From a bacterium HR17 (GTDB lineage Bacteria; Armatimonadota; Fervidibacteria; Fervidibacterales; Fervidibacteraceae), in contig BEHT01000007.1 in the NCBI GenBank assembly GCA_002898575.1, forward strand, positions 1 through 64,000: 64,000 nt of DNA, in the 5' to 3' direction. The notes below the pieces were generated by a model. The model was not told the DNA's origin and ran no database searches. It saw only the letters and a list, made by a program, of their open reading frames with translations. Below are positions 1 through 64,000 of the stretch, piece by piece (the first letter of the stretch is position 1; each line of letters begins with the position of its first letter). The translations under genes were made by a program, and so were the position numbers.

Positions 1-1
1 T

Positions 2-1327
2 ATCCCCAGCATGGGAGGGTGGTTGTTTGACTTAAGCCCGTTTTTCCCGAACCGACCCCTCAACGCCATTGGTTGGACGCCCATAACTTTGTTGCCTTTT
101 GGCGTCGGCTTGGGTTTCTTGATGCCCGTTGACTTGACACTTTCCTGCTGGGTCTTTTACCTCGTCTGGAAGATTGAACGAGTTCTCGCTGCAATGACGG
201 GATGGTGGGGACTGCCACGATTTCCTTACGCTGAAGAGCAACAATTTGGCGCTTACGCTTGTTGGGCACTGTTGGCGTTGTTGCCGAAGTTGAAAGAAGG
301 TGCGCAATCGTTAAAGCAGACATGGGCGCAAGTTAAAGCACGGGCGAGTGCCAGAACGAGTGGCGAAATGAAAAGGCAAGATCTGATGGGAAAGCGAGTG
401 AACGAAAGTGAGTGCGCAAAAGTAAGTGACCATACCGCAACCTTGATCAACAGGTCACTAACCCATAGTCCTCAAACGAAGTGGGCACTCGGTTTCTTCA
501 TGTGCTTTCTCGTCTTGACACTGCTATGTGTGTGGCAAGGGATGAGTTGGTGGCTGGCAGTTTTGTTTTTTGCGGGTTATTTCTTAGTTGCTGTGGGCAT
601 CACTCGCATTCGCGCTCAATTGGGTTCACCTGTGCACGATTTGCACTTTGCAGGACCTGACCGAATGCTGCTTTTCGTTTTGGGCAGCAAAAACCTGTCA
701 ATTCGCGACCTTTGCTTCTTGACAATTTTTGGCGGCTTCAACCGCGCCTACCGAGGTCACCCAATGCCACACATGTTGGAAGGCATGTGGCTGGAAAGGC
801 AGTTACGAAACATGGAGCAAAGAGCACCAAATTCGGAGAAGAGTGAACCGAAAGTTGCCACAAGGGCAAGCGTGCTCGGTTGGTTGCTCGGTTACGGATT
901 TGGTGTTTGGGCGCTGTTGAGGGCGTCCTTTCAATTTGGTGGGCGACCTTGGTATGGGATGGAAGTTTTTCGGCAACTGGACACTTACCGCTTTTCACCG
1001 ACAAATTTTGGTTGGGCATCGCTTTTTGCCATCCTCTGGGGCGGTGCTCAAACGGTGTTTCTGTCAACTTTGCACAACCGTTTCAACTTCCCGCTCCACC
1101 CCGCAGGTTTTGTCGTCTCAGGGAGTTGGAGCATGAACCTGTTTTGGGTCTCGCTATCGGTGGCATGGCTGTTGAAGGCATCCATCATCCGTTGGGGCGG
1201 GTTAGCGATGCATCGGCGAGCGACGCCCTTTTTCATCGGCTTGGTCATCGGCGATTACCTGGTAGGCAGCATTTGGTCGCTGTGGGGTTGCTGGCAAAAA
1301 CGCCCTGCCTACAACTTTTTGCCGTAG
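2..1327 (+). CDS. DUF6785-like polytopic membrane protein, 5'-truncated
   Basis: The reading frame is open to the left edge of the window, so the first ATG (base 11) is probably internal and the N-terminal part of the gene lies outside. What is visible is about 440 residues with repeated hydrophobic segments (around residues 20-55, 157-200, 290-310, 340-360, 375-395 and 405-425) and short polar loops, so this is an integral membrane protein. The loop motif HDLHFAGPDRMLLFVLG followed by FGGFNRAYRGHPMPHMLEG resembles the large DUF6785/DUF6784 family that is abundant in Armatimonadota and Planctomycetota genomes. The family's function is unknown to me. A degenerate fragment of the N-terminal half of the same family lies near 50.2-50.4 kb. 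Confidence 0.6.
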   Translation: MPSMGGWLFDLSPFFPNRPLNAIGWTPITLLPFGVGLGFLMPVDLTLSCWVFYLVWKIERVLAAMTGWWGLPRFPYAEEQQFGAYACWALLALLPKLKEGAQSLKQTWAQVKARASARTSGEMKRQDLMGKRVNESECAKVSDHTATLINRSLTHSPQTKWALGFFMCFLVLTLLCVWQGMSWWLAVLFFAGYFLVAVGITRIRAQLGSPVHDLHFAGPDRMLLFVLGSKNLSIRDLCFLTIFGGFNRAYRGHPMPHMLEGMWLERQLRNMEQRAPNSEKSEPKVATRASVLGWLLGYGFGVWALLRASFQFGGRPWYGMEVFRQLDTYRFSPTNFGWASLFAILWGGAQTVFLSTLHNRFNFPLHPAGFVVSGSWSMNLFWVSLSVAWLLKASIIRWGGLAMHRRATPFFIGLVIGDYLVGSIWSLWGCWQKRPAYNFLP

Positions 1328-1366
1328 CTTTTTGCCGTAGCGAACGGAGCCCCCTGACCGCTGCTT

Positions 1367-1627
1367 TTACACGGAAACCAATTCGCCGTCCTGACTCTCC
1401 AGATCAATGCGCCAAAGGTGTTCGGGCACCATGCCGTGCTGTTTTTGAAATTCATCTAAGGACTCACGGCTTGGGGCGTTGAAGAGGCAGACCAAGACCC
1501 CCGCCACGATGCCGGCGTAGGCTTTTTCACACCGCACTTCGCCCGGTTGCATTAGCGTCGCCACCAATTCCTGCAACTGCCGACGCGTCAAACACGCTGT
1601 CGCGTAAACTGCCAAATACTTAGGCAT
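1367..1627 (-). CDS. small DUF4242-like ferredoxin-fold protein
   Basis: An 86-residue soluble protein with no signal peptide. The layout (MPKYLAVYATACLTRRQLQEL, then a central strand, then VLVCLFNAPSRESLDEFQKQH and a C-terminal PEHLWRIDLE) resembles DUF4242-type nickel-binding-like small proteins. In these, the phrase on a strand is followed by an APS..e.l..... helix. The start ATG is preceded by a purine-rich AAGGGGTAAGGG stretch. It follows the methyltransferase and prepilin peptidase genes on the same strand, with about 90 bp to the methyltransferase stop, so it could be the last gene of that unit. The biochemical role is not deducible; the family assignment is by pattern only. Confidence 0.55.
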   Translation of the reverse strand: MPKYLAVYATACLTRRQLQELVATLMQPGEVRCEKAYAGIVAGVLVCLFNAPSRESLDEFQKQHGMVPEHLWRIDLESQDGELVSV

Positions 1628-1720
1628 GTTCCCTTACCCCTTTGCGGTCGGTGAGTGAAGGTCGGTTTCATCAGCAAAAATATAACGCCTGTATCGGAAT
1701 GGCGCTTTTCATCGCAACGG

Positions 1721-2467
1721 TTAACGCTGGCGGACGGCTTGGATGAGCATGCGGGGATGGTGTAAGCGCAAATCTGCCCCGAGAAATGTCCCGAAGGCGT
1801 TGGTCAGTTGAAACCCGTTGGCGCTCAGCAACGACGCAAACTCCGTCGGCGTGTAAACGCGGTAGGTGAAGGCAAACTGCCATGGAGATTGATCAGGGCG
1901 ATGCACCGTCCACTCTTCTAGCACGCGCCCCGTCAGCGCGTCCCATTCGCGCGTGATGAAGCAAATAGCGTCGTCGGTTAAGCGCTCCCAATCGCGTTCC
2001 TGCCAGTGACGCACGATGCCGTCCCGATGGGGCAACTCGGCGACAAGCCGACCCTCAGGTTTGAGGATGCGGGACAACTCTGCGAGCAATTGCGCGTCTT
2101 CGCGTTCGTTCCCTGTCAGTCCGAAACGGTTGCCCAAAATCATCGCGGCGTCAAAAGTCGCATCGTCAAAAGGCAGGGTCGTGATGGGGCTGACGCTGAA
2201 GTAGGCGGTGACGCCAGCCTTTTCGTTGTGGGCGCGGGCGACGCGCACCAAGTCTAAGCAAGGGTCGACGCCGACGACTTGGTAGCCCCACATCGCCAAC
2301 TCATGGGCGTGCCAACCTGCCCCGCAAAAGGGCATGAGCACCGATGCCCCGACGGGTAAATACAGCAACCGTCGCGCAAACTCAATTTGTTCGGCGGCTT
2401 CGCTTTCATCCGCAACCCAATGGTAGCCGTGAGCGAAAAGGTCATGCCGGCCTGACACAGATGCCAT
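1721..2467 (-). CDS. class I SAM-dependent methyltransferase
   Basis: A 248-residue soluble protein with the Rossmann-like methyltransferase core. Motif I is at about residues 38-60 (VLMPFCGAGWHAHELAMWG), followed by the acidic VVGVDPCLDLV that should hold the SAM ribose. Next comes the PFDDATFDAAMILGNRFG motif IV region and an LKPEGRLVAELPH strand typical of the Methyltransf_11/25 group. The substrate is unknown. Its start lies 18 bp downstream of the prepilin peptidase stop on the same strand, with a GAAGGGAG ribosome site, so the two are probably co-transcribed. That context does not by itself establish a role in pilin maturation. Confidence 0.8.
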   Translation of the reverse strand: MASVSGRHDLFAHGYHWVADESEAAEQIEFARRLLYLPVGASVLMPFCGAGWHAHELAMWGYQVVGVDPCLDLVRVARAHNEKAGVTAYFSVSPITTLPFDDATFDAAMILGNRFGLTGNEREDAQLLAELSRILKPEGRLVAELPHRDGIVRHWQERDWERLTDDAICFITREWDALTGRVLEEWTVHRPDQSPWQFAFTYRVYTPTEFASLLSANGFQLTNAFGTFLGADLRLHHPRMLIQAVRQR

Positions 2468-2485
2468 GTCGTTCGCTCCCTTCGT

Positions 2486-3274
2486 TTAGCGCAAGCCATA
2501 GAGGCGCAACGCCAACTCAGTGACTTCGCGGGGATAGAGCAACACGATGCCCGCAGCGACCGCCAACGCGGGTCCAAACGGCATGTAACCCGTTAGCCCT
2601 CGTCGTTGGACAATTCCCATCGCGACGCCCAAGAGTGCACCGATGAAGACACTGAGCAAAAAGAAGGGCAGCAAAGTCCAAGTGAGCCCTAAATGCGTCC
2701 CGACGGCGGCTGCAATTTTGACATCGCCAAAGCCCATTGCTTCGCGCCGAAACATCCAGCGCCCCAATGTCCCGATGAGCCAGATCACGCTTGCCCCGAC
2801 GACGGCGCCTGCCACACTGGATTGCACCATTTGCGATGGCGTATCGGCAAGAAAACTTTTGACGATGCCCAGAAATGCCAACACCCAAATGGCTTCATCG
2901 GGCACGAGAAAAAATTCCCAGTCCACTGCGGCGATGATGAGCAACGCTGCTAATGCCGACGCCACCAACGCGGCATAAATACTGACATCGTAGCGGGCGA
3001 CGGCAGCGATGAAAAGCAACGCCGTCGTCAGTTCTACGACGAAATAGCGGGGGCTGATGGGCGTCTTGCAGTAACGGCACTTACCCACCAGCCAAAGGTA
3101 ACTGAGCAGTGGAACTAAGTCGGCGACACGCAAGAAAGTTCCACAGTGCGGGCAATGGGACGGCGGGCGGACAATGGACAACCGACGGGGCAACCGGTAG
3201 ATACAGACATTGACGAAACTGCCGACGGCTGCCCCGAACAAAAAGGCAAACACCATCGCCAGCGTCTTCGGCAT
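2486..3274 (-). CDS. pilD: type IV prepilin peptidase / N-methyltransferase (A24A)
   Basis: A 262-residue polytopic inner-membrane aspartic protease that cleaves type IV prepilin leader peptides and, in this family, methylates the new N-terminus. The N-terminal cytoplasmic domain has the zinc-type pair CPHC (residues about 41-44) and CRYC (about 66-69). One catalytic aspartate is expected at VDWEFFLVPDE (about residues 116-126), the other in the conserved GFGDVK motif (about 181-186). Eight or so hydrophobic helices follow the family plan. It fits with the four prepilin-like genes at 7.6-15 kb and the two GspF-type genes at 33.6-35.9 kb. It is transcribed divergently from the THUMP methyltransferase gene. 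Confidence 0.93.
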   Translation of the reverse strand: MPKTLAMVFAFLFGAAVGSFVNVCIYRLPRRLSIVRPPSHCPHCGTFLRVADLVPLLSYLWLVGKCRYCKTPISPRYFVVELTTALLFIAAVARYDVSIYAALVASALAALLIIAAVDWEFFLVPDEAIWVLAFLGIVKSFLADTPSQMVQSSVAGAVVGASVIWLIGTLGRWMFRREAMGFGDVKIAAAVGTHLGLTWTLLPFFLLSVFIGALLGVAMGIVQRRGLTGYMPFGPALAVAAGIVLLYPREVTELALRLYGLR

Positions 3275-3388
3275 CGTGATCCCCCGCTTCCTGTTTTATG
3301 CCGTCACAATTTTATCGGTGTTCAGGTGTTTGCCTGCCTACAAACTTCGGATGGTGATGTGCAAGGACATGCTTCTAAAGACGGTGAT

Positions 3389-4573
3389 ATGCCCATGGTC
3401 AAAGGGCTGTTCACGACGCCGCGCGGCGTTGAGGACCTCGTTGTCCGCGAGTTGCGAGGGTTAGGCGTTGATGCCCACCCCCGCCTGTTCGGGTTAGAAG
3501 GGTGGGTGTGGGGCTTTGTGGATGACCCGCTTGCCCTCGCGCAAGCGTGCTATCGGGCGCGGACGATTTTTCGGGGCATGCTCGTCTTGGCGGAAGGGGA
3601 AGTCCGTCGCACGCAGGACGGGTTGCAGGACATCTATGAACTCGTCAAGAGCGTGGACTGGACGGAATGGCTGCCGCCAGAAGCGACTTTTTGCGTCCGC
3701 TCCACGCGCAACGGGCGTCACGCTTACCAATCGCCCGACATCGAGCGCATCGGTGGGCAGGCGGTTATTGACCGCGTTATGGCGCAAACGAGGCATCGCC
3801 AACGGGTGCGATTAACCCGTCCCGATGTCTCAGTGCGCGTGGATGTGACAGGCGAACGGTGCGTCGTCGGGATTGATTTCGTCGGTGAGGAGGCGTTGCA
3901 TCGGCGCAACTATCGCGTTTACGACCATCCCGCTGCCATCAACGCCGTGCTGGCGGCGGCGATGGTGTTGGCGTCGGAGTGGCGCCCCGAAGAACAACTG
4001 GTTGACCCGATGTGCGGGAGCGGGACGATTGTGATTGAGGCGGCGTTGCTTGCCCGCCGAGTGCCTGTCGGGTTTTTCCGCAAGGCGTCGTTCGCTTTCC
4101 ACACTTTGCCCCGTTTTGCGGGCGTCAACTTTGACGACCTGATGCTGCAGTGGGACACCGTTGCCGATTGGACGGTGCAGGCGAAACTGTTTGGCTCGGA
4201 CATTTCGCCTAAGCATTTGCGCGGCGCCCAACAAAACGCGGAGCGGGCGCTCGTCACTGATACGACGCAATGGCGAGTATTGGATGTCGCCGATTTGCCC
4301 CAAGTATTTGTGAAGGGCAGCGTGCAGGTCATCGTCACCAACCCACCCTTTGGGGTGCGCAGTGGGTCACCGCAACGCGCCCGTGAAGCCCATCGGCAAC
4401 TAATGGCGGGTGCTGACGCCGTGCTCAGCGATGACGGGCGGCTGGTCGTCATCACCCATCACCCCGAATGGCTGGAAACGATGGCGCCCGTCGTCGGCTT
4501 GACAGTTACCCAGCGTTATGAAGTCCTGCACGGCGATTTGCCCGCTGCCATCCTTGTAATGCGCCGACAATGA
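3389..4573 (+). CDS. THUMP-domain class I RNA methyltransferase (TrmN/RlmL-like)
   Basis: A 394-residue predicted tRNA or rRNA guanine-N2 methyltransferase. The N-terminal THUMP region (MVKGLFTTPRGVEDLVVREL to about residue 165) is followed by a Rossmann methyltransferase domain with LVDPMCGSGTIVIEAAL (motif I) and VIVTNPPFGVRSG (motif IV, the NPPF/Y signature of base-N methylation). The open frame extends upstream to 3146, but that extension overlaps the divergent prepilin peptidase and looks non-coding. I therefore place the start at ATG 3389, or possibly 3395. Whether the target is tRNA position 6 or 23S rRNA cannot be decided from sequence alone. Confidence 0.85.
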   Translation: MPMVKGLFTTPRGVEDLVVRELRGLGVDAHPRLFGLEGWVWGFVDDPLALAQACYRARTIFRGMLVLAEGEVRRTQDGLQDIYELVKSVDWTEWLPPEATFCVRSTRNGRHAYQSPDIERIGGQAVIDRVMAQTRHRQRVRLTRPDVSVRVDVTGERCVVGIDFVGEEALHRRNYRVYDHPAAINAVLAAAMVLASEWRPEEQLVDPMCGSGTIVIEAALLARRVPVGFFRKASFAFHTLPRFAGVNFDDLMLQWDTVADWTVQAKLFGSDISPKHLRGAQQNAERALVTDTTQWRVLDVADLPQVFVKGSVQVIVTNPPFGVRSGSPQRAREAHRQLMAGADAVLSDDGRLVVITHHPEWLETMAPVVGLTVTQRYEVLHGDLPAAILVMRRQ

Positions 4574-4588
4574 ACGGAGGTGTTGACG

Positions 4589-5386
4589 GTGACTGACCTT
4601 GAAGCGCTGACAGGCATCGTTCGCCGCGCGGGTGAATTGGCACTCACCTACTATGGGCGGGTCATCCCGTCGGAGAAACCTGACCACTCGTTTGTGACCG
4701 AAGCGGACAAAGCGGTGGAAGCCTTTCTGCGGGAGCAACTGGCGCGCGCGTTTCCCGGTGTGGAAGTGTTGGGCGAGGAAGTGGAGCGAGGCGTTCGCAC
4801 TGAAGTGGCGTGGGTCGTTGACCCGATTGACGGGACGGCGAATTTCGTGGCGGGTGTGCCCATTTGGGCGGTGTGCGTCGGGTTGATGGAACAAGGCATT
4901 CCAGTGATGGGCGTCGTTTACTATCCCGCCTTCGGTGAACTTTATGCGGCGCAGCAGGGCAAAGGCGCATGGCTCAACGGGCGGCACATTCACGCCCGCA
5001 CCGATGATGTGCTGCGGCGCGACGATTTGTTGGGCTTGAGCACGCTGAGCATCAAACGGATGCGGGTGGAACTTCCCTGCAAAGTGCGGAGTTTGGGGAC
5101 AGCCGTGGCGTGTTTCACCTTCGTCGCCAAGGGCTCGTTCGTCGGCGGCGTGCTGACAGACAACCGTGTTTGGGACATCGCTGCGGGATGGGTCATCGCA
5201 AAGGAAGCAGGGGCGACGGTCGTTCACTTGCTCACGGGCGAACCGATAGAGCGGTTGCCATTGACCCGCGACCAGTTGCCACCCCAGTTAGTTTCCCCAA
5301 TTCAATTTGTAGAGCGGTTGCGGGCAGGTATTCGGGTGCAAAATAAGGCACTTGAAGCGGGTGCGTGCGAGCATATTGCACCTTAA
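4589..5386 (+). CDS. inositol-monophosphatase family phosphatase
   Basis: A 265-residue cytosolic Mg-dependent sugar or inositol phosphatase. The family's metal-binding signatures are present: GEEVERG (first Glu), VVDPIDGTANFVAG (the DPIDGT box) and DNRVWDIAAGWVIAKEAGA (the WDxAAG box). The length is normal for the SuhB/IMPase family. The substrate could be inositol-1-phosphate, histidinol phosphate or another sugar phosphate. The ribosome site ACGGAGG (4574-4580) is 8 nt from GTG 4589, which I prefer over the upstream GTG at 4580 that lies inside it. The gene follows the THUMP methyltransferase by 15 nt and is probably co-transcribed. Confidence 0.88.
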   Translation: MTDLEALTGIVRRAGELALTYYGRVIPSEKPDHSFVTEADKAVEAFLREQLARAFPGVEVLGEEVERGVRTEVAWVVDPIDGTANFVAGVPIWAVCVGLMEQGIPVMGVVYYPAFGELYAAQQGKGAWLNGRHIHARTDDVLRRDDLLGLSTLSIKRMRVELPCKVRSLGTAVACFTFVAKGSFVGGVLTDNRVWDIAAGWVIAKEAGATVVHLLTGEPIERLPLTRDQLPPQLVSPIQFVERLRAGIRVQNKALEAGACEHIAP

Positions 5387-5387
5387 C

Positions 5388-5428
5388 GAAAAAAACCGAC
5401 GGGCGCATCGGAACGATGCGCCCGTCGG
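5388..5428 (-). terminator. intrinsic terminator of the LTxxQ-protein gene
   Basis: A perfect 15-bp inverted repeat (5396-5410 and 5414-5428) with a 3-nt loop. On the minus strand it is followed by a run of seven T. It lies 29 bp past the stop of the minus-strand gene at 5457-6131 and directly abuts the stop of the convergent phosphatase gene. Read on the plus strand the T-tract is missing, so it mainly serves the minus-strand transcript. Confidence 0.85.
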
Positions 5429-5456
5429 CAGTGATGCGGATGTCAGTCAGTCACGG

Positions 5457-6131
5457 TCAAATGCGGGAGCGTTGTTGGCGGTTGCCCAAGCGGGCGCCGC
5501 CAAAGCCGCCTTCAAACTTGAAGGGCGGTCCGACCAACTCTTGCCACTTCTTCTTTTGCTCGGCGGTCAGCAACTTTTCAATCTCACTGTCCACCCAGCG
5601 GCGGATTTCCTGCATCTTTTGGAAGGCGGCTTGGCGGTCACCCTGTCCTTGCTGGAAAACTGCCCGCCGCTTTTCCGCTGCCTGTCGCAGGATGTCGCGG
5701 ATTTTGCGTTGCTGCTCTTCGGTCACACCGATTTGCTTGGCAATGTCAGGGCGCTCCAGTGCGGTGTAACCTTCCACTTGCAAAGCGATTTGGCGCAGCC
5801 GTTTCATCTGTTGCTCGTTGAGGACGGTCGCCAGTTGCTTTTCCACTTCGCCCTGCATGGCTTGAAATTTCTGACGACGCTCTTCAGGGGGCAGGTCACG
5901 CAAGCCTCGCATCGTTTCCCGCCATTTTTCGCCCAGTTGCTCCAGTTGCTGCCGTTGCTGGTCGGTGAGTTTCAACTCCTGTTGCACTTGCGGGTTGCGC
6001 AACAAGCCGACCATGAGCATCGGACCGCCCATCCCGAACCGTCCGCCTGGTCGTCCCGCTGGCGGTTGTGCCATTGCCGGCACCAACAATGCTGCCATCA
6101 GCACGCCGACCGTCACCCAGCGTTGCACCAT
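5457..6131 (-). CDS. secreted Spy/CpxP-like LTxxQ-repeat protein
   Basis: A 224-residue protein with a clear signal peptide (MVQRWVTVGVLMAALLVPAMAQ) and a Gly/Pro-rich segment. The rest is a long helical, very Gln/Glu/Lys/Arg-rich body. It contains the LTxxQ-type repeats ELKLTDQQRQQLEQL, IGVTEEQQRKIRDIL and LLTAEQKKKW, spaced as in periplasmic Spy/CpxP-like proteins that are widespread in Planctomycetota and Armatimonadota. It probably acts in the periplasm as a chaperone-like or stress protein, but its client is unknown. A GGAGG site lies 9 nt from the ATG. It is a single gene with its own intrinsic terminator downstream. Confidence 0.75.
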   Translation of the reverse strand: MVQRWVTVGVLMAALLVPAMAQPPAGRPGGRFGMGGPMLMVGLLRNPQVQQELKLTDQQRQQLEQLGEKWRETMRGLRDLPPEERRQKFQAMQGEVEKQLATVLNEQQMKRLRQIALQVEGYTALERPDIAKQIGVTEEQQRKIRDILRQAAEKRRAVFQQGQGDRQAAFQKMQEIRRWVDSEIEKLLTAEQKKKWQELVGPPFKFEGGFGGARLGNRQQRSRI

Positions 6132-6215
6132 CGCAGATACACCTCCGTGAAAAGTGTTCCCTCGTTCAGGCAGCGCTGCCGTTTGCTTTAGACGCAGTGC
6201 CTTGACGGACGGCGA

Positions 6216-7412
6216 TCACGCTCGGACGGCGGCGATGGCGCGCTGCAGGACGGTGACGGCTTGGTCAATCTCGTCAGCGGTGACCGTCAGCGGGGGCAAA
6301 AAGCGCAGGATATGGTCACCGACGGCGTTGACCACTAAGCCAATGGGCTCAGCCGTCAAACAGGCATCGCGCACCTTCGGAGCGATAGGCTCGGTGAACT
6401 CCACCGCCACCATCAACCCCTTGCCCCGCACTTCCTTGATGGGTGCTTTCAGTTGCCGCAGATGCGCCATCAAGTAATCACCCATTCGTCGTGCGTTGTC
6501 CAGCAAATTTTCCTCGTCCAGCACATCCAACACTGCCAGCGCCGCCGCACAAGCCAGATAGTTGCCGCCAAAAGTGGACGCGTGCGTGCCTGGCTGAAAC
6601 ACTTCCGCCCATGCGGGTTGCGCCAACATCGCGCCCATCGGGAACCCACCTGCGATGCTTTTTGCCAGCGTGAAGATGTCTGGCTGAACCCCGTAGTGCT
6701 GGAAGGCGAACAACTTGCCTGTCCGTCCCATCCCCGTTTGTACTTCGTCCAAGATGAGCAACACGCCCCGCTCCCGACACAATTGCGCCACTTGGGGCAA
6801 GTAATCGTCAGGCGGCACTTTTACCCCGCTTTCGCCCTGAATGGGCTCAAGGACGACGGCGCAAGTTTGGTCAGTGATGGCGCTTTGGAGGGCGTGAAAG
6901 TCGCCGAAGGGCACGAACCGCACGCCCGGCACCAGTGGCTCAAACCCATGATGGTATTTGGGCTGTCCCGTCACTGACAGCGCCCCGAAAGTCCGTCCGT
7001 GAAAACTGTCCGTCGCTGCGACGAACTCCCATTTGCCGCCCAACTTTTCCTGCCCGACCTTCCGCGCCAACTTCAGCGCCGCTTCGTTCGCTTCCGCGCC
7101 GCTGTTGCAGAAAAAGCAGCGGTAACCCCCGCTCAGGTCGCTCAAGCGCTTCGCCAGCCGGGCTTGCAGCGGGTTGTGGAACAGGTTGCTGGTGTGCCAA
7201 AGGGTTGCTGCCTGATGCTGCAAGGCGGCGACCAGCTTGGGATGGCAATGACCCAACCCGCACACGGCAATGCCTGCCAAAAAGTCCAGATACTCCTTGC
7301 CTTCCGTGTCCCACAAGCGCGTCCCGTAGCCCCGCACAAAGGCGACGGGCAACCGAGCATAGTTGGGCGTTAAAGCGGTTTCGGCGATGTGCCGCACCTC
7401 TGCGCATTGCAT
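6216..7412 (-). CDS. argD: acetylornithine / class III aminotransferase
   Basis: A 398-residue PLP-dependent class III aminotransferase, most like acetylornithine aminotransferase of arginine biosynthesis. Visible signatures are CFFCNSGAEANEAALKLARK (substrate and PLP phosphate pocket), SFHGRTFGALSVTGQPKYH, LILDEVQTGMGRTGKLF (the Asp that binds the pyridine nitrogen) and FTLAKSIAGGFPMGAM with the Schiff-base lysine. The open frame extends to 7574, but the upstream part is low-quality. ATG 7412 has a GCAGGAGGCG ribosome site and begins at the usual place. Closely related ornithine or succinylornithine transaminases cannot be excluded, because no other arg gene is next to it. Confidence 0.88.
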   Translation of the reverse strand: MQCAEVRHIAETALTPNYARLPVAFVRGYGTRLWDTEGKEYLDFLAGIAVCGLGHCHPKLVAALQHQAATLWHTSNLFHNPLQARLAKRLSDLSGGYRCFFCNSGAEANEAALKLARKVGQEKLGGKWEFVAATDSFHGRTFGALSVTGQPKYHHGFEPLVPGVRFVPFGDFHALQSAITDQTCAVVLEPIQGESGVKVPPDDYLPQVAQLCRERGVLLILDEVQTGMGRTGKLFAFQHYGVQPDIFTLAKSIAGGFPMGAMLAQPAWAEVFQPGTHASTFGGNYLACAAALAVLDVLDEENLLDNARRMGDYLMAHLRQLKAPIKEVRGKGLMVAVEFTEPIAPKVRDACLTAEPIGLVVNAVGDHILRFLPPLTVTADEIDQAVTVLQRAIAAVRA

Positions 7413-7601
7413 GCTCTCTCGCCTCCTGCAGGCAGTGGCATAGAATTGGGGACGGACGGATTTTAACACCTGCCTGCGACGCGGCGTCGGACCCTGACAG
7501 TCAAGGGAGCAGACGACACAACAAAATGCGGCAGCTGTCAATGGTGTTGTAAAGTCAATCAAAAACTGTGGCATAACATTGGCACGGAGGCGATAAAGTC
7601 A

Positions 7602-9320
7602 ATGCTTGTCAAGTGCGGCACCCGCTGGCGACAACGGGGCATCAGCATCATAGAAGTTATCACAGCCATCGCCATCTTGTCGGTTGGCATCTGGGCGATG
7701 GTGACCTTGTTTCCGCGCGGGCAGGACATTATCCGTCGGTCGGGTGTGCGCCAACTGGCGACCCAATTGGCGCACGAAGCCATTACTGATTACCTTGCCG
7801 AGCCCGCCAAAATGCCCTTTGCCATCGTGCCCTTTGACCCCAGCCGGTTGCCGAACGCGCCCATGCTACTGGAACCCGCCATGCTGCAAGATGTCCGCCG
7901 CGCCTACAACTTTGTCTGGGGCGAACCGATAGACGACGGGCTGCCCCTCGGCGACCCGAATAAGCGCATCGGGTTAGTAGCCGTTGACTTGAACGGAGAT
8001 GGACAGGCTGATGCGTGGAGAGCCCTTTTGCAATTTTTGCCGGTTTTCGTGGGCGTAGCCGACATCAACCACGACGGTCAAGTCAACGCGCAAGACATCG
8101 TTTGGGTTTACCGGGAGGTGCGCTATCGCTTCTCCGCGCAAGACCGCAACGGCGACGGTCAGGTGAATTCCGCTGACCTGCAGGATTTTGAGTTTTACTT
8201 TGACCCGACACAACCCGACACCATTTACTTAGCGGCAGGCGTTTCACGCCGAACGGGGCAGCGCGTCTTGCGGGTCACTTACTTACGGCAAAATGGGGCG
8301 ACGCCTCTTGAACGCGATTCTCCTGTCGTGCGCGAACTGTATCTGGTAGACGACACGGTAGGGCAATTGACCTTGCGCGAGGATGCCCGCAGCGTGTTGG
8401 AAATTACCGAAGAGTTTCCGATCATGCCTGACGACGGCGCACCTTTTGAATCGGACGAATTTCAATTCATTCCTCCCGGTGTGCTCGCGTTCAGCGACCC
8501 AATGCCCCGTCCGCGCGGTTGGAGTCCGGCAGACCCTCGGTTGGGTGCCTTACGCGTGGATTATTGCATTGACGGACCTGCAGGCACCGGGCATTGGGTT
8601 GTAGAAGCTGGGGCGACCTTTGATCCCGACCCCCTTTTGCGCCAACGGATGAACCTTACCATGCAAACAACTGCCAGCGTGCTCCAAACGACGATAGGGG
8701 GGATACCAGTTAACGCCGCAGGCGGTCCGATCGTCGAAGCGGTGCTCTTTACAGCGGCGCAAGGTCAATTCGGAACGCCCGTAACACCTGCACCCGTAGC
8801 CCCTAACGCGCCGCCCAACAGCCTACCGCAGGAAGGATTGCTGTTGTTTCCGGTGCCTGCGGGCACGCTGTTAAAGGTTGCCTATCGGGCAGGGGACGAC
8901 CCCACCACACCCGTAGACGAGAGTTGGTTCTTCCAAGTCGTCAAACCGCCCACCGATTTCCAACCGTTTACACAATCTGACCAGCGTGTGCTTGACGCGT
9001 TTCCCTTTGAGCGCCTGCGGTGGTTTGGTGTCAACAACAATGTGCTGCAATTTCTTCCGGTTTTGGCGGGCTTGAATGTGCATGTCCGCTACCGCACAGC
9101 GAGCGGCGAAAGGCTCACAGAGACGAAACCGATCGCGGCTGACGGAACGGTGACGCTGAGTCGCCAGCCGGCGCTCATAGAACGGGCGATGGGCGCTTCT
9201 TTGTTGGTGCGCCTCTCTGGTGGCTCCATGTGGACACAATCGCCCCCCAAAACGAAATCGGACTATGTGGAACTGCTCGCTATTACCCCGTTGCCCCACT
9301 TCGTGCGGCGACAACCGTAA
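7602..9320 (+). CDS. prepilin-type protein with dockerin-like Ca-binding loops
   Basis: A 572-residue protein with a type III (prepilin) signal: a basic leader RWRQRG followed by ISIIEVITAIAILSVGIWAMV. Cleavage is expected after the Gly, with Glu at +5. The exported part contains at least three EF-hand/dockerin-like loops (DLNGDGQAD, DINHDGQVNAQD, DRNGDGQVNSADLQDF) at about residues 128-205. The last two are spaced as in a type I dockerin duplicate. It resembles PilV-type minor pilins at the N-terminus; the C-terminal half is unrecognised. It is the first gene of a same-strand block of prepilin-like and propeller genes. The next gene starts 16 nt after its stop. Confidence 0.75.
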   Translation: MLVKCGTRWRQRGISIIEVITAIAILSVGIWAMVTLFPRGQDIIRRSGVRQLATQLAHEAITDYLAEPAKMPFAIVPFDPSRLPNAPMLLEPAMLQDVRRAYNFVWGEPIDDGLPLGDPNKRIGLVAVDLNGDGQADAWRALLQFLPVFVGVADINHDGQVNAQDIVWVYREVRYRFSAQDRNGDGQVNSADLQDFEFYFDPTQPDTIYLAAGVSRRTGQRVLRVTYLRQNGATPLERDSPVVRELYLVDDTVGQLTLREDARSVLEITEEFPIMPDDGAPFESDEFQFIPPGVLAFSDPMPRPRGWSPADPRLGALRVDYCIDGPAGTGHWVVEAGATFDPDPLLRQRMNLTMQTTASVLQTTIGGIPVNAAGGPIVEAVLFTAAQGQFGTPVTPAPVAPNAPPNSLPQEGLLLFPVPAGTLLKVAYRAGDDPTTPVDESWFFQVVKPPTDFQPFTQSDQRVLDAFPFERLRWFGVNNNVLQFLPVLAGLNVHVRYRTASGERLTETKPIAADGTVTLSRQPALIERAMGASLLVRLSGGSMWTQSPPKTKSDYVELLAITPLPHFVRRQP

Positions 9321-9336
9321 AGGAGCGTGAAAGGCG

Positions 9337-10239
9337 ATGGCTAAACGATACGCGAAGAGAGTGATGGCACAGAACATCGGGTGCAGATGTCGCGTTGGTG
9401 CTTCGGCGCACACCCTTGCTTTTACGCTCATTGAACTGCTGACGGTGCTCGCTATCCTTGCCATTCTGATGGGTTTGTTGGTCGCCTTCTACCGCCCCTC
9501 GCAAGAGCAGCGGAAGGTGTTTGAGTGCCAAAATCGGTTGCGCATGGTGCACCGCGCCTTACGCCTTTACATGCTGGACTGGGAGGGCTTCCCTGCCTCG
9601 CCCTACGACAGCCTGGACAACGACAAAAACGGGCAATTTGACGAAGGACCGCCCAACGACCCGGTGGACGCCCGAGTCGGCGGGTTATTGGCTCTTCTGC
9701 CTACTGAGGCGGCATCCCCGCAAGGGTTAGTCAGCGTCGGCGGTTACCTACGCACCCACACCATGTTGCTGTGCCCCGCCGACCCGCGCTCTGCGGCAGG
9801 GCAACCTTTCTCGCAAGGTCCCTATAGCTCCTATCAAGGGTGCGACACGGGTCTTGACTTCGTTCCGCCCACACCGCCCTTTACGCAAGTCCAGCAGTGC
9901 CCGCAAGGTGTCCCGACCTACGCTATTGCCCGTTTCCCGGTGGGGGATGCGTGTCACCCTTCCAACGCCAATTTTTTGACTCAGTGCACCGACCCCAACA
10001 AATTTCGGCAACTGGGCATCGTCAACACGAAGCCTTATTTCCCCAATCCGACTTTTCCCGCTGACGATACGGTCGTGACTTGGTGTGTCCATCATCGGTT
10101 CATGCCCAACACAACGACGCCCAACTACACCAAAGGCGGCGAACCTGCCGATGCGGTCTTGTATTGGGACGGTTCCGTGCGCATTCAGCAGATGCGTGCC
10201 CCTTCGTTCAATTGGCAGCGCCGCCCTAACGACCCGTGA
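9337..10239 (+). CDS. prepilin-type N-terminal domain protein (pseudopilin)
   Basis: A 300-residue protein with the prepilin motif AFTLIELLTVLAILAILMGLL after a long basic leader (about 28 residues). It is followed by the helical EQRKVFECQNRLRMVHRALRLY typical of GspG/H-like pseudopilins and of the prepilin proteins common in planctomycetes and armatimonads. An acidic DNDKNGQFDEG loop and several cysteines occur in the exported part. The end resembles the family's C-terminal segment (AVLYWDGSVRIQ). It should be processed by the prepilin peptidase at 2.5-3.3 kb. AAGGAG lies upstream of the ATG. It sits between two other prepilin-like genes and is likely co-transcribed. Confidence 0.8.
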   Translation: MAKRYAKRVMAQNIGCRCRVGASAHTLAFTLIELLTVLAILAILMGLLVAFYRPSQEQRKVFECQNRLRMVHRALRLYMLDWEGFPASPYDSLDNDKNGQFDEGPPNDPVDARVGGLLALLPTEAASPQGLVSVGGYLRTHTMLLCPADPRSAAGQPFSQGPYSSYQGCDTGLDFVPPTPPFTQVQQCPQGVPTYAIARFPVGDACHPSNANFLTQCTDPNKFRQLGIVNTKPYFPNPTFPADDTVVTWCVHHRFMPNTTTPNYTKGGEPADAVLYWDGSVRIQQMRAPSFNWQRRPNDP

Positions 10240-10257
10240 AAGGAGGTGGACCTTTCA

Positions 10258-11271
10258 ATGACGGCTTTAAATTGTCGGGCTACACCGCAGACGCGGCAGT
10301 GGGTTGAAAAAACATGCCGCCATCGCAGGGGGATTGGCGGTGCGCCCCGTGCTTTCACGCTGACGGAGATGCTCGTCGCCGTTGCCATCCTCTCCGTTCT
10401 CTTTACCCTTCTTTTCGTCCCGATGACGACGGCGTTTGATAATGCCCGTCGCGGGCGCACTATGGCGGAACTGCAAAACGCCGCCGATTACGCGCTGGAA
10501 ATCATGGTGCGGGAACTGATACAAGCCGTGGACATTCTCCCTCAGGCGCGCGTCCACGCCGAAGACCACAATTACTCCTATCCATCAGGGCGGCGAATCC
10601 TCCACCGTGCGGGTGAACCCCTTAACCTTTTGGACGATCAAGACCGGTTGCGTTGGGACAGCACGGCTAACCAATTCGTGGACGACCCCAGTGACCCGCA
10701 AGCAATGCCTGACGACGACACGCTGTCCCGCATAGATTTCGTCGTCCGTGCTGTCCGTGACGACCGCATTACGGCGCCACCCAATGTCACGGCAGCGCCG
10801 TCCTATTACAGCGTTTTGACCTACTATGTCCGTCGCGTTGATCCCGGTCAGCCCTATCAGTTTATGGACACGAGCCAGCCTGCCAACCGGCGTCAGATTT
10901 TCCGCGCGCATTGGCAGCCAGACCCCACGATGGAACCGCAACCCGAAATGGTGCAAAACCGCTGGACAGGGCGCTGGTTGGTCCGCGACGGTTGGGCTTT
11001 GGAAGATTTTTCCCTGCTGCCGTCCTCGCGCCTGATCAGCCACATCGCTTTGACACCGCCCGATGTGGATGTCGCTGACTTGCGCTTCACCGTGGAGCGC
11101 GAAGGGGTGCCATCCCCCAACCGCCCAATGGCACGCCCGCGTGCCGTCGTCATTGAACTGACCTTGCGCAAACCGACACCCGGCGCACGCGCAACTTTGC
11201 CGAACACGACCGATGTGCCTTCCATTTCCATCCGCCGTCGCATCAAGGTGGTGTTGCCCAATGTCCCGTGA
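10258..11271 (+). CDS. PilW/GspJ-like minor pseudopilin
   Basis: A 337-residue protein with a prepilin signal (PRAFTLTEMLVAVAILSVLF) and then a helix with NARRGRTMAELQNAADYALEIMVRELIQA. That helix is the usual PilW/GspJ-type continuation. The exported domain is beta-rich and not recognisable further. The AGGAGG site at 10240-10247 is about 10 nt from ATG 10258, which I use instead of the GTG inside the ribosome site. It follows the previous pseudopilin with a short gap, and the very large PilX-like gene begins just after its stop. Confidence 0.75.
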   Translation: MTALNCRATPQTRQWVEKTCRHRRGIGGAPRAFTLTEMLVAVAILSVLFTLLFVPMTTAFDNARRGRTMAELQNAADYALEIMVRELIQAVDILPQARVHAEDHNYSYPSGRRILHRAGEPLNLLDDQDRLRWDSTANQFVDDPSDPQAMPDDDTLSRIDFVVRAVRDDRITAPPNVTAAPSYYSVLTYYVRRVDPGQPYQFMDTSQPANRRQIFRAHWQPDPTMEPQPEMVQNRWTGRWLVRDGWALEDFSLLPSSRLISHIALTPPDVDVADLRFTVEREGVPSPNRPMARPRAVVIELTLRKPTPGARATLPNTTDVPSISIRRRIKVVLPNVP

Positions 11272-11278
11272 AGGCATA

Positions 11279-14200
11279 ATGCCTAACGGCGTGAGGGGTA
11301 ATAGCGCGATGCCGCAGCCTGTTTACGCATTACGCTTCGCCCATCGGTTGCGTCGCGGTCAAGCCGTGCTGTTGGCGACACTGATTATGTTCATCGTCGC
11401 CGCTGTCGGCGCAGGGTTCCTCTTGTTCGTGCAAGGTTCCCTGAATTTGTCCCAGCGCTCGCGGGAAGAGATGGAAGCCCTCGCGCTGGCGCAAGCCGGG
11501 CTGGCGTTTGCTGATGCCCAACTCAGTGAGAACGGCGCCGACTGGCGTCCGTCCGTGATGGTGGAATTTGACGACTTTGAACGCATGCAAGGATGGGACC
11601 GCCCCGACAGTGACAACGACTGGTATGGCAAATACGCCGCCCGCCAAGTCGTGGACTTGCTGGGCAATGTCGCCGGTTCTGGCGCCTTCCTGCTGAAGGT
11701 CAAATACAAGCCCGCTGAACAAGTCCTCAAGGTCATCAGTATCGGTCGCCCCCGCCCCAATTCACCTGTCTACCGTCGTCTCATCGGCTATAAGCCTATC
11801 CCCGCTGATTGGATTTGGGTGACGGCGAACGGCGATGAGAGAGACCCCCTTCTGATCCAGACAGACGCCAATAACGACGGTGTTCCCGATGTCTTTCATG
11901 TGAACTTGGGGCAAGCCGTTAACTGGCAACTGGCGCAAAACTTTTGGGTCAACGCCGAGCGCGACCCGTTACAGCCGATCGCTTTACCCTCAAGTGACCC
12001 GCAGCGGTTGCAATGGCTGCGGTTGCGCACTTGGTTGGGGGCAGGGCGCTTGCCTATTTGGGACCGTCTGACAAATTTCACCAGCACCATCCGCGTCAAC
12101 AGCGACCTGCTCTGGTATGGCACGAATGCTTTACAAATGACCGACTTCTTTGCCGCCACGCAAACCGTCTTGGAAGTGGCGCGCACAATTAGTCACTACA
12201 CTCCGACCGACATTAACCCGCCGACGCAGGTGCTCGTTTACGACCAGCAAGACCAATTTCAAGGTGCGGCTCAGCCATCCAACGCCGGCACGCCGCCGGG
12301 CAGCGGCTTCGTCTTTTTCCCAATTGGGGGACTCCCCCGCTACATGGACGGTTGGGAACGCATCGGTGGTTTGTTACCTGTTCGTTGGGTCTTCAATTTC
12401 CCGCGTCGCATCGCTCCCCGCACTCCGCCGTCGCTCAACTTGCCCTTGTTCTACGCCCAGACGCGCGACGCCAATTTGCCCGCTTCCCGCTACGGCTACT
12501 ATCGTGTGCCTGGACCTGATCAACCGCTGGCTGTTGACACTAACCCTCAGTCGCCGACTTTTGGCTTTTATGTCGTTAACAACTTTGACCCCAACAACCC
12601 TTCTGACCCCGCTCGCCTTCTCGCCTTTCGGGGCATCTACATTGACAACACTGCCGACGAACAATTTGTTGCCGCAGCCCCCGCCGATGTCACTGGGGAC
12701 AGCGATGGAGACGGCATCCCCGATGCGTTTGAGGACAACGCCGGCACTTACCGTCCTGAGTTGGCGCAAGTGTATGACTGGAATGTGAAGCCGCCACAAG
12801 TGGTCGTCATCAACAACCAATCGCAGTTAGCCCCCCGGCGCCAACAGACGGATAGCGGTTGGTTGCAAGTGGATGCCGTTAACCAAGGGGTGGAGCGTAA
12901 CACTATGGAGTTGGCGGTAACTTACGACAAACGCGTTGCCGCTCCGCACCTCTATGTCCCGCCCGGCGTGGAAGTGCGGTTTGAAGTCGTTCCGACCAGC
13001 GATCCCACTGTTGTCCTGCAGCGCACTTGGCTGATTCGCCACGACCGCCGACCGTTCCGCGACCCGAGCGGTGCACCTTTGACAGACGACGCCGCTACGC
13101 CGACCGACGACAGGATGCGGCTCGTCTTCGTTGATCCGGTGAAAATTGAGCCGGGCACCGACCCCATCAACTTTCGCGACGACGATGGCAACGGTCGAGT
13201 GGATGACAACCCTCCCCAAACCGTCTTGCAAACCTTGCAATCGCCACAGATCGGTTTGCCCTCTGTAAACGCACCCCATGTGCCCCAAATCATCCTGTTG
13301 GCGGAAGGCAACATCCGTGTCAGCGGGCAAGTCGCCGTCAGTGTCAAAATTGCGACGCGCGAAACCCTTTATGTGGAAGGACCGCTTCATCCCGTCACCG
13401 CCAACGCCACCGTTGAACTGTTGGCGAGACGCAATGTCTGCCTTAACTTCGCCGCCGCCCGAACACCTATACCTGCTCTGGATGGTTTGAACCCCTTCAC
13501 AGGGCGCGCCCTTCTCGTGCCGCAGTTCCACATCACTCAAATCTTTGACCCTCAAACGCAGGTGCGAGGTGAGCACTACTTGTTGCCCAACAACCCGCAG
13601 CCCAACTCGGCGCTGCCGTTGTTCGCTGATTTGACGACAGGGGCTGTGGGCGCAACGCGATTCCCGAGACCGGCAGACGACAACACCGATAGGGTCGTAG
13701 ACCCTGCAGACCCGCAAAGCGGCAGAAGCCCTTCAGTCACTTACAAGTTAGCAGTGTCGTCTCAGATGCCCCTCAGCGACGATTTGGTGCGTAACTTCAC
13801 GCGGCTGCGAAACGGACAGTGGACGCTGCGGCTCGTCCTGCTCCATCGGGGCTGGCACGCCGACGACACCAACAGCGTTGTCCCCAACCCCTGGACGAAC
13901 TTGCAGGTGGATATCGGTTTTGATGAAAACGGTGACGGCACAATTGACCCCAACGAACCGATCGCGCGTCTTTATGGTCCCGCAGAGCCGATGCGTACCT
14001 TCCCCGTCGCTTCCCATTGGTATCACGGTGACGGCAGACCCGTTGACCCCAACGACCAAACGACTTGGAAAGAGTGGGGCATCTTGGACATTCCCATTCC
14101 CCCGACAATTCCAGGGCTTTTTGTGGACCGAGACGGCGACAATCAAGTAACACCCAATGACCTTCGCTTAGCCCTTCAGCGCCTCTGCGTCGTCGTCACC

Positions 14201-15070
14201 AGCCCCGTTGCCGGTCAAGTCATCCCGCAAGGGCGGTCACCTGTGCCTTACGAACTGGCGGGCATCAAGTTGGCGCTCTACGACGAAAACGGACTTCCCC
14301 GACCGATTTGGCAACCTGTTCTCGCACCGACGCAGCAAAACCCGCTCGGTGCTCCCTTCTTTGTCCTTGCCCAAACCGTTCTCGCTGAAAACGGCACCAT
14401 CGGCATCGTCCCACCGCCTTACTTTGACCCGACCGCTCATCCCTCATGGCAGCAGTTGATCGCCAGCGCACAACAGCAATGGCGGGATAACTTTCGCCGG
14501 TGGCAACGCCTTTGGTCACTTTACTATCTGCGCCACAACAGCGTCCGCTGGACACCCTTCCTTGACCCAACTGACCCCAGCCTAACTTTGCCTCAAGCGA
14601 TTAGGGCGCAGTTGTTGGCGCAATCGGTACCTCTCGTTGCGGGGCAACTTATCATGCGGGTGACACCTCAAACAGTGCTGTGGCGGTTGGCAGCACAGAA
14701 CGCCGTTTCCGCCAATGACCCCTTCAAACCCGCCAAGGACGGTGCCTTGCGTTTCGCGTGGGAACTGGGCGTGGACAAAGCTGCTCTGCCTTACCAAGCC
14801 GACCTCGTTGATGACCCACAAAACAACAGGACCAAACTTGGTGACCTTTTAGACCTGCAACGCCCTATTGCCCCTGTCTTCGTTGAGGTGCCTCGCGCGC
14901 TGTTTGCCTCGGCGTGGCTGTGGGCGTGGCGCGCTGCCCCGCCACAAGGGGTGATTGATGTGCGACAGCCAAGTCCGCTGCCAAGTGCCTATCGCTCGCC
15001 GGTCGTGCCCGGCTTGACCTTGCCGCGCGGCTATGTGGCGGTGCTGCAACAGCAAGTGGGCGCCGATTGA
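11279..15070 (+). CDS. giant PilX-like pilus-associated protein with Ca-binding loops
   Basis: About 1263 residues. The N-terminus is a PilX/GspK-type signal: RRGQAVLLATLIMFIVAAVG followed by a helix ending SQRSREEMEALALAQAGLA. This resembles minor pilins that lack the canonical Glu+5. The rest is a long extracellular-looking region with many beta strands and several DxDxDG-type loops (DANNDGVPDVF, DSDGDGIPDAF, DDDGNGRVDD, DENGDGTIDPNEP, DRDGDNQVTPNDL) that should bind calcium. It is far longer than ordinary PilX (about 150-200 aa), so it may be a tip adhesin or surface sensor. Start choice is uncertain (ATG 11261, 11279 or 11309); 11279 has a GAAGG just upstream. Confidence 0.65.
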   Translation: MPNGVRGNSAMPQPVYALRFAHRLRRGQAVLLATLIMFIVAAVGAGFLLFVQGSLNLSQRSREEMEALALAQAGLAFADAQLSENGADWRPSVMVEFDDFERMQGWDRPDSDNDWYGKYAARQVVDLLGNVAGSGAFLLKVKYKPAEQVLKVISIGRPRPNSPVYRRLIGYKPIPADWIWVTANGDERDPLLIQTDANNDGVPDVFHVNLGQAVNWQLAQNFWVNAERDPLQPIALPSSDPQRLQWLRLRTWLGAGRLPIWDRLTNFTSTIRVNSDLLWYGTNALQMTDFFAATQTVLEVARTISHYTPTDINPPTQVLVYDQQDQFQGAAQPSNAGTPPGSGFVFFPIGGLPRYMDGWERIGGLLPVRWVFNFPRRIAPRTPPSLNLPLFYAQTRDANLPASRYGYYRVPGPDQPLAVDTNPQSPTFGFYVVNNFDPNNPSDPARLLAFRGIYIDNTADEQFVAAAPADVTGDSDGDGIPDAFEDNAGTYRPELAQVYDWNVKPPQVVVINNQSQLAPRRQQTDSGWLQVDAVNQGVERNTMELAVTYDKRVAAPHLYVPPGVEVRFEVVPTSDPTVVLQRTWLIRHDRRPFRDPSGAPLTDDAATPTDDRMRLVFVDPVKIEPGTDPINFRDDDGNGRVDDNPPQTVLQTLQSPQIGLPSVNAPHVPQIILLAEGNIRVSGQVAVSVKIATRETLYVEGPLHPVTANATVELLARRNVCLNFAAARTPIPALDGLNPFTGRALLVPQFHITQIFDPQTQVRGEHYLLPNNPQPNSALPLFADLTTGAVGATRFPRPADDNTDRVVDPADPQSGRSPSVTYKLAVSSQMPLSDDLVRNFTRLRNGQWTLRLVLLHRGWHADDTNSVVPNPWTNLQVDIGFDENGDGTIDPNEPIARLYGPAEPMRTFPVASHWYHGDGRPVDPNDQTTWKEWGILDIPIPPTIPGLFVDRDGDNQVTPNDLRLALQRLCVVVTSPVAGQVIPQGRSPVPYELAGIKLALYDENGLPRPIWQPVLAPTQQNPLGAPFFVLAQTVLAENGTIGIVPPPYFDPTAHPSWQQLIASAQQQWRDNFRRWQRLWSLYYLRHNSVRWTPFLDPTDPSLTLPQAIRAQLLAQSVPLVAGQLIMRVTPQTVLWRLAAQNAVSANDPFKPAKDGALRFAWELGVDKAALPYQADLVDDPQNNRTKLGDLLDLQRPIAPVFVEVPRALFASAWLWAWRAAPPQGVIDVRQPSPLPSAYRSPVVPGLTLPRGYVAVLQQQVGAD

Positions 15071-15103
15071 CGCCACAACCGCACTTGAACGGGGTGACCA
15101 ATC

Positions 15104-16786
15104 ATGCGTCAGTGGCTGACCGTTTTGACGCTGGCAATGACGGTGGCGGTCACGCAGGCGCAAAACTTGACCGTTCGCTGGCTCTCCTTTGATGCGTCTG
15201 GTGGAACGCCGCAACCTATCCGCATCAACAACGCTTTTGTGGATAGTCGTTTCCCGTCAGTCACTGCCGACGGCACCCGCGCTGTTTTCCAAGTCGGCAG
15301 CGGTGGCGCGGCGCAAATCTGGGAGGCTGTCTTTAACGCCAACGCCAATCAATGGCAATCCGCATTTGTGGCGGTTCCGGGCACGACACAACCTCTCTTG
15401 GGGTTGCATCCCGTCGTTAGCGCTGACAGCCACTATATCGCTTTCGCTTCCGACCAACCTTACGGCGGTCTCACCGCCACTAACAGCAAACAGCAAATCT
15501 ATGTGCTTGACCGTTTGCAAAACCGCATCGTGCCTATCAGCGTGCTGTGGCGCGACTCTGACGGCGACGGTGTCCGCGACACTTACGAAGCCAGTTCGGG
15601 CAATTGTATCCCCGTCGCTGTCAGCGCTGACGGGCGTGTCGTCGTGTTCTTGGCGCAGTCACCGCAATCCCTGAACATCGTGGATGCTGACGGCAACGGG
15701 GTAGCAGACACGGTGAGTAATCCCCCCGAAGGTTGGCTCGTCTTCGTCCACGACCGCGATGCGGACGGTAACGGTGTTTACGACGAAGCGGGTATCGGCG
15801 GCACCCGCACCTTGATCGCCAGCGTAGACAACAATGGCAACTATCTTGTAGTGGGTTCGGTTAGCGTTGCCGCTAACGGTCGCCGCATCGCGTTCGCCAC
15901 ACCCGATTCCAACAACCCTGAGGACTGGCGCATCTTTGTCCGCGATTGGCAAACAGGGTCGGGAGATGTCCTTCGTGACATCAGCGGCAATCCAGTTAGT
16001 GCGTTCGCCCCATCGCTAAGCGACGACGGCACTTACTTGGCTTATTTGCAACTGACCAACCCGACTAACGAAACGCCACCGCCACCTTACTTGCGCGCAC
16101 CGGCGGAGCTAGTCGTGCGGCAACTGTTTGATCCCGCAACAGGGCAACCGTTAGCCAGTGTGCGAGAACTGCGGCTGAGCCTCGTGACGCTGGACGCCAA
16201 TCGCCAACCTATACCGCCCCAACCGGGCGCAATGGACGGCACCGTTGGTTACGGTTACAGCGATTGGTGGGGGGCAGCCTCTGTTGCGGTTGACCCCAAC
16301 AATTCCAATGTCGTTTATGTTGCTTTCCATTCATGGTCAAGTGACTTGGTTGACTTAACTTTGGCGCGCAATGATTTGGTGTTAGAACCCAGTAACCCCC
16401 CGCAGCCCAATGACCGCCTGAAAGCCTACAAGGGCGTTCCCCACATTTTCCTTGCCCGCTTTGACTTCGGCAACTGGAACGACAACGACCCCAATAGCCC
16501 CTACGCTCCCAACCGTGTGCGATTGTGGCGACTCACGGAATGGACGGACCAACAGGTGCAGGACAAGCAGCGCGGGCTGCCGGTGTCCCTGCAACTCGTC
16601 AGCACCAACCCCCTTCAATACCGTCTGCCCTTCGGGGCGAATTTGCTGCCTACAGTCAGTTTCGTGCAAACGGGCGCGCAGGGCAATCGCTCGGTGGTTG
16701 TCGTTTTCCAAAGCCTTGTGCCTTTTGACCAAAACGACGCTAACGGGCTTTGGGACATTTACCTTGCGACCGTGCCGTTACCGTGA
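15104..16786 (+). CDS. secreted PD40/TolB-like beta-propeller protein
   Basis: A 560-residue exported protein with signal peptide MRQWLTVLTLAMTVAVTQAQ. Repeated blades show the PD40/TolB-like pattern in which a Ser-Ala-Asp/Asn-Gly turn precedes a hydrophobic strand. Examples are PSVTADGTRAVFQV, PVVSADSHYIAFAS, VAVSADGRVVVFLA, SVAANGRRIAFATP and PSLSDDGTYLAYLQ. Between blades lie Ca-loop-like insertions (DSDGDGVRDTYE, DADGNGVADT). The function is unknown; such propellers usually bind proteins or glycans. It lies 33 bp after the PilX-like gene and is followed by a paralogue, so these products may be partners of the pilus-like system. Confidence 0.75.
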   Translation: MRQWLTVLTLAMTVAVTQAQNLTVRWLSFDASGGTPQPIRINNAFVDSRFPSVTADGTRAVFQVGSGGAAQIWEAVFNANANQWQSAFVAVPGTTQPLLGLHPVVSADSHYIAFASDQPYGGLTATNSKQQIYVLDRLQNRIVPISVLWRDSDGDGVRDTYEASSGNCIPVAVSADGRVVVFLAQSPQSLNIVDADGNGVADTVSNPPEGWLVFVHDRDADGNGVYDEAGIGGTRTLIASVDNNGNYLVVGSVSVAANGRRIAFATPDSNNPEDWRIFVRDWQTGSGDVLRDISGNPVSAFAPSLSDDGTYLAYLQLTNPTNETPPPPYLRAPAELVVRQLFDPATGQPLASVRELRLSLVTLDANRQPIPPQPGAMDGTVGYGYSDWWGAASVAVDPNNSNVVYVAFHSWSSDLVDLTLARNDLVLEPSNPPQPNDRLKAYKGVPHIFLARFDFGNWNDNDPNSPYAPNRVRLWRLTEWTDQQVQDKQRGLPVSLQLVSTNPLQYRLPFGANLLPTVSFVQTGAQGNRSVVVVFQSLVPFDQNDANGLWDIYLATVPLP

Positions 16787-16937
16787 AGTGGAGAACGGTG
16801 GCGTTGCCCTCGCGGACAGGAGTGGGCAGAGCGACAGGGGAAAGTGGAAGTCTATCCGTCAGCGTCGCTCCTTGAGAGCGACGGAGGTTCGGATGGGGGG
16901 AACGGTCCCAAACGACATTAAAGGAGGTGCGCTGACG

Positions 16938-18284
16938 ATGCGTTTTTTACCTTGTTGGACGATACTGCTCACTGTCACTGTGGTAACTCTCGGGACATTC
17001 GGACAGGCGCCCATCGTCACCAACGAACTTTTGCCGTGGTTAGCCGACAACGGTGTCGTGACTTGGCAGGAGTTATATGACCCGCGGCGCACCGATATGT
17101 TCCAACCGTCGGTTTTGTTTCCGGTCAGCGTTTTGCCGACGCCCAATATAGGGCTGCGCGCTTTTGATAGCGCCAACCCCAACACCTTTGTCGCCGTCAG
17201 CAACGCTGGGCGTCCGCAAGTTAGCGCTGACGGGCGATGGTTGGTGTTCTACCAAGCGGACACGACGACAAACCCTCCGACCGCCCAAGTCTATGTCAAA
17301 GACATGACTGACCCCAATGCGGCTCCGCGCCTTATCAGTTACAAGGGATGGACGGACACTGACAACGATAACATCCGCGATGGCGCGCCGACGCCAAGCA
17401 GCGGTGCCGTGTTGCCTGCTATCAGCGGTTCAGGGCGCATCGTTGTATTTCTGAGCCAAGATGGGGCATTAAACGACCCCAAAGGCGACGGAGCCGGCAC
17501 GCCTGCTCCGGCACCGCCTCCTGGGCGTTGGCTCATTTACATCCATGACCGCGATGCTGACAACTCTGGTTCGTTTGACGACGCCAAAGTAGGTGGCACG
17601 ACAACACGGTTTTTGCCGGATCCCTCCGACCCGACTGGTAACACACCACTTTTTGTCCGTCTGACCGAAGTGCGGTTGAGCCTGGACGCAACGGGGCGGG
17701 CATTAGCCTTTTCCGTGTTCACAGGCACGGCGTGGCAACTGTGGTATGTCCCTGATGTCCAATCGCCGACGCCGACATTGATAGCGCAATCCAACGCGCC
17801 TTTCTCTACGCCATCGTTAGCAGGTTCACGCCTCGCTTTCACCGCCTCAGGGGCGTTTCAGTTTACCGCCACCTCTCAACCGTCACCGCCAGGTGTTTAT
17901 GTCGTGGATAACACGACCAACCAATCAATTGCCCTTCAAACCAACGGCGTCAACGGCGCACCAGCGTTGAGTCGTGACGGGAACTTGTTAGCGTTGCATT
18001 CCACGATGACCGCCTACCGGATGAACGGTGGCAACTGGGTGCCCTTTCCCAACAAGCGCAACGCCGTTGAGGATGTGTTTGCATTTGATTTGGCGACAGG
18101 GCAACTCGTTTGGTCAACCCTTGCATTGCGCCAAGCGAATCCCAATCAGTTTCCCCCCTACGCGCCCTGCGTCAACCCCACATTGCCCAGCAGCAGCGTC
18201 AACTTGATTGCTTTCCAGCAAATCGTCAACGGGCAGTCGCGAGTGCGAATTGTCAACACCGCCACGAGCGCTATACTGCGGTAG
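16938..18284 (+). CDS. secreted PD40/TolB-like beta-propeller protein (paralogue)
   Basis: A 448-residue protein with signal peptide MRFLPCWTILLTVTVVTLGT, ending near GQA. Blades again carry the SADGRW-type turns (PQVSADGRWLVFYQ, PAISGSGRIVVFLS, LSLDATGRALAFSV, PALSRDGNLLALHS). One Asp-rich loop (DTDNDNIRDG) and a DRDADNSGSFDD loop match those of the preceding gene, so the two are tandem paralogues. AAGGAGGTG at 16921-16929 is 8 nt from ATG 16938. The open frame upstream to 16452 overlaps the previous gene and is not used. It is the last gene of the plus-strand pilin/propeller block. Confidence 0.75.
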   Translation: MRFLPCWTILLTVTVVTLGTFGQAPIVTNELLPWLADNGVVTWQELYDPRRTDMFQPSVLFPVSVLPTPNIGLRAFDSANPNTFVAVSNAGRPQVSADGRWLVFYQADTTTNPPTAQVYVKDMTDPNAAPRLISYKGWTDTDNDNIRDGAPTPSSGAVLPAISGSGRIVVFLSQDGALNDPKGDGAGTPAPAPPPGRWLIYIHDRDADNSGSFDDAKVGGTTTRFLPDPSDPTGNTPLFVRLTEVRLSLDATGRALAFSVFTGTAWQLWYVPDVQSPTPTLIAQSNAPFSTPSLAGSRLAFTASGAFQFTATSQPSPPGVYVVDNTTNQSIALQTNGVNGAPALSRDGNLLALHSTMTAYRMNGGNWVPFPNKRNAVEDVFAFDLATGQLVWSTLALRQANPNQFPPYAPCVNPTLPSSSVNLIAFQQIVNGQSRVRIVNTATSAILR

Positions 18285-18410
18285 CCTTTCAAGGGCGTGG
18301 GGTAATAACGCACCCGCAATTTGGGGGCATAACCGCTTCAGTTTCCGCGCGGTAACGCGGCAACTCAAAAACGCTGCGCAGCCTCACAGCAGGAGGGTAG
18401 GGCGTTCAGG

Positions 18411-19172
18411 CTATAGAGCGACGGTTCGGGCAAAGGTTAGGCAGTAAACATAGCGGGCGTGAGCGCGTTTGAGGACTTTGGCGCATTCTTGCAAAGTCGC
18501 CCCTGTCGTCATGACATCGTCAACCACGACCACAACACGCCCTTTGACGAGTTCGGCGTGAGGGACGGCGAAAGCGCCTTTGACATTTTCCCAACGCTCT
18601 CGTTCGCTTAAAGTGGCTTGGGGCTTCATCGGGCGTATTTGCACCAACAGGTCAAGGACGACAGGGATGCCCAAATGCTCGCCGACGACTTCTGCCAACA
18701 ATGCAGCTTGGTTGTAACCTCGGCGGCGGTGTGTCTCGGTGTGCAAGGGGACGGGCGCTAAGCAATCGGGGCGTTGCCAAGGGAGGGGCAAAAATCCGTT
18801 CTCACCGCTCAAAGCGCGCTGCAGCACCTCTGCCATCGCTTCACCCATCGGTCGCGCTAAGCGGGGTTTCCGCTGGAACTTAAGGGCGTGGACAGCCTCT
18901 CTGCCGATGCCTTCGTAGAGCACCGCTGAACGGGCACCATCAAACCGATAAGTGCCCCGCAGGCACATCCCGCACAGGGGTGACGCCTTCGCTTGAGGGT
19001 CAAAAGGTTTACCGCACCATCGGCAATAGGGCGGTTGAAGGAATTGCCATCGGGCGTGACAGGCTGGGCAAATAGCCCCGTCGCAAAACTGTTGACAAAC
19101 CCCGCAGCGGGGTGGGTAGAGCCAGTCCAGCAATCGGGCACCCCACGACCGCAACCGTTCGGGCAAAAGCAT
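18411..19172 (-). CDS. comF: ComF family phosphoribosyltransferase-like protein
   Basis: A 253-residue ComF/GntX-type protein. The N-terminal zinc-binding part has CGVCQQFCDGAICPACH and CRWCGKPF plus CGMC. The C-terminal type I phosphoribosyltransferase fold has the PRPP-binding loop VVVVDDVMTTGATLQECAK and the RRRGYNQAALLA segment that marks this family. Members take part in DNA uptake in competent bacteria, but many copies have no proven role. Its start is 29 bp downstream of the gatC stop on the same strand, so the two are probably co-transcribed. The start is not strongly supported by a ribosome site. Confidence 0.9.
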   Translation of the reverse strand: MLLPERLRSWGARLLDWLYPPRCGVCQQFCDGAICPACHARWQFLQPPYCRWCGKPFDPQAKASPLCGMCLRGTYRFDGARSAVLYEGIGREAVHALKFQRKPRLARPMGEAMAEVLQRALSGENGFLPLPWQRPDCLAPVPLHTETHRRRGYNQAALLAEVVGEHLGIPVVLDLLVQIRPMKPQATLSERERWENVKGAFAVPHAELVKGRVVVVVDDVMTTGATLQECAKVLKRAHARYVYCLTFARTVAL

Positions 19173-19201
19173 CGTTCATCCCCAAACGCATACCGTTGGC
19201 G

Positions 19202-19495
19202 TCATGACTCTTCTACGACGCGCGGGACGCGGAAATAACCATCTACAGCGTCGGGGGCATTCATCAACACTTCCTCACGGGGTAACGGCGTGCCGGGTTC
19301 GTCAGGGCGAAAGACATTGGCGAGCGGGACGGCGTGTGAAGTCGGTTCCACGCCTTCTGTGTCCAACTCGCTCAACTTTTCAATGTGCTCCAAGATACGG
19401 TTGAGTTCCCAAGTGTAGCGTTCAATCTCTTCCGCGTCCAATTCCAAGCGCGCCAGCAAGGCGACATGGAGCACCTCGTCACGGCTCAAGGGCAT
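19202..19495 (-). CDS. gatC: Asp/Glu-tRNA amidotransferase subunit C
   Basis: A 97-residue subunit of the GatCAB transamidase that converts Glu-tRNA(Gln) and/or Asp-tRNA(Asn) to the amidated forms. The typical GatC features are present: MPLSRDEVLHVALLARLELDAEEIE at the N-terminus, then LNRILEHIEKLSELDTEGVEPTSH, and a C-terminal LMNAPDAVDGYFRVPRVVE that matches the conserved FxVP.V element. gatA and gatB are not in this window, so the complex is encoded at separate loci. An AGGAGGGGG site lies just before the ATG. Confidence 0.95.
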   Translation of the reverse strand: MPLSRDEVLHVALLARLELDAEEIERYTWELNRILEHIEKLSELDTEGVEPTSHAVPLANVFRPDEPGTPLPREEVLMNAPDAVDGYFRVPRVVEES

Positions 19496-19523
19496 GCATT
19501 GCCCCCTCCTTTAGCCCGGGCGT

Positions 19524-22500
19524 TTAGCGCTCGCTGACGAAATCGTAACGCCCGCTGTCAACTTCGTAAACGGCGAAACCGTTCTCCATACGCACGAACC
19601 GCACGCCGACCGATCGGGCGGCGGGCTGACCGCTTTCAGTCACGGTTGTCACATCCTTCGTCGGGACATACACCAGCGCCGTCGTGTTTGCGGGGATGGT
19701 AACTTGCATGCGGAATTTACTGCCGTCTTTGCGCCATCCCACAGCGATGCGCCCGCGCACCGAGTGGTAGTCTGCCTGCACAAAGTCCAGCCCATCGGGC
19801 ACCGGGCGGATTAAAACGCGTTTGAAGCCTGGCTCCAGTTCATCAATGCCCGCGACAAATCGGAAGAGCCACTCGCCGACGCACCCGAAGGCGTAGTGGT
19901 TAAACGAGTTCATGCCCGGCTCATGGATGCTGCCGTCGGGCAAGATGCTGTTCCAGCGTTCCCAAATCGTCGTCGCCCCCATCCGCACCATGTAGAGCCA
20001 CGACGGGTAAGTCTCCTGCAGCAGCAGCCGGTAAGCGACATCGCTGCGCCCGCACTGGCTGAGCGCCAACATCAACGGGCGGGTGCCGACAAAGCCTGTC
20101 GCCAAATGTCCCTCCCGCCGCTCAATGTCAGCGATGAGATGCTGCAATGCTTGCGGCTTCAACGCGTCAGGCAGCAACCCGATGTCCAGCGCCAACGCGT
20201 AGCAAGTTTGTGTATCGCCTTTAATGCGCCCATCCGGCTGCACATATGCCTTGATGAATGCCTCACGCACCTTAGTGAACAGTTGGCGGTATTGTTCGGC
20301 ATCGTCGTGGCGTCCGATGGCTTCCGCCATCTCCGCCATCAACTTAGTGACATAAGCGAAGTAAGCCGTCGCAATGACATCTTTGGGCGTCGCGGGACCT
20401 GCGGGCACCCAATCACCGTAACCGATGTCGGGGCGCAAGTAATCCTTACTGTTGTGGACGAGGTAGTCAATGTAGCGGCGCATGTTGTCGTAGTGGCGGG
20501 TGACGAACTGCGGGTCTCCATAAACTCGCCAAAGAGTGTAGGGGACAATGATGCCGGCATCGCTCCATGCAGGCGAACCGTAACCGCCGCCGACTGCCGG
20601 CGCCACATGGGGATAAACGCCCTCGTCATTTTGCCCGTCGTTTAGGTCAATCAGCCATTTGGTCATGAATGCACTGACATCGGCGAAGTAAGTCGCGGTG
20701 CGGACGAAAATTTGGGCGTCGCCCGTCCAACCTTGTCGCTCATCGCGCTGGGGGCAATCCGTCGGGACTTCAAAGTAGTTACCCCGCAAACCCCAACGGA
20801 TATTTTCCACCAAGCGGTTGACGAGCGGGTGGGAGCACTCAAATTCGCCGACCATCAAGACATCGGAATGGAGCACGATGCCCGTGACGGCGTCCAACGG
20901 GGGTGTGCCAGGGTAGCCCGTCACCTCCACATAGCGGAAGCCATGATAAGTGAAGCGCGGCTCCCACACTTCCTCAACGCCGCCCTTGCAAATGTAAGTG
21001 TCCGTCGCGCGGGCGCCCCGCAGGTTGGCAGTGTGCAAAGTCCCATCGGGTTCAAGAACTTCACCGTAGCGCAAAACGATTTGAGTGCCAGAAGCGGCGT
21101 TGCGCACTCTCAACCGCACGACGCCGACCATGTTTTGCCCCAAGTCAAAGATGAAAACGCCCGGCTTAACCTCACGCACAGCCTTTGCAGGCAGTTCCAT
21201 CACCTTGCGGATGGGCGGACCGGGGTGCGCCGTCAATTGCAGCGGCACCGTTGCGGTGACAGCGACGGGATGCCAATGCCGGTCGTCGTAATCGGGGGTA
21301 TCCCAGCCTGGCAACTCGCGGCGGGCGTCGTAGGTTTCGCCCATGTAGTTGTCGGCTTCCAAGATCGGACCGTAAGTTGCCTTCCAGGTTTCATCGCTGA
21401 CGACCGTCTCGCGCGAGCCATCGGCGTAATCAAGGTGCAGTTGCACCAGCAAACGGGGTTCTCCCCCGAACTTGTTGCGCTGTCCCCATCCGCCTTGATA
21501 GCCCGCATACCATTCGTCGTGCAAAATTGCCCCGAGGGCATTTTTACCCTGCCGCAGGAGGTGCGTGACCTCATAGGCGCGGTAGTAAACCCGCTTGCGG
21601 AAATCTGACCAGCCGGGCACAAAGTAATCATCGGTCACGCGCTGACCGTTCAGGCGCAACTCGCAAGTGCCCAACGCCGCCACATAGACCGTCGCCCGCC
21701 GGACGGGCTTATGGACGGTAAAGGTTTTGCGCAGGAAGGGGAGGGGTGGCACATAGACAACTTGAGGGCTCACCGAGCCCCAAGGCGGGACACCGAAGTT
21801 GCCGACTTCCCGGGCGTCTTGCCAACCGCTGTCGTCAAAGTCGGGGTGCTGCCAATTGGCTTGCTCGCTGGGCGCCCACTTCCATTGGCGGTCGGTGGCG
21901 AGAATGAGGGGATCGCCGCTTTCAAACTCCACGACAAGTTTGCCCAACAAGCCGGCGGGTCCACCTTCGTTGGTGACGGCGACCGCCAGCACATTGGTGC
22001 CCGAACGCAAATGCGCCGTCACATCGGCGGTTTGCGGGCGCTGCCAAGCCAACTCCTTCCCGTCGCTACGGCTGACCTCCGTCCCGTTGACGAAGAGCAC
22101 AAACTGGTTGTCAGCGGTCATCAAGACGCGGGCGCGGGTAATTTTGCGGTCGGACGGCAGCCCGAAAACGCGGCGGAAGTAGCGTGTGCCGGCAGGGTTT
22201 TGTTGGCGGGGTTGCCCTTCCGTCGTCCAAATCCAGCGGCATCCCGTAAAAGTCAGCCACCGCTCCTCCCAAGGTGCCGGTTCATCGTAGCCGATCCACT
22301 TGCCCCGCCACTCGGAAGGTTCCAGCAGCCCCATCGTCCAACGGGCGGGCTCACTCCATGCGGACGGGTTGTCATCTTTATCCCAAACCCGCACCTTCCA
22401 CCAGCATTCCGTTTCAGAGCGCAGCGGTTTACCGGCGTAAACGACAAGCGTTTCAGCCGAAGCCACTTTGCCTGTGTCCCAAAGGTCACCGAGGTCTTTA

Positions 22501-22733
22501 GCCAAGTTTTCGCGGGAAGAGGCGACGAGGATCTGATAGGCAGTCTGGCGTTGCCCGCGTTCGTTGGGGTCTGTCGCTTCTACGACCCACGAAAGGCGGG
22601 GTTGGCGGACATCAATGCCTAAGGGGTTGATGCGATACTCACATCGCAAAGCCGTCGGCTTTAACCCAGCCATCCCAATCCCTCCTGTTACCATCAGCGT
22701 TAGCAGCATCGCAACCCGCCTCACAGCCATCAC
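19524..22733 (-). CDS. secreted alpha-L-rhamnosidase (GH78)
   Basis: A 1069-residue exported glycoside hydrolase that should release terminal alpha-L-rhamnose from glycans or glycosides. It begins with a signal peptide (MMAVRRVAMLLTLMVTGGIGMAG). The family's multi-domain layout follows: an N-terminal fibronectin-like region (RCEYRINPLGIDVRQPRLSW and CWWKVRVWDKDDNPSAWS), carbohydrate-binding jelly-roll segments, and the (alpha/alpha)6 barrel with EVPTDCPQRDERQGWTGDAQ. The Asp/Glu residues in that last motif match the GH78 active-site block. A C-terminal beta domain ends the protein. The GAGGTG site before the ATG supports this start. It is a single gene, with no rhamnose-catabolism genes adjacent. 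Confidence 0.92.
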   Translation of the reverse strand: MMAVRRVAMLLTLMVTGGIGMAGLKPTALRCEYRINPLGIDVRQPRLSWVVEATDPNERGQRQTAYQILVASSRENLAKDLGDLWDTGKVASAETLVVYAGKPLRSETECWWKVRVWDKDDNPSAWSEPARWTMGLLEPSEWRGKWIGYDEPAPWEERWLTFTGCRWIWTTEGQPRQQNPAGTRYFRRVFGLPSDRKITRARVLMTADNQFVLFVNGTEVSRSDGKELAWQRPQTADVTAHLRSGTNVLAVAVTNEGGPAGLLGKLVVEFESGDPLILATDRQWKWAPSEQANWQHPDFDDSGWQDAREVGNFGVPPWGSVSPQVVYVPPLPFLRKTFTVHKPVRRATVYVAALGTCELRLNGQRVTDDYFVPGWSDFRKRVYYRAYEVTHLLRQGKNALGAILHDEWYAGYQGGWGQRNKFGGEPRLLVQLHLDYADGSRETVVSDETWKATYGPILEADNYMGETYDARRELPGWDTPDYDDRHWHPVAVTATVPLQLTAHPGPPIRKVMELPAKAVREVKPGVFIFDLGQNMVGVVRLRVRNAASGTQIVLRYGEVLEPDGTLHTANLRGARATDTYICKGGVEEVWEPRFTYHGFRYVEVTGYPGTPPLDAVTGIVLHSDVLMVGEFECSHPLVNRLVENIRWGLRGNYFEVPTDCPQRDERQGWTGDAQIFVRTATYFADVSAFMTKWLIDLNDGQNDEGVYPHVAPAVGGGYGSPAWSDAGIIVPYTLWRVYGDPQFVTRHYDNMRRYIDYLVHNSKDYLRPDIGYGDWVPAGPATPKDVIATAYFAYVTKLMAEMAEAIGRHDDAEQYRQLFTKVREAFIKAYVQPDGRIKGDTQTCYALALDIGLLPDALKPQALQHLIADIERREGHLATGFVGTRPLMLALSQCGRSDVAYRLLLQETYPSWLYMVRMGATTIWERWNSILPDGSIHEPGMNSFNHYAFGCVGEWLFRFVAGIDELEPGFKRVLIRPVPDGLDFVQADYHSVRGRIAVGWRKDGSKFRMQVTIPANTTALVYVPTKDVTTVTESGQPAARSVGVRFVRMENGFAVYEVDSGRYDFVSER

Positions 22734-22848
22734 CTCATCTCCACTGTGGTCACCAAAAGTGTAACGCCATCAAAAAACGGACGCCGATGTATTCAGGAAT
22801 GGGATGGAGAAGACGAAGCCGGCGAGGGACATCCATTTTGAGAGGTGA

Positions 22849-22927
22849 TGGTGGCCCCGGCGGGATTTGAACCCGCGACCTCCGGCTTGAGAGGCCGGTG
22901 TCCTGAACCAGGCTAGACGACGGGGCC
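22849..22927 (-). tRNA. tRNA-Glu (CTC)
   Basis: A complete cloverleaf on the minus strand: a 7-bp acceptor stem GGCCCCG/CGGGGCC, a 5-bp anticodon stem CCGGC/GCCGG around the 7-nt loop CTCTCAA (anticodon CTC), and a T arm with the GTTCAAATC loop. The discriminator A and the CCA end are encoded. Confidence 0.95.
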
Positions 22928-23089
22928 GTGCACTGGGCACCCTTACAGGCGCCGTTAATGATTAGCGCATTATCGTCCGAATGTCAACAACCGCAAGCCA
23001 TAAGGGGCACGGCACCGACCTTGACCACTTGAGCAACGCTGCGCTATTTTATCCGGTGCCCAACGGCGGCTGCACAGATGGCTTGCGGT

Positions 23090-23175
23090 GGGCGGGTGGC
23101 GGAACTGGTAGACGCGCTGGACTTAGGATCCAGTGGCTTTCAGCCGTGCGGGTTCAAGTCCCGCCCCGCCCACCA
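23090..23175 (+). tRNA. tRNA-Leu (TAG)
   Basis: An 86-nt class II tRNA with acceptor stem GGGCGGG/CCCGCCC, anticodon stem CTGGA/TCCAG with loop CTTAGGA (anticodon TAG), a long variable arm, a T arm with GTTCAAGTC, and an encoded CCA. It is divergent from the tRNA-Glu 160 bp away; I see nothing else recognisable between them. Confidence 0.96.
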
Positions 23176-23321
23176 AACACTGTGCCCTTCGCCCCCCATT
23201 CACCGTTCAGCGGCGCTGCAAAAGGTGCGACGACGCGTATCGGTGTAGCCGCTGATGTCCTTGTGGTCCATCAACGGCGCCACACTTTGAGTAGCAAACG
23301 AATGTGAAAGGAGTGGACCCA

Positions 23322-25421
23322 ATGTGGCGGGTTGTCAGTTTATTGGGTGCCTGTTTGGGCGTCGGGTTTGCAGGGGTGGAGATAATGGGGGCACCGCGTG
23401 AAGTCCGCGCCGTTCACCTATATGTCGCGCCCGACGGCAACGATGCGTGGTCGGGCACATTGCCTGCGCCCAACCGCACCAAAACCGACGGTCCGTTTGC
23501 GACCCTGCAACGGGCGCTAGAAGCGGCGAAAAGGCTCAAGCAAAAGCAAGGCGGCACACTGCAACGACCTGTCACGATTTTCCTGCGCGGTGGCATTTAC
23601 TTTTTGAACGAGCCTGTCACGATAACGCCGGAGCATTCGGGCACGGAGCGCTGTCCTGTCACAATTGCGGCTTATCGCAACGAGCGACCGATCTTGAGCG
23701 GCGGACGACGCCTTACGGGGTGGCAGCAAACGACCGTCAGCGGGCGCAAAGTGTGGACGGTGACGATTCCCGAAGTCCGCGAGGGCAAATGGTTCTTCCG
23801 TCAACTTTGGGTCAATGGACAAAGGGCAATTCGTGCCCGCCATCCGAATAAAGGTTACTTGCAAGTCGCTGAGGTTTTGGATGTTACGAAGGAGACGCCG
23901 TGGAACCAAGGGCAATGGCGCTTCCGTTTCGCCGCTAATGATTTGCAGGCGTGGGCGACAGCCACCGATGCCGAAATCGTCGTCATGAACCGATGGGTGG
24001 AGTCGCGGTTGCCCGTCGTGGAGTTGAACGATCAAGAGCGCATTGTCCGATTCGGCAAACGCAGTGTCTTTCGGTTGGATACTGGTGACCCTTACTACCT
24101 TGAGCATTGCCTTGAAGTTTTGGACGCTCCCGGCGAATGGTTTTTGGACAAACGCACGGGCACCCTTTACTACTTGCCTCGTCCGAACGAAAACATGAAA
24201 ACGGCTGAAGTTATTGCGCCTGTTTTGACACAACTCGTCCGCATGGTCGGCGAACCGAAAGCAGGGCAGTGGGTGGAGCATATCGTTTGGCGCGGCGTTA
24301 CTTTTGCTCACGCTGAGTGGTATTTCCCTGAAGCCAGTAAGCGCGGTCGTGATGTCGGCGGGTTCGCTCAAGCAGCGGTGGAAGTGCCAGGTGCAATTTA
24401 CGGCGAAGGCGTCAGGCGCTGCGTTTTTGAAAACTGCACCATTGAGCATGTTGGCACTTACGGGTTGGAACTTTCCCGTGGCTGCCACGAAAATCGCATC
24501 ATCGGTTGCACCTTGCGGGATTTAGGGGCGGGAGGAATTAAAATCGGCGAAACAGTTATCCGCGATGACCCTGCCGAGCAAACTTACGGCAACGAGATCA
24601 GCGATTGCACGATCGTTGACGGCGGAAAAATGTTCCACAGTGCCGTCGGAATCTGGATCGGTCAAAGCGGCAAAAACCGCATAGTTCACAACGAGATTGC
24701 CGACTTCTACTACACGGGCATCAGCATCGGTTGGACTTGGGGTTATGGACGCTCATTGGCTGGCGGCAACATCGTTGAGTTCAACCATGTGCATCACATC
24801 GGCAAAAAGAGCGATGGTGATGGACCGATTCTGAGCGACATGGGCGGTATCTACACACTCGGCATCCAAGAAGGCACGGTCATTCGCAACAACTTGTGGC
24901 ACGACATTGCAGGTTTGCGTTACGGCGGTTGGGGCATTTACTTTGACGAGGGTTCGACGGGCATCGTTGCCGAAAACAACATCGTCTACAACACCACTCA
25001 TGGCGGTTTCCATCAGCATTACGGTCGTGAGAACATTGTCCGCAACAACATTTTCGCCTACGCTCGCGACCACCAACTGCAAGCGTCGCGTCCAGAAAAC
25101 CACCTGCGTTTTCGCTTCATAAACAACATCGTGATTGGTCGCAGTGAGCAGTGGCTTGTTGGCGGGATTGACTTCAATTTTGAGTTTGACCGGAACCTTT
25201 ACTGGCGCGAAGGTGGCGGACCTATTCGGTTCGGCAACTTGAGTTGGGATGAATGGCGGGCAAAAGGTATGGACAAAAACTCCCTCATCGCCGACCCACA
25301 ATTCGTCGCTCCAGAAAAACTTGACTTTCGCCTCAAACCCACATCGCCAGCCTTTCAATTGGGCTTCAAACCCTTCAACCTCAGCCAGGTCGGACCGCGC
25401 CGACGGCAGCGGATAAAGTAA
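23322..25421 (+). CDS. secreted right-handed beta-helix enzyme (GH141-like)
   Basis: A 699-residue exported protein with an N-terminal signal segment (MWRVVSLLGACLGVGFAG). It then has the opening HLYVAPDGNDAWSGT...GPFATLQRALEAA that marks parallel beta-helix glycan-active proteins. The second half has regular PbH1-type repeats built on NxI and NNI turns (GNEISDCTIVDGG, KNRIVHNEIADFYYTGISIG, EGTVIRNNLWHDI, GIVAENNIVYNTTHGGF). This plan fits GH141-like fucosidases and xylanases and other beta-helix enzymes; the substrate is not clear. AAAGGAG at 23307-23313 is 8 nt from ATG 23322. It is a single gene after tRNA-Leu. Confidence 0.8.
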   Translation: MWRVVSLLGACLGVGFAGVEIMGAPREVRAVHLYVAPDGNDAWSGTLPAPNRTKTDGPFATLQRALEAAKRLKQKQGGTLQRPVTIFLRGGIYFLNEPVTITPEHSGTERCPVTIAAYRNERPILSGGRRLTGWQQTTVSGRKVWTVTIPEVREGKWFFRQLWVNGQRAIRARHPNKGYLQVAEVLDVTKETPWNQGQWRFRFAANDLQAWATATDAEIVVMNRWVESRLPVVELNDQERIVRFGKRSVFRLDTGDPYYLEHCLEVLDAPGEWFLDKRTGTLYYLPRPNENMKTAEVIAPVLTQLVRMVGEPKAGQWVEHIVWRGVTFAHAEWYFPEASKRGRDVGGFAQAAVEVPGAIYGEGVRRCVFENCTIEHVGTYGLELSRGCHENRIIGCTLRDLGAGGIKIGETVIRDDPAEQTYGNEISDCTIVDGGKMFHSAVGIWIGQSGKNRIVHNEIADFYYTGISIGWTWGYGRSLAGGNIVEFNHVHHIGKKSDGDGPILSDMGGIYTLGIQEGTVIRNNLWHDIAGLRYGGWGIYFDEGSTGIVAENNIVYNTTHGGFHQHYGRENIVRNNIFAYARDHQLQASRPENHLRFRFINNIVIGRSEQWLVGGIDFNFEFDRNLYWREGGGPIRFGNLSWDEWRAKGMDKNSLIADPQFVAPEKLDFRLKPTSPAFQLGFKPFNLSQVGPRRRQRIK

Positions 25422-25574
25422 GTCTCTCGCAAGTTTTTGGACGCCATTAGCACCTCACCCGCTTGTTCTTCTGCTGCAGTGAAGGTTGGTGCCTTTTAAG
25501 GTCACTCGTCGCAATCGGGTCGCGTCATAATGCTTGCGTGTGGGATAGTTGTCTGTGTTGTTGAATTTTCCTTT

Positions 25575-25684
25575 GGGCAGTGCCTCGGAGGGCGCGTGTA
25601 GGGGACGCGCCCTTACGGTGTTCATGCCGTTTTTCGGTGGCTCAGGGGAGCCGCCCTCCGACCAACCCCCATTTTCAACACAGC
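25575..25684 (+). repeat. dispersed double-hairpin repeat, copy 1
   Basis: About 110 bp that recurs, inverted, at 45897-46002 with high similarity over its whole length. A partial copy of its right half is at 51546-51582. It contains two inverted repeats: GGGCGCGT/ACGCGCCC at about 25589-25612 and a GGCTC/GAGCC hairpin at about 25637-25655. No open frame spans it. It occupies most of the 307-bp gap between the beta-helix gene and the cupin gene; the rest of that gap shows nothing recognisable. Confidence 0.8.
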
Positions 25685-25728
25685 ATAGCCGTCCAAACTT
25701 TTGTAGGCTGAAAGGAGGCTGTGAGGCG

Positions 25729-26151
25729 ATGGAAATCAAACGCGCGGGCAGCCAACCTTCCGCCAAAGGTCCTGAAGCGTGGTTTACAGGAGCGGTGCGG
25801 ATTGACCCCATCCACACTGCTCCCGCACCTGCCCGCGTCACGGTGAGCGTCGTGACTTTTGAGCCCGGTGCGCGGACGGCATGGCACACGCATCCCTTAG
25901 GGCAGTTGCTCATCGTGACTGCTGGGTGCGGATGGGTGCAAAGTGCGGGTGGTCCAAAGATGACAATCCGACCAGGCGATATCGTGTGGATTGCGCCCGG
26001 CGAAAAGCATTGGCACGGCGCTACCGCTACGACGGCGATGACTCACATCGCCGTTCAGGAAGCGCTTGACGGCAAGGCGGTTGAGTGGCTGGAAAAGGTC
26101 GGCGACGAAGAGTATCTTGCGCCCGCCAGCGACGAACAACAAGGGCAGTGA
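25729..26151 (+). CDS. small cupin-domain protein
   Basis: A 140-residue single-domain cupin. Motif 1 is [20 protein letters not shown], with the metal-ligand pattern HxH and a following Gln/Glu position. Motif 2 is [18 protein letters not shown], with the C-terminal His. Small cupins of this shape are often found with carboxymuconolactone decarboxylase-like partners or act as small sensors or isomerases, so the reaction cannot be named. AAAGGAGG at 25711-25718 is 10 nt from ATG 25729. The reading frame upstream of that ATG runs through the dispersed repeat and is not part of the gene. Confidence 0.85.
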
Positions 26152-26560
26152 GGAAGTGCCGGCGATGCGCGCTGCTGTCTTTTCTCTCGTGTAATGGGAC
26201 TTTTCCGTCATCCGTAGAGGCACCTGAATCGGAAGCCGCATGTATCCCGCCCGCCGATGGAACGCTCTCAAGTTCCCGAAGGCATAGCCGGAGCCTTGTT
26301 GCCGTCATTGCTTGCACTGACCGATGTCGCGGCGACTGAGACCTGGCTAGCGCGGGTGCTTGAACTTTCCGCTTGCGTCGGTGCCCTATCCCAGCCCGCG
26401 TTGATGAAGCCGGTGTCTGCTTACAGTTGCTGGGGCAGTGTCAGGGGGGAGCAGGGATGAGCCCGTTGGGCTCGCGGACGGTTAGCGTGGTCGTATTTTG
26501 AGCGGGCGATAAAAATGACGAAGAACTTGGCGCTCGGATGGCGCTGGGATGTGCGGGCGG
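26152..26560. other. intergenic, no recognisable gene
   Basis: About 400 bp between the cupin gene and the hemH promoter region. Short open frames exist on both strands, but none has a plausible start, a ribosome site or a protein-like composition. I see no RNA gene or long inverted repeat. Confidence 0.5.
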
Positions 26561-26562
26561 TT

Positions 26563-26593
26563 TTGCACCGTCATTGCAGTAAGGCGTTACACT
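26563..26593 (+). promoter_or_regulatory. candidate promoter of hemH
   Basis: A TTGCAC box (26563-26568) and a TACACT box (26588-26593) are separated by 19 bp, about 40 bp before the hemH start. The same GGCGTTACACTTT context occurs on the minus strand upstream of the rhamnosidase gene. The spacing is longer than the ideal 17 bp. Confidence 0.3.
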
Positions 26594-26632
26594 TTCTCTG
26601 AAGCAGTGATTGCGAACGGGAGTGAGTGAACG

Positions 26633-27559
26633 ATGACCCAGCGTGCCGTTTTGTTGATGGCTTACGGCGGTCCCAACTCGCTGGACGAGGTGAAGCCATA
26701 TTACGCGCACATCCTGCGGGGGCGTGAACCGTCGCCCGAAATGTTGGAAGCATTGATAGAGCGCTACCGCGCTATCGGGGGCAAGTCACCCATCAACGAA
26801 ATCACACGCGCCCAAGCCAAAGCGTTACAAGAGCGGCTGGACGCTGTCCGCGTGTATGTTGGGATGAAGCACTGGCACCCCTACATCGCCGAGGCGGTTG
26901 AGCAGATGGCGCGAGACGGTGTCGTTGAGGCTGTGGGCATCATCTTAGCGCCCCACTACTCGCAGCGCAGTGTCGCCGAATACATTGACTACGCGCAAGA
27001 GGCGTTGGAGCGGTTGGGCAACCCTATCCGTTTCCGTTTCGTCGCCAGTTGGGCGACGCACCCGCTGCTGGTGCAATGTTTCGCCGGCAAAATTCGTCAA
27101 GCGATGGCGCACTTCCCCCCTGAAGCGGAGGGCAAAGTGCGGTTGCTATTTACCGCCCACAGTTTGCCCCAACGCATCTTGGAGTGGAACGACCCTTATC
27201 CTAGTGAACTGCGGGACACATGTCGCGCTGTCGCAGACGCCTTAGGTGTCAGCGATTGGTCCTTCGCCTACCAAAGTGCCAGCGGTCCCAATTGGCTTGG
27301 TCCCGACATTTTGGAAGTGCTGGAAGAACTAGTGGGGCAGGGGCATCGTTTCGTCTTGGTCGTGCCCGTCGGGTTTTTGTGCGACCACCTTGAAGTGCTT
27401 TACGACATTGACATTGAAGCGAGGCAAAAAGCAGAGGCACTTGGGATTGAATTGCGCCGCATTGAAATGCCCAACGCAGACCCGCTACTTATCGCGGCGC
27501 TCGCCGATATCGCTGTGAACGCCTTTGACGGGCGCGAAAGCGGGTTTCGGTTCGCTTGA
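26633..27559 (+). CDS. hemH: ferrochelatase
   Basis: A 308-residue class II chelatase that inserts iron into a porphyrin at the end of heme synthesis. Signatures include AVLLMAYGGPNSLDEVKPYY at the N-terminus, APHYSQRS, the catalytic-His phrase LLFTAHSLPQRI, and the C-terminal VVPVGFLCDHLEVLYDIDIEA with the conserved Glu. In lineages with the coproporphyrin route the substrate would be coproporphyrin III; which route operates here is not visible. The next gene starts 13 bp downstream, so the two may be co-transcribed. No other heme gene is in the window. Confidence 0.94.
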   Translation: MTQRAVLLMAYGGPNSLDEVKPYYAHILRGREPSPEMLEALIERYRAIGGKSPINEITRAQAKALQERLDAVRVYVGMKHWHPYIAEAVEQMARDGVVEAVGIILAPHYSQRSVAEYIDYAQEALERLGNPIRFRFVASWATHPLLVQCFAGKIRQAMAHFPPEAEGKVRLLFTAHSLPQRILEWNDPYPSELRDTCRAVADALGVSDWSFAYQSASGPNWLGPDILEVLEELVGQGHRFVLVVPVGFLCDHLEVLYDIDIEARQKAEALGIELRRIEMPNADPLLIAALADIAVNAFDGRESGFRFA

Positions 27560-27571
27560 GGGTAAAGGGCG

Positions 27572-28900
27572 GTGGAGCGTCTGCAAAGCGTTGACGACAC
27601 TGTGTCCGCTGTGAGCGGGGCGCACCTGTTAGAGCAGCGGTTGCCGTCCGTTGTCGTAGCGCTGTTGCGTGACATCGGTGCGATGGCGCAGGGGCAAGGT
27701 ATGACCGCCTACGCCGTCGGCGGGTTCGTCCGCGACTTACTGTTGGGTGCACCGACGCTGGACGTAGATATCGCGGTGGAGGGCAACGGTGTTGCGTTAG
27801 CAACCGCAGTGGCGCATCGGTGGCAGGGCAGGTTAACGGTGCACAAACGCTTCCTTACAGCGACGGTGCAATGGATGGAGCACCTGTCGGGGTTCCCGTT
27901 GCAGCGTGTAGACATTGCGACGGCGCGTAAAGAGCGCTACCCGCAACCCGCTGTCTTGCCCGAAGTAGAGCCGGCAAGCATCGCCGACGATTTATGGCGG
28001 CGGGACTTTTCCATCAACGCGATGGCGCTTTGTCTGGCGCCGGACCGCTTCGGCGAACTGATTGATCTGACCGGCGGTTACACCGACTTACAGCGGGGCG
28101 TCATCCGTGCCCTGCACGACCGCAGTTTCATTGACGATCCAACCCGCATTTTTCGTGCCGTTCGCTACGAGCAGCGGTTCGGCTTTCGCATAGAGCCCCG
28201 CACGTTTCGGCTGTTGCTCAGTGCCAAGATGTTTCTGACCTTGCTGACACGCGACCGAATCAAGCACGAACTGTGGCGGGTTCTGCAAGAGCGCGAACCC
28301 GAAAAGCCCTTACAGCGATTGCAGCGTTTAAGTGTTCTGGCGCTCACGGTGCCGGAGTTGCGGGTCACGCCTCGCCGGCTTACTTGGTTGAAGCGGCTGC
28401 GGGCGTGGTTGCGATGGTGCGCGGAGCATCTTCCTGACCGCAAGGTGCGCTACGAATGGGCGCTGTTATTACCCTTGCTGTCAAACGCCGAGGCAGTGAC
28501 TCGGTTTTGTTATCGGTTTCGGTTGAGCGAGCGGGAGCGAGGCGATGCGCTCGCGCTGCTGCAAGCATTGCGCCGCCCGACGCCCAAACGCCCCAGCGGC
28601 TTCGTGTGGTGGCTCAACCCACTGTCGTTAGAGGGAGCGCTGGCGGTCGCAGCGCGATGGGCAGGGGTGGCAGACCTCCTTTGGAGGCGCTACTTTTTGG
28701 AGTGGCGCGACGCTCGCCCTGATATTACGGGTGACGATTTGAAAGCGTTCGGAATCAGCGGGCGTTCCATCGCCGTCGGATTGAAAGCGGCGCTGTCGGT
28801 AAAACTAAACCGCAACGCCGATGCCCATCAGCAACTGCGGGCTGCCTTGCGTGCCGTTCGTCGTTGCTTGGCGAAACAGCGTAAAAGTGACGCGGGGTGA
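27572..28900 (+). CDS. tRNA nucleotidyltransferase / poly(A) polymerase family protein
   Basis: A 442-residue class II nucleotidyltransferase. The head domain has TAYAVGGFVRDLLLG followed by PTLDVDIAVEGNG (the two catalytic Asp of the DxD pair), then VDIATARKERYPQPA, the DLWRRDFSINAMAL block and the FIDDPTRIFRAVRYEQRFGF block that bind the incoming nucleotide and tRNA. The C-terminal part is helical and less conserved. It adds CCA (or part of it) or A tails to RNA 3' ends. The two encoded tRNAs here already carry CCA, so it would mainly repair ends. It starts with GTG. A short uncertain frame follows before the M50 gene. Confidence 0.88.
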   Translation: MERLQSVDDTVSAVSGAHLLEQRLPSVVVALLRDIGAMAQGQGMTAYAVGGFVRDLLLGAPTLDVDIAVEGNGVALATAVAHRWQGRLTVHKRFLTATVQWMEHLSGFPLQRVDIATARKERYPQPAVLPEVEPASIADDLWRRDFSINAMALCLAPDRFGELIDLTGGYTDLQRGVIRALHDRSFIDDPTRIFRAVRYEQRFGFRIEPRTFRLLLSAKMFLTLLTRDRIKHELWRVLQEREPEKPLQRLQRLSVLALTVPELRVTPRRLTWLKRLRAWLRWCAEHLPDRKVRYEWALLLPLLSNAEAVTRFCYRFRLSERERGDALALLQALRRPTPKRPSGFVWWLNPLSLEGALAVAARWAGVADLLWRRYFLEWRDARPDITGDDLKAFGISGRSIAVGLKAALSVKLNRNADAHQQLRAALRAVRRCLAKQRKSDAG

Positions 28901-29030
28901 GGTGAGCGAGCGGTGCCCAAATTTCAGCACCCTGCGAACTCCTATCGGCTGTGGTATCTAACTGAGCACGACCAAAGCGGTTCCGTTACGCTGGCGGCGC
29001 ACGATGACCCCTGCTGTGAGGTGAACCGCG

Positions 29031-29699
29031 ATGCTGTTCGGTGATGTCGGCGAATTTTTGATGCGATTGCTGACATGGCTGCCCGTGTTCATCTTGGCGA
29101 TTTGCGTTCACGAAGCGGCGCACGCATGGGCGGCATGGCGGTTGGGCGACCCGACACCTGTCGTGCAAGGGCGGTTAACCCTTGACCCCCGCGCCCACTT
29201 TGACCCGTTGGGTGCGCTCATGTTTTTGATTGCGATGTTTTCGGGCATCGGATTTGGATGGGCTAAACCCGTTCAAGTCAACCCGCTCAACTTTCGGCAT
29301 ATGAGCCGCGACATGGCGTTAGTTGCCGCCGCTGGTCCTGCGTCCAATGTGCTGCAAGCGTTTTTCTGGACGGCGGTGTTAGCCTTTTGTGTGTCGCTGG
29401 GCAACTTGCTGCCTGTTTTGGAGCCTGTCTTGATTTTTTTGATGCGCTTTTGCCTTGCGGGCATCTATGTCAACTTGGGACTGGCGGTGTTCAATCTCAT
29501 CCCCCTCCCACCACTGGACGGCAGCCGCATTTTGCGGATGTTCTTACCGATGGAATTGCGCTGGCGCTTGGACATGCTTGAGCGGACAGGGTTGGGCTTT
29601 ATCGCTTTGATCGTTTTGCTTTACATCGGAGCGCTGCGGTTCGTTTGGTATCCTGCCTTCATCGGGGCACAGTGGCTCATTCGTTTGGCAGGCGTGTGA
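29031..29699 (+). CDS. site-2 protease family (M50) membrane metalloprotease
   Basis: A 222-residue polytopic membrane protein of the Rip/YwhC-like M50 group. The zinc site is ICVHEAAHAWAAWRLGD (HExxH-type, here HEAAH), with the third ligand in NLIPLPPLDGSRIL. Several hydrophobic helices surround these motifs, and the length is normal for the short M50B subgroup without a PDZ domain. The substrate is unknown; such proteases cleave membrane-bound anti-sigma or signal remnants in other bacteria. A GAGGTG site is 8 nt from the ATG. Confidence 0.9.
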   Translation: MLFGDVGEFLMRLLTWLPVFILAICVHEAAHAWAAWRLGDPTPVVQGRLTLDPRAHFDPLGALMFLIAMFSGIGFGWAKPVQVNPLNFRHMSRDMALVAAAGPASNVLQAFFWTAVLAFCVSLGNLLPVLEPVLIFLMRFCLAGIYVNLGLAVFNLIPLPPLDGSRILRMFLPMELRWRLDMLERTGLGFIALIVLLYIGALRFVWYPAFIGAQWLIRLAGV

Positions 29700-29785
29700 C
29701 CGCAAGGTGTGCACCGCTAGCAAACGAACGCTGCCAAAAATCAAAGGGCGCTCAAACAGGTCGTGCGGGACGAGGTGAAACGACG

Positions 29786-30799
29786 ATGGAGACGAGACGC
29801 GGACGCATCCTGTCGGGCATGCGACCGACAGGCAAATTGCACCTGGGCAACTGGGAGGGCGCATTGCGCCAGTGGGTGGCGCTGCAGAACGATTACGAGT
29901 GCTTTTACGAAATCGCCGATTGGCACGCGTTGACGACGGCGTGGGAAGACACCAGCGAGGTGCGCCAGAACATCCGCGAACTGGCGATTGACTGGTTGAG
30001 CGCGGGGCTTGACCCCGAAAAGAGCGTCATCTTCATCCAATCGTGGGTGCCTGAGCACGCCGAGTTGCATTTGCTGTTGTCCATGCTGGTGCCGGTGGCG
30101 TGGCTGGAGTTAAACCCGACCTACAAGGATTGGCTGCAAGAGGGCAAAGCGCCCAACTACGGGTTGTTGGGTTATCCCGTGCTGCAGGCGGCAGACATTC
30201 TGATTTACAAAGCCGACACGGTGCCCGTCGGCAAAGACCAACTGCCCCATTTGGAGATGACCCGCGAAATTGCCCGGCGGTTTAATCGGCTCTACGGCGA
30301 GGTGTTTCCCGAACCGCAGGCGCTGCTGAGCGAGTTCCCGTATGTGCCGGGCACGGATGGGCGCAAGATGAGCAAAAGTTACGGCAACCACATCCACCTC
30401 GCCGACCCCCCTGAAGTCGTTCGGCAAAAAGTCAGCGTCTTTTTCACCGACCCGCACAAGATCCGGCGCAATGACCCTGGGCGCCCGGAGATTTGCCCCA
30501 TCTTCGCTTTGCACAACATCTACAACCGCGACGAAGTTGCCGAGATCGCGCAGGACTGTCGGACGGGCAAGTTAGGATGCGTCGCGTGCAAACAGCGATT
30601 GGCGGAGCGGCTCAATGAGGCGTTGGAGCCGTTGCGTCAGCGCCGTGCAGAGTTGGAGCGACATCCGTCCGATGTGGACGACATCTTGGCGGACGGCTCG
30701 CAAAAAGCCCGCCAAGTCGCTCAGGTGACGATGGACGAAGTGCGGAATGCCATGCGCTTGTGGGCGCCGCCTGTGAAAACGGTGATGGGCAAGGCGTGA
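29786..30799 (+). CDS. trpS: tryptophanyl-tRNA synthetase
   Basis: A 337-residue class I aminoacyl-tRNA synthetase charging tRNA-Trp. The HIGH-type motif is RPTGKLHLGNWEGAL, and the KMSKS motif is intact (GRKMSKSYGNHI). Other family blocks are LNPTYKDW, YPVLQAADILIYKAD and VPVGKDQLPHLEMTREIARRFN. A small CKQRLAERLNEAL helix near the C-terminus is also typical. The open frame runs upstream to 29645 but overlaps the M50 gene. ATG 29786 has a GAGGTG site and begins METRRGRILSGMRPTG as expected. Confidence 0.96.
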   Translation: METRRGRILSGMRPTGKLHLGNWEGALRQWVALQNDYECFYEIADWHALTTAWEDTSEVRQNIRELAIDWLSAGLDPEKSVIFIQSWVPEHAELHLLLSMLVPVAWLELNPTYKDWLQEGKAPNYGLLGYPVLQAADILIYKADTVPVGKDQLPHLEMTREIARRFNRLYGEVFPEPQALLSEFPYVPGTDGRKMSKSYGNHIHLADPPEVVRQKVSVFFTDPHKIRRNDPGRPEICPIFALHNIYNRDEVAEIAQDCRTGKLGCVACKQRLAERLNEALEPLRQRRAELERHPSDVDDILADGSQKARQVAQVTMDEVRNAMRLWAPPVKTVMGKA

Positions 30800-30835
30800 A
30801 AAACTTTACAAGATGGGTTGCAGGAGTGGGATGAG

Positions 30836-30871
30836 GCTGCAAGGAAGGTGGATGGCGCTGCCCCTTGCAGC
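30836..30871. other. inverted repeat after trpS
   Basis: A perfect 9-bp inverted repeat GCTGCAAGG/CCTTGCAGC with an 18-nt loop in the gap between trpS and the DegT-type gene. There is no T-tract, so it is not a classical intrinsic terminator. It may be an RNA structure or a binding site. Confidence 0.35.
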
Positions 30872-30931
30872 AAGTTACGGCGTTCAGCCGGCAGGGCGCA
30901 AAAACACGCCCGGTCAACGAGGTGAGTGGTG

Positions 30932-32155
30932 ATGGCGACTTTAGCGCTTGTCGGGGGCACACCTACCCGCACCAAGCCGTTCCCCAAATGGCCTGTCTTT
31001 GACGAGCGGGAAGTGCACGCCCTCCGTGAGGTCGTGGAAAGCGGGCAGTGGTGGGGGCGAACGAAAGGCAGCAAGGTGGAGCAATTTGAGCAAGCCTTCG
31101 CCCGCTACCAGCATGCCCGCCATTGCATCGCCTGCACCAATGGCACCACTGCCCTTTACCTCGCTTTGCGCGCCGCCGGCGTTGAGCCGGGGCAAGAGGT
31201 CATCGTCCCGCCTTACACCTTCATTGCGTCGGCGACGGCGGTTTTGGATGTCGGGGCAGTGCCGGTTTTTGCCGACATTGACCCGACGACGATGACCTTA
31301 GACCCGCAGGCAGCGGAGGCGGCGATTACGCCCCGCACGGCTGCCATCATGGCGGTGCATATTGCGGGGCGACCGGCGGATTTGGATGGGCTGAGAGCGG
31401 TCGCGGAAAAACATGAATTGGTGCTGATTGAAGACGCAGCACAAGCACACGGAGCAGCGTGGAAAGAGCGACGAGTGGGGGCGATCGGGGCTGTCGGCGG
31501 GTTCAGTTTTCAAGCCAGCAAAAACATCACAGCGGGCGAAGGGGGCGCGGTGACGACAGACGACGACGACATTGCCGAAAAAGTGTGGTCGCTGCACAAC
31601 TGCGGACGGTCGCGAACGGGCGAATGGTACGCGCACTACATCGTCGGCGGCAACCACCGGATGACCGAATGGCAGGCAGCAATTTTGCTGGTGCAGTTGC
31701 AGCGTGCCGATGAGTTACATGCCAAGCGACAACGCAACGCCGCTTACCTTAACAGCCTGCTGAAGGAATTGGAGGTCGTGGAGCCTCTACCCGACGATGA
31801 ACGGGTGACGGAGCACGCCTATCACCTGTTCATTTTCCGTTACTTCCCAGAACGGATGGGAAGCGTGCCCAAAGGCAAATTCATTGAAGCGCTGCGGGCG
31901 GAGGGCATTCCTGCCAGCCCCGGTTACAAACCGCTGTATCGTGAGCCGGCGTTCAGCAAAGAGGCGTTGAGTTGGCATCCGTATGCGCGACATTACGACT
32001 ACGGCAAGGTGCGTTGCCCGGCGACAGAGCGGGTGTGCGATTGCGAAGCGATTTGGCTGACGCAGAGTGTGTTGCTGGGCGAGGCGGAAGACATGGAGGA
32101 CATCGCTCGTGCCATCAGAAAAGTGCGCGACCACTACCGCGAATTGCTGGCGTGA
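30932..32155 (+). CDS. DegT/DnrJ/EryC1/StrS-family aminotransferase
   Basis: A 407-residue PLP enzyme of the sugar-aminotransferase family. Visible blocks are CIACTNGTTALYLALRAAGV (cofactor phosphate pocket), EVIVPPYTFIASATAVLDVGAVPVF, LIEDAAQAHGA (Asp to pyridine N) and GGFSFQASKNITAGEGGAV with the Schiff-base Lys, then NHRMTEWQAAI. Members transaminate keto-sugars in surface-glycan or secondary-metabolite synthesis or act as dehydratases or regulators. No other sugar-nucleotide gene is adjacent, so the substrate is open. The GAGGTG site at 30919-30924 favours ATG 30932 over the GTG codons just upstream. Confidence 0.88.
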   Translation: MATLALVGGTPTRTKPFPKWPVFDEREVHALREVVESGQWWGRTKGSKVEQFEQAFARYQHARHCIACTNGTTALYLALRAAGVEPGQEVIVPPYTFIASATAVLDVGAVPVFADIDPTTMTLDPQAAEAAITPRTAAIMAVHIAGRPADLDGLRAVAEKHELVLIEDAAQAHGAAWKERRVGAIGAVGGFSFQASKNITAGEGGAVTTDDDDIAEKVWSLHNCGRSRTGEWYAHYIVGGNHRMTEWQAAILLVQLQRADELHAKRQRNAAYLNSLLKELEVVEPLPDDERVTEHAYHLFIFRYFPERMGSVPKGKFIEALRAEGIPASPGYKPLYREPAFSKEALSWHPYARHYDYGKVRCPATERVCDCEAIWLTQSVLLGEAEDMEDIARAIRKVRDHYRELLA

Positions 32156-32169
32156 AGGAGGTGTGTCAA

Positions 32170-32541
32170 ATGCCCCTTTACGAGTTTCGGTGCGATCGGT
32201 GCGGAAAAGTGTTCACCTTTCTCGTCGGCGTCATCAAGGACAACACCGACCCGTTTTGCCCGCGCTGCGGGAGCACGCAACTGACAAAACTCGTTTCGCG
32301 CATCCGCGCCCATCTGAGCGAGGAGACGCGCTTGGACAACCTCGCCAGTTCGTTTGAGAGCTTGGACATCTCCGAAAACCCCACGCCCCGCGAACTGCGG
32401 TCGGTGATGCGTCGCCTGACCAGCGCGTTGGGCGATGAGGTTGACCGTGAGGTTATTGACGAGATGGAAGCGGCGATGGAAGAGGAACTGAAAGGCGAAA
32501 GGGAAAAGAACGGCAGCGAGCGGGACGAGACGATTTATTGA
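32170..32541 (+). CDS. FmdB-type zinc-ribbon protein
   Basis: A 123-residue protein with a C4 zinc ribbon at the N-terminus: MPLYEFRCDRCGKVFTF, then FCPRCGSTQLTKLVSR. This is the FmdB/CxxC_CxxC_SSSS regulatory-protein signature. The C-terminal part is helical and strongly acidic (EVDREVIDEMEAAMEEEL). The function is not known; related proteins are annotated as putative regulators. A GAAGGAGGTG site lies just before the ATG, 14 bp after the aminotransferase stop, so the two are co-transcribed. Confidence 0.85.
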   Translation: MPLYEFRCDRCGKVFTFLVGVIKDNTDPFCPRCGSTQLTKLVSRIRAHLSEETRLDNLASSFESLDISENPTPRELRSVMRRLTSALGDEVDREVIDEMEAAMEEELKGEREKNGSERDETIY

Positions 32542-32592
32542 GCGTCGCGAGCAAACGCAGCGCAAACAAAACGCTGCGGAGGTGTGTTCCTG

Positions 32593-32964
32593 TTGGATTG
32601 GCTTCTGGTCAAGGGTTTGACGACGCTGAGCAAAGTCGGCTGCTTACCTGTGGAGCAGCGCGTGCCCCAGCCCATTGAGGTGGACATCGCCTTGCAGTTG
32701 GACTTGCGCGACGCGGCGCAAACCGATAGCATCAAGCGGGCGCTGGACTATCGGCAAGTGTGCGAAGTCGTGCGGGAGTTATTGGAGCGCAACAGTTACA
32801 AGTTGCTGGAGACTGCCGCCTACGACATCGCCCAACAGTTGCTGGAACGCTTTCCGCAAGTGCAACGGGTGCGGGTGGAGGTGCGCAAGCCACACCCGCC
32901 TATCCCCGTCCCGTTGCAATGGGCAGGGGTGCAGGTGGAGTTGAGCCGCCATGCCGCATCTTAA
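32593..32964 (+). CDS. folB: dihydroneopterin aldolase
   Basis: A small folate-pathway enzyme (about 123 residues) that cleaves 7,8-dihydroneopterin to 6-hydroxymethyl-dihydropterin and glycolaldehyde. The tunnelling-fold features are present: LLVKGLTTLSKVGCLPVEQRVPQPIEVDI with an EVDI strand, DYRQVCEVVRELLE, the active-site segment YKLLETAAYDIAQQLL, and VRVEVRKPHPPIP. No ATG is available. GCGGAGG at 32576-32582 lies 10 nt before TTG 32593, which I take as the start. It overlaps the folK gene by 14 nt, which supports an operon. Confidence 0.88.
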   Translation: MDWLLVKGLTTLSKVGCLPVEQRVPQPIEVDIALQLDLRDAAQTDSIKRALDYRQVCEVVRELLERNSYKLLETAAYDIAQQLLERFPQVQRVRVEVRKPHPPIPVPLQWAGVQVELSRHAAS

Positions 32965-33466
32965 ACGACGCGTCTTTGTGGGGTTAGGCACTAACCTTGG
33001 TGACCGCATCGCTAACCTGCGCACAGCGTTGGCGTCGTTGCAGGAGCACGGCATTACCGTGACGAAAGTTTCAGCGCTTTACGAGAGCGAACCGTTGGGT
33101 GTGAGTGAACCGCAGCCCCCGTTTTTGAACGCCGTCGCTGAAATCGCCACCGAGTTACCGTTGGACGCTTTATTGGAACGGTTGGAAGCCATTGAGCGAC
33201 AGTTAGGGCGGACGCAAAAAGGCACCCTCAAACCGCGCCCCATTGACTTGGACATCCTTTGGGCGGAAGGCGAACGCATGCAAACGGAGCGGTTGACCGT
33301 TCCGCACCCGCGCTTGTGGGAGCGAGCGTTTGTGTTGCTGCCGCTTGCAGAACTCGTTGACACGCTGGACGACATCGCGGTGTCTGAGCGGGCAAGGGAA
33401 CTGGCGCGGCAGCAAAAGGTGCGGCGCATCGCTGACCGCTGGTGGCACGAGGCGGAAACAGGGTGA
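32951..33466 (+). CDS. folK: 2-amino-4-hydroxy-6-hydroxymethyldihydropteridine pyrophosphokinase
   Basis: A 171-residue HPPK that transfers pyrophosphate from ATP to 6-hydroxymethyl-dihydropterin, the step after FolB. Family motifs are VFVGLGTNLGDRIANLRTAL, SALYESEPLG, PPFLNAVAEIAT, LEAIERQLGR and the metal/ATP site KPRPIDLDILW. A PHPRLWERAFVLLPLAEL block follows, as usual. It overlaps folB by 14 nt, so translation may be coupled. No dihydropteroate synthase gene is next to it. Confidence 0.95.
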   Translation: MPHLKRRVFVGLGTNLGDRIANLRTALASLQEHGITVTKVSALYESEPLGVSEPQPPFLNAVAEIATELPLDALLERLEAIERQLGRTQKGTLKPRPIDLDILWAEGERMQTERLTVPHPRLWERAFVLLPLAELVDTLDDIAVSERARELARQQKVRRIADRWWHEAETG

Positions 33467-33662
33467 GGGCTCAGGTGCATCCGTCGGTTTGGTGTGGAAG
33501 CGTAGGGCGTGGAGCGGGAAGCCAAACGCCCTCACCGCTGGCAGACGGGGTTGTCTCCGAAGACGCCTGTTGCTTGGTGACAAAAGCGGGTGGCACAATG
33601 TAGGTGGTGGCGGATGGTGGGGCATGGTTTTCGTCCACGATGCTGAGAGGGGGGTGTTGACC

Positions 33663-34883
33663 ATGCCCACTTTCGCTTACGAGGCACGCGACCGCAACGG
33701 GCAACTGCACCGGGGCACGGTAGAAGCCCCTGACCCGCGCCGCGCCTACGAACAACTTCGTCAAAATGGGCTATGGGTGACACGGCTTCGCGAACAAACT
33801 GACGGGCACCCCAAGTTTGGTGTGACGCCTGTCCATCCCGCACCGCTGGCGGTGTTTTTCCGCCACATGAACGGAGCGATGCGAGCGGGCGTGTCGCTCT
33901 CCGATGCCTTAAGCATTTTCGCCTCCACAGAACGCCGCTCGCCATTGCGTGCTGCCGTCCAACGCGCCGCTGACAAAGTGGCGCAGGGCGTGCCTTTGTC
34001 TAAGGCGCTGAAAGAGTCAAGTTTCCCGTTTCCGTCGTTTGTGCTGGCGATGGTGGAGGTCGGAGAGAAGTCGGGCAAGTTGGAAGAAGTGTTTCGTCTA
34101 TTAGCCCAGCACTTTGAACGCGAGAACGATTTTCATCAGGAGTTGCGGCGGGCGACGATGTATCCCCGTTTTTTGGCAGCGGCTGCGGTCTTGGTCATTT
34201 TGGCTATCGTCTTCGTGATGCCGACGGTTATGGGCATCCTGCTGAAGGCTAAGGGTGAAGCGGACCCGTTCTGGGCGCAATACTACGGTTCAGCGACACG
34301 CAATACCTTGTCTGCCGCTATCTTGTTGGCGGCACTGTTTGGAGCATGGGCGCTGTGGCGGTTAATAGCCATGCAACCTGCCTTCGCACCACTGGTGGAG
34401 AGCATCCGGATGGCGATCCCTTGGGTCGGCGCGTTGCCCCGCGCTTTAGCGGCAGCCCGCTTCGCGCGGGCGTTGGCGATGCTCGTCGGCGCAGGTGTGG
34501 AGCTGTCCCGCAGCCTGGAGATGGCAGGCGAGGCGTCGGGTAGCCCCAAGTTGCACGCGGCAACACAGCACCAGGCTCCCCGTCTTCAACGCGGTGAGCA
34601 GCTCTCTGTTGTGTTGGCGGATTTGCCCCTGTTGCATCCGATGGTCGTCCAAGTCGTCATGACGGGCGAGCGAACAGGCACCGTGGACGAAGGGCTGCAG
34701 AAAGCAGCGGAGTTCTTAGAAAACGAAGCCCTGACTTCTATCCGCGCCCAAGCGACCGCCGCCTATTTTGGACTGTTTTTCGTGATGGCGATCATCATCG
34801 CTTACGCAGCCGCTCGCTTCTGGATGTCTTGGTATGGCGGCATGGTGGAGGCAGTGGACAAGTTCATGGGCGTTGACCAGTGA
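33663..34883 (+). CDS. type II secretion / type IV pilus inner-membrane platform protein (GspF/PilC)
   Basis: A 406-residue platform protein that recruits the assembly ATPase and feeds pilin subunits. It begins MPTFAYEARDRNGQLHRGTVEA as GspF/PilC proteins do and has the duplicated T2SF helical domain. The first copy has FFRHMNGAMRAGVSLSDAL and FVLAMVEVGEKSGKLEEVF. The second has FARALAMLVGAGVELSRSLEM and VVMTGERTGTVDEGLQKAA. Membrane helices lie near residues 170-195, 220-240 and at the C-terminus. The upstream open frame to 33330 overlaps folK and is not used. A second, shorter GspF-like gene follows 23 bp later. Confidence 0.92.
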   Translation: MPTFAYEARDRNGQLHRGTVEAPDPRRAYEQLRQNGLWVTRLREQTDGHPKFGVTPVHPAPLAVFFRHMNGAMRAGVSLSDALSIFASTERRSPLRAAVQRAADKVAQGVPLSKALKESSFPFPSFVLAMVEVGEKSGKLEEVFRLLAQHFERENDFHQELRRATMYPRFLAAAAVLVILAIVFVMPTVMGILLKAKGEADPFWAQYYGSATRNTLSAAILLAALFGAWALWRLIAMQPAFAPLVESIRMAIPWVGALPRALAAARFARALAMLVGAGVELSRSLEMAGEASGSPKLHAATQHQAPRLQRGEQLSVVLADLPLLHPMVVQVVMTGERTGTVDEGLQKAAEFLENEALTSIRAQATAAYFGLFFVMAIIIAYAAARFWMSWYGGMVEAVDKFMGVDQ

Positions 34884-34906
34884 GTTGGGGAGGGCAGACA
34901 ACGGTC

Positions 34907-35917
34907 ATGGGCGTAGAACCCCAACGCCTTTGGGTCACTTCACCGGCGCCGCAGGGGTTTATCTCAAGGCTATCGGAGGTGGCACAGCAGACATACCAAC
35001 GGAAGGCGATTAGCACCCTTTGCCGATACTTGGGCAACGCTGTCAAGGCGGGTATCACCCCTGAAGACGCCCTCGCTGCCTTCCGCAAAGCCTGTCCCTC
35101 TGAAGCGGTGGCGGTTTTCCGCGAGTTGGAAGGGGTGCTGCGTCAGCCGCACTTTTCACTGTCACACGCGTTGTTAGCGGTCGGCGGCAATGTTTCACCC
35201 GTGTTTGTCGCTCTGGTGCGTGCCGGTGAGCGACATGGACGATGGGACTATGTCTTGGGTGCCCTGGCGGAATACACCGAGCGTGAATGGGCATTGGTTT
35301 TTAAGCGGCTGAGAGCGGTTGCCGCTGTAACGGTTTTGTTTGCGGTAGCGCAGGCGCTCAACATTGTCTATGCGGCAGTGCTAAGCAGTGGCTTAGGGCT
35401 GAAGGTGCTTTTGCTCGCGGCTGGGCTTATCTTGGGGCTAAAAGGTTTGCGCAAACAAATCTCTGTGGTGGCGACACAGAAGTTACTTGCCAAGCGCCTC
35501 TTGGCCCATGCCGCTTACACTCTGGGACTGCTGCTGCAGGCGGGCGTGCCGCCGTCGGAAGCGTTGGAAGTGATAGCGGAAACGGTGGGGTCGCAGTTGT
35601 CCGACTTGGACAAAGGTATCCGCGAGGTTGCCGGGCAGGTGCGTCGGGGAATGAGCCTCAGCCAAACCCTCAGCACGGTGCCTGGCGTCCCCCACGAAAT
35701 CATCCAAGCCGTCGCGTTGGGCGAACGGACGGGCACCGTTGACGAGCATCTGCAAAAAGTCGCGGTAGCATTGGAGCAAGAAGCCGAATCGGCAGAGCAG
35801 CGGTGGGTGATGGTGTCGGTGGTCACCTCTTATCTCGCCGTCGGGTTGCTATGGGTTTTCATCGGCATTGTGGCGTTGGTCGGGTCAGTGCTGTTGCTTT
35901 CGCCGTTGCGCCGCTGA
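34907..35917 (+). CDS. second GspF/PilC-like platform protein
   Basis: A 336-residue T2SF-family protein lacking the usual N-terminal FxYxAxDxxG opening. Two helical repeats are recognisable: STLCRYLGNAVKAGITPEDALAA with FVALVRAGERHGRWDYVLG, and LLAHAAYTLGLLLQAGVPPSEAL with IIQAVALGERTGTVDEHLQKVA. Hydrophobic segments near residues 135-180 and at the C-terminus match the family topology. It is probably a diverged partner or duplicate of the preceding gene. The expected GspE/PilB ATPase is not in the window. GGGGAGGG precedes ATG 34907; a GTG at 34880 overlapping the previous stop is an alternative start. Confidence 0.8.
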   Translation: MGVEPQRLWVTSPAPQGFISRLSEVAQQTYQRKAISTLCRYLGNAVKAGITPEDALAAFRKACPSEAVAVFRELEGVLRQPHFSLSHALLAVGGNVSPVFVALVRAGERHGRWDYVLGALAEYTEREWALVFKRLRAVAAVTVLFAVAQALNIVYAAVLSSGLGLKVLLLAAGLILGLKGLRKQISVVATQKLLAKRLLAHAAYTLGLLLQAGVPPSEALEVIAETVGSQLSDLDKGIREVAGQVRRGMSLSQTLSTVPGVPHEIIQAVALGERTGTVDEHLQKVAVALEQEAESAEQRWVMVSVVTSYLAVGLLWVFIGIVALVGSVLLLSPLRR

Positions 35918-35922
35918 GGCGA

Positions 35923-36747
35923 TCAACGGTGTGGGCGGTGACGGTGCGTGGGGTGAAAGCGCCGGTGGGACGGGCGCAAGCGGTCGCTTTTTTCTTGGTG
36001 GAAGAACCGCTGTAGGGCGTCTGTCGTCACGACAACGCCGGCGACGAACCCCAGCCCTGTGCTGGCAAAGTCGTCCCACGGCAGTTGAGCGATGATGTTC
36101 CGCCGCATTGAACGCAGCCAGGGCACCAAGAGGTTGAAGGGGTCGGCGACAAAGGCAAACGGAGCGCCCTGCGGGCTGTGTGTCAATTCAGCGAACAGGC
36201 GCTGCGCATCGCGCGAGACCAAGATGCGGCGCTTTTCGCGCAAAATCTCCAAGGCGTCAGCGGTTTGGTCGCCGTGAATGTAGTCCAGCAAAGTGTGGTA
36301 GGCTTCGTGAGCGTGAGGGAACCAGCGGGCAACTGCATCTGCCGCTAACCGCAATGCTTGAAGGGTCTCTGTCTCCTCAGGGGCGCGGTGGATGCGCAAG
36401 CACCATAGCGCGTAAGGGCTGAGCCTCTCCCAGCCGTCGCTGCCCAAGACCAGCAACGGTGCAATGTAGCAGCTGGACAGGACAAGAGCATCCCGCACTT
36501 CGGCGGAGATGTCTGGCGACAACTCGGTAAAGACTCGTGCCGTGCTGCCGTGCGGGTAGTTGATGGGGGTGCCGATGTCACGCCAATGGGCGGCGCGAGC
36601 GATCACGGCTGGCGGCAACCCTAACTGCGTCGGTTGGAAATGGCGTCGCAACCAGCGTAGCCCCAGTTCGTTAACGGTGTCGTCATGGACGGCAGGAAAC
36701 ACGAGAACTTGGACGCTCTTAAGTAATGCCAAGTAAGTGTGCAGCAC
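35923..36747 (-). CDS. uncharacterised protein
   Basis: A 274-residue soluble-looking protein that I do not recognise. It has no signal peptide or membrane helix. The C-terminal tail is very basic and His/Arg-rich (RRFHPTHRHRPHR). It starts with GTG after an AGGTGA site and lies 57 bp downstream of the TlpA-like gene on the same strand. It ends only 5 bp from the convergent GspF-like gene. Base and codon use look like the neighbours, so I consider it a real gene of unknown role. Confidence 0.6.
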   Translation of the reverse strand: MLHTYLALLKSVQVLVFPAVHDDTVNELGLRWLRRHFQPTQLGLPPAVIARAAHWRDIGTPINYPHGSTARVFTELSPDISAEVRDALVLSSCYIAPLLVLGSDGWERLSPYALWCLRIHRAPEETETLQALRLAADAVARWFPHAHEAYHTLLDYIHGDQTADALEILREKRRILVSRDAQRLFAELTHSPQGAPFAFVADPFNLLVPWLRSMRRNIIAQLPWDDFASTGLGFVAGVVVTTDALQRFFHQEKSDRLRPSHRRFHPTHRHRPHR

Positions 36748-36804
36748 GCCGTGTCACCTATCCAAAGACGGATGGCTGGGTTTACAAGGTTCGGGCGTGC
36801 CTTC

Positions 36805-37359
36805 TCAACGAAGGCCGGCTTGTTGGATGGCTTTCTCCAGCGCCTTTGGGTCATCGGGCAACCCTTCAAAAGTGGCGACGATAACGCCTTTGCTGTTGAC
36901 GACATAAATGGTCGGCAGCCCTTCAATGAGGAAACGGTTGGCGACGGTGGCTTTTGGGTCCAACCCGACGAGGTAGGGCGTCCGATGCTCACGGACAAAG
37001 GGAGCGACCGACGCCCGACCGTCCTCGTCGATGCTGATACCCAACACGACTAACCCTTTGCCGCGATAGCGCTGATACAGTTGGGTCAGCCACTTGCTGG
37101 CGACATGGCACGGTCCGCACCAAGTTGCCCAGAAGTCCAGCACCAGCACCTTCGGCTGCAAAGTTGTGTTGCCTTTGCGATCTTTCAGGCGCATGGTCAA
37201 CCGCCCTTTTTCTACGGCGACACTCGCAGTTTTGCCGTCCAACAAGGGTGTTTGGAACGACGGGATGGTCTTGCCCTCTTTCAAAGCGGCTCCCGCGCAA
37301 AAAGCAAACATGGCAGTGACGACCAGTGTCCAGAAGCGAAAAAGATATGTGTGCGACAT
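36805..37359 (-). CDS. exported TlpA/ResA-like thioredoxin-fold protein
   Basis: A 184-residue protein with a signal peptide or anchor (TYLFRFWTLVVTAMFAFCAGAA) and a thioredoxin fold. The active site is LDFWATWCGPCHVASKWLTQ (WCGPC), followed by LVVLGISIDEDGRASVAPFV, VANRFLIEGLPTIYVVNSKG (cis-Pro) and a C-terminal helix. It should reduce or exchange disulfides outside the cytoplasm, as TlpA/ResA proteins do in cytochrome maturation or redox homeostasis. A segment of about 30 residues sits between the first strand and the active site. A strong AAAGGAGG lies before the ATG. Confidence 0.9.
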   Translation of the reverse strand: MSHTYLFRFWTLVVTAMFAFCAGAALKEGKTIPSFQTPLLDGKTASVAVEKGRLTMRLKDRKGNTTLQPKVLVLDFWATWCGPCHVASKWLTQLYQRYRGKGLVVLGISIDEDGRASVAPFVREHRTPYLVGLDPKATVANRFLIEGLPTIYVVNSKGVIVATFEGLPDDPKALEKAIQQAGLR

Positions 37360-37490
37360 CTGACGACCTCCTTTGAAAGCAGGACATCTGCAATTTGCTT
37401 CAACTCTATTGTGGCAAACATCCGCGTGATCGTCAAGGATGACGCAACGGTGTCCGTTGCGCCATACTAAAAGGGCTGGAGGCGTGTAGG

Positions 37491-37928
37491 ATGATAGACT
37501 GCACGATGCCTCATTTTGCCCTTGTGCGTCTCGGTGCCCTGAAACCTTTCGGTAACTGGTTCATTCTCCGACAAGCCGACGGGGTAATGCTGCGCGCGCG
37601 AAAGTTATTGCCTGAAACAGTCACCGTTTACGGCTACGCGGGGTTGAACGAGGAGGGGAAGATGGAGTTTGAACCTGCAGGAGCTGTCGACGAGAGGCTG
37701 CTCCGCATGGCAGAAGAGTTTGTGCAGCGCTGCAACGCGGAGAGTGACCCCTATCTCTATGCCCTCGCATGCGCTGCGCAACCATTAGACCCCGACGAGG
37801 CACCGATTCGGTGGTTAGAGGTGAACCCGTTAGACGGCAGTTTTGTCGTTCACTCTTTACTGGTGGAGGTAGAAGGCGGGGAGCGGATGGTGGTAGCAGC
37901 TCACCAAGTTGAGTGGAAGGAGGAGTAG
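37491..37928 (+). CDS. uncharacterised small protein
   Basis: A 145-residue protein that I do not recognise. The composition is that of a soluble alpha/beta protein (ALVRLGALKPFGNWFILRQ, VDERLLRMAEEFVQRC, VHSLLVEVEGGERMVVAAHQ). It ends 3 bp before the creatininase-family gene, whose ribosome site lies within its last codons, so the two are very probably co-transcribed. Start at ATG 37491 or 37506; the first has a weak GGAGG about 15 nt upstream. Confidence 0.6.
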   Translation: MIDCTMPHFALVRLGALKPFGNWFILRQADGVMLRARKLLPETVTVYGYAGLNEEGKMEFEPAGAVDERLLRMAEEFVQRCNAESDPYLYALACAAQPLDPDEAPIRWLEVNPLDGSFVVHSLLVEVEGGERMVVAAHQVEWKEE

Positions 37929-37931
37929 CCG

Positions 37932-38723
37932 ATGCGACCGTGGTGTTTGTCAGAGGCAACGCTAAAATCCGTGCGGCAGCACACCTTTGAAGTCGCCGTG
38001 CTGCCCGTCGGTTCCTGCGAACCGCATGGTCTTCATTTACCTTATGCGACAGATACCTACCAAGTCACCGCTATTGCGGAGAGCGCATGTGCAAAGGCGT
38101 GGGAACGCGGCGCTAAAGTCGTGCTGCTACCCACTATTCCCTACGGCGTGGAAGCCAACTTGATGGCTTACCCGATGACCATCCACGTGCGTCAAGACAC
38201 GCTCAACACGCTGATACGAGACATCGTGGCGTCTTTGGAACAACATGGCGTTCGTAAGCTGGTCATCCTTAACGGGCACGGTGGGAACGAGTTTCGCGGC
38301 GGCATCCGCGATTTGTTCGGGCAAACGCAGGTGTGGATATTTTTGGTGGATTGGTGGAAAATCGCCCGCGATGAACGGCGCCGGCTTTTCGACACGCCCG
38401 GAGAGCACGCCGACGAGGTGGAAACGAGCCTTTGCTTAGCCATCGTGCCTCATTTGGTGCGCATGGAAGACGCTGATGACGGCGCCATACGCCCGTTTCG
38501 GTTCGCCGCTTTGCAAGAGGGATGGGTATGGACGACGCGCCCGTGGGACCGTGTGACGCGCAACTCAGCATATGGCGACCCGCGCAAAGCCACCGCTGAG
38601 AAAGGTGCCCGTTACATGGACATCATTACGGACCGCCTCGCGGACTTCCTCGTCGCTCTCGCACAGTCACCGATAGATGAACTCTTCCCGTTCGTCGCCA
38701 GATTCGTTGAGGCAGGGAGATAA
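37932..38723 (+). CDS. creatininase-family amidohydrolase
   Basis: A 263-residue metal-dependent hydrolase of the creatininase fold. The binding residues appear in AVLPVGSCEPHGLHLPYATDT (Glu and His), LVILNGHGGNEF and the DTPGEHADEVETSL block (Glu and His). The family acts on creatinine, formamidopyrimidine or guanidine derivatives, or on the C-terminus of a peptide in mycofactocin synthesis (MftE). No mycofactocin genes are nearby, so the substrate is unknown. GGAAGGAGGAG precedes the ATG. Confidence 0.88.
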   Translation: MRPWCLSEATLKSVRQHTFEVAVLPVGSCEPHGLHLPYATDTYQVTAIAESACAKAWERGAKVVLLPTIPYGVEANLMAYPMTIHVRQDTLNTLIRDIVASLEQHGVRKLVILNGHGGNEFRGGIRDLFGQTQVWIFLVDWWKIARDERRRLFDTPGEHADEVETSLCLAIVPHLVRMEDADDGAIRPFRFAALQEGWVWTTRPWDRVTRNSAYGDPRKATAEKGARYMDIITDRLADFLVALAQSPIDELFPFVARFVEAGR

Positions 38724-38836
38724 CCGCCAAAAAATTGATCGTCAAAAACGACGCGACCAAAACGCTCCGGTTCGTGGAACCGCCGCTGGCGGGGGACTAT
38801 GCGAGAAGCAACCGTAGCGCCGCACCGTCCTTAGAT

Positions 38837-39538
38837 TTAGCGGTTACGATTGAACTGCAAATCAAACTGTGTCGCATAGACAGCGGCTTCGGTGCGGTTG
38901 CGTAAGTTAAGTTTTCGCAAGACCCGGCTGATGTGTTCTTTAACGGTGCCGGGTTTAATGCCTAACCGATAGGCAATTTCCTTGTTACTGAGACCTTGCG
39001 CTAAGAGCGCCAAAATGTCCCGTTCGCGAGCGGTCAACAATTGGGGAGGGGGCAGAGGTTGCGAGATCAACCGAAACAACCCCTCAGTGAACTCCCTTTG
39101 GATCCACGGTCGCCCTTCCTGCACCGTGCGGATTGCCAGCAAAAAGAGGTAGGGGTCACTTTCTTTGAACAAGTAGCCCAAGGCCCCTGCCTGAATAGCA
39201 CCTGCAAGGTATTCTGGGCTCGTGTAATGAGCGACGACCAACACTTTCGCCCCGCACAAGTTGCGCACTTGGCGAATGACCCGAAAATTGTTGGGACGGG
39301 CAATGGCGAGGTCCACGATGACCAACGACGGACGCGTCTGTTGCGCGAGGCGCAACACCTCTTCACCTTCGCGCGCCGTGCCTACCAGTTCAATGCCCTC
39401 TTGTTGCTCCAAAAAAGTTTTGAGACCAAGCAAAAATAGGGGGCAACTATCGGCGATCAACACCCGCAGCGCAGTGAGTAACTGATGTGGGCGTGAAGGC
39501 AAACGGGTGCGAGTGCGTTCCTGCGTTTGCATCGTCAC
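38837..39538 (-). CDS. NarL/FixJ-family response regulator (orphan)
   Basis: About 233 residues: a receiver domain (LRVLIADSCPLFLLGL, phospho-acceptor in LVIVDLAI, conserved Lys in YLFKESD) and a LuxR-type helix-turn-helix (LTARERDILALLAQGLSNKEIAYRLGI). The acidic pair usually found near residue 8-9 (DD or ED) is here Asp-Ser, so phosphate/Mg binding may differ. No histidine kinase gene is adjacent. The start may be GTG 39538 or ATG 39532; a strong AAAGGAGG lies upstream. A CRP-like palindrome lies about 70 bp upstream. Confidence 0.88.
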   Translation of the reverse strand: MTMQTQERTRTRLPSRPHQLLTALRVLIADSCPLFLLGLKTFLEQQEGIELVGTAREGEEVLRLAQQTRPSLVIVDLAIARPNNFRVIRQVRNLCGAKVLVVAHYTSPEYLAGAIQAGALGYLFKESDPYLFLLAIRTVQEGRPWIQREFTEGLFRLISQPLPPPQLLTARERDILALLAQGLSNKEIAYRLGIKPGTVKEHISRVLRKLNLRNRTEAAVYATQFDLQFNRNR

Positions 39539-39606
39539 TTTCGCCTCCTTTGGGACTCACCTCTACAGACTGCTGATGGAAATATCGGCAATCCCCCTAT
39601 TTGGCT

Positions 39607-39624
39607 TTATGACAAAAGTCACAA
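39607..39624 (-). promoter_or_regulatory. CRP/FNR-like operator upstream of the response regulator
   Basis: On the minus strand the site reads TGTGA-N6-TCATA. It matches nine of ten positions of the classical CRP-type half-sites TGTGA-N6-TCACA and has flanking T and A. It lies about 70 bp before the start of the response-regulator gene. No Crp/Fnr-family gene is in the window. Confidence 0.35.
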
Positions 39625-39646
39625 GGCTTTCGTGCCCCAAAAGAGG

Positions 39647-41812
39647 CTACGCCCAATCCACGGCAACAATTTCATGGTCTACGACCTGTGGCACGGTGAC
39701 CGTGAGCGTGGCGGCATGGTGTGTCACCGCCGGCTTCCGCCCACTCCGCAGAAGGCGTATGCGGCGCGGCTGGACCCCAGCGGGCAAGTGGATATGCACC
39801 TGCTGTGCGCCAACGGGCACAAAGTCCGTAACTGGTCCGCCAAACAGGTTGGGGGTCGTAAGGTTAACGAGGTGGACGGTGAGCCCCCTTGCCTGCCGCC
39901 AGACAGTGATGTCCAGCCAGCCTCCACCGTCCACTTGAACGGGCAGCGGAACATCCCGACGCACCCACGCGACGGCGTTCAAGAGCAACCGCTTGTGGTC
40001 GGGCAGGCGACTTCGCCAGTAAGCGGCGTCTATGTCCATCGCCAGGAAAACCGTTCGCCCGTTTATTTCACGGCAGAAGACCGTCGCCACATCGGTGCGC
40101 TTGGGGTCGGGGTAAACCTTCTCGGGCGGATGGACGGGATAAGAGGGCACAAAGGTCAACAGCGGCGTCGTCCCTGCCAGGGCGGTGACTCGCGATAAGT
40201 GTGCCGCTCCTGGCAACACATCCGTGTCGCCGAACTCCTTTAAGAGCGGGTGAGACCGGTTGTGGAGGTCTATGCGTAGGTAGCAATGCCGCAGGGGAGG
40301 TGGTGGGTCCTCCAGACGCTGAACGCCCCACAGTGCCCCCCACCGTTCCTTTGCCTCCAACTCGCCCCATAAGGCACGGGCACCCGCCTCGCAGCAGCCA
40401 ACAAGTCCCCCGCCGCCGGCGACAAACGCCGCGAGGGCATGAACACTTTCGTCCCGTAGACAAGTCTGGCTGGGCAGAATGACGACCCGATAGCGGTGCA
40501 GCCTTTCCGCCGTGAGGTTCCACTCAGGCAGCAGGTCAAAGGGCACGCGTCCTTCTAGCAGCGCCTGATACCAACCGTTGAATGCCTCAACGGGTGACGG
40601 GCGCAATCCCATCCAAGTCGATAGCCAAAAAGTCGGTGGGGACCACACCAGCGCGACATCCGCCAGCGATTCCTCATTGCGCAAGTAGGGTTCAATGTCC
40701 GCCAACCATGCGAAGTAGTCGGCGATGGCTTCCTGCCACCGGCGGTCATAAAGTTCCGCCCCTAAGACATGCCACCACGCTCGTTGCCCATTCGCCACCG
40801 CTTCCGCGAAAAAGAGGGTGAGTTCGGCAGGCGGTTTAGCGGTGTGTCGCATCGGCGGTTCGCCTGTTTGCCAGACGCCGACAATGCGCAACACCGGTTT
40901 ACCTTCGGCGACCGCCGTCATCACCTTACCGCACCGCCCCGAGACCCAAAGGGGTTCCCCAGCGCGCCGTCCTTGGGAGTCATCGTTGAGCAACTCGCCC
41001 AACTGGACAAACCGGTCCCAGCGCAACCCTGTCGCCAAACTGCCGTGGGAGTTCCAGACGAACACCGCACTGGGTTTCAAGCGTTTGGTGTGGTCACGCC
41101 AAAGGATCTGCACCTCTTCTACGCTTTCCTGCACGAAGGTGACGAACGCTCGCCACAGTGGGTCGGACGGGTCAGGGTGTTGGGGGTAACGGTCATGCCC
41201 GCGTTGGCGCCACCGCTCCCGACAATGCGGGCAATAGCAGACCATGGAGAGATCTGGCGGTCCGCCCCCAATAGGCGGCCACCCGTTGGTGAAAAAGCCG
41301 TCCACATCGTAGCGCTCCATGATCTCGGTCATGACAGCGGGCACCCACTCGCGGTGGAAAGGCGAGTTCCAGCAGGTAGAGTAGAGCACCTCGTGCTGCG
41401 CCAAGGGGGTAGCGGAGAGGAACTGTGGCTCTTGGGCGGTCGGGGTCGCTTGTCCCCGTTGGCGGGGTCTACCCTCAGCATCCGTCAGAAACCAGTCGGG
41501 GTGGGCGCGATACAAGTCCTCGTGCCCCCAGTTGGGGTCCAAGCGCGCCAGCACCCGCAGCCCCAGTTGCCGGGCTGCCGCCACCAACTCGCCAAACACA
41601 TCCTTGTCTCCCAAAAACTTCGCCCGCCGATGCAAAGGGATGCGCGTCGGGTAGTAAGCGACACCGCCACCCGCGTTGATGGTTACCCCTTGCACCTTCG
41701 TCCGCTGCCAATAGTCCCGCCAAAACGCTACATCCAGCGTCAGCGGGTCGTCCTCCTTCAGGTTCACCTGTCCCCACCGCATCACCGAAGCGACCCAGCT
41801 TTCGTCCCGCAC
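39647..41812 (-). CDS. putative glycoside hydrolase, TIM barrel plus trimerisation-like domain (GHL6-like)
   Basis: A 721-residue protein without a signal peptide. The N-terminal half looks like the alpha-amylase-related GHL6 barrel: FWRDYWQRTKVQGVTINAGG, LGLRVLARLDPNWGHEDLY, the segment before DVDGFFTNGWPP, and CYCPHC (a CxC..C element). The middle and C-terminal parts resemble a beta-galactosidase trimerisation domain (RLHRYRVVILPSQTCLRD, HALAAFVAGGGGLVG) and an end beta domain. The open frame begins at 41863, but its first 17 codons span a strong AAGGAGG. I prefer GTG 41812, placed 11 nt after it. The substrate is unknown. Confidence 0.7.
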   Translation of the reverse strand: MRDESWVASVMRWGQVNLKEDDPLTLDVAFWRDYWQRTKVQGVTINAGGGVAYYPTRIPLHRRAKFLGDKDVFGELVAAARQLGLRVLARLDPNWGHEDLYRAHPDWFLTDAEGRPRQRGQATPTAQEPQFLSATPLAQHEVLYSTCWNSPFHREWVPAVMTEIMERYDVDGFFTNGWPPIGGGPPDLSMVCYCPHCRERWRQRGHDRYPQHPDPSDPLWRAFVTFVQESVEEVQILWRDHTKRLKPSAVFVWNSHGSLATGLRWDRFVQLGELLNDDSQGRRAGEPLWVSGRCGKVMTAVAEGKPVLRIVGVWQTGEPPMRHTAKPPAELTLFFAEAVANGQRAWWHVLGAELYDRRWQEAIADYFAWLADIEPYLRNEESLADVALVWSPPTFWLSTWMGLRPSPVEAFNGWYQALLEGRVPFDLLPEWNLTAERLHRYRVVILPSQTCLRDESVHALAAFVAGGGGLVGCCEAGARALWGELEAKERWGALWGVQRLEDPPPPLRHCYLRIDLHNRSHPLLKEFGDTDVLPGAAHLSRVTALAGTTPLLTFVPSYPVHPPEKVYPDPKRTDVATVFCREINGRTVFLAMDIDAAYWRSRLPDHKRLLLNAVAWVRRDVPLPVQVDGGGWLDITVWRQARGLTVHLVNLTTPNLFGGPVTDFVPVGAQQVHIHLPAGVQPRRIRLLRSGRKPAVTHHAATLTVTVPQVVDHEIVAVDWA

Positions 41813-41873
41813 GCTCTCATGCACCTCCTTCCGACAGCGCCCACGCTTGCTGTATTGCTCCATGACTACACCC

Positions 41874-42941
41874 TCACTGCCTCAGCAGTGGGCTGTGCCC
41901 AGAGAGGATCAGGTCACGCAGGGTCACGGCTGTGCCGGGCGCCATCTGGATGCCGACGCGGAAATGTCCCGTCGCCACGAACACCGTCTCGGTCAACCGT
42001 CCCAGAAGGGGGCGTTCGGCGTAAGGGCGCAAACCCGCCCACGCTGTGACAAAGGTCGCTTGCCTCAGCGCGGGCACCGCCCGCTGCGCCGCCGTCAGCA
42101 ACGCAGTGACACCGGCTGCCGTCGTGCGCTTGTCGTAGCCGACGAACTCCACCGTCGCCCCGACCAGCACCCGACCGTCGCTGCGGGGCACGCAGTAGAA
42201 ACCGCCCCACTCCACGATGGAGCGCAAAGGCGCTGCAAAGGTGTCCAACAACACCATTTGCCCCCGTGCCGGCATGACAGGGACATCCAGCCCCAGCAGC
42301 GCCCCGATCTCACCGGACCAACACCCTGCCGCGATCACTGCTGCGCCAGCGCTGACCTGCTCCGCACCTGCCATCGCCTCAACATGGTTCTCGGCAGGTT
42401 GAAGGCGGATGACGGGCGAGTGGGTGAGGAAAACGACACCTCGTTGCATCGCCGCTACAGCTAACGCCCGCACCAGACGCGGGTTGCGCACTTGGGCGTC
42501 CTCGTGCCACAGCACCGCTCCGATCGTCTCAGGGGTGACAGCGGGTTCACAGCGGCGTACTTCGTCAGCGCTCAACAGGGACACCGTCACACCCTGCTCT
42601 CGCAGGCGTTCTACGACTGTCCGCCATCGCTGCCATTCGCTCTCGTCGTCCAGCAGCATCAATCGCCCGCATTGCCGCCATTCCGCGTCAATGCCCGTTT
42701 GCTTCTGCAACTCAGCGACCCATTGGGGATACAATTGCTGGCTGATGCGCCGCAGGGGGCTTAGCGGGTCTGAGTCGGGGCGTTGCGCGATACAAACGCC
42801 GGCACCCGCCCAACTGCTTTCCCGTCCGATCTCGCCCCGCTCCGCGACGACCACGCGCACCCCGGCTTTCGCCAGTTCGTAGGCGATGCCGCAGCCAATG
42901 ATACCTGCACCAATGACCAGCACATCTGTTGTCAGCGCCAT
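41874..42941 (-). CDS. thiO: glycine oxidase / D-amino-acid oxidase-family FAD enzyme
   Basis: A 355-residue flavoprotein of the DAO family, best matching glycine oxidase ThiO, which supplies dehydroglycine for thiazole synthesis in some bacteria. The FAD-binding motif is TDVLVIGAGIIGCGIAYELAKAG with GVRVVVAERGEIG. The SWAGAG phrase, the RNPRLVRALA block and the C-terminal VATGHFRVGIQMAPGTA follow the family pattern. No thiamine genes lie nearby, so other amine oxidases of the family are possible. Its start is 10 bp after the holin-like gene stop. Confidence 0.78.
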   Translation of the reverse strand: MALTTDVLVIGAGIIGCGIAYELAKAGVRVVVAERGEIGRESSWAGAGVCIAQRPDSDPLSPLRRISQQLYPQWVAELQKQTGIDAEWRQCGRLMLLDDESEWQRWRTVVERLREQGVTVSLLSADEVRRCEPAVTPETIGAVLWHEDAQVRNPRLVRALAVAAMQRGVVFLTHSPVIRLQPAENHVEAMAGAEQVSAGAAVIAAGCWSGEIGALLGLDVPVMPARGQMVLLDTFAAPLRSIVEWGGFYCVPRSDGRVLVGATVEFVGYDKRTTAAGVTALLTAAQRAVPALRQATFVTAWAGLRPYAERPLLGRLTETVFVATGHFRVGIQMAPGTAVTLRDLILSGHSPLLRQ

Positions 42942-42951
42942 ACCCAGTCTG

Positions 42952-43341
42952 CTACTCCCGTCGCCCAAACAGCATACTGCCGACCGCGTTGACGAGGCTG
43001 TAGAGCACCGTCATCCCCAGCGCTGCCCAAAAGTCCTTGACATGAAAGCCGCTGATAAGCCCGGTTTGCCCGATGGCGAAAAAGACAAAGGCATTGAGAA
43101 CCATGCCCGCGACGAAACTCGCCAGCCCCAACGTCAGCAAATTCAGGGGGAACGCCACGATGCGGAAGAGGAAAAGAGCGGGGCGGATGAAGGTTTGCGC
43201 CAACGCCAGCAGCAAAACGACGCCTGCCGCTGCCGCAAACCCCGCAATTTGCACCCGATCCCCGTAGACCCCCTTTGACAGCAAAAACAGCGCCAACGCG
43301 TTCCACACGAAGCGGTAAACGAGGCTTTGCACTGTGTCCAT
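42952..43341 (-). CDS. phage-holin-superfamily-IV-like membrane protein
   Basis: A 129-residue protein with four hydrophobic segments (residues about 8-24, 30-52, 56-90 and 100-122). FPLNLLTLGLASFVAGMVLNA and DFWAALGMTVLYSLVNAVGSML resemble the widespread phage holin family IV / YvlD-like membrane proteins. These are normal chromosomal genes in many bacteria and need not indicate a prophage. GAGGTGG precedes ATG 43341; the upstream open frame to 43419 lacks a ribosome site. It is likely co-transcribed with thiO. Confidence 0.78.
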   Translation of the reverse strand: MDTVQSLVYRFVWNALALFLLSKGVYGDRVQIAGFAAAAGVVLLLALAQTFIRPALFLFRIVAFPLNLLTLGLASFVAGMVLNAFVFFAIGQTGLISGFHVKDFWAALGMTVLYSLVNAVGSMLFGRRE

Positions 43342-43481
43342 GACGGGCGACCACCTCTTCTCGGACCGTCGGCAGATTGTGCGGCACGAGGATGCCAGTG
43401 GCAAGGGCTCACAGGGCATGGCAGAATGCCTTGCGGCGACGCAGGTTCACCGTTTTAAACCCATGACGGGGGCGCACCGCC

Positions 43482-44183
43482 ATGAGCGTCATCACCATCA
43501 GCCGCGAGTTCAGTTGCGGCGCCAGCGAAGTCGCTCAACTCGTCGCCCAAGCGATGGGCTACGAGGTCGTGGATAAAGAGTTGTTGACCCACATCGCGTT
43601 GGAAGCCCAAGTCTCCGAAGACGAAGTTGCCCGCTACGACGAAACGGGTATGTCGTCGTTGGAACGCTTTTTGCGGGCGTTGGTGCGCTTCGGGGCACCT
43701 GAAGACGCCCTCAGTTGGTCGCCGGGTCCGCTCCGTGAAAGCCCTTTTTGGCTGCCGCCTCCCGAACAATGGCGCAAGGAAGGCAGCCGTTTCCTTGACC
43801 ACGAAGAGTGCCTGCGGTTCACGCAGGTCGTCCTGCGCAAGTTAGCCCAACGGGGGCGGGTCGTTCTTATCGGGCGAGCGGGCATGATGGTCTTGCGGGA
43901 CATCCCGGCACTCCATGTCCGTCTGGTCGCCCCGGTGGAGTGGCGGGTGCAACGCTGTGCCGTTCACGATGCCCTCCCGTTGGATAAAGCCCGTCAAAAA
44001 GTCCTCGCTGAAGACAAACGCCGTGCCGACTACATCCGCCAGTTCTACAAGGTGGACTGGAACGACCCGACCCTCTACCACCTGACGCTGAATGTCGCCG
44101 ACCTGGGCGTAGGGACGACCGCTGCCCTCATCATCGCCGCCGCCCAACATCTTTTCGGCACCTCCGCCAACACCCCACCCTGA
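43482..44183 (+). CDS. cytidylate-kinase-like protein
   Basis: A 233-residue P-loop-related protein of the cytidylate kinase-like family (PF13189 type). It begins MSVITISREFSCGASEVAQLVAQ, in which the usual G-x4-GKS loop is replaced by a shorter SCGASE form. It continues with GYEVVDKELLTHIALEAQVS, GRVVLIGRAGMMVLRD, the arginine-rich VEWRVQRCAVHD and KARQKVLAEDKRRADYIRQFY with lid-like basic residues. Phosphoryl transfer to a nucleotide is plausible, but the substrate is unproven. It converges with iorB; the 12-bp gap and an imperfect ACACCCCA/TGGGGTGT inverted repeat sit at the junction. Confidence 0.8.
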   Translation: MSVITISREFSCGASEVAQLVAQAMGYEVVDKELLTHIALEAQVSEDEVARYDETGMSSLERFLRALVRFGAPEDALSWSPGPLRESPFWLPPPEQWRKEGSRFLDHEECLRFTQVVLRKLAQRGRVVLIGRAGMMVLRDIPALHVRLVAPVEWRVQRCAVHDALPLDKARQKVLAEDKRRADYIRQFYKVDWNDPTLYHLTLNVADLGVGTTAALIIAAAQHLFGTSANTPP

Positions 44184-44195
44184 TGAGATAAGCCG

Positions 44196-45824
44196 TCATT
44201 GGGGTGTCGGGCGAGGTCTTAGCCCTCTGCACCCAGGGGGCACGCCACTGGTGGGTTCGTTGTCCAACGCTGCCAACCGCTCAGCCGCAAACTGCCATGC
44301 CTTCGCAGTGCCCTGCGGTCCGCTCATCGTCAGCGCCAAAAATTGTTCGCCCAACGCCACGACATCACGCAACGCCAACCCGCGCCGTTCCAACGCCGCC
44401 AAAAACGCCATGAACGCACGCCACGCCGCCAGTGTCTTGCGACGCGTTCGCCCGTAACCTCGCACCATTTCGCCGCTGCGGGCGATGAGGAACGCCAGGT
44501 CGTAATCGCGTTCCAGCGCCTGCCGCACCGCTTCCAACCACGCGGCGATGGCTGCCCACTCCCGCCGGAACCGTCGCGAATAGGGGCGCAACGGTTTGAG
44601 CCATTGCAACACCTTGAGCAGCAAGTAACCTGTCAGCGAACTCGTCTCCACGCGCAATTGTAACGCAGGTCGTCTCAACTCCTCGTCTTGGGAGGGTAAC
44701 GGGGGCAATTCCGAGTCTTCCTTGTCCCATGCCCCTTGCCCTTCATCCCTCGTCCCGCCAAACGGCAAAAGCCCCGTCAACTCATCCCAATCGGGGCTGA
44801 AAAAGTCCACGACGCGGTAAACGGTCTCGTCGCCGATGCGGTGTTCGCAGCGCAGCCGTTCAAATCGCTGCCGTTGTGTCTTCAGTTGTGCCACGCGCAC
44901 CGCATCTTCGTAAGCCATGCGCAACGCCAAGATGCGCGCCGCTTCCTTCGTCACCAGAAAATTGGCTTCCCATTTGCGGTCACGCTCGTAAACCGCTTGA
45001 ATGCCTTCAAGGTAGCGGGCGAAATAGCGGGCATCTTGGTAGTGGCACAGCCAACGGGCAGCGTGCCACAGCACCGCCGCCAACTCATCGTCAACGCCGA
45101 GCCTTTCCATTGTCCGCTGCACTTCTGCTGGCAATTGCGGTTCAGGGAGCGTCGCCCATTCCTGAACGGCGGCATCGTCAACCGCTCGCAGTTGCGGCAG
45201 CCAATCGCGGTAGCGCAACCCAAACTCAAACGCCCGCACATTGAACGCAACGGCGACACCGTAACGCTCGACGGCGTGCCGAAACGCTTCGGGCGGAAAC
45301 GGCAACACTCCGGATGCTGCCAACGCCCCAAACAAAATCGCATTCGCCGCCCGCTCCGATAACCCCGCCAGCGCTGCCGCTTGCACCGCATCAAACGCGA
45401 TGCAGCGTCGCGCTTGCTGCTGCAAAAATGGCAGCGCTTGTTCCGCTGTCATGAAACTCCCTTTAAGCGGCAACTTTTCCTCAGTCGTTAAGACCCGATG
45501 GGTGGAACCGACGATGGCACCATCGTCAGCCAGATAACCGTCCCGCACTGCTCGCAGCAACTCCAACAACTCTAAGCCAACTAACACCTGCACCCTGCCT
45601 TTCTCAGGAAAAGGGGAAAAGAGCATCGTCTCTGCTGCGTCGGCGAAAAACTCAAGGTAGTAAACTGTCGCCCCCTCGCGCTGCGACAAGCCGGGCAAAC
45701 CGACGCCGACGGGATAGTAGCCCCCCTCACGGGCGGCATCAAAGAGCCACTGCGAGAACAACTGTCCCCCTTGCCCGCCCACGGCTGCGACCAAAACGGT
45801 GATGGGTGTCTGCACCTTTGCCAT
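44196..45824 (-). CDS. iorB: indolepyruvate ferredoxin oxidoreductase, beta subunit with DUF6537-like C-terminus
   Basis: A 542-residue protein. The N-terminal part is the gamma/beta-type domain of 2-oxoacid:acceptor oxidoreductases (VLVAAVGGQGGQLFSQWLFDAA, GVGLPGLSQREGATVYYLEF, LVGLELLELLRAV). The long C-terminal region matches DUF6537-containing IorB proteins that pair with the TGDHSC-type IorA. Together they would oxidatively decarboxylate aryl pyruvates to aryl-acyl-CoA. A linker at residues about 352-375 is encoded by degenerate heptamer repeats. ATG 45824 is chosen over 45881 because GAAGGG lies just before it. Its partner iorA starts 4.1 kb upstream on the same strand. Confidence 0.82.
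   Translation of the reverse strand: MAKVQTPITVLVAAVGGQGGQLFSQWLFDAAREGGYYPVGVGLPGLSQREGATVYYLEFFADAAETMLFSPFPEKGRVQVLVGLELLELLRAVRDGYLADDGAIVGSTHRVLTTEEKLPLKGSFMTAEQALPFLQQQARRCIAFDAVQAAALAGLSERAANAILFGALAASGVLPFPPEAFRHAVERYGVAVAFNVRAFEFGLRYRDWLPQLRAVDDAAVQEWATLPEPQLPAEVQRTMERLGVDDELAAVLWHAARWLCHYQDARYFARYLEGIQAVYERDRKWEANFLVTKEAARILALRMAYEDAVRVAQLKTQRQRFERLRCEHRIGDETVYRVVDFFSPDWDELTGLLPFGGTRDEGQGAWDKEDSELPPLPSQDEELRRPALQLRVETSSLTGYLLLKVLQWLKPLRPYSRRFRREWAAIAAWLEAVRQALERDYDLAFLIARSGEMVRGYGRTRRKTLAAWRAFMAFLAALERRGLALRDVVALGEQFLALTMSGPQGTAKAWQFAAERLAALDNEPTSGVPPGCRGLRPRPTPQ
44703..44757 (-). repeat. degenerate tandem heptamers inside iorB
   Basis: On the minus (coding) strand the heptamers run without a gap in phase with the consensus GACNNGG (for example GACGAGG, GGCAAGG, GGCATGG, GACAAGG). 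They encode the extra linker rich in Gly, Asp, Gln and Trp near residue 360 of IorB. Confidence 0.7.
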
Positions 45825-45896
45825 CTTCCCTTCACCCGCCGTAATTATGGGTTCCGCTCCGTAGCGAAGAAGAAGCGGCAAAAATGTGTCCTAAGA

Positions 45897-46002
45897 TGCC
45901 GTGTTGAGGGTTTGGTCGGAGAGCGGCTCTCCAGAGCCGCCGCAACACATGGCATGAAAACCATAAGGGCGCGTCAGGAGACACGCCCTCCGAGGCACTG
46001 CC
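45897..46002 (-). repeat. dispersed double-hairpin repeat, copy 2
   Basis: A near-complete second copy of the element at 25575-25684, in inverted orientation. It starts and ends at the same points (GGCAGTGCCTCGGAGGGCG ... CTCAACACGGCA read on the minus strand) with scattered substitutions. The two hairpins are kept, partly by compensating changes (for example AGAGCGGCTCT). It lies downstream of a gene remnant. Confidence 0.8.
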
Positions 46003-46041
46003 AATGCGTTGCGTCGTCTCATCGCTTCATCGGCGGATATG

Positions 46042-46367
46042 TCAAACGCGGTTTGCCGTCCTTTTTTTGCGGATGACGATGCGAAAAGGCTCCAAGCCCG
46101 CTGGTGTCGCCTGTATGTAAAAGTCCGATTGAGGCGACAAAAGTTCGTCGTCAGGTCAAAAGATTCATCGCCTGCCAACTGTCAACACCGCCGATGAGCA
46201 CCCAGCGGGACCGAAACAACCCGCCCCCGTGCCAACTTGCGTGCCAAAGGTTGCCGCAATGGAGTAGTGTCTGCGTCGTTCGTCCATCCCTTCGCCTCAG
46301 TCAGTTGGGCAAAAGAGAGGGCAGCAAATGATGAGACCGCCATGACGATGACCGCAAGCCGCTTCAT
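46042..46367 (-). pseudogene. frameshifted remnant of a small secreted protein
   Basis: A start with a good signal peptide (MKRLAVIVMAVSSFAALSFAQ, ATG 46367) opens a 61-codon frame. Protein-like sequence then continues in two other frames: VLIGGVDSWQAMNLL and, one base shifted, SDFYIQATPAGLEPFRIVIR, ending at TGA 46042-46044. Joining them needs at least two frame changes, so I read this as a decayed gene. The family is not recognised. The first frame could alternatively be a real 61-residue secreted peptide. Confidence 0.4.
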
Positions 46368-46463
46368 CGCCGCCCAACCCTATTAAGGGCGCCATGCGCC
46401 GTCGCTGTCCCGCTTGTTATGCACTGCTTTCAAGGAGCGCAACAGCCGTTAGAGTTTTGCCCC

Positions 46464-46949
46464 TTAATTGTCCTGCTCCTCCACCTTCACGCCTTCCTTC
46501 TGCAGCGCTGCCACCAAATCGCCGTAGCGGATGGCTGTCTTTTCGTCCCAAGTCACCAGCACGCCGCCCTTTTCTGCCTTCACCGTTTTAACTCCCTTGA
46601 CACCTTGCAGCGCCTTTGCCGCTTTCTCCCTGTCCTTTTCAGCGATGGGCACAAACAGCGTTAGCCGAAAAGTGTGATGGCGACGGCGCACCTCCATCGG
46701 CAGCGCTGACAGAGGTGTTTTGGTTTCGTCCAACACGACAACGGCTCGCTTGTCCTTGAACGAGACGCCGGCTTTCTCTACGCCTTTTATGCCCTTCAGG
46801 GTTGCCTCCAACCCTGTGGCGCACCCATTTCAGGTCATCCCGTCTACGATGAAAGTGACCTTCACCCGTTGCGATTTTTGAGGCGTTTGCGCCGCTAATG
46901 TTGCGACCGTCAACGCAGCAGCGCTTAATATCCACAATGCACAGCGCAT
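46464..46949 (-). CDS. exported heavy-metal-associated (HMA) protein; candidate selenoprotein with in-frame TGA
   Basis: Reading from ATG 46949 (AACGGAGGTG upstream) gives a 161-residue protein with a signal peptide (MRCALWILSAAALTVATLAAQ). An HMA domain opens VKVTFIVDGMT-x-NGCATGLEATLKG. Codon x (46830-46832) is TGA and sits exactly where the first Cys of the metal-binding CxxC motif belongs, so the product would be UNGC if TGA encodes selenocysteine. The frame then stays open for 121 codons with good HMA sequence (GIKGVEKAGVSFKDKRAVVVLDE). A second ferredoxin-like repeat without CxxC follows (ALQGVKGVKTVKAEKGGVLV). A hairpin fitting a bacterial SECIS begins 13 nt after the TGA. Alternatives are a nonsense mutation or a sequencing error. 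The protein resembles MerP or copper-chaperone domains. Confidence 0.75.
46797..46816 (-). promoter_or_regulatory. candidate bacterial SECIS hairpin in the HMA gene
   Basis: A perfect 8-bp stem CAGGGTTG/CAACCCTG with loop GAGG. It starts 13 nt after the in-frame TGA, and the apical loop lies 21 nt after it and begins with G. Bacterial SECIS elements are small stem-loops immediately downstream of UGA with a G at the start of the apical loop. Confidence 0.6.
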
Positions 46950-47056
46950 TGCCCTTTCACCTCCGTTGTTCATCAAAAATTGCCCGCTCTGCCATTGAAG
47001 CGACGGCTTATGTCAGTTCGCCAACACTCAACATCGGGGGCTAAAACTGCGAGCCT

Positions 47057-47689
47057 TCAACGCACTTTCATCGCCACGACCAAGCCATCTCGGATAGGCA
47101 GCAAGGTCGCGACAAAGTCGGGGTCGTTGAAAATCGCTGCCGTCGCTTTGCGAATGCCCTCGGTGGGAGGGCTGTGGTCGTTGGCGTCAAAGATGCGTCC
47201 GTGAAGGAGCATGTTGTCCAAAATCAGCAACCCGCCTTCCGCCAGTTTTGTCTTTGCGACCTCTACCGCTTGCGGGTAGTCCTGCTTTTCAATGTCCACG
47301 AAGATACAGCCGAAGCGTCCTTGCGTGCGGCGCAGCGTCTCAACGGCTTCGCCGACCGTGAACCGCACAAACTCCGTCAATCTCATTCGCCCCAAGTAGT
47401 CCTGGGCTTTGCGCGACAACTCCTCGTCCCAGACGACATGGTGGACGACACCGCCTCCGTTATCGCGCACTGCCATCGCAAACCACGCCGTTGAGTAGCC
47501 GTAACCGCTGCCCATCTCAAACACTGTGCGCACTTTTGCCAGCCGGCATAACAGGTAACAACATTTGCCTGCCGCGCGGTCAATGATGGGAAAGCGCGTC
47601 TGGCGGGCGCTTTCTTCCATTTCCGTCAACACCGCATCGTCGTGCCGCGACAATTGCATCAAGTAATCCTGCACTTGCTGCCAGTCCAT
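47057..47689 (-). CDS. class I O-methyltransferase (COMT-like)
   Basis: A 210-residue SAM-dependent O-methyltransferase of the catechol/caffeoyl-CoA type. Motifs are VFEMGSGYGYSTAWFAMAV (motif I), VVHHVVWDEELSRKAQDYL (acidic loop), RFGCIFVDIEKQDYPQAVE (metal-binding Asp) and LILDNMLLHGRIFD (DN metal ligands). It is the size typical for this family. The AAGGAGG site favours ATG 47689 over the upstream 47731. It lies 66 bp downstream of iorA on the same strand, so it may modify an aromatic product, but the substrate is unknown. Confidence 0.85.
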   Translation of the reverse strand: MDWQQVQDYLMQLSRHDDAVLTEMEESARQTRFPIIDRAAGKCCYLLCRLAKVRTVFEMGSGYGYSTAWFAMAVRDNGGGVVHHVVWDEELSRKAQDYLGRMRLTEFVRFTVGEAVETLRRTQGRFGCIFVDIEKQDYPQAVEVAKTKLAEGGLLILDNMLLHGRIFDANDHSPPTEGIRKATAAIFNDPDFVATLLPIRDGLVVAMKVR

Positions 47690-47755
47690 CGCACATCGCC
47701 TCCTTTCAACCGCGCTATCGTTGGGGCACAACCTAGCAATGAGCGGAACACCGCT

Positions 47756-49930
47756 TCACACGCCGAGCAACCATCGCCGCAAACGGAATTGCACTCGCTC
47801 CCACCACGACGGGTTGTGCACCCATTCCACACGATAGAAAGATGGGCACAGTTTGGCGGCGTGGGCGACCGAACCGCACAACCCGCAGGCGACGCAAGTT
47901 TGCTCCGCTTGAACAACCATGTCTCGCTTGAGCGGGTTGGGCGACGGGCGCACCGAGAGGGACGGGCAATTGTTGTAGTGCAAACAACTGTGATCGCCGA
48001 CGCACACGAGGGGGTCAACGCCGAAACGCGCTTCCACCACCCGCTTTCTCCCTTCTCGCCGGCGTTCCCGCTCTTTGCGCTCCCTGCGGTTGCGTTCCAA
48101 CATGCATTCGCCCCGCACGATCAAAAAGCGCGGACCGAGTTCGGAAAGTTGCCATGCCTCTTCCAGCAACCGCACGACTTCACCGACTTCGTAAGGGTTG
48201 ACGACTTTGACCCATCGTGCGCCCATGCCTTTTAGCGTCGCTTCAATGTCCAAGTTGCCCGCTCGCTCGCCGAGTTTGGTGCTGGGGTTAGGTTGATGCC
48301 CCGTCATCGCCGTCCAAAAGTTCTCCAAGACGAGCACGACGCAATCTTGCTTGTGATAGAGGGCGTTGCTGATGCTCGTCGTTAACGCTTGCGCCCAAAA
48401 AGTGCCGTCACCGACGATGTAGATCGTCCGCTCCCGCGACAAAAAGGAACTTGCCAAACTGGACGCAAGGCAAGTGCCCATGCCCGTCACAGGTGCCACC
48501 AAATCCCGCAGGTAATAGATGCCCATGATGTAGCAGCCGATGTCCAGCACGATTTCCAATTTCACTTCAGGGTGCAGGTCGCGGAAAATTTTCAGCGCGG
48601 TCAACACTGCCGGGCGTTCAGGGCAACCCGTGCAAAAGTTAGGAAAACGCGGGACGACAGGCAACAACTCGTCAGTCGGGAGGGGAGACGGGGGACGAGG
48701 GACGGAAACGGCGGCGCTGGAACGCCCCAGAAATTTCGCCAACCCGTCCGTCACGATGTCCGTCGTCAGTTCGCCCGTTGTCGGCAGAAATGCGCTGCGG
48801 ACGATGCGCCCCCTCCAACCGAATTGCTGGGCGATAGCGCGAATTTCTCGCTCCAACAGCGCGGGCTCGCCCTCTTCTACCACGAGCACTTCGTCTTTGC
48901 CGTCCAAAAATTCCGCCAGATCGTCTTCCACTAACGGGAACAACGCATGCAACGAAAGCAGCGGAACGCCGAAGGAAAAGGATGAAGGATGGGGCGCGAG
49001 AGACAAGGGAGGTGGGGAAGTTGGCAGAGTTGTGCTGTCGCTTCGCGAGTGGGCAGCGACGAACTCGCGGCGATGAACTTGTGCTTCACCCAAACGCATC
49101 AGCGCCCGCAAAGCGACATTGAACAGCAACCCATGCACAATGACGCCTTTGCGCCCACCGTCGTCGTAGCGCTCGTTGATGCCGTGTTGACGGATAAAGG
49201 TTTTGGCGAGCGGGACGCGTTCGTGCCACTTTTCGCGTTCCTGCTGTTGCGTGAACGGCGGGATGGGAAAGCGGTCGGGCGTATGGTGCAACACTGCCAA
49301 AGGGTGATGCAAGTTGAATGCGGGTGGTTGATTCTCCTGCACTTGCAGCCAACCCTTCATGTTGCCGACGCGGGTGCGCACCAAAAAGAAGACTGGCATG
49401 CGGCAAGTTTCTGAAAGGTCAAAGGCAATACGGGTCAAACGGGCAACATGGTTCAAATCAGCTTTGGGGTCTAAGACGGGCGCGCCGAAGTTGTAGCCGT
49501 AAGGCAGCGTCTTTTGAGCGACCAAGGTGCTGTTGGCGCCGTAGTCCTCGCCGACGAAAATGACCGTCCCACCCTGCACACCCGACGAACACACATGCGC
49601 CAAGGCATCGGCAGCGACATTCGTCCCGACGACTTTCCACGCGACCGCACCTCGCACGGGTGCGTTGACCGAAAAGCGCAGCATCGCTGCCGCTGCCGAT
49701 TCGTTGACATTGTTGGCGACGAAAATGCCCATCGGTTTCAGGACCCGCTCTTCCGCATCAAGGAACGCATCGGTCAAGTTGGAAACGGGGGCACCAGGGT
49801 AGCCGCCGACATATGCCACACCGCTTTCCAGCAACGCCTTCAAAATCGCCAGACACCCATCCGCCCAAATGCACCCGTCCTGCATCCGCAACTGCTCAAT
49901 CTCGTGGGTGGGATAAGTCCGTCCCATCAT
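47756..49930 (-). CDS. iorA: indolepyruvate ferredoxin oxidoreductase, alpha subunit
   Basis: A 724-residue ThDP enzyme. The N-terminal pyrimidine-binding domain has GVAYVGGYPGAPVSNLTDAF and NNVNESAAAAMLRFSVNA. The C-terminal ThDP/Mg domain has VLDIGCYIMGIYYLRDLVAP and YIVGDGTFWAQALTTSISNAL, with VLVLENFWTAMTGHQPNPST. The iron-sulfur tail carries CVGDHSCLHYNNCPSL and CVACGLCGSVAHAAKLCPSF, the pattern of the TGDHSC subfamily whose partners have DUF6537. Two linkers (residues about 300-320 and 405-420), rich in Pro, Ser and Leu, are encoded by degenerate heptamers. ATG 49930 has GGAGG 5 nt before it; ATG 49927 follows immediately and is equally possible. Confidence 0.87.
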   Translation of the reverse strand: MMGRTYPTHEIEQLRMQDGCIWADGCLAILKALLESGVAYVGGYPGAPVSNLTDAFLDAEERVLKPMGIFVANNVNESAAAAMLRFSVNAPVRGAVAWKVVGTNVAADALAHVCSSGVQGGTVIFVGEDYGANSTLVAQKTLPYGYNFGAPVLDPKADLNHVARLTRIAFDLSETCRMPVFFLVRTRVGNMKGWLQVQENQPPAFNLHHPLAVLHHTPDRFPIPPFTQQQEREKWHERVPLAKTFIRQHGINERYDDGGRKGVIVHGLLFNVALRALMRLGEAQVHRREFVAAHSRSDSTTLPTSPPPLSLAPHPSSFSFGVPLLSLHALFPLVEDDLAEFLDGKDEVLVVEEGEPALLEREIRAIAQQFGWRGRIVRSAFLPTTGELTTDIVTDGLAKFLGRSSAAVSVPRPPSPLPTDELLPVVPRFPNFCTGCPERPAVLTALKIFRDLHPEVKLEIVLDIGCYIMGIYYLRDLVAPVTGMGTCLASSLASSFLSRERTIYIVGDGTFWAQALTTSISNALYHKQDCVVLVLENFWTAMTGHQPNPSTKLGERAGNLDIEATLKGMGARWVKVVNPYEVGEVVRLLEEAWQLSELGPRFLIVRGECMLERNRRERKERERRREGRKRVVEARFGVDPLVCVGDHSCLHYNNCPSLSVRPSPNPLKRDMVVQAEQTCVACGLCGSVAHAAKLCPSFYRVEWVHNPSWWERVQFRLRRWLLGV
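48675..48710 (+). repeat. degenerate heptamers inside iorA (site 1)
   Basis: On the plus strand (antisense to iorA), three to four heptamers such as GACGGGG and GACGAGG run in tandem. Translated from the coding strand they give a Pro/Ser-rich linker (VPRPPSPLPTDE) between the conserved blocks near residue 410. Confidence 0.65.
48976..49025 (+). repeat. degenerate heptamers inside iorA (site 2)
   Basis: About seven imperfect heptamers (for example GATGAAG, GACAAGG, GAGGTGG) read on the plus strand, antisense to iorA. They encode a linker of Thr, Pro, Ser and Leu (TSPPPLSLAPHPSSFSFG) near residue 310. Confidence 0.6.
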
Positions 49931-49965
49931 CGCCACCTCCAACGGCAGGTTGGCGAGCCGCTGAA

Positions 49966-50002
49966 AGCATAGCGACCTTGCCCGCTTTCGGCAAGGTGTC
50001 AA
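49966..50002 (-). promoter_or_regulatory. candidate promoter with internal palindrome upstream of iorA
   Basis: A TTGACA box (49997-50002) and a TATGCT box (49966-49971) flank a perfect 7-bp palindrome CCTTGCC/GGCAAGG (49976-49996). The 25-bp spacing is too long for a standard sigma-70 promoter, so a regulator that bends DNA, or a chance match, should be considered. Confidence 0.3.
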
Positions 50003-50164
50003 AACGAAAAATCACACGCCCCCGCACGCCCTTGCACAAATCCACGGTGACCCAAAACCCGGCGCCGAAAATCAAACCGAGGAAGAAGGGCAACAGGCGA
50101 CGGTCAACTTTTCCTCACCACATCCCTGCCGTGCGGGACAAAGGGCGCTCAGATTTTGCGACCC

Positions 50165-50430
50165 CGCTCGTTTGCAGGGGGTAATTGCATTAGCGGGAAG
50201 ACCAACCGACCTTTCACGCTGCTGCGGGAACAGAAAAGCGGGAGGGTGTGGGTGCAAAATTTGCGCTCAATTGTTTTCAGGTGTCGCAAAGTAGAGCGGT
50301 CCTGTAAGGAGGAGCCGCTCTGTCCAGCCGAACAACGGGTTGCCTGCAGCGACTAACGCCATCGCGTAAACGAGCGTTAATTCAACGGGCGTCAAACTTT
50401 TGCCCCACGAATCAACACGGCGTTAATGCC
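50165..50430 (-). pseudogene. degenerate fragment of a DUF6785-family membrane protein
   Basis: On the minus strand LTLVYAMALVAAGNPLFGW, then GPLYFATPENN followed by a stop codon and AQILHPHPPAFLF, match the family's N-terminal half. In that half a membrane helix is followed by FxFATPENxW and HPHLPSWL. A TGA replaces the expected Trp codon after ENN, and a second frame change lies upstream (INAVLIR in another frame). There is no start codon or complete frame. It is a decayed relative of the gene at the start of the window. The flanks (50003-50164 and 50431-50574) show nothing else recognisable. Confidence 0.65.
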
Positions 50431-50574
50431 GATCCACTGTCCACACCACTTTGCTCTGCCATCAGCCTTATCCCTTCCTCAGCCGCTCACACAGCGAGGG
50501 CGAAGAGACTCACTCCCATCGCGCTTTACGCGCTTTACGCCATCCCATGCCTTGCACCGTGCCTTCAACAGCCT

Positions 50575-50952
50575 TTACAACTCGGTCACTTTGCCTTGCG
50601 GGACACGGAGGTCAACCTGCAAGTGCTTTGTTTTTCCGTTGACGACGGCGGTGACTTCTACCAAGCCCTTTTGCCGGTCCAACACCTTGACCGTTTGGAT
50701 GGAGATGGGCTTCTTGCCAAAGTGAGAGTGAACAGCATCTACTGCCAAGGTCTTCAAGCCCACCTCAAACAGCAAGCCCCCCATCTTTCCTTCAGGACCG
50801 TATTTGTTCGTCAGGGGACAACAGGCGCCGGCAGATGGCTGGTGGGAGCGGTACTGGCGGTAGACTGTCCATCCGCTGACCGAGACAGCCAGCAACGCCC
50901 CAATCGCCACCGTAAGGATGTGGGTATGCAGCCATCGCCGTAGGGGCTTCAT
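50575..50952 (-). CDS. uncharacterised membrane-anchored protein
   Basis: A 125-residue protein with one N-terminal membrane segment (HTHILTVAIGALLAVSVSGWTVY). A loop follows with two adjacent cysteines (SAGACCPLTNKYGPEGK), then a beta-rich extracytoplasmic domain (PISIQTVKVLDRQKGLVEV and VNGKTKHLQVDLRV). I do not recognise the family. The CCPLT phrase is reminiscent of small DUF6132-type membrane proteins but is not conclusive. GAGGTGAAGGA precedes ATG 50952, and the previous frame ends 5 bp before, so the two genes are likely an operon. Confidence 0.6.
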   Translation of the reverse strand: MKPLRRWLHTHILTVAIGALLAVSVSGWTVYRQYRSHQPSAGACCPLTNKYGPEGKMGGLLFEVGLKTLAVDAVHSHFGKKPISIQTVKVLDRQKGLVEVTAVVNGKTKHLQVDLRVPQGKVTEL

Positions 50953-50957
50953 TTCCT

Positions 50958-51140
50958 TCACCTCTTAGGTTGTGGTGGCTGACTTGGTATAAAGCCAGGC
51001 GCACCGTATTTTTGCATCATCGCCCCCGGCAGTTGTTCGGGTGGGACCTCTTTCTTCTGGACGCTTGTGCCCCGCCAGAGGACGAAGGCAGCGATAAGCA
51101 GCACGACCACTGAGGCACCGTCGCAAGGAAAACTCAACAA
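50958..51140 (-). CDS. small single-span membrane protein
   Basis: About 60 residues with one hydrophobic segment (ASVVVLLIAAFVLWRG) and a polar Pro/Gln-rich tail ending PSQPPQPKR. The best start is TTG 51140 or the next TTG. An AGGAGG site lies about 14-17 nt upstream, which is long, and an ATG in another frame is closer, so the start is uncertain. It is followed directly by the membrane-anchored gene at 50575-50952. Function unknown. Confidence 0.45.
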   Translation of the reverse strand: MLSFPCDGASVVVLLIAAFVLWRGTSVQKKEVPPEQLPGAMMQKYGAPGFIPSQPPQPKR

Positions 51141-51164
51141 AGCACATCAATGTCGCCTCCTCTC

Positions 51165-51513
51165 TCGTGTTTGGACGGTTGTCTACGACGCGGAAGACGG
51201 CTACGCTTTTGCCCGCCGCTTTTTCGGTCGTTCTGAGCGCCCTGACGCGTTGGTCTTTTTGGCGGAAATGGCGGCGATCGGGTTTGCGCGGGCCGTTTTG
51301 GAGATGCCAATCCGTTTGCCCGATGACCTGGGCTTGGTTGTCAAAGAGAAAGTGCCAGGGCAAATGCGGTTTTTGCGTGGGATAGCGACTTTGACGCCCC
51401 GATACTTTCAACTAGGCAGTGTGGCAGCTGAGCGATTGATAGACTTGATGCAAAAGCGCCTTGAACCGCCTGTGCACGAGCGCCTTGCAGTGCCTTTGCA
51501 AGTGTGGTCGTGA
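51165..51513 (+). pseudogene. C-terminal fragment of a LacI-family regulator
   Basis: About 110 residues keep the end of a LacI/GalR sensor domain. DAEDGYAFARRFF and RPDALVFLAEMAAIGFARAV correspond to the region where the family has a RPDAI..asD.mAiG.lral sequence. LPDDLGLVV, an FxLGSVAAERLIDLM helix and a final VPLQV strand follow. The DNA-binding half and most of the sensor domain are absent, so it is a truncated relic, perhaps left by a deletion. Confidence 0.6.
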
Positions 51514-51545
51514 CCCTTTACGCCCTCATCGTCCAGTCGTCAAGC

Positions 51546-51582
51546 ACTCGCCTTTCGGAGGGCGGCTCTCCTGAGCCGCCAA
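51546..51582 (-). repeat. dispersed double-hairpin repeat, partial copy 3
   Basis: The stretch TTTCGGAGGGCGGCTCTCCTGAGCCGCC matches the right-hand hairpin half of the element at 25575-25684 (inverted) and of that at 45897-46002. The other half is missing. Confidence 0.6.
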
Positions 51583-51592
51583 AGCGACACAT

Positions 51593-51763
51593 TCATCGTC
51601 CAATTGTCAGCGCCCAACCGAACAACGCGCCAGCAATCATCGCCCCGACGGGGCTGCCGGTGATGCCTCAGGTGGCGCATTCGCCCTTCGTCACCCATAC
51701 CAGCACCTGTTGCACCACCAACCCGATAAGCGCTCCGAGGACGATGCCGATGAAGGGTTTCAT
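51593..51763 (-). CDS. small DUF6132-like membrane protein; candidate selenoprotein with in-frame TGA
   Basis: ATG 51763 (GAGGTGACGCC upstream) opens a 56-codon gene. It encodes one hydrophobic helix (MKPFIGIVLGALIGLVVQQV), a short loop GECAT-x-GITGSPVG, and a second helix (AMIAGALFGWALTIG). Codon x (51668-51670) is TGA. The shape is that of DUF6132-type proteins, whose loop ends C-P-I-T-x-N-P, so x falls where the second Cys is expected and would make CxxU. The frame downstream of TGA keeps the second helix. A GC-rich hairpin starts 13 nt after the TGA. It is the last gene of the tusA-sqr-sigma unit, 26 bp after rpoE. A nonsense mutation is the alternative. Confidence 0.65.
51642..51654 (-). 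promoter_or_regulatory. candidate bacterial SECIS hairpin in the DUF6132-like gene
   Basis: Stem GCCCC/GGGGC with loop GTC. It begins 13 nt after the in-frame TGA (the same spacing as in the HMA gene), with the loop starting with G 18 nt after the TGA. Confidence 0.5.
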
Positions 51764-51789
51764 CCTTGGCGTCACCTCACGGTAAAAGT

Positions 51790-52326
51790 TTACGCCCACT
51801 TTCGTAGATCCGTTCGGCGCTGCACTTGTTTGCGCAAGGCGCGACGGGCGCGGTGCAACAGGGCTTTCACCGCTGACAGACTTAACCCCATCGCCTTCGC
51901 CACCTCCTTTTCCCTCAACCCTTCACCGTCTTTCAACAACAACACAGTTCGGTAGCGGTCGGGCAACCCTTCTAACGCCTGCGCAACGATGCGGCGCATT
52001 TCCGTTTCAATGGCAATCTCTTCAGGCGTGGGAGCATCGTCGGGCAATTCCAACGGTGGCGTTTCCTCGTCTGACGCTTCTGCTTCCAAAAGTTGTTCCA
52101 GTGAGACCGTCGCTGGACGCCGTCGTAGCATGCGGCATTCATTGGCGGCGATGCGGTGCAACCAAGTGCGCACGCTGGCTTCGCCCCGAAATTCATGCAA
52201 GTGTTCAACGGCTTTCAGCAAAGTCGCTTGAGCGACATCTTCTGCATCTTCCCGATGCCGGCACAACTGCTGCGCCAGTCGTCCCACCTCGTCCCGGTAG
52301 CGCCAAATTTCCTCAACGGCTGGCAT
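51790..52326 (-). CDS. ECF-family RNA polymerase sigma factor
   Basis: A 178-residue sigma-70 region 2/4 protein. Region 2 is GRLAQQLCRHREDAEDVAQAT followed by EFRGEASVRTWLHRIAANEC. Region 4 is ALEGLPDRYRTVLLLKDGEGL with EVAKAMGLSLSAVKALLHRAR (helix-turn-helix). A GGAGGGGG site lies upstream; ATG 52326 is preferred over GTG 52335. The restored end of the sqr gene overlaps its start by 14 nt. No anti-sigma factor gene is adjacent, so its control is unknown. A role in sulfur or redox response is inference from position only. Confidence 0.9.
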   Translation of the reverse strand: MPAVEEIWRYRDEVGRLAQQLCRHREDAEDVAQATLLKAVEHLHEFRGEASVRTWLHRIAANECRMLRRRPATVSLEQLLEAEASDEETPPLELPDDAPTPEEIAIETEMRRIVAQALEGLPDRYRTVLLLKDGEGLREKEVAKAMGLSLSAVKALLHRARRALRKQVQRRTDLRKWA

Positions 52327-53570
52327 TTTCGTCACCCCCTCCAGCGCTTTTGCGCAGCCGCTCCATCACCGCTGAGTCGCAGAACGGCTGTTGAGCGGTC
52401 GTTGACCTGCCCGACACCATCCTGAGTAGGACATCCGGTGCAACGCCTTTCGGGACAACGGCAGGATAGAAGCGGTTCATCAGCGCTTTCAACCATCGCC
52501 ACCACATGGAGGGTCGGGGGGGGCTGGGGCGGTCGCTCGTAGTTGAACCGCAAAACCGTCGCTTTTTTGTCGCCCGTTTCCACGAAGCACATTACGCTGC
52601 CGTCATAGTGCGCGTTGGGTTCTTTGCCCTCAATGAGGCTGAGCAGGTTTCTAGCGAGGACAGGGGCTTCAAAGTGGGCGGCAGCGCCGCTTTTGCTGAC
52701 GGGCAAATCGGTTGCATCGCCGATAGCAAACAGGCGTTCATGCCCTTTCACTTGCAGTGTGACCTTGTCTGTCGGAACCCAGCCGCCTTTATCGCCGATT
52801 CCCGATGCGTCAATGACGGGTGCACCCCGATGGGGCGGGATGAGAACTAGCAAGTCGTAATCCAACTCCGTCCCTTCCAGCGAGACAACCCTGCGCCTTT
52901 TGGGGTCAACGCTTTCGGTGTTGAAAAAGGTCTCCACCTTGATGCCTTTGCGGTCAAACAACTCAGCGACAAGTGGCGCGGCGGTGGTAATGGGCAACAC
53001 CTGTGGTAAAGGCGTCACAAAAACGATTTCCGTTTTATCCCGCAGTTTGCGTCGACGCAGCCAATCATCCAACAGTAAGGTGAACTCAATGGGGGCAGGT
53101 GGGCACTTATAAGGAAAGCCTGCGATGCCGACGACGATACGACCGCCTGCGAAGTTGCTCAACGCCTGCCGCAAGTTCACCGCTGCGGGTTCGGTGTAAA
53201 AGTGGTGCCCGCCCTCCGCTAAACCCGCCACTTCTTTGGGCATCGGGCAAGACCCAGTGGCGATGACCAAGTAGTCGTAGGGTACCGTCCCATCACGCGT
53301 CAGGTAAAGGCGTCGTTTATCAACATCAATGCGTTCCACAGAGGCGTGAATGAGTTGGACGGAGGGGTGCAGCAGTCGTCGTTCGTCGTAGCGCAACTTT
53401 TCTGGTCGCTCCCAACCGAAGGGCACGTAAAGCAAGCCTGGCTGGTAGTGGTGCACCCCCGTCGCATCCACGACCGTGACTTCCACTTTGTCGGTATGCT
53501 TCGCCAACTTGTTGGCGACGAGTGTGCCTCCGACGCCACCGCCAAGCACGACGACTTTGGCTTTTGCCAT
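52313..53570 (-). CDS. sulfide:quinone oxidoreductase-like FAD protein, frameshifted near the C-terminus
   Basis: An FAD/NAD(P)-binding disulfide-type oxidoreductase. It has VVVLGGGVGGTLVANKLAKH (FAD site), YDYLVIATGS, the conserved active-site Cys in GFPYKCPPAP, LFAIGDATDLPV, and a second Cys in GSVMCFVETGDKKA, as in SQR/flavocytochrome c-like enzymes. After RFNYERPPQPP a run of eight C on the coding strand shifts the frame. Dropping one C continues the family end as PSMWWRWLKALMNRFYPAVV and reaches a stop at 52313. Without correction the unshifted frame ends at 52332. It follows tusA by 20 bp, so sulfide or persulfide oxidation is plausible. Length would be about 418 aa. Confidence 0.8.
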
Positions 53571-53590
53571 TGCCTTTCACCTCGTTGCGC

Positions 53591-53833
53591 TCAGCGCATC
53601 TTGCGGACGAGCACTCGTTCGTAGTTATCGGCGGGGAAAGCGCCGAGGAACTCATGCCCCGCCCGCTCACACCACGCCTTAGCGTCCTCTTTGGTGCGCG
53701 GTTCTTGCGTCCAGACCTCCACGATAGCCCCAACGGGCACTTCTTTGACGGCGCGAATAAGTTCCACCAACGGACCGGGGCATTGCGCCCCTCGTGCGTC
53801 CACGACTTTGTCCGCTGTCACGGGCGCAACCAT
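53591..53833 (-). CDS. tusA: TusA-family sulfur carrier protein
   Basis: An 80-residue TusA/SirA-like protein. The active-site phrase DARGAQCPGPLVELIRAVKEV has the CPxP-type cysteine that carries a persulfide. PVGAIVEVWTQEPRTKEDAKAWCERAGHEF gives the expected second half. TusA-like proteins carry sulfane sulfur in tRNA thiolation, molybdenum-cofactor or sulfur-oxidation pathways. GGAGGTG is 8 nt from ATG 53833; the GTG at 53848 lies inside that ribosome site. It is the first gene of a unit with sqr, sigma factor and the DUF6132-like gene. Confidence 0.9.
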   Translation of the reverse strand: MVAPVTADKVVDARGAQCPGPLVELIRAVKEVPVGAIVEVWTQEPRTKEDAKAWCERAGHEFLGAFPADNYERVLVRKMR

Positions 53834-53914
53834 CGCTGTCACCTCCACGGTGAAGGAGCCTTGAAAGGGTGTTGCGGTTACACTTCAAGAGGCATGCCAA
53901 AGGGGTGAACCCGA

Positions 53915-54571
53915 ATGCCCCGCACTGCTCAACTGTTTGAGGCGTTGGCTGAGCGCTACGATGCGTGGTATGACGGACCCATCGGAAGGGTGGCGTTGCC
54001 GTCGGAGGTGGATTGCCTTAAGCCGCTACTGACGGGGTTGCCCCTACCTTGGCTGGAAGTAGGGGTCGGCAGTGGACGGTTCGCTCATGCCCTCGGGGTG
54101 CCTGTCGGTATTGACCCCGCCTTGCGCCCGCTTCATTTGGCGCGGCGGCGCGGCATCGCGGTGCTGCAAGCCGAGGGGGAGTATTTGCCGTTTGCGTCCC
54201 ACTCCTTCGGTGGGGTTGTTATCGTCGTGACCCTTTGCTTCGTGGACGATCCACTGGCGGTTTTGCAGGAAGCCCACCGCATTTTGCGCGATGACGGTGC
54301 CTTAGTTTTGGGCATGGTTTTTGCTGACTCTCCGTGGGGGGCGTTTTATCGCCACAAAGCCGCGCTGGGACATCCCTTTTACTCCGCCGCTCACTTTCTG
54401 ACCCGCTCGCAAACCCACACCTTGCTTCGCCAAGCAGGTTTCACTGTCACAGCCGCCCGCAGCGCGTTAACGCAACCGCCTTCTGATGAAACGCTGCACC
54501 CTGAGCCGGCTGTTGAAGGCGACCAACCTCATGCGGGTTTTGTGGCGTGGCGGGCGGAGAAAAAGCGTTAG
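53915..54571 (+). CDS. class I SAM-dependent methyltransferase
   Basis: A 218-residue UbiE/Methyltransf_11-type protein. The SAM-binding loop is LEVGVGSGRFAHALG with the acidic GIDPA phrase. AEGEYLPFASHSFGGVVIVVTL gives motif II/III, and HRILRDDGALVLGMVFADSP follows. The GVGSGRFA loop is slightly unusual. It is divergent from the tusA unit. The substrate is unknown; it resembles the methyltransferases often found with thiol or arsenic genes. Confidence 0.82.
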   Translation: MPRTAQLFEALAERYDAWYDGPIGRVALPSEVDCLKPLLTGLPLPWLEVGVGSGRFAHALGVPVGIDPALRPLHLARRRGIAVLQAEGEYLPFASHSFGGVVIVVTLCFVDDPLAVLQEAHRILRDDGALVLGMVFADSPWGAFYRHKAALGHPFYSAAHFLTRSQTHTLLRQAGFTVTAARSALTQPPSDETLHPEPAVEGDQPHAGFVAWRAEKKR

Positions 54572-54656
54572 CCAGCACAACGCGCATCCTTTTGCCCCGC
54601 AGCGCATCAGTGGCAATGGGAGCGAGGAAAGGCGCTTCCGAAAGGAGGGAACGACG

Positions 54657-55133
54657 ATGACGACCTTAGCACACCGCGAAACCCATCTCCTTCCATGGCG
54701 CGACCTTGACCGTGCCTTTACGGAACTGACCCATTGGCTGCTTCGCGACCTCGCCACTTGGTTGGCAGAGTGGAGCGATATCGGAACGACGACCCCGCGT
54801 GCGTGGGCGCCGCCTGCGGACATTTTCCGCAAAGGAGACCACTTGTTCGTGCGATTTGACCTGCCGGGCGTGCCTCCTGATAAGTTGGAAGTAACGGTCA
54901 GCGATGACGGTGTTTTGACCGTGCGGGGCGAACGCCCGTGGGATGAAGGCGAAGTGGAAACCTTCTGCTGCGAGCGCCGCTACGGCAAGTTTGAGCGGAG
55001 GCTCCAGTTGCCCGAAGGCGTAGACACGGCGAACATTGACGCTACTTACAAAGACGGTGTGTTGGAGTTGCGCATCCCTTACCGCGAAGCCACTAAGCCG
55101 CCCCAGCGCCACATTGCGGTCAAAACGGGTTAA
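54657..55133 (+). CDS. Hsp20/alpha-crystallin small heat-shock protein
   Basis: A 158-residue small heat-shock chaperone. After a helical N-terminal arm the alpha-crystallin domain runs from about residue 48: PPADIFRKGDHLFVRFDLPGV, then DKLEVTVSDDGVLTVRGER, FERRLQLPEGVDTANIDATYKDGVLELRIPY. The tail KPPQRHIAVKTG ends the protein, with an IxV-like element. A strong AAAGGAGGGA precedes ATG 54657; the upstream frame to 54486 overlaps the methyltransferase gene. Confidence 0.93.
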   Translation: MTTLAHRETHLLPWRDLDRAFTELTHWLLRDLATWLAEWSDIGTTTPRAWAPPADIFRKGDHLFVRFDLPGVPPDKLEVTVSDDGVLTVRGERPWDEGEVETFCCERRYGKFERRLQLPEGVDTANIDATYKDGVLELRIPYREATKPPQRHIAVKTG

Positions 55134-55231
55134 CGCTTCGTCCCTGCCCCGCACCGTTGGGGTGGGCGGTGGCATGCATCCCCACGCCGCCCACCCCGAC
55201 CCGCAACGGGCACGAAAGGGGGTGCCCTATC

Positions 55232-55564
55232 ATGACGGTGATACCTGTCGGCGACGATGACTTTGATGCGAAAGTGCTGCAAAGTCCGTTGCCTGCCGTC
55301 GTGGAGGTGTGGGCTTCTGAATGCTTGCCGTGTCCGATAATGTTGCGCCACTTGGAACCGCTCCTTGAGCCTTACGAAGGGCGCGTCAATGTCTTTTCGC
55401 TGGATGCGTCCGCCAACCCTAAACTAATGGAGCGGTTTGAGGTGCGGTCAACGCCGGCGTTGCTCGTTTTCGTCAACGGGCAACTCGTCGGGCATTTCGT
55501 TCACCAAGTTGACGCTCCGACCGTCGCTGAAAAATTGCGTCAGTTGCTGGGGCAAGGAGGGTGA
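55232..55564 (+). CDS. thioredoxin-family protein
   Basis: A 110-residue thioredoxin fold. The active site is EVWASECLPCPIMLRHLEPLL, with CLPC in place of the classical CGPC. VFSLDASANPKLMERFEVRSTPALLVFVNG supplies the cis-Pro and the following strand. It should exchange disulfides in the cytosol. Six bases separate it from the FAD enzyme gene downstream, so the two are co-transcribed. A GGGGGTG site precedes ATG 55232. Confidence 0.9.
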   Translation: MTVIPVGDDDFDAKVLQSPLPAVVEVWASECLPCPIMLRHLEPLLEPYEGRVNVFSLDASANPKLMERFEVRSTPALLVFVNGQLVGHFVHQVDAPTVAEKLRQLLGQGG

Positions 55565-55570
55565 AGGGCG

Positions 55571-56923
55571 ATGGGCAAACGGCTGGTTGTCATTGGCGGC
55601 GACGCAGCGGGCATGAGTGCGGCAGCAAAAGCCAAACGCATTAACCCCACCTTGTCGGTCATCGTTTTGGAGAAGGGATGTGCTGTTTCCTACGCTGCTT
55701 GCGGCATCCCTTATTTCATCGGGGGTGTCGTTGCTGACGCGGCGCAGTTGCTCGCCCGCACGCCCCAACAGTTCGCCCGACACGGCATTGAAGTGCGCCT
55801 GAGACACGAGGCTATCACCGTTGACCCCGTTCAAGGCACGGTGACCGTTTACGACCGTCAAAGCGGTCGGGAATACAAAGAGCCTTACGACGAATTGCTC
55901 ATCGCAACAGGCGCCGTTCCCATCAAGCCACCCGTTCACGGCGCTGACGCACCTAACACTTTCACCGTTCGCCACTTTGACGATGCGGTGGCGCTGAAAG
56001 CCTTTCTGGATGAGCACAAGCCCAAGCGGGTAACTATCATCGGAGCGGGTTACATCGGGATGGAATTTGCGGAGGCGTTCTGGAACTTAGGCATAGAAGT
56101 GACGGTCGCTGAGAGGCTGCCACAGGTTTTCACGGGCATTGACCCCGATATGGCGGCATTGGTCGCGAAGGAGTTACAGGAGCACGGTGTCGCTCTCCGT
56201 TTAGGAGAGCCAGTGGTAGCACTGGAGCAGGACGAACGCGGTTTTGTGCGGCGCGTGATTACCCCAACGACGGCATGGGAGACGGATGGGGTAGTTTTTG
56301 GCAGCGGGGTCAAACCCAATGTCGCTCTGGCGCACACCGCGGGCATTCCTTTAGATGAGGTCGGTGCAATCGCTACTGACGAACGCATGCACACCGCTGT
56401 TGAAGGGGTATGGGCGGCGGGCGATTGCACCTCGGTCCTCCACCTCGTTACAGGCAAGCGTGCTTACATTCCCCTCGGAACGACCGCCAACAAACAAGGG
56501 CGTGTGGCGGGTGAAAACATTGCGGGCGGTCATGCCATTTTCCGCGGCGTCGTCGGGACAGCGGTGGCAAAAGTCTTTCGGCTGGAAGTCGCCCGCACGG
56601 GGTTGACCGAAAGGGAAGCCCAACAGGAGGGAGTCGCGTATGTGGCGGTGACCATCACGGCAACGGACAAAGCCCGTTACTACCCCACCGCTTCACCCCT
56701 GACGGTCAAACTGCTCGCCGAGAAGAGCACGGGGCGGCTGTTGGGCGGGCAAATTGTCGGTCAATCGGGAGCGACAAAGCGAATAGACGTCATCGCGACC
56801 GCTTTGCACGCCCGCATGACCGTTGACCAATTTGCTCAATTGGACTTAGGTTATGCGCCGCCGTTCGCCCCCGTTTGGGACCCGCTGCTCATCGCTGCCC
56901 AGCAACTGGGGAAGCAAGTTTAA
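55571..56923 (+). CDS. CoA-disulfide reductase / NADH-dependent persulfide reductase-like flavoenzyme
   Basis: A 450-residue FAD/NAD(P)H flavoprotein of the CoA-disulfide reductase/NADH oxidase group. FAD motif is RLVVIGGDAAGMSAAAKAKR, active-site Cys in AVSYAACGIPYFIGG, NAD motif in VTIIGAGYIGMEFAEAFWNL, and AAGDCTSVLHLVTG near the FAD ribityl. The ATGD-type LLIATGAVPIKPP phrase is present. It would reduce CoA disulfide or persulfides using NAD(P)H. It sits in a thiol-redox run with thioredoxin, PDO and TrxB. Confidence 0.9.
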   Translation: MGKRLVVIGGDAAGMSAAAKAKRINPTLSVIVLEKGCAVSYAACGIPYFIGGVVADAAQLLARTPQQFARHGIEVRLRHEAITVDPVQGTVTVYDRQSGREYKEPYDELLIATGAVPIKPPVHGADAPNTFTVRHFDDAVALKAFLDEHKPKRVTIIGAGYIGMEFAEAFWNLGIEVTVAERLPQVFTGIDPDMAALVAKELQEHGVALRLGEPVVALEQDERGFVRRVITPTTAWETDGVVFGSGVKPNVALAHTAGIPLDEVGAIATDERMHTAVEGVWAAGDCTSVLHLVTGKRAYIPLGTTANKQGRVAGENIAGGHAIFRGVVGTAVAKVFRLEVARTGLTEREAQQEGVAYVAVTITATDKARYYPTASPLTVKLLAEKSTGRLLGGQIVGQSGATKRIDVIATALHARMTVDQFAQLDLGYAPPFAPVWDPLLIAAQQLGKQV

Positions 56924-57071
56924 AGCCATGTGAGGTTCACCGGGATGGTGCGCCAAGCCCCTTCATCGCCGTTGGCGTAACCTTTTTGCGCCGATGCGCA
57001 TCAGTGTCAGTGGACACGCGGGTGCGGGGCGACGATCGCCCCACGCCACCGCCACAAGGAGGCGATGCTCT

Positions 57072-57881
57072 ATGGCGCTGTTGAGTGAACGCGACCGCAA
57101 AAAGTTGCAGGAGTTTTTCAACAGCCACATGGTGCGCCCCGTCAAACTCGTCCTGTTCACGCAGGCGCAACGCCTCGTCTGGACGCCTTGGAGCCAACCG
57201 TGCCAATTCTGTAAGGAGACAGAGCAACTGGTGCGAGAATTGGTAGACTTATCGCCCCTGATTGCGGCGGACATCCACGACTTTGACCGCGAAAGTGCGT
57301 TGGCGGAGCGTTACAGCGTTGATAAAGTCCCCGCGCTCATCGTCTCCGATGAGAGCGGACGCTCCAACATCCGCTATTTCGGAATCCCTGCCGGCATGGA
57401 GTTCACGGCGTTGATTGAGGACATCGTGATGGTCTCGCAGGGCAAAACGAACTTGAGCGCTGATGTGCAGGCGAAAATCCGAGCCGTTGACCGACCTGTG
57501 CACATCCAGGTGTTCGTCACCCCGACTTGCCCTTACTGCCCCCGCGCCGTTCGCATCGCCCACCAGTTCGCGCTGGAAAATCCACGCATCACTGCCGATA
57601 TGGTTGAAGCGACTGAATTTCCTGATCTGGCAGAGCGCTACCGCGTCCTTGCTGTCCCAAAGGTCGTCATCAACGACAAAGTGAGTTTTGAAGGGGCGTT
57701 GCCAGAGCACCTGTTCGCCTTGTATGTCCTGAAAGCCGTTGACCAACTCGGTCGCGACGACGCCGACGAGTTTGAAGCCGTTGACAGGCAGTTGCGGGCG
57801 ATGAGGGGCGATGCGGAAGACGAGCGTTATCACCACGACGAATTTGAGCATGAACACCACTTTCACCGCTACGAACATTGA
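57072..57881 (+). CDS. glutaredoxin-like protein disulfide oxidoreductase (PDO) with His-rich tail
   Basis: A 269-residue protein with two thioredoxin folds. The N-terminal active site is SQPCQFCKETEQLVREL (CxxC), and the second is FVTPTCPYCPRAVRIAHQF (CPYC). This is the PDO layout of thermophilic archaea and bacteria. VPALIVSDESG and VPKVVINDKVSFEG carry the cis-Pro elements. The tail is very His/Glu-rich (HHDEFEHEHHFHRYEH), which suggests metal binding or storage and is not typical of the family. The gene follows the CoA-disulfide reductase gene and precedes trxB by 14 bp, so it may accept electrons from TrxB. Confidence 0.9.
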   Translation: MALLSERDRKKLQEFFNSHMVRPVKLVLFTQAQRLVWTPWSQPCQFCKETEQLVRELVDLSPLIAADIHDFDRESALAERYSVDKVPALIVSDESGRSNIRYFGIPAGMEFTALIEDIVMVSQGKTNLSADVQAKIRAVDRPVHIQVFVTPTCPYCPRAVRIAHQFALENPRITADMVEATEFPDLAERYRVLAVPKVVINDKVSFEGALPEHLFALYVLKAVDQLGRDDADEFEAVDRQLRAMRGDAEDERYHHDEFEHEHHFHRYEH

Positions 57882-57895
57882 GGAGGTGATGCGCC

Positions 57896-58885
57896 ATGGT
57901 GGTGCCCGTGAGTTGGGGGTTGAAACTGGAATTACCCGAGAGTGACCCTTACGATGTCGTCGTCATCGGTGGAGGACCAGCGGGATTGACGGCTGCCATC
58001 TATGCGGCACGGGCTCGGTTGAAAACCGTCGTGCTGGACAAGCATCCCAAAGCCGGCGCTTTAGGCATGACCAACCGCATTGAGAACTACCCGGGCATTC
58101 CGCAACCGATCAGCGGCACCGCACTGCTGGATATTCTGCGGCAACAGGCGATACAATTTGGGGCTGAGTATCGGCAAGCGCAAGTGACCAGCGTGGACTT
58201 GCTCAAAGACCCGAAAGAAGTGGTCAGCAGCGCCGGCACTTTTTACGGGCGCACCGTCATTATCGCGACGGGTTCCATGGGACACAAACCTTCTATCCCC
58301 GGTGAGGCACAATTCATCGGCAAAGGTGTAAGTTATTGCGCCGTTTGCGACGCCCCCTTTTTCGCAGGCAAGGATGTGGCGGTCATCGGCGACAACGATG
58401 AAGCGTTAGAAGAGTTGGAGTTTGTGAGCCGTTTTGCCAAGACCGTTTACCTGATCAGCCCTCACCGCACCCCCAAAGCAACGCCCGAACTCGTTGAGCG
58501 GGCGAAAAAGTTGCCCAATGTCGTTTGGCGTATGGGTCATCGCGTCGTCGCCATTGAAGGCGATGAGCAAGTGACCGGAGTCGTCGTGGAACGCGATGGG
58601 CAGCGCGAAACAGTGCCCGTCGTAGGCGTCTTCATCTACCTCACTGGCACAAAGCCGGTCACAGATTTCCTCAACGGGCAAGTGGAGTTAACGCCTGAAG
58701 GGTGCATTAAAGTGGACCCTACGACGAAGAGGACAAACGTGCCTGGCGTGTTCGCCATCGGCGATGTGACTTGCAAAGAAATTCGGCAGGCGGTGGTCGC
58801 CGCCGCTGAGGGGGCTATCGCCGCCTTGGAAGCCGACAAGTTCCTGCGCCAGCGCTCCAAAGCCCGCTCTGATTGGGCGAGATGA
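57896..58885 (+). CDS. trxB: thioredoxin reductase
   Basis: A 329-residue homodimeric FAD enzyme. FAD motif is YDVVVIGGGPAGLTAAIYAARA, the redox-active CAVC lies in VSYCAVCDAPFFAGK, and the NADPH motif is VAVIGDNDEALEELEF (a variant of GGGxSA). VFAIGDVTCKEIRQAVVAAAEG binds FAD. It should pass electrons from NADPH to thioredoxin or to the adjacent PDO. GGAGGTGATG precedes the ATG; the unit starts at least at the thioredoxin gene upstream. Confidence 0.93.
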   Translation: MVVPVSWGLKLELPESDPYDVVVIGGGPAGLTAAIYAARARLKTVVLDKHPKAGALGMTNRIENYPGIPQPISGTALLDILRQQAIQFGAEYRQAQVTSVDLLKDPKEVVSSAGTFYGRTVIIATGSMGHKPSIPGEAQFIGKGVSYCAVCDAPFFAGKDVAVIGDNDEALEELEFVSRFAKTVYLISPHRTPKATPELVERAKKLPNVVWRMGHRVVAIEGDEQVTGVVVERDGQRETVPVVGVFIYLTGTKPVTDFLNGQVELTPEGCIKVDPTTKRTNVPGVFAIGDVTCKEIRQAVVAAAEGAIAALEADKFLRQRSKARSDWAR

Positions 58886-58991
58886 GACTGTCGCCGCTTA
58901 ATGGCACCGCTGACGGCGTTCGCTGAACTGGCGCTCCCTTCCGTGAGGCAGCAGTCGCAGCAATTGACCGATCCCGACCGATCGTCCCGTT

Positions 58992-61900
58992 TTATGACGC
59001 GGACGCTGTTGCTCCCTTGCGATCGGCTGCTAACACTTGCCGTAAAAACTGCCCCGTGTAACTGTGAGGCGTTGCAGCGATGATTTCAGGCGGACCTTCA
59101 GCGATGACTTCCCCACCTTGCTCGCCGCCTTCGGGTCCAAGGTCAACGACCCAATCGGCGGTCTTGATGACCTCCAAGTTGTGCTCAATGACGATGACCG
59201 TGTTGCCCATGTCCACAAGCCGATGGAGCACATTGAGTAACCGCTCCACATCGTAAAAGTGCAGCCCGACCGTCGGCTCGTCCAGAATGTAAAGTGTCCG
59301 TCCCGTTGCCCGCCGGCACAGTTCGCTCGCCAATTTGACCCGTTGCGCCTCGCCGCCGCTCAGCGTCGTCGCTGGTTGACCCAGTTTGATGTAGCCCAGT
59401 CCGACATCGTGCAGCGTTTGCAAGATGCGCTTGATGGAGGGCACATGTTCAAAGAAGGCGAGGGCTTCATCAACGGTCATGTCCAGCACATCAGCGATGT
59501 TTTTGTCGCGGTAAGTCACTTCCAGCGTCTCACGGTTGTAGCGCTTACCTTTACACACTTCGCACGGCACAAACACATCGGGCAGAAAGTGCATCTCCAC
59601 CTTGATGTAACCCTCGCCTTGACAGGCTTCGCACCGTCCACCTTTGACATTGAAACTGAACCGACCTGGCTTGTAACCTCTCGCTTTCGCTTCCCGTGTG
59701 GACGCAAACAGTTCACGGATATGCGTGAACACACCCGTGTAAGTGGCGGGGTTGCTGCGGGGTGTCCGTCCGATAGGCGATTGGTCAATGTTAATGACCT
59801 TGTCCACCCACCTTTGAACTTCGCCCCGCGCCTTCCGCCCTTCATCCCAGACAAAAATTTCATCGTAGTTGCCGGGCAACTCCGTCGCTCCATGCAACTT
59901 GCGAGCAAGGGCTTTGTAAAGGATGTCCACGATCAGGCTGCTTTTGCCTGAACCCGAAACGCCCGTCACGCAGATAAACAGGCTGAGCGGGAAGCGGGCG
60001 GTGATGTTTTTGAGGTTGTGTTGGCGCGCCCCTTTGACGACAAGCCATTGCCCTTTCGGTTGCCGTCGCACCGTTGGCACAGGAATCTTCCGCCTGCCCG
60101 ATAAGTATTGCCCTGTGAGAGATTGCTCACAGCGCTCAATGTCTTCAACGGTGCCCGTTGCCACGACATAGCCACCATGTTCACCTGCGCCCGGTCCGAG
60201 GTCCACGATGAAGTCGGCGCTGCGGATGGTCTCCTCATCGTGTTCCACGACGATGACCGTGTTGCCCATGTCGCGCAACTTTTTGAGTGTCCCGATGAGC
60301 CGCTCGTTATCGCGCGGGTGCAACCCGATAGACGGTTCGTCCAAGATGTAAAGCACGCCCGTCAGCCCCGAACCGACCTGCGTCGCCAACCGAATGCGTT
60401 GCGCTTCACCGCCTGCCAGCGTGGATGCCTCACGGTTAAGGGTCAGGTAATCTAAACCGACATCCATGAGGAATTGCAAGCGGTTGCGGATTTCCTTCAG
60501 GATTTGGTGGGCGATGGTGCGCTCTTTCTCCGTCAGCCGCAAAGTGTCTAACCACTGCAGCGCTTCTTTGACCGACAGTTGACAAACTTGTGCGATGTTC
60601 CATCGCCAAACGAGTTCACAGGGCGGGTTACCGTTATTTCTCTCGCCCCATGTCCCTTGTCCCGCGTCCCATTCCTGCGGGTCGTCGGCAGGGAAAGGCA
60701 AGGGTGATTTGGGTTGTGTCGCGGCGCGGACGGTGACCGCCAGACTCTCTGGCTTCAACCGCGCCCCTTTGCACGCAGGGCACGGGCGCAACGCCATGAA
60801 CTTGCGCAACTCTTCTCGCCACTCGTCATCCCCGTCGCGGTAATCTTCTTGCAAAATCGGGATGACCCCCTCAAAGTAGGTCGTTATCGTCCGACGGCGC
60901 CCGTAACGGTTGACATAACTGACACGCACGGGACGGTCGGTGCCGTAAAGGAGCGCGTTGAGTTGCTCTTTGGTCAGGTTTTTGATGGGCGTGTGAACGC
61001 TGAAGCCGTAAGCCTGAGCGACGGCTTTCAGGATTTCCTTTTTGTAGTTGCTGATGTAAAGTTTCCACGGCACAATCGCTCCGTCAGCGACGGACAAATT
61101 TTTGTCGGGGATGATGAGGTCGGGGTCAAATTCCGCCTTTGTCCCCAAGCCGTCACATTCAGGACAAGCACCGTAGGGGCTGTTGAAACTGAAGTTACGG
61201 GGCTGCAGTTCGGGAATGTTGATGCCGCATTCAGGGCACGCAAAGTGCTCGCTAAAAATCAACTCGTTGTTTGGGGACTTAGGACGCGGGACAGAAGGCG
61301 AATTTTTTTGCGCTGTTGCCGCTTGTTGCGCCCCTTGCCCCGTGTCCTCCGTGCCATTGACCAACTGCACGATGGCGACCCCTTGTCCTGCTTTGAGTGC
61401 CGTTTCTACAGAGTCATGTAACCGTGACCGCACCTCCGGTTTGACGACGATGCGGTCCACCACGATTTCAATCCAGTGCTGCTTGTAGCGGTCCAGTTGC
61501 GCCTTCAGCGCTTCATCCACAGTCATCACCTGCCCATCCACACGCACCCGCACAAACCCTTGACGGCGGATTTCCTCAAACAGATGCCCGTAAGTGCCCT
61601 TGCGTCCGCGCACGATGGGCGCAAGCACATGGATTCGCGTCCCTACGGGCAGGCTCAAAATTTGGTCAACGATTTGCTCAGGAGTCTGGCGGACAATCGG
61701 GCGGCCGCATTTGTAGCAATGAGGGGTTCCTACGCGGGCGAACAACAGGCGCAGGTAGTCGTAAATCTCCGTGACCGTCGCGACCGTTGAGCGGGGGTTG
61801 TGGTGCATCGCCTTTTGGTCAATGCTGATGGCGGGCGAGAGCCCCTCAATGAAGTCCACATCAGGCTTATCCAATCGCCCCAAAAACTGACGGGCGTAAG

Positions 61901-62093
61901 CGGAAAGGCTCTCCACATACCGCCGCTGCCCTTCAGCGTAAAGCGTGTCAAAGGCTAGCGAACTCTTGCCTGACCCCGATATGCCCGTGATGACGATGAG
62001 TTTCTCCTTGGGCAGCGCAAGGTCAATGTTTTTCAAGTTATGCTGCCGTGCCCCACGGACGACAATGAACCGCTCAGCACCCATGGGCTTCAT
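58992..62093 (-). CDS. uvrA: excinuclease ABC subunit A with two heptamer-derived insertions
   Basis: About 1033 residues, longer than the usual 940. Two ABC ATPase halves are complete: Walker [21 protein letters not shown] and [20 protein letters not shown]. The signature regions [17 protein letters not shown] and [17 protein letters not shown] are also present, together with the zinc modules [14 protein letters not shown] and [18 protein letters not shown]. Two extra stretches lie before the zinc module (residues about 248-277) and in the middle (about 459-488). They are rich in Gln, Ser, Pro and Asp and fall on heptamer repeats. Start is uncertain: ATG 62093 is used; the frame upstream to 62210 enters rnhB. 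It recognises DNA lesions for nucleotide excision repair. Confidence 0.95.
60637..60690 (-). repeat. degenerate heptamers inside uvrA (site 2)
   Basis: On the coding (minus) strand six heptamers in phase (for example GACGCGG, GACAAGG, GACATGG) run between two conserved UvrA blocks. They encode the linker [12 protein letters not shown]. Confidence 0.7.
61262..61350. repeat. degenerate heptamers inside uvrA (site 1, two opposed arrays)
   Basis: A plus-strand run (GACTTAG, GACGCGG and similar, about 61275-61303) and a minus-strand run (GACACGG, GGCAAGG, about 61325-61350) face each other just before the zinc-module codons. They encode the linker [12 protein letters not shown] followed by PSVPRPKSP. 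Confidence 0.65.
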
Positions 62094-62172
62094 CACCGTA
62101 ATAAACAATTTTGCGTCACCCATATCAAGCCGTTCTGGGGCAAGAGAGTTAAACGCGCCCGCCGCAACGGCA

Positions 62173-62850
62173 TCACGGGCGATCGTCCGCGTGGATCCGC
62201 ATCGGGGCAAAGCTTCTACGATGGATGGGGCAAGGGCCGAAGCGGCGGAGTGCCTCTAGATGCTGCCTGGTCGGATAACCCTTGTGCTGGGCGAACCCGT
62301 AGTGCGGGTAGCGACGGTCGTAGGCGACCATCACGCGGTCGCGAGCGACTTTGGCGATAATGCTGGCGGCGCTGATGAGCGGGCACACTTCATCGCCGTC
62401 AATGACGAACACCGCTTCAACACCCAAATCCCCCAAAGCATCCCCGTCCACTAGCGCCAAATCAATGGAGCACCCAACCGTTTTGTGCTGCAAACGCTGC
62501 ACCGCTCGCCGCATCGCCAACAATGTCGCTCGGCGAATGTTCAAGCGGTCAATTTCCGCTGGCGACGCTTTGCCGACGGCAAAGCACGCCCCGCAGCGTT
62601 TGAGCCAACGGACCGCTTGCTCTCGCTCTTGCGGCGTCAGTTTTTTGCTGTCCTGCAGCAGCGGCGGTTCTGTGAACAGTAAATCGTGCAGAGGCGACGG
62701 TGCCGGTGGCAACAAAATCGCCGCTGCCACAACAGGACCTGCCAATGGACCCCGCCCGGCTTCATCTATGCCCACCACTGTGCGTCCTTTTGCGACCCAC
62801 TCTCGCAATTGCTCCATCACTCGCCCTTTCGTCCATCGTTCCTGCCGCAT
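62173..62850 (-). CDS. rnhB: ribonuclease HII
   Basis: A 225-residue type 2 RNase H that cuts RNA in RNA:DNA hybrids, including single ribonucleotides in DNA. The catalytic DEDD set is visible: [20 protein letters not shown] (Asp and Glu), [10 protein letters not shown] (Asp) and [16 protein letters not shown] with the following Asp, then [18 protein letters not shown] and the RRSFAP end. ATG 62850 is used. An ATG at 62817 (MEQLREW) has a comparable AAAGGG site and is a good alternative. uvrA lies 79 bp downstream on the same strand. Confidence 0.94.
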
Positions 62851-62919
62851 AGCCTATCCCTCATCCGCAACGGACTTGCATGCTTCAATCGGCAATTTTT
62901 TCCTACTTTCAAATTTTTG

Positions 62920-64000
62920 CTAAGGGGTCACGCTGACGGGAATTTGCAATCGTGCGGTCATTGGAACCAAACAGCGGCGGTCATCGCAGGCTTGATAACG
63001 CAAGCGGAAGGTTACGAGTTCCTCGCCGCGCGCCTCAGGTTTTGCCCGCAGCCAAAGGGTGACGGTGATCGTGCCGGTGTAAACCTTGAGGGAGGTGGGG
63101 GCAAAAGATAATCGCACCTCTTTGGACGGCGGAAATTCCACCCGCTCCACCGTCACCTGTCGGCTTTCAACGCTCAACTGCGTCGGCTGCAAGTTGGGTT
63201 GCGGTTCAGCGCTGTTGATGTGCCACCCTTGGGCGATGGCGATGTTCACCCTCAGCACCCCCGTTGCGCCTGCTTTTAGCGTCAGCCTTTCAGGTTCCAC
63301 CCAAACGCGTTCAATGGGGCGCTCGGCGATGACGGCGCGTTCTTTGCGGGTCACCTGCCACTCATCTAAAACGATCAACAGTGTCATCGCTCCTTGCGGG
63401 ACGCGCACCATCAATTCGCCAAAAGTTTCCAGCGTCCGTTTGGTGATATGGGCGTAGCGCTCCTCACCTGTTTTGTTTGCCAACCGCAGCAACCCCAACG
63501 CTGCCATCCCGTTGGGCGACGGCTCTGCCCCGTCAATGGTGGGTTTGCTGCGGACCAGCACATCCGCCCGTTCCGTCGTGAACCAAAACCCGCCTTTTTC
63601 CTCGTCCCAAAACAGCCGCACCATCGTGTCCGCCAGTTCCCGCGCCTGTTGTAACCATTGGGCTTCACCGGTGACCTCGTGCAGTTCCAGCAGGGCGGTG
63701 AGCAAGTAGGCGTAATCGTCCAACATCCCGTCCACTTTCGCGATGCCGTTGCGGTAACTGTGCCAGAGCGTTCCGTCGGGTTTGCGCATCGTTGTCCACA
63801 AAAATGTGGCGGTGCGCTCCGCCGCTTGCCGATAGCGTGCATCGCCCAAGTAACGGTAGCCCAACGCCAAACTGCGCACCATCAGCGCGTTCCAACTCGT
63901 CAGGACTTTGTCGTCGCAATGCGGTTTAGGGCGTCGGTCGCGGGCGTCCCGCAACTTCGCCCGCCATTCGTCCACCTTTGCCCACATTTCTTCAACGCTC
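62920..64000 (-). CDS. YyaL/DUF255-type thioredoxin-domain protein with DsbD-like domain, truncated at window end
   Basis: The frame is open to the right edge, so the N-terminal thioredoxin domain and the first part of the barrel lie outside; ATG 63987 is probably internal. What remains is the (alpha/alpha)6 barrel of YyaL/SSP411-like proteins: RPKPHCDDKVLTSWNALMVR, then DDYAYLLTALLELHEVTGEAQ and SPNGMAALGLLRLA. A C-terminal beta domain resembling the alpha domain of DsbD follows (INSAEPQPNLQPTQ, LRYQACDDRRCLVPM with a CxxxxC pair). The fused DsbD-like part is a known arrangement in thermophiles. It is a likely extracytoplasmic or redox-related protein of uncertain function. Confidence 0.8.
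   Translation of the reverse strand, partial: SVEEMWAKVDEWRAKLRDARDRRPKPHCDDKVLTSWNALMVRSLALGYRYLGDARYRQAAERTATFLWTTMRKPDGTLWHSYRNGIAKVDGMLDDYAYLLTALLELHEVTGEAQWLQQARELADTMVRLFWDEEKGGFWFTTERADVLVRSKPTIDGAEPSPNGMAALGLLRLANKTGEERYAHITKRTLETFGELMVRVPQGAMTLLIVLDEWQVTRKERAVIAERPIERVWVEPERLTLKAGATGVLRVNIAIAQGWHINSAEPQPNLQPTQLSVESRQVTVERVEFPPSKEVRLSFAPTSLKVYTGTITVTLWLRAKPEARGEELVTFRLRYQACDDRRCLVPMTARLQIPVSVTP

Follow-up and report, generated by a model that had tools for sequence, protein, structure and literature searches.

A predicted selenoprotein with two tandem HMA folds, read through an in-frame TGA at its metal-binding site, in an Armatimonadota genome

Does an in-frame TGA in a short reverse-strand gene of bacterium HR17 terminate translation, or does it encode selenocysteine (Sec) in a metal-binding motif? 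The question arises in the window, that is, the whole 64,000-nt stretch of contig BEHT01000007.1 analysed here, where the frame starting at ATG 46949 meets a single TGA at codon 40 of 161 and then stays open for 121 codons up to a TAA (Table 1). This TGA occupies the first Cys of the GMTCxxC motif of an HMA domain (GMT-Sec-NGC), and an ordinary ORF listing yields just a 115-aa fragment of the 161-residue frame. The GGAGG ahead of the ATG would be a good ribosome-binding site for this start. The bare pattern (a single TGA in a UxxC or CxxU context followed by at least 80 open codons) is not rare on its own: it occurs six times in the window, and the other five frames look spurious. Far beyond chance, by contrast, is what comes together here: the TGA falls on the conserved Cys of a significantly scoring domain, ten distant homologues repeat it, and few synonymous recodings equal the hairpin downstream.

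Table 1 Features of the predicted selenoprotein gene and its TGA-bearing homologues
Feature	Position	Strand	Motif, description or basis
Tandem-HMA selenoprotein gene (predicted)	46464..46949	-	161 aa with Sec40, TAA stop; TGA=U translation
GGAGG, Shine-Dalgarno-like	46960..46964	-	10 nt upstream of ATG, from sequence
Signal peptide, about residues 1-20 (MRCALWILSAAALTVATLAA)	46890..46949	-	Read from sequence; AlphaFold model of low quality over residues 1-20
HMA domain 1, residues 28-90	46680..46868	-	GMT-Sec-NGC; Pfam PF00403, AlphaFold, Foldseek
In-frame UGA, residue 40, predicted Sec	46830..46832	-	Matching metal-binding Cys codon is TGA in ten further genes of the phylum
Predicted bacterial SECIS	46797..46816	-	8-bp stem, loop GAGG (46808-46805); folding and synonymous-recoding test
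HMA-like domain 2, residues 95-157	46479..46667	-	No CxxC; AlphaFold secondary structure
G061 homologue (same family as window genome, another genus)			RUGGC
G101 and G103 homologues			GMTUGGC
G070 homologue	L039:1081-1596		GMTUGGU, two Sec in one HMA motif
G066 homologue	L134:8511-8975		GFTUPSU, two Sec in one HMA motif
G068 homologues, three copies			UGCC, UGGC, UGGC
G004 homologues, two copies			QUEGC; other HUPVGC in second domain

With the TGA read as Cys, the Pfam HMA model PF00403 matches residues 32-84 at 59.5 bits, above its gathering cut-off of 24.8. The AlphaFold model of the whole protein has a mean pLDDT of 88.5, with values above 95 over most of both domains; the first domain is modelled as a ferredoxin-like beta-alpha-beta-beta-alpha-beta fold (pLDDT above 95), and the second, a ferredoxin-like beta-alpha-beta-beta-alpha arrangement, is likewise folded with confidence. 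The best single-domain PDB matches found by Foldseek are MerP and the HMA domains of copper ATPases, for most of which the rmsd is 1.2-1.6 Å (1.2 Å between the first domain and MerP 1osd). Bacillus subtilis CopA is the best two-domain match, and two-domain structures of CopA and ATP7B align with the protein, but the domain pair superposes poorly. As modelled, two HMA folds follow one another in a secreted protein, the first carrying Sec-xx-Cys and the second lacking CxxC.

Searches of 291 genomes of the same phylum, first by protein and next by a profile built from 16 homologues, brought up ten further genes, in seven genomes, whose counterpart of the metal-binding Cys is TGA (Table 1). The TGA copies included in alignment A2 are about 22-30% identical to the window protein; in this alignment the column of residue 40 is an invariant Cys when TGA is read as Cys. 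The in-frame UGA of the window gene is thus aligned with the Cys of the remaining homologues, so that the site holds either Cys or the same TGA, the one exception being a G004 copy with the motif moved to its second domain. In that copy (L137:2464-2916), GMHUPVGC lies in the second HMA domain and the first is devoid of CxxC, the reverse of the window protein. The nearest Cys homologue, from G005, shares 36% identity and is homologous over residues 5-157, that is, over its full length. The first-pass annotation of the locus, from the letters of the DNA, had correctly described a signal peptide and an HMA frame interrupted by one TGA and followed by 121 codons of good domain sequence. A scan of genome contigs returned only distant relatives, mainly matching the first HMA domain. 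The phylogenetic tree requires at least four changes between Sec and Cys, two of them forced by well-supported branches, many deep branches being weak and the exact number uncertain. The Cys copy of G136 falls inside a well-supported Sec clade, and in the G136 genome we found no selA, no tRNA-Sec and no selB above the cut-off.

Recurrence of TGA at one codon of intact, divergent proteins leaves a nonsense mutation with no explanatory role. A single base change would turn TGC or TGT into TGA, and broken genes usually show one in-frame stop, as would be expected of a pseudogene, a nonsense mutation or a sequencing error affecting an ordinary Cys codon. Against this explanation stand the same TGA in ten distant homologues, which refutes it in practice, a protein conserved downstream of the TGA to its end and a hairpin specific to the TGA copies, and we regard it as highly improbable.

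The hairpin, CAGGGTTG-GAGG-CAACCCTG, begins 13 nt after the TGA, as the first-pass annotation had noted, and spans nucleotides 13-33; the 64 nt containing it fold with a z of -3.7. Published rules for bacterial SECIS elements (bSECIS) specify a loop of 3-9 nt with G within its first two positions, located 16-37 nt after the UGA (PMC13188914); a stem of 4-16 bp and an energy of at most -7.5 kcal/mol complete the bSECIS criteria applied here. The window hairpin lies within all these ranges (loop GAGG, 8 bp, 21 nt after the UGA, -12.6 kcal/mol). When the strongest uninterrupted hairpin was compared with that of recodings preserving the protein and local codon usage, the latter taken from limited sequence, only 0.035% of synonymous recodings of the window gene were equal or better (p 0.00035). 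Among the homologues, the hairpin of G061 has 8 bp, a loop GUC and a distance of 20 nt, and that of one G004 copy (G004a) 7 bp, a loop GGA and the same 20 nt. The G068 copies have loops GUCU or GUCC, which resemble the loop of Escherichia coli fdhF. Taken one by one, the hairpins of several homologues (G070, G066, G068c) fall short of significance, but the eleven TGA copies together give a Fisher p of 3e-8, to be read with the homologues being related and not fully independent; with one TGA copy per genome p is 7e-7, and 8e-5 without the window gene. By contrast, no enrichment appears among thirteen Cys copies in the same test (p 0.41), from which the hairpin is absent as a group, and hairpin strength differs between TGA and Cys copies (Mann-Whitney p 2e-5). 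All these values come from the published-range version of the test, an earlier version with narrower ranges having given p 1e-11. Two other measures were set aside. In the first, the plain folding energy over the 45 nt that follow the TGA was compared with that of synonymous recodings. The signal was strong for the window gene (z -4.7), but across the whole set it was weak, and Cys copies also gave a mildly positive one; the hairpin test with published geometry therefore took its place. The second, a loose scan for any hairpin, was dropped because about 53-58% of TGAs that were random or served as stops satisfied it too.

Everything that Sec insertion requires (a tRNA-Sec with anticodon UCA, SelA, SelB and SelD), for which the first-pass annotation had proposed to look, is encoded in the window genome G000 (3.15 Mb, 75 contigs). 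The tRNA-Sec (78 bits) is encoded on the window's contig, 11 kb beyond the window end, and the profile scores of selB, selA and selD are 409, 581 and 385 bits, respectively. Both tRNA-Sec and selB are present in all eight TGA-bearing genomes, and selA in seven of them as against 141 of 291 across the phylum; the eighth, G004, is in 1060 contigs. TGA is also the stop codon of six of the seven neighbouring genes checked, and the code is therefore not reassigned. Reassignment of TGA, or its readthrough as an amino acid other than Sec, has nothing in its favour besides the open frame and is opposed by these stops and by the full Sec pathway in the genome; we consider it even less probable than a broken gene. 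Taken together, distant relatives with the same codon, a hairpin after each and Sec machinery in the genomes argue that the apparent stop codon almost certainly encodes Sec at a metal-binding site, and thus favour the reading of the first-pass annotation that the protein would be made with UNGC.

Further observations concern the Sec-related genes of G000. Its SelD (L018:1453-2427, contig C2) is itself a predicted selenoprotein, with TGA at the canonical catalytic Sec position (KGGUACKIGP). Second matches to tRNA-Sec in three genomes were rejected, none having a UCA anticodon: a Sec-like tRNA-Cys in G000 (C22), a tRNA-Leu in G070 (C13) and a tRNA-Ser in G066 (C11). The first of these (L002:1591-1501, reverse strand; G000:C22:52122-52032), whose best Rfam match is tRNA-Sec at 55.9 bits, has the anticodon GCA (Cys), a U discriminator and no encoded CCA, and is similar to the selC* tRNA-Cys described for other phyla (PMC7609411). 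About 40 nt downstream of it lies an Rdx (SelW-like) gene (L002:1460-1197, reverse strand) with the motif YCVPC, in which TGC stands at the position where SelW proteins can carry Sec. On another contig (G000:C14:9055-9405), about 2 kb from selA, an HMA domain is found within an 808-aa frame of P-type-ATPase size.

What the Sec would do is suggested by fold, motif and the gene neighbours of Cys homologues. In the HMA family (MerP, CopZ, CopA, ATP7B), a single soft metal ion is bound by the CxxC pair. Sec is a softer and more acidic ligand than Cys, so that Sec would be expected to give tighter binding of Hg(II) or Cu(I). The G005 Cys homologue shares its gene cluster with zf_CopZ, with a gene combining MerT and HMA and with a regulator of ArsR type. 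CusB-like genes adjoin the Cys homologues of both G172 and G164; a CusA-like efflux gene is also present beside the former, and a P-type ATPase beside the latter. Such MerT/CopZ/ArsR or CusAB/CopA-type surroundings point to metal binding, and a secreted metal-binding or delivery role appears likely for the family; 'metal chaperone' is accordingly a provisional description of the window protein, drawn from its fold and from the neighbours of Cys homologues. The main rival to metal binding accepts Sec insertion and assigns the protein a redox role, UxxC serving as a secreted thiol/selenol-disulphide catalyst or peroxide scavenger. Most of the selenoproteins whose function is known are oxidoreductases, and UxxC is typical of redox sites (PMC13188914); metal-efflux genes are absent beside several TGA copies. 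Conversely, the fold is that of HMA rather than thioredoxin-like, the Cys homologues are located in metal-handling gene clusters, and the UxxU of two copies is no less compatible with a metal site. A redox role is therefore unlikely in our view, if well ahead of the explanations without Sec, and metal binding remains the preferred reading.

The TGA copies themselves are mostly solitary or stand beside a DUF1326 gene (G066, G068). Immediately downstream of the Sec or Cys tandem-HMA gene, a DUF1326 gene is present in G066 (L134:9046-9747), G068 (L085:6846-7499) and G136 (L138:4018-4788), and the G066 and G068 proteins have EACSCNxFCMCYF in common; the DUF1326 protein is a possible functional partner of the tandem-HMA protein in these three genomes. 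No DUF1326 gene was found in the window genome, where the short ORF 46367-46185, checked as a candidate, is not DUF1326. No metal genes are among the neighbours of the window gene. Those neighbours are O-methyltransferase and POR/TPP-enzyme (indolepyruvate-oxidoreductase-like) genes: POR/DUF6537 and TPP-enzyme genes (44196-45881 and 47756-50002, both reverse strand) resemble the two subunits of indolepyruvate ferredoxin oxidoreductase and are separated by the O-methyltransferase gene and the selenoprotein gene.

Selenoproteins with HMA domains have precedents. A survey of selenoproteins in the GOS metagenome lists a Sec MerP and an E1-E2 ATPase (PMC2398784), a 2026 review includes the UxxU protein NF041115 as a 'putative mercuric reductase' (PMC13188914), and a further NCBIfam entry, NF045683, covers a MerT/CopZ fusion-like heavy metal transport selenoprotein. 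The expectation of the first-pass annotation that a Sec-containing metal chaperone would be unusual therefore holds, but such a protein is not unprecedented. NF041115 (UxxU_metal_bind), likewise an HMA-type selenoprotein with Sec for Cys of CxxC, is the best NCBIfam match of the window protein, which nevertheless scores 55.9 bits (residues 28-83) against an equivalog cut-off of 95; the model has 74 positions, a single domain and UxxU, whereas the window protein is predicted to be exported and has two domains and UxxC. NF045683 (MerT_CopZ_Se) is a known selenoprotein family whose CopZ-like part is related to the window HMA domain, but the window protein reaches only 41.5 bits against a cut-off of 375 and is without the MerT membrane part. 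MerP (TIGR02052) is an exported HMA protein with GMTCxxC, matched in fold through 1osd and with a Sec form in the GOS table (PMC2398784), yet the window protein scores 52.8 bits against 92.55, has an extra second HMA-like domain and is not accompanied by mer genes, although the G005 Cys homologue does adjoin MerT. The cation-transporting E1-E2 ATPase selenoprotein (ABB15669) is likewise listed as a selenoprotein, with UxxC and a role in metal transport, but it is a membrane P-type ATPase, and the window protein is short, soluble and, as predicted, exported. By sequence comparison, the window protein thus resembles known Sec-HMA proteins in its first domain, falls outside them by the cut-offs of their models and has a new architecture. 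We found no earlier report of a tandem secreted Sec-HMA family in the openly accessible papers searched.

We consider it probable that the window gene encodes a secreted two-domain HMA protein in which the first metal-binding Cys is Sec, the hairpin is its SECIS element and the role is soft-metal binding. Under this model, SelB carrying Sec-tRNA-Sec would bind the hairpin, and the UGA would be read as Sec rather than as a stop. In the exported protein, Sec40 and Cys43 of the first HMA fold would bind a soft metal, most likely Cu(I) or Hg(II), which would be buffered or passed to an efflux system, and the second fold, lacking CxxC, would probably serve in structure or docking. Without selenium, translation would terminate after 39 residues, so that selenium would have to be available for the protein to be made. 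Evenly balanced, in our judgement, is the broader proposition that these genes form an undescribed, widespread secreted tandem-HMA family in one phylum, in which Sec (or two, as UxxU) acts as a soft-metal ligand and not as a redox catalyst, and in which Sec and Cys were exchanged several times in step with the keeping or losing of the Sec machinery. Sec as a metal ligand rather than a redox centre has been predicted, and according to the 2026 review its function has not been worked out (PMC13188914). The family adds genes that ordinary annotation would truncate or call pseudogenes. Because one small soluble fold occurs in it naturally with UxxC, with UxxU and with CxxC, it would allow direct measurement of how selenium alters the affinity for metals and the choice among them.
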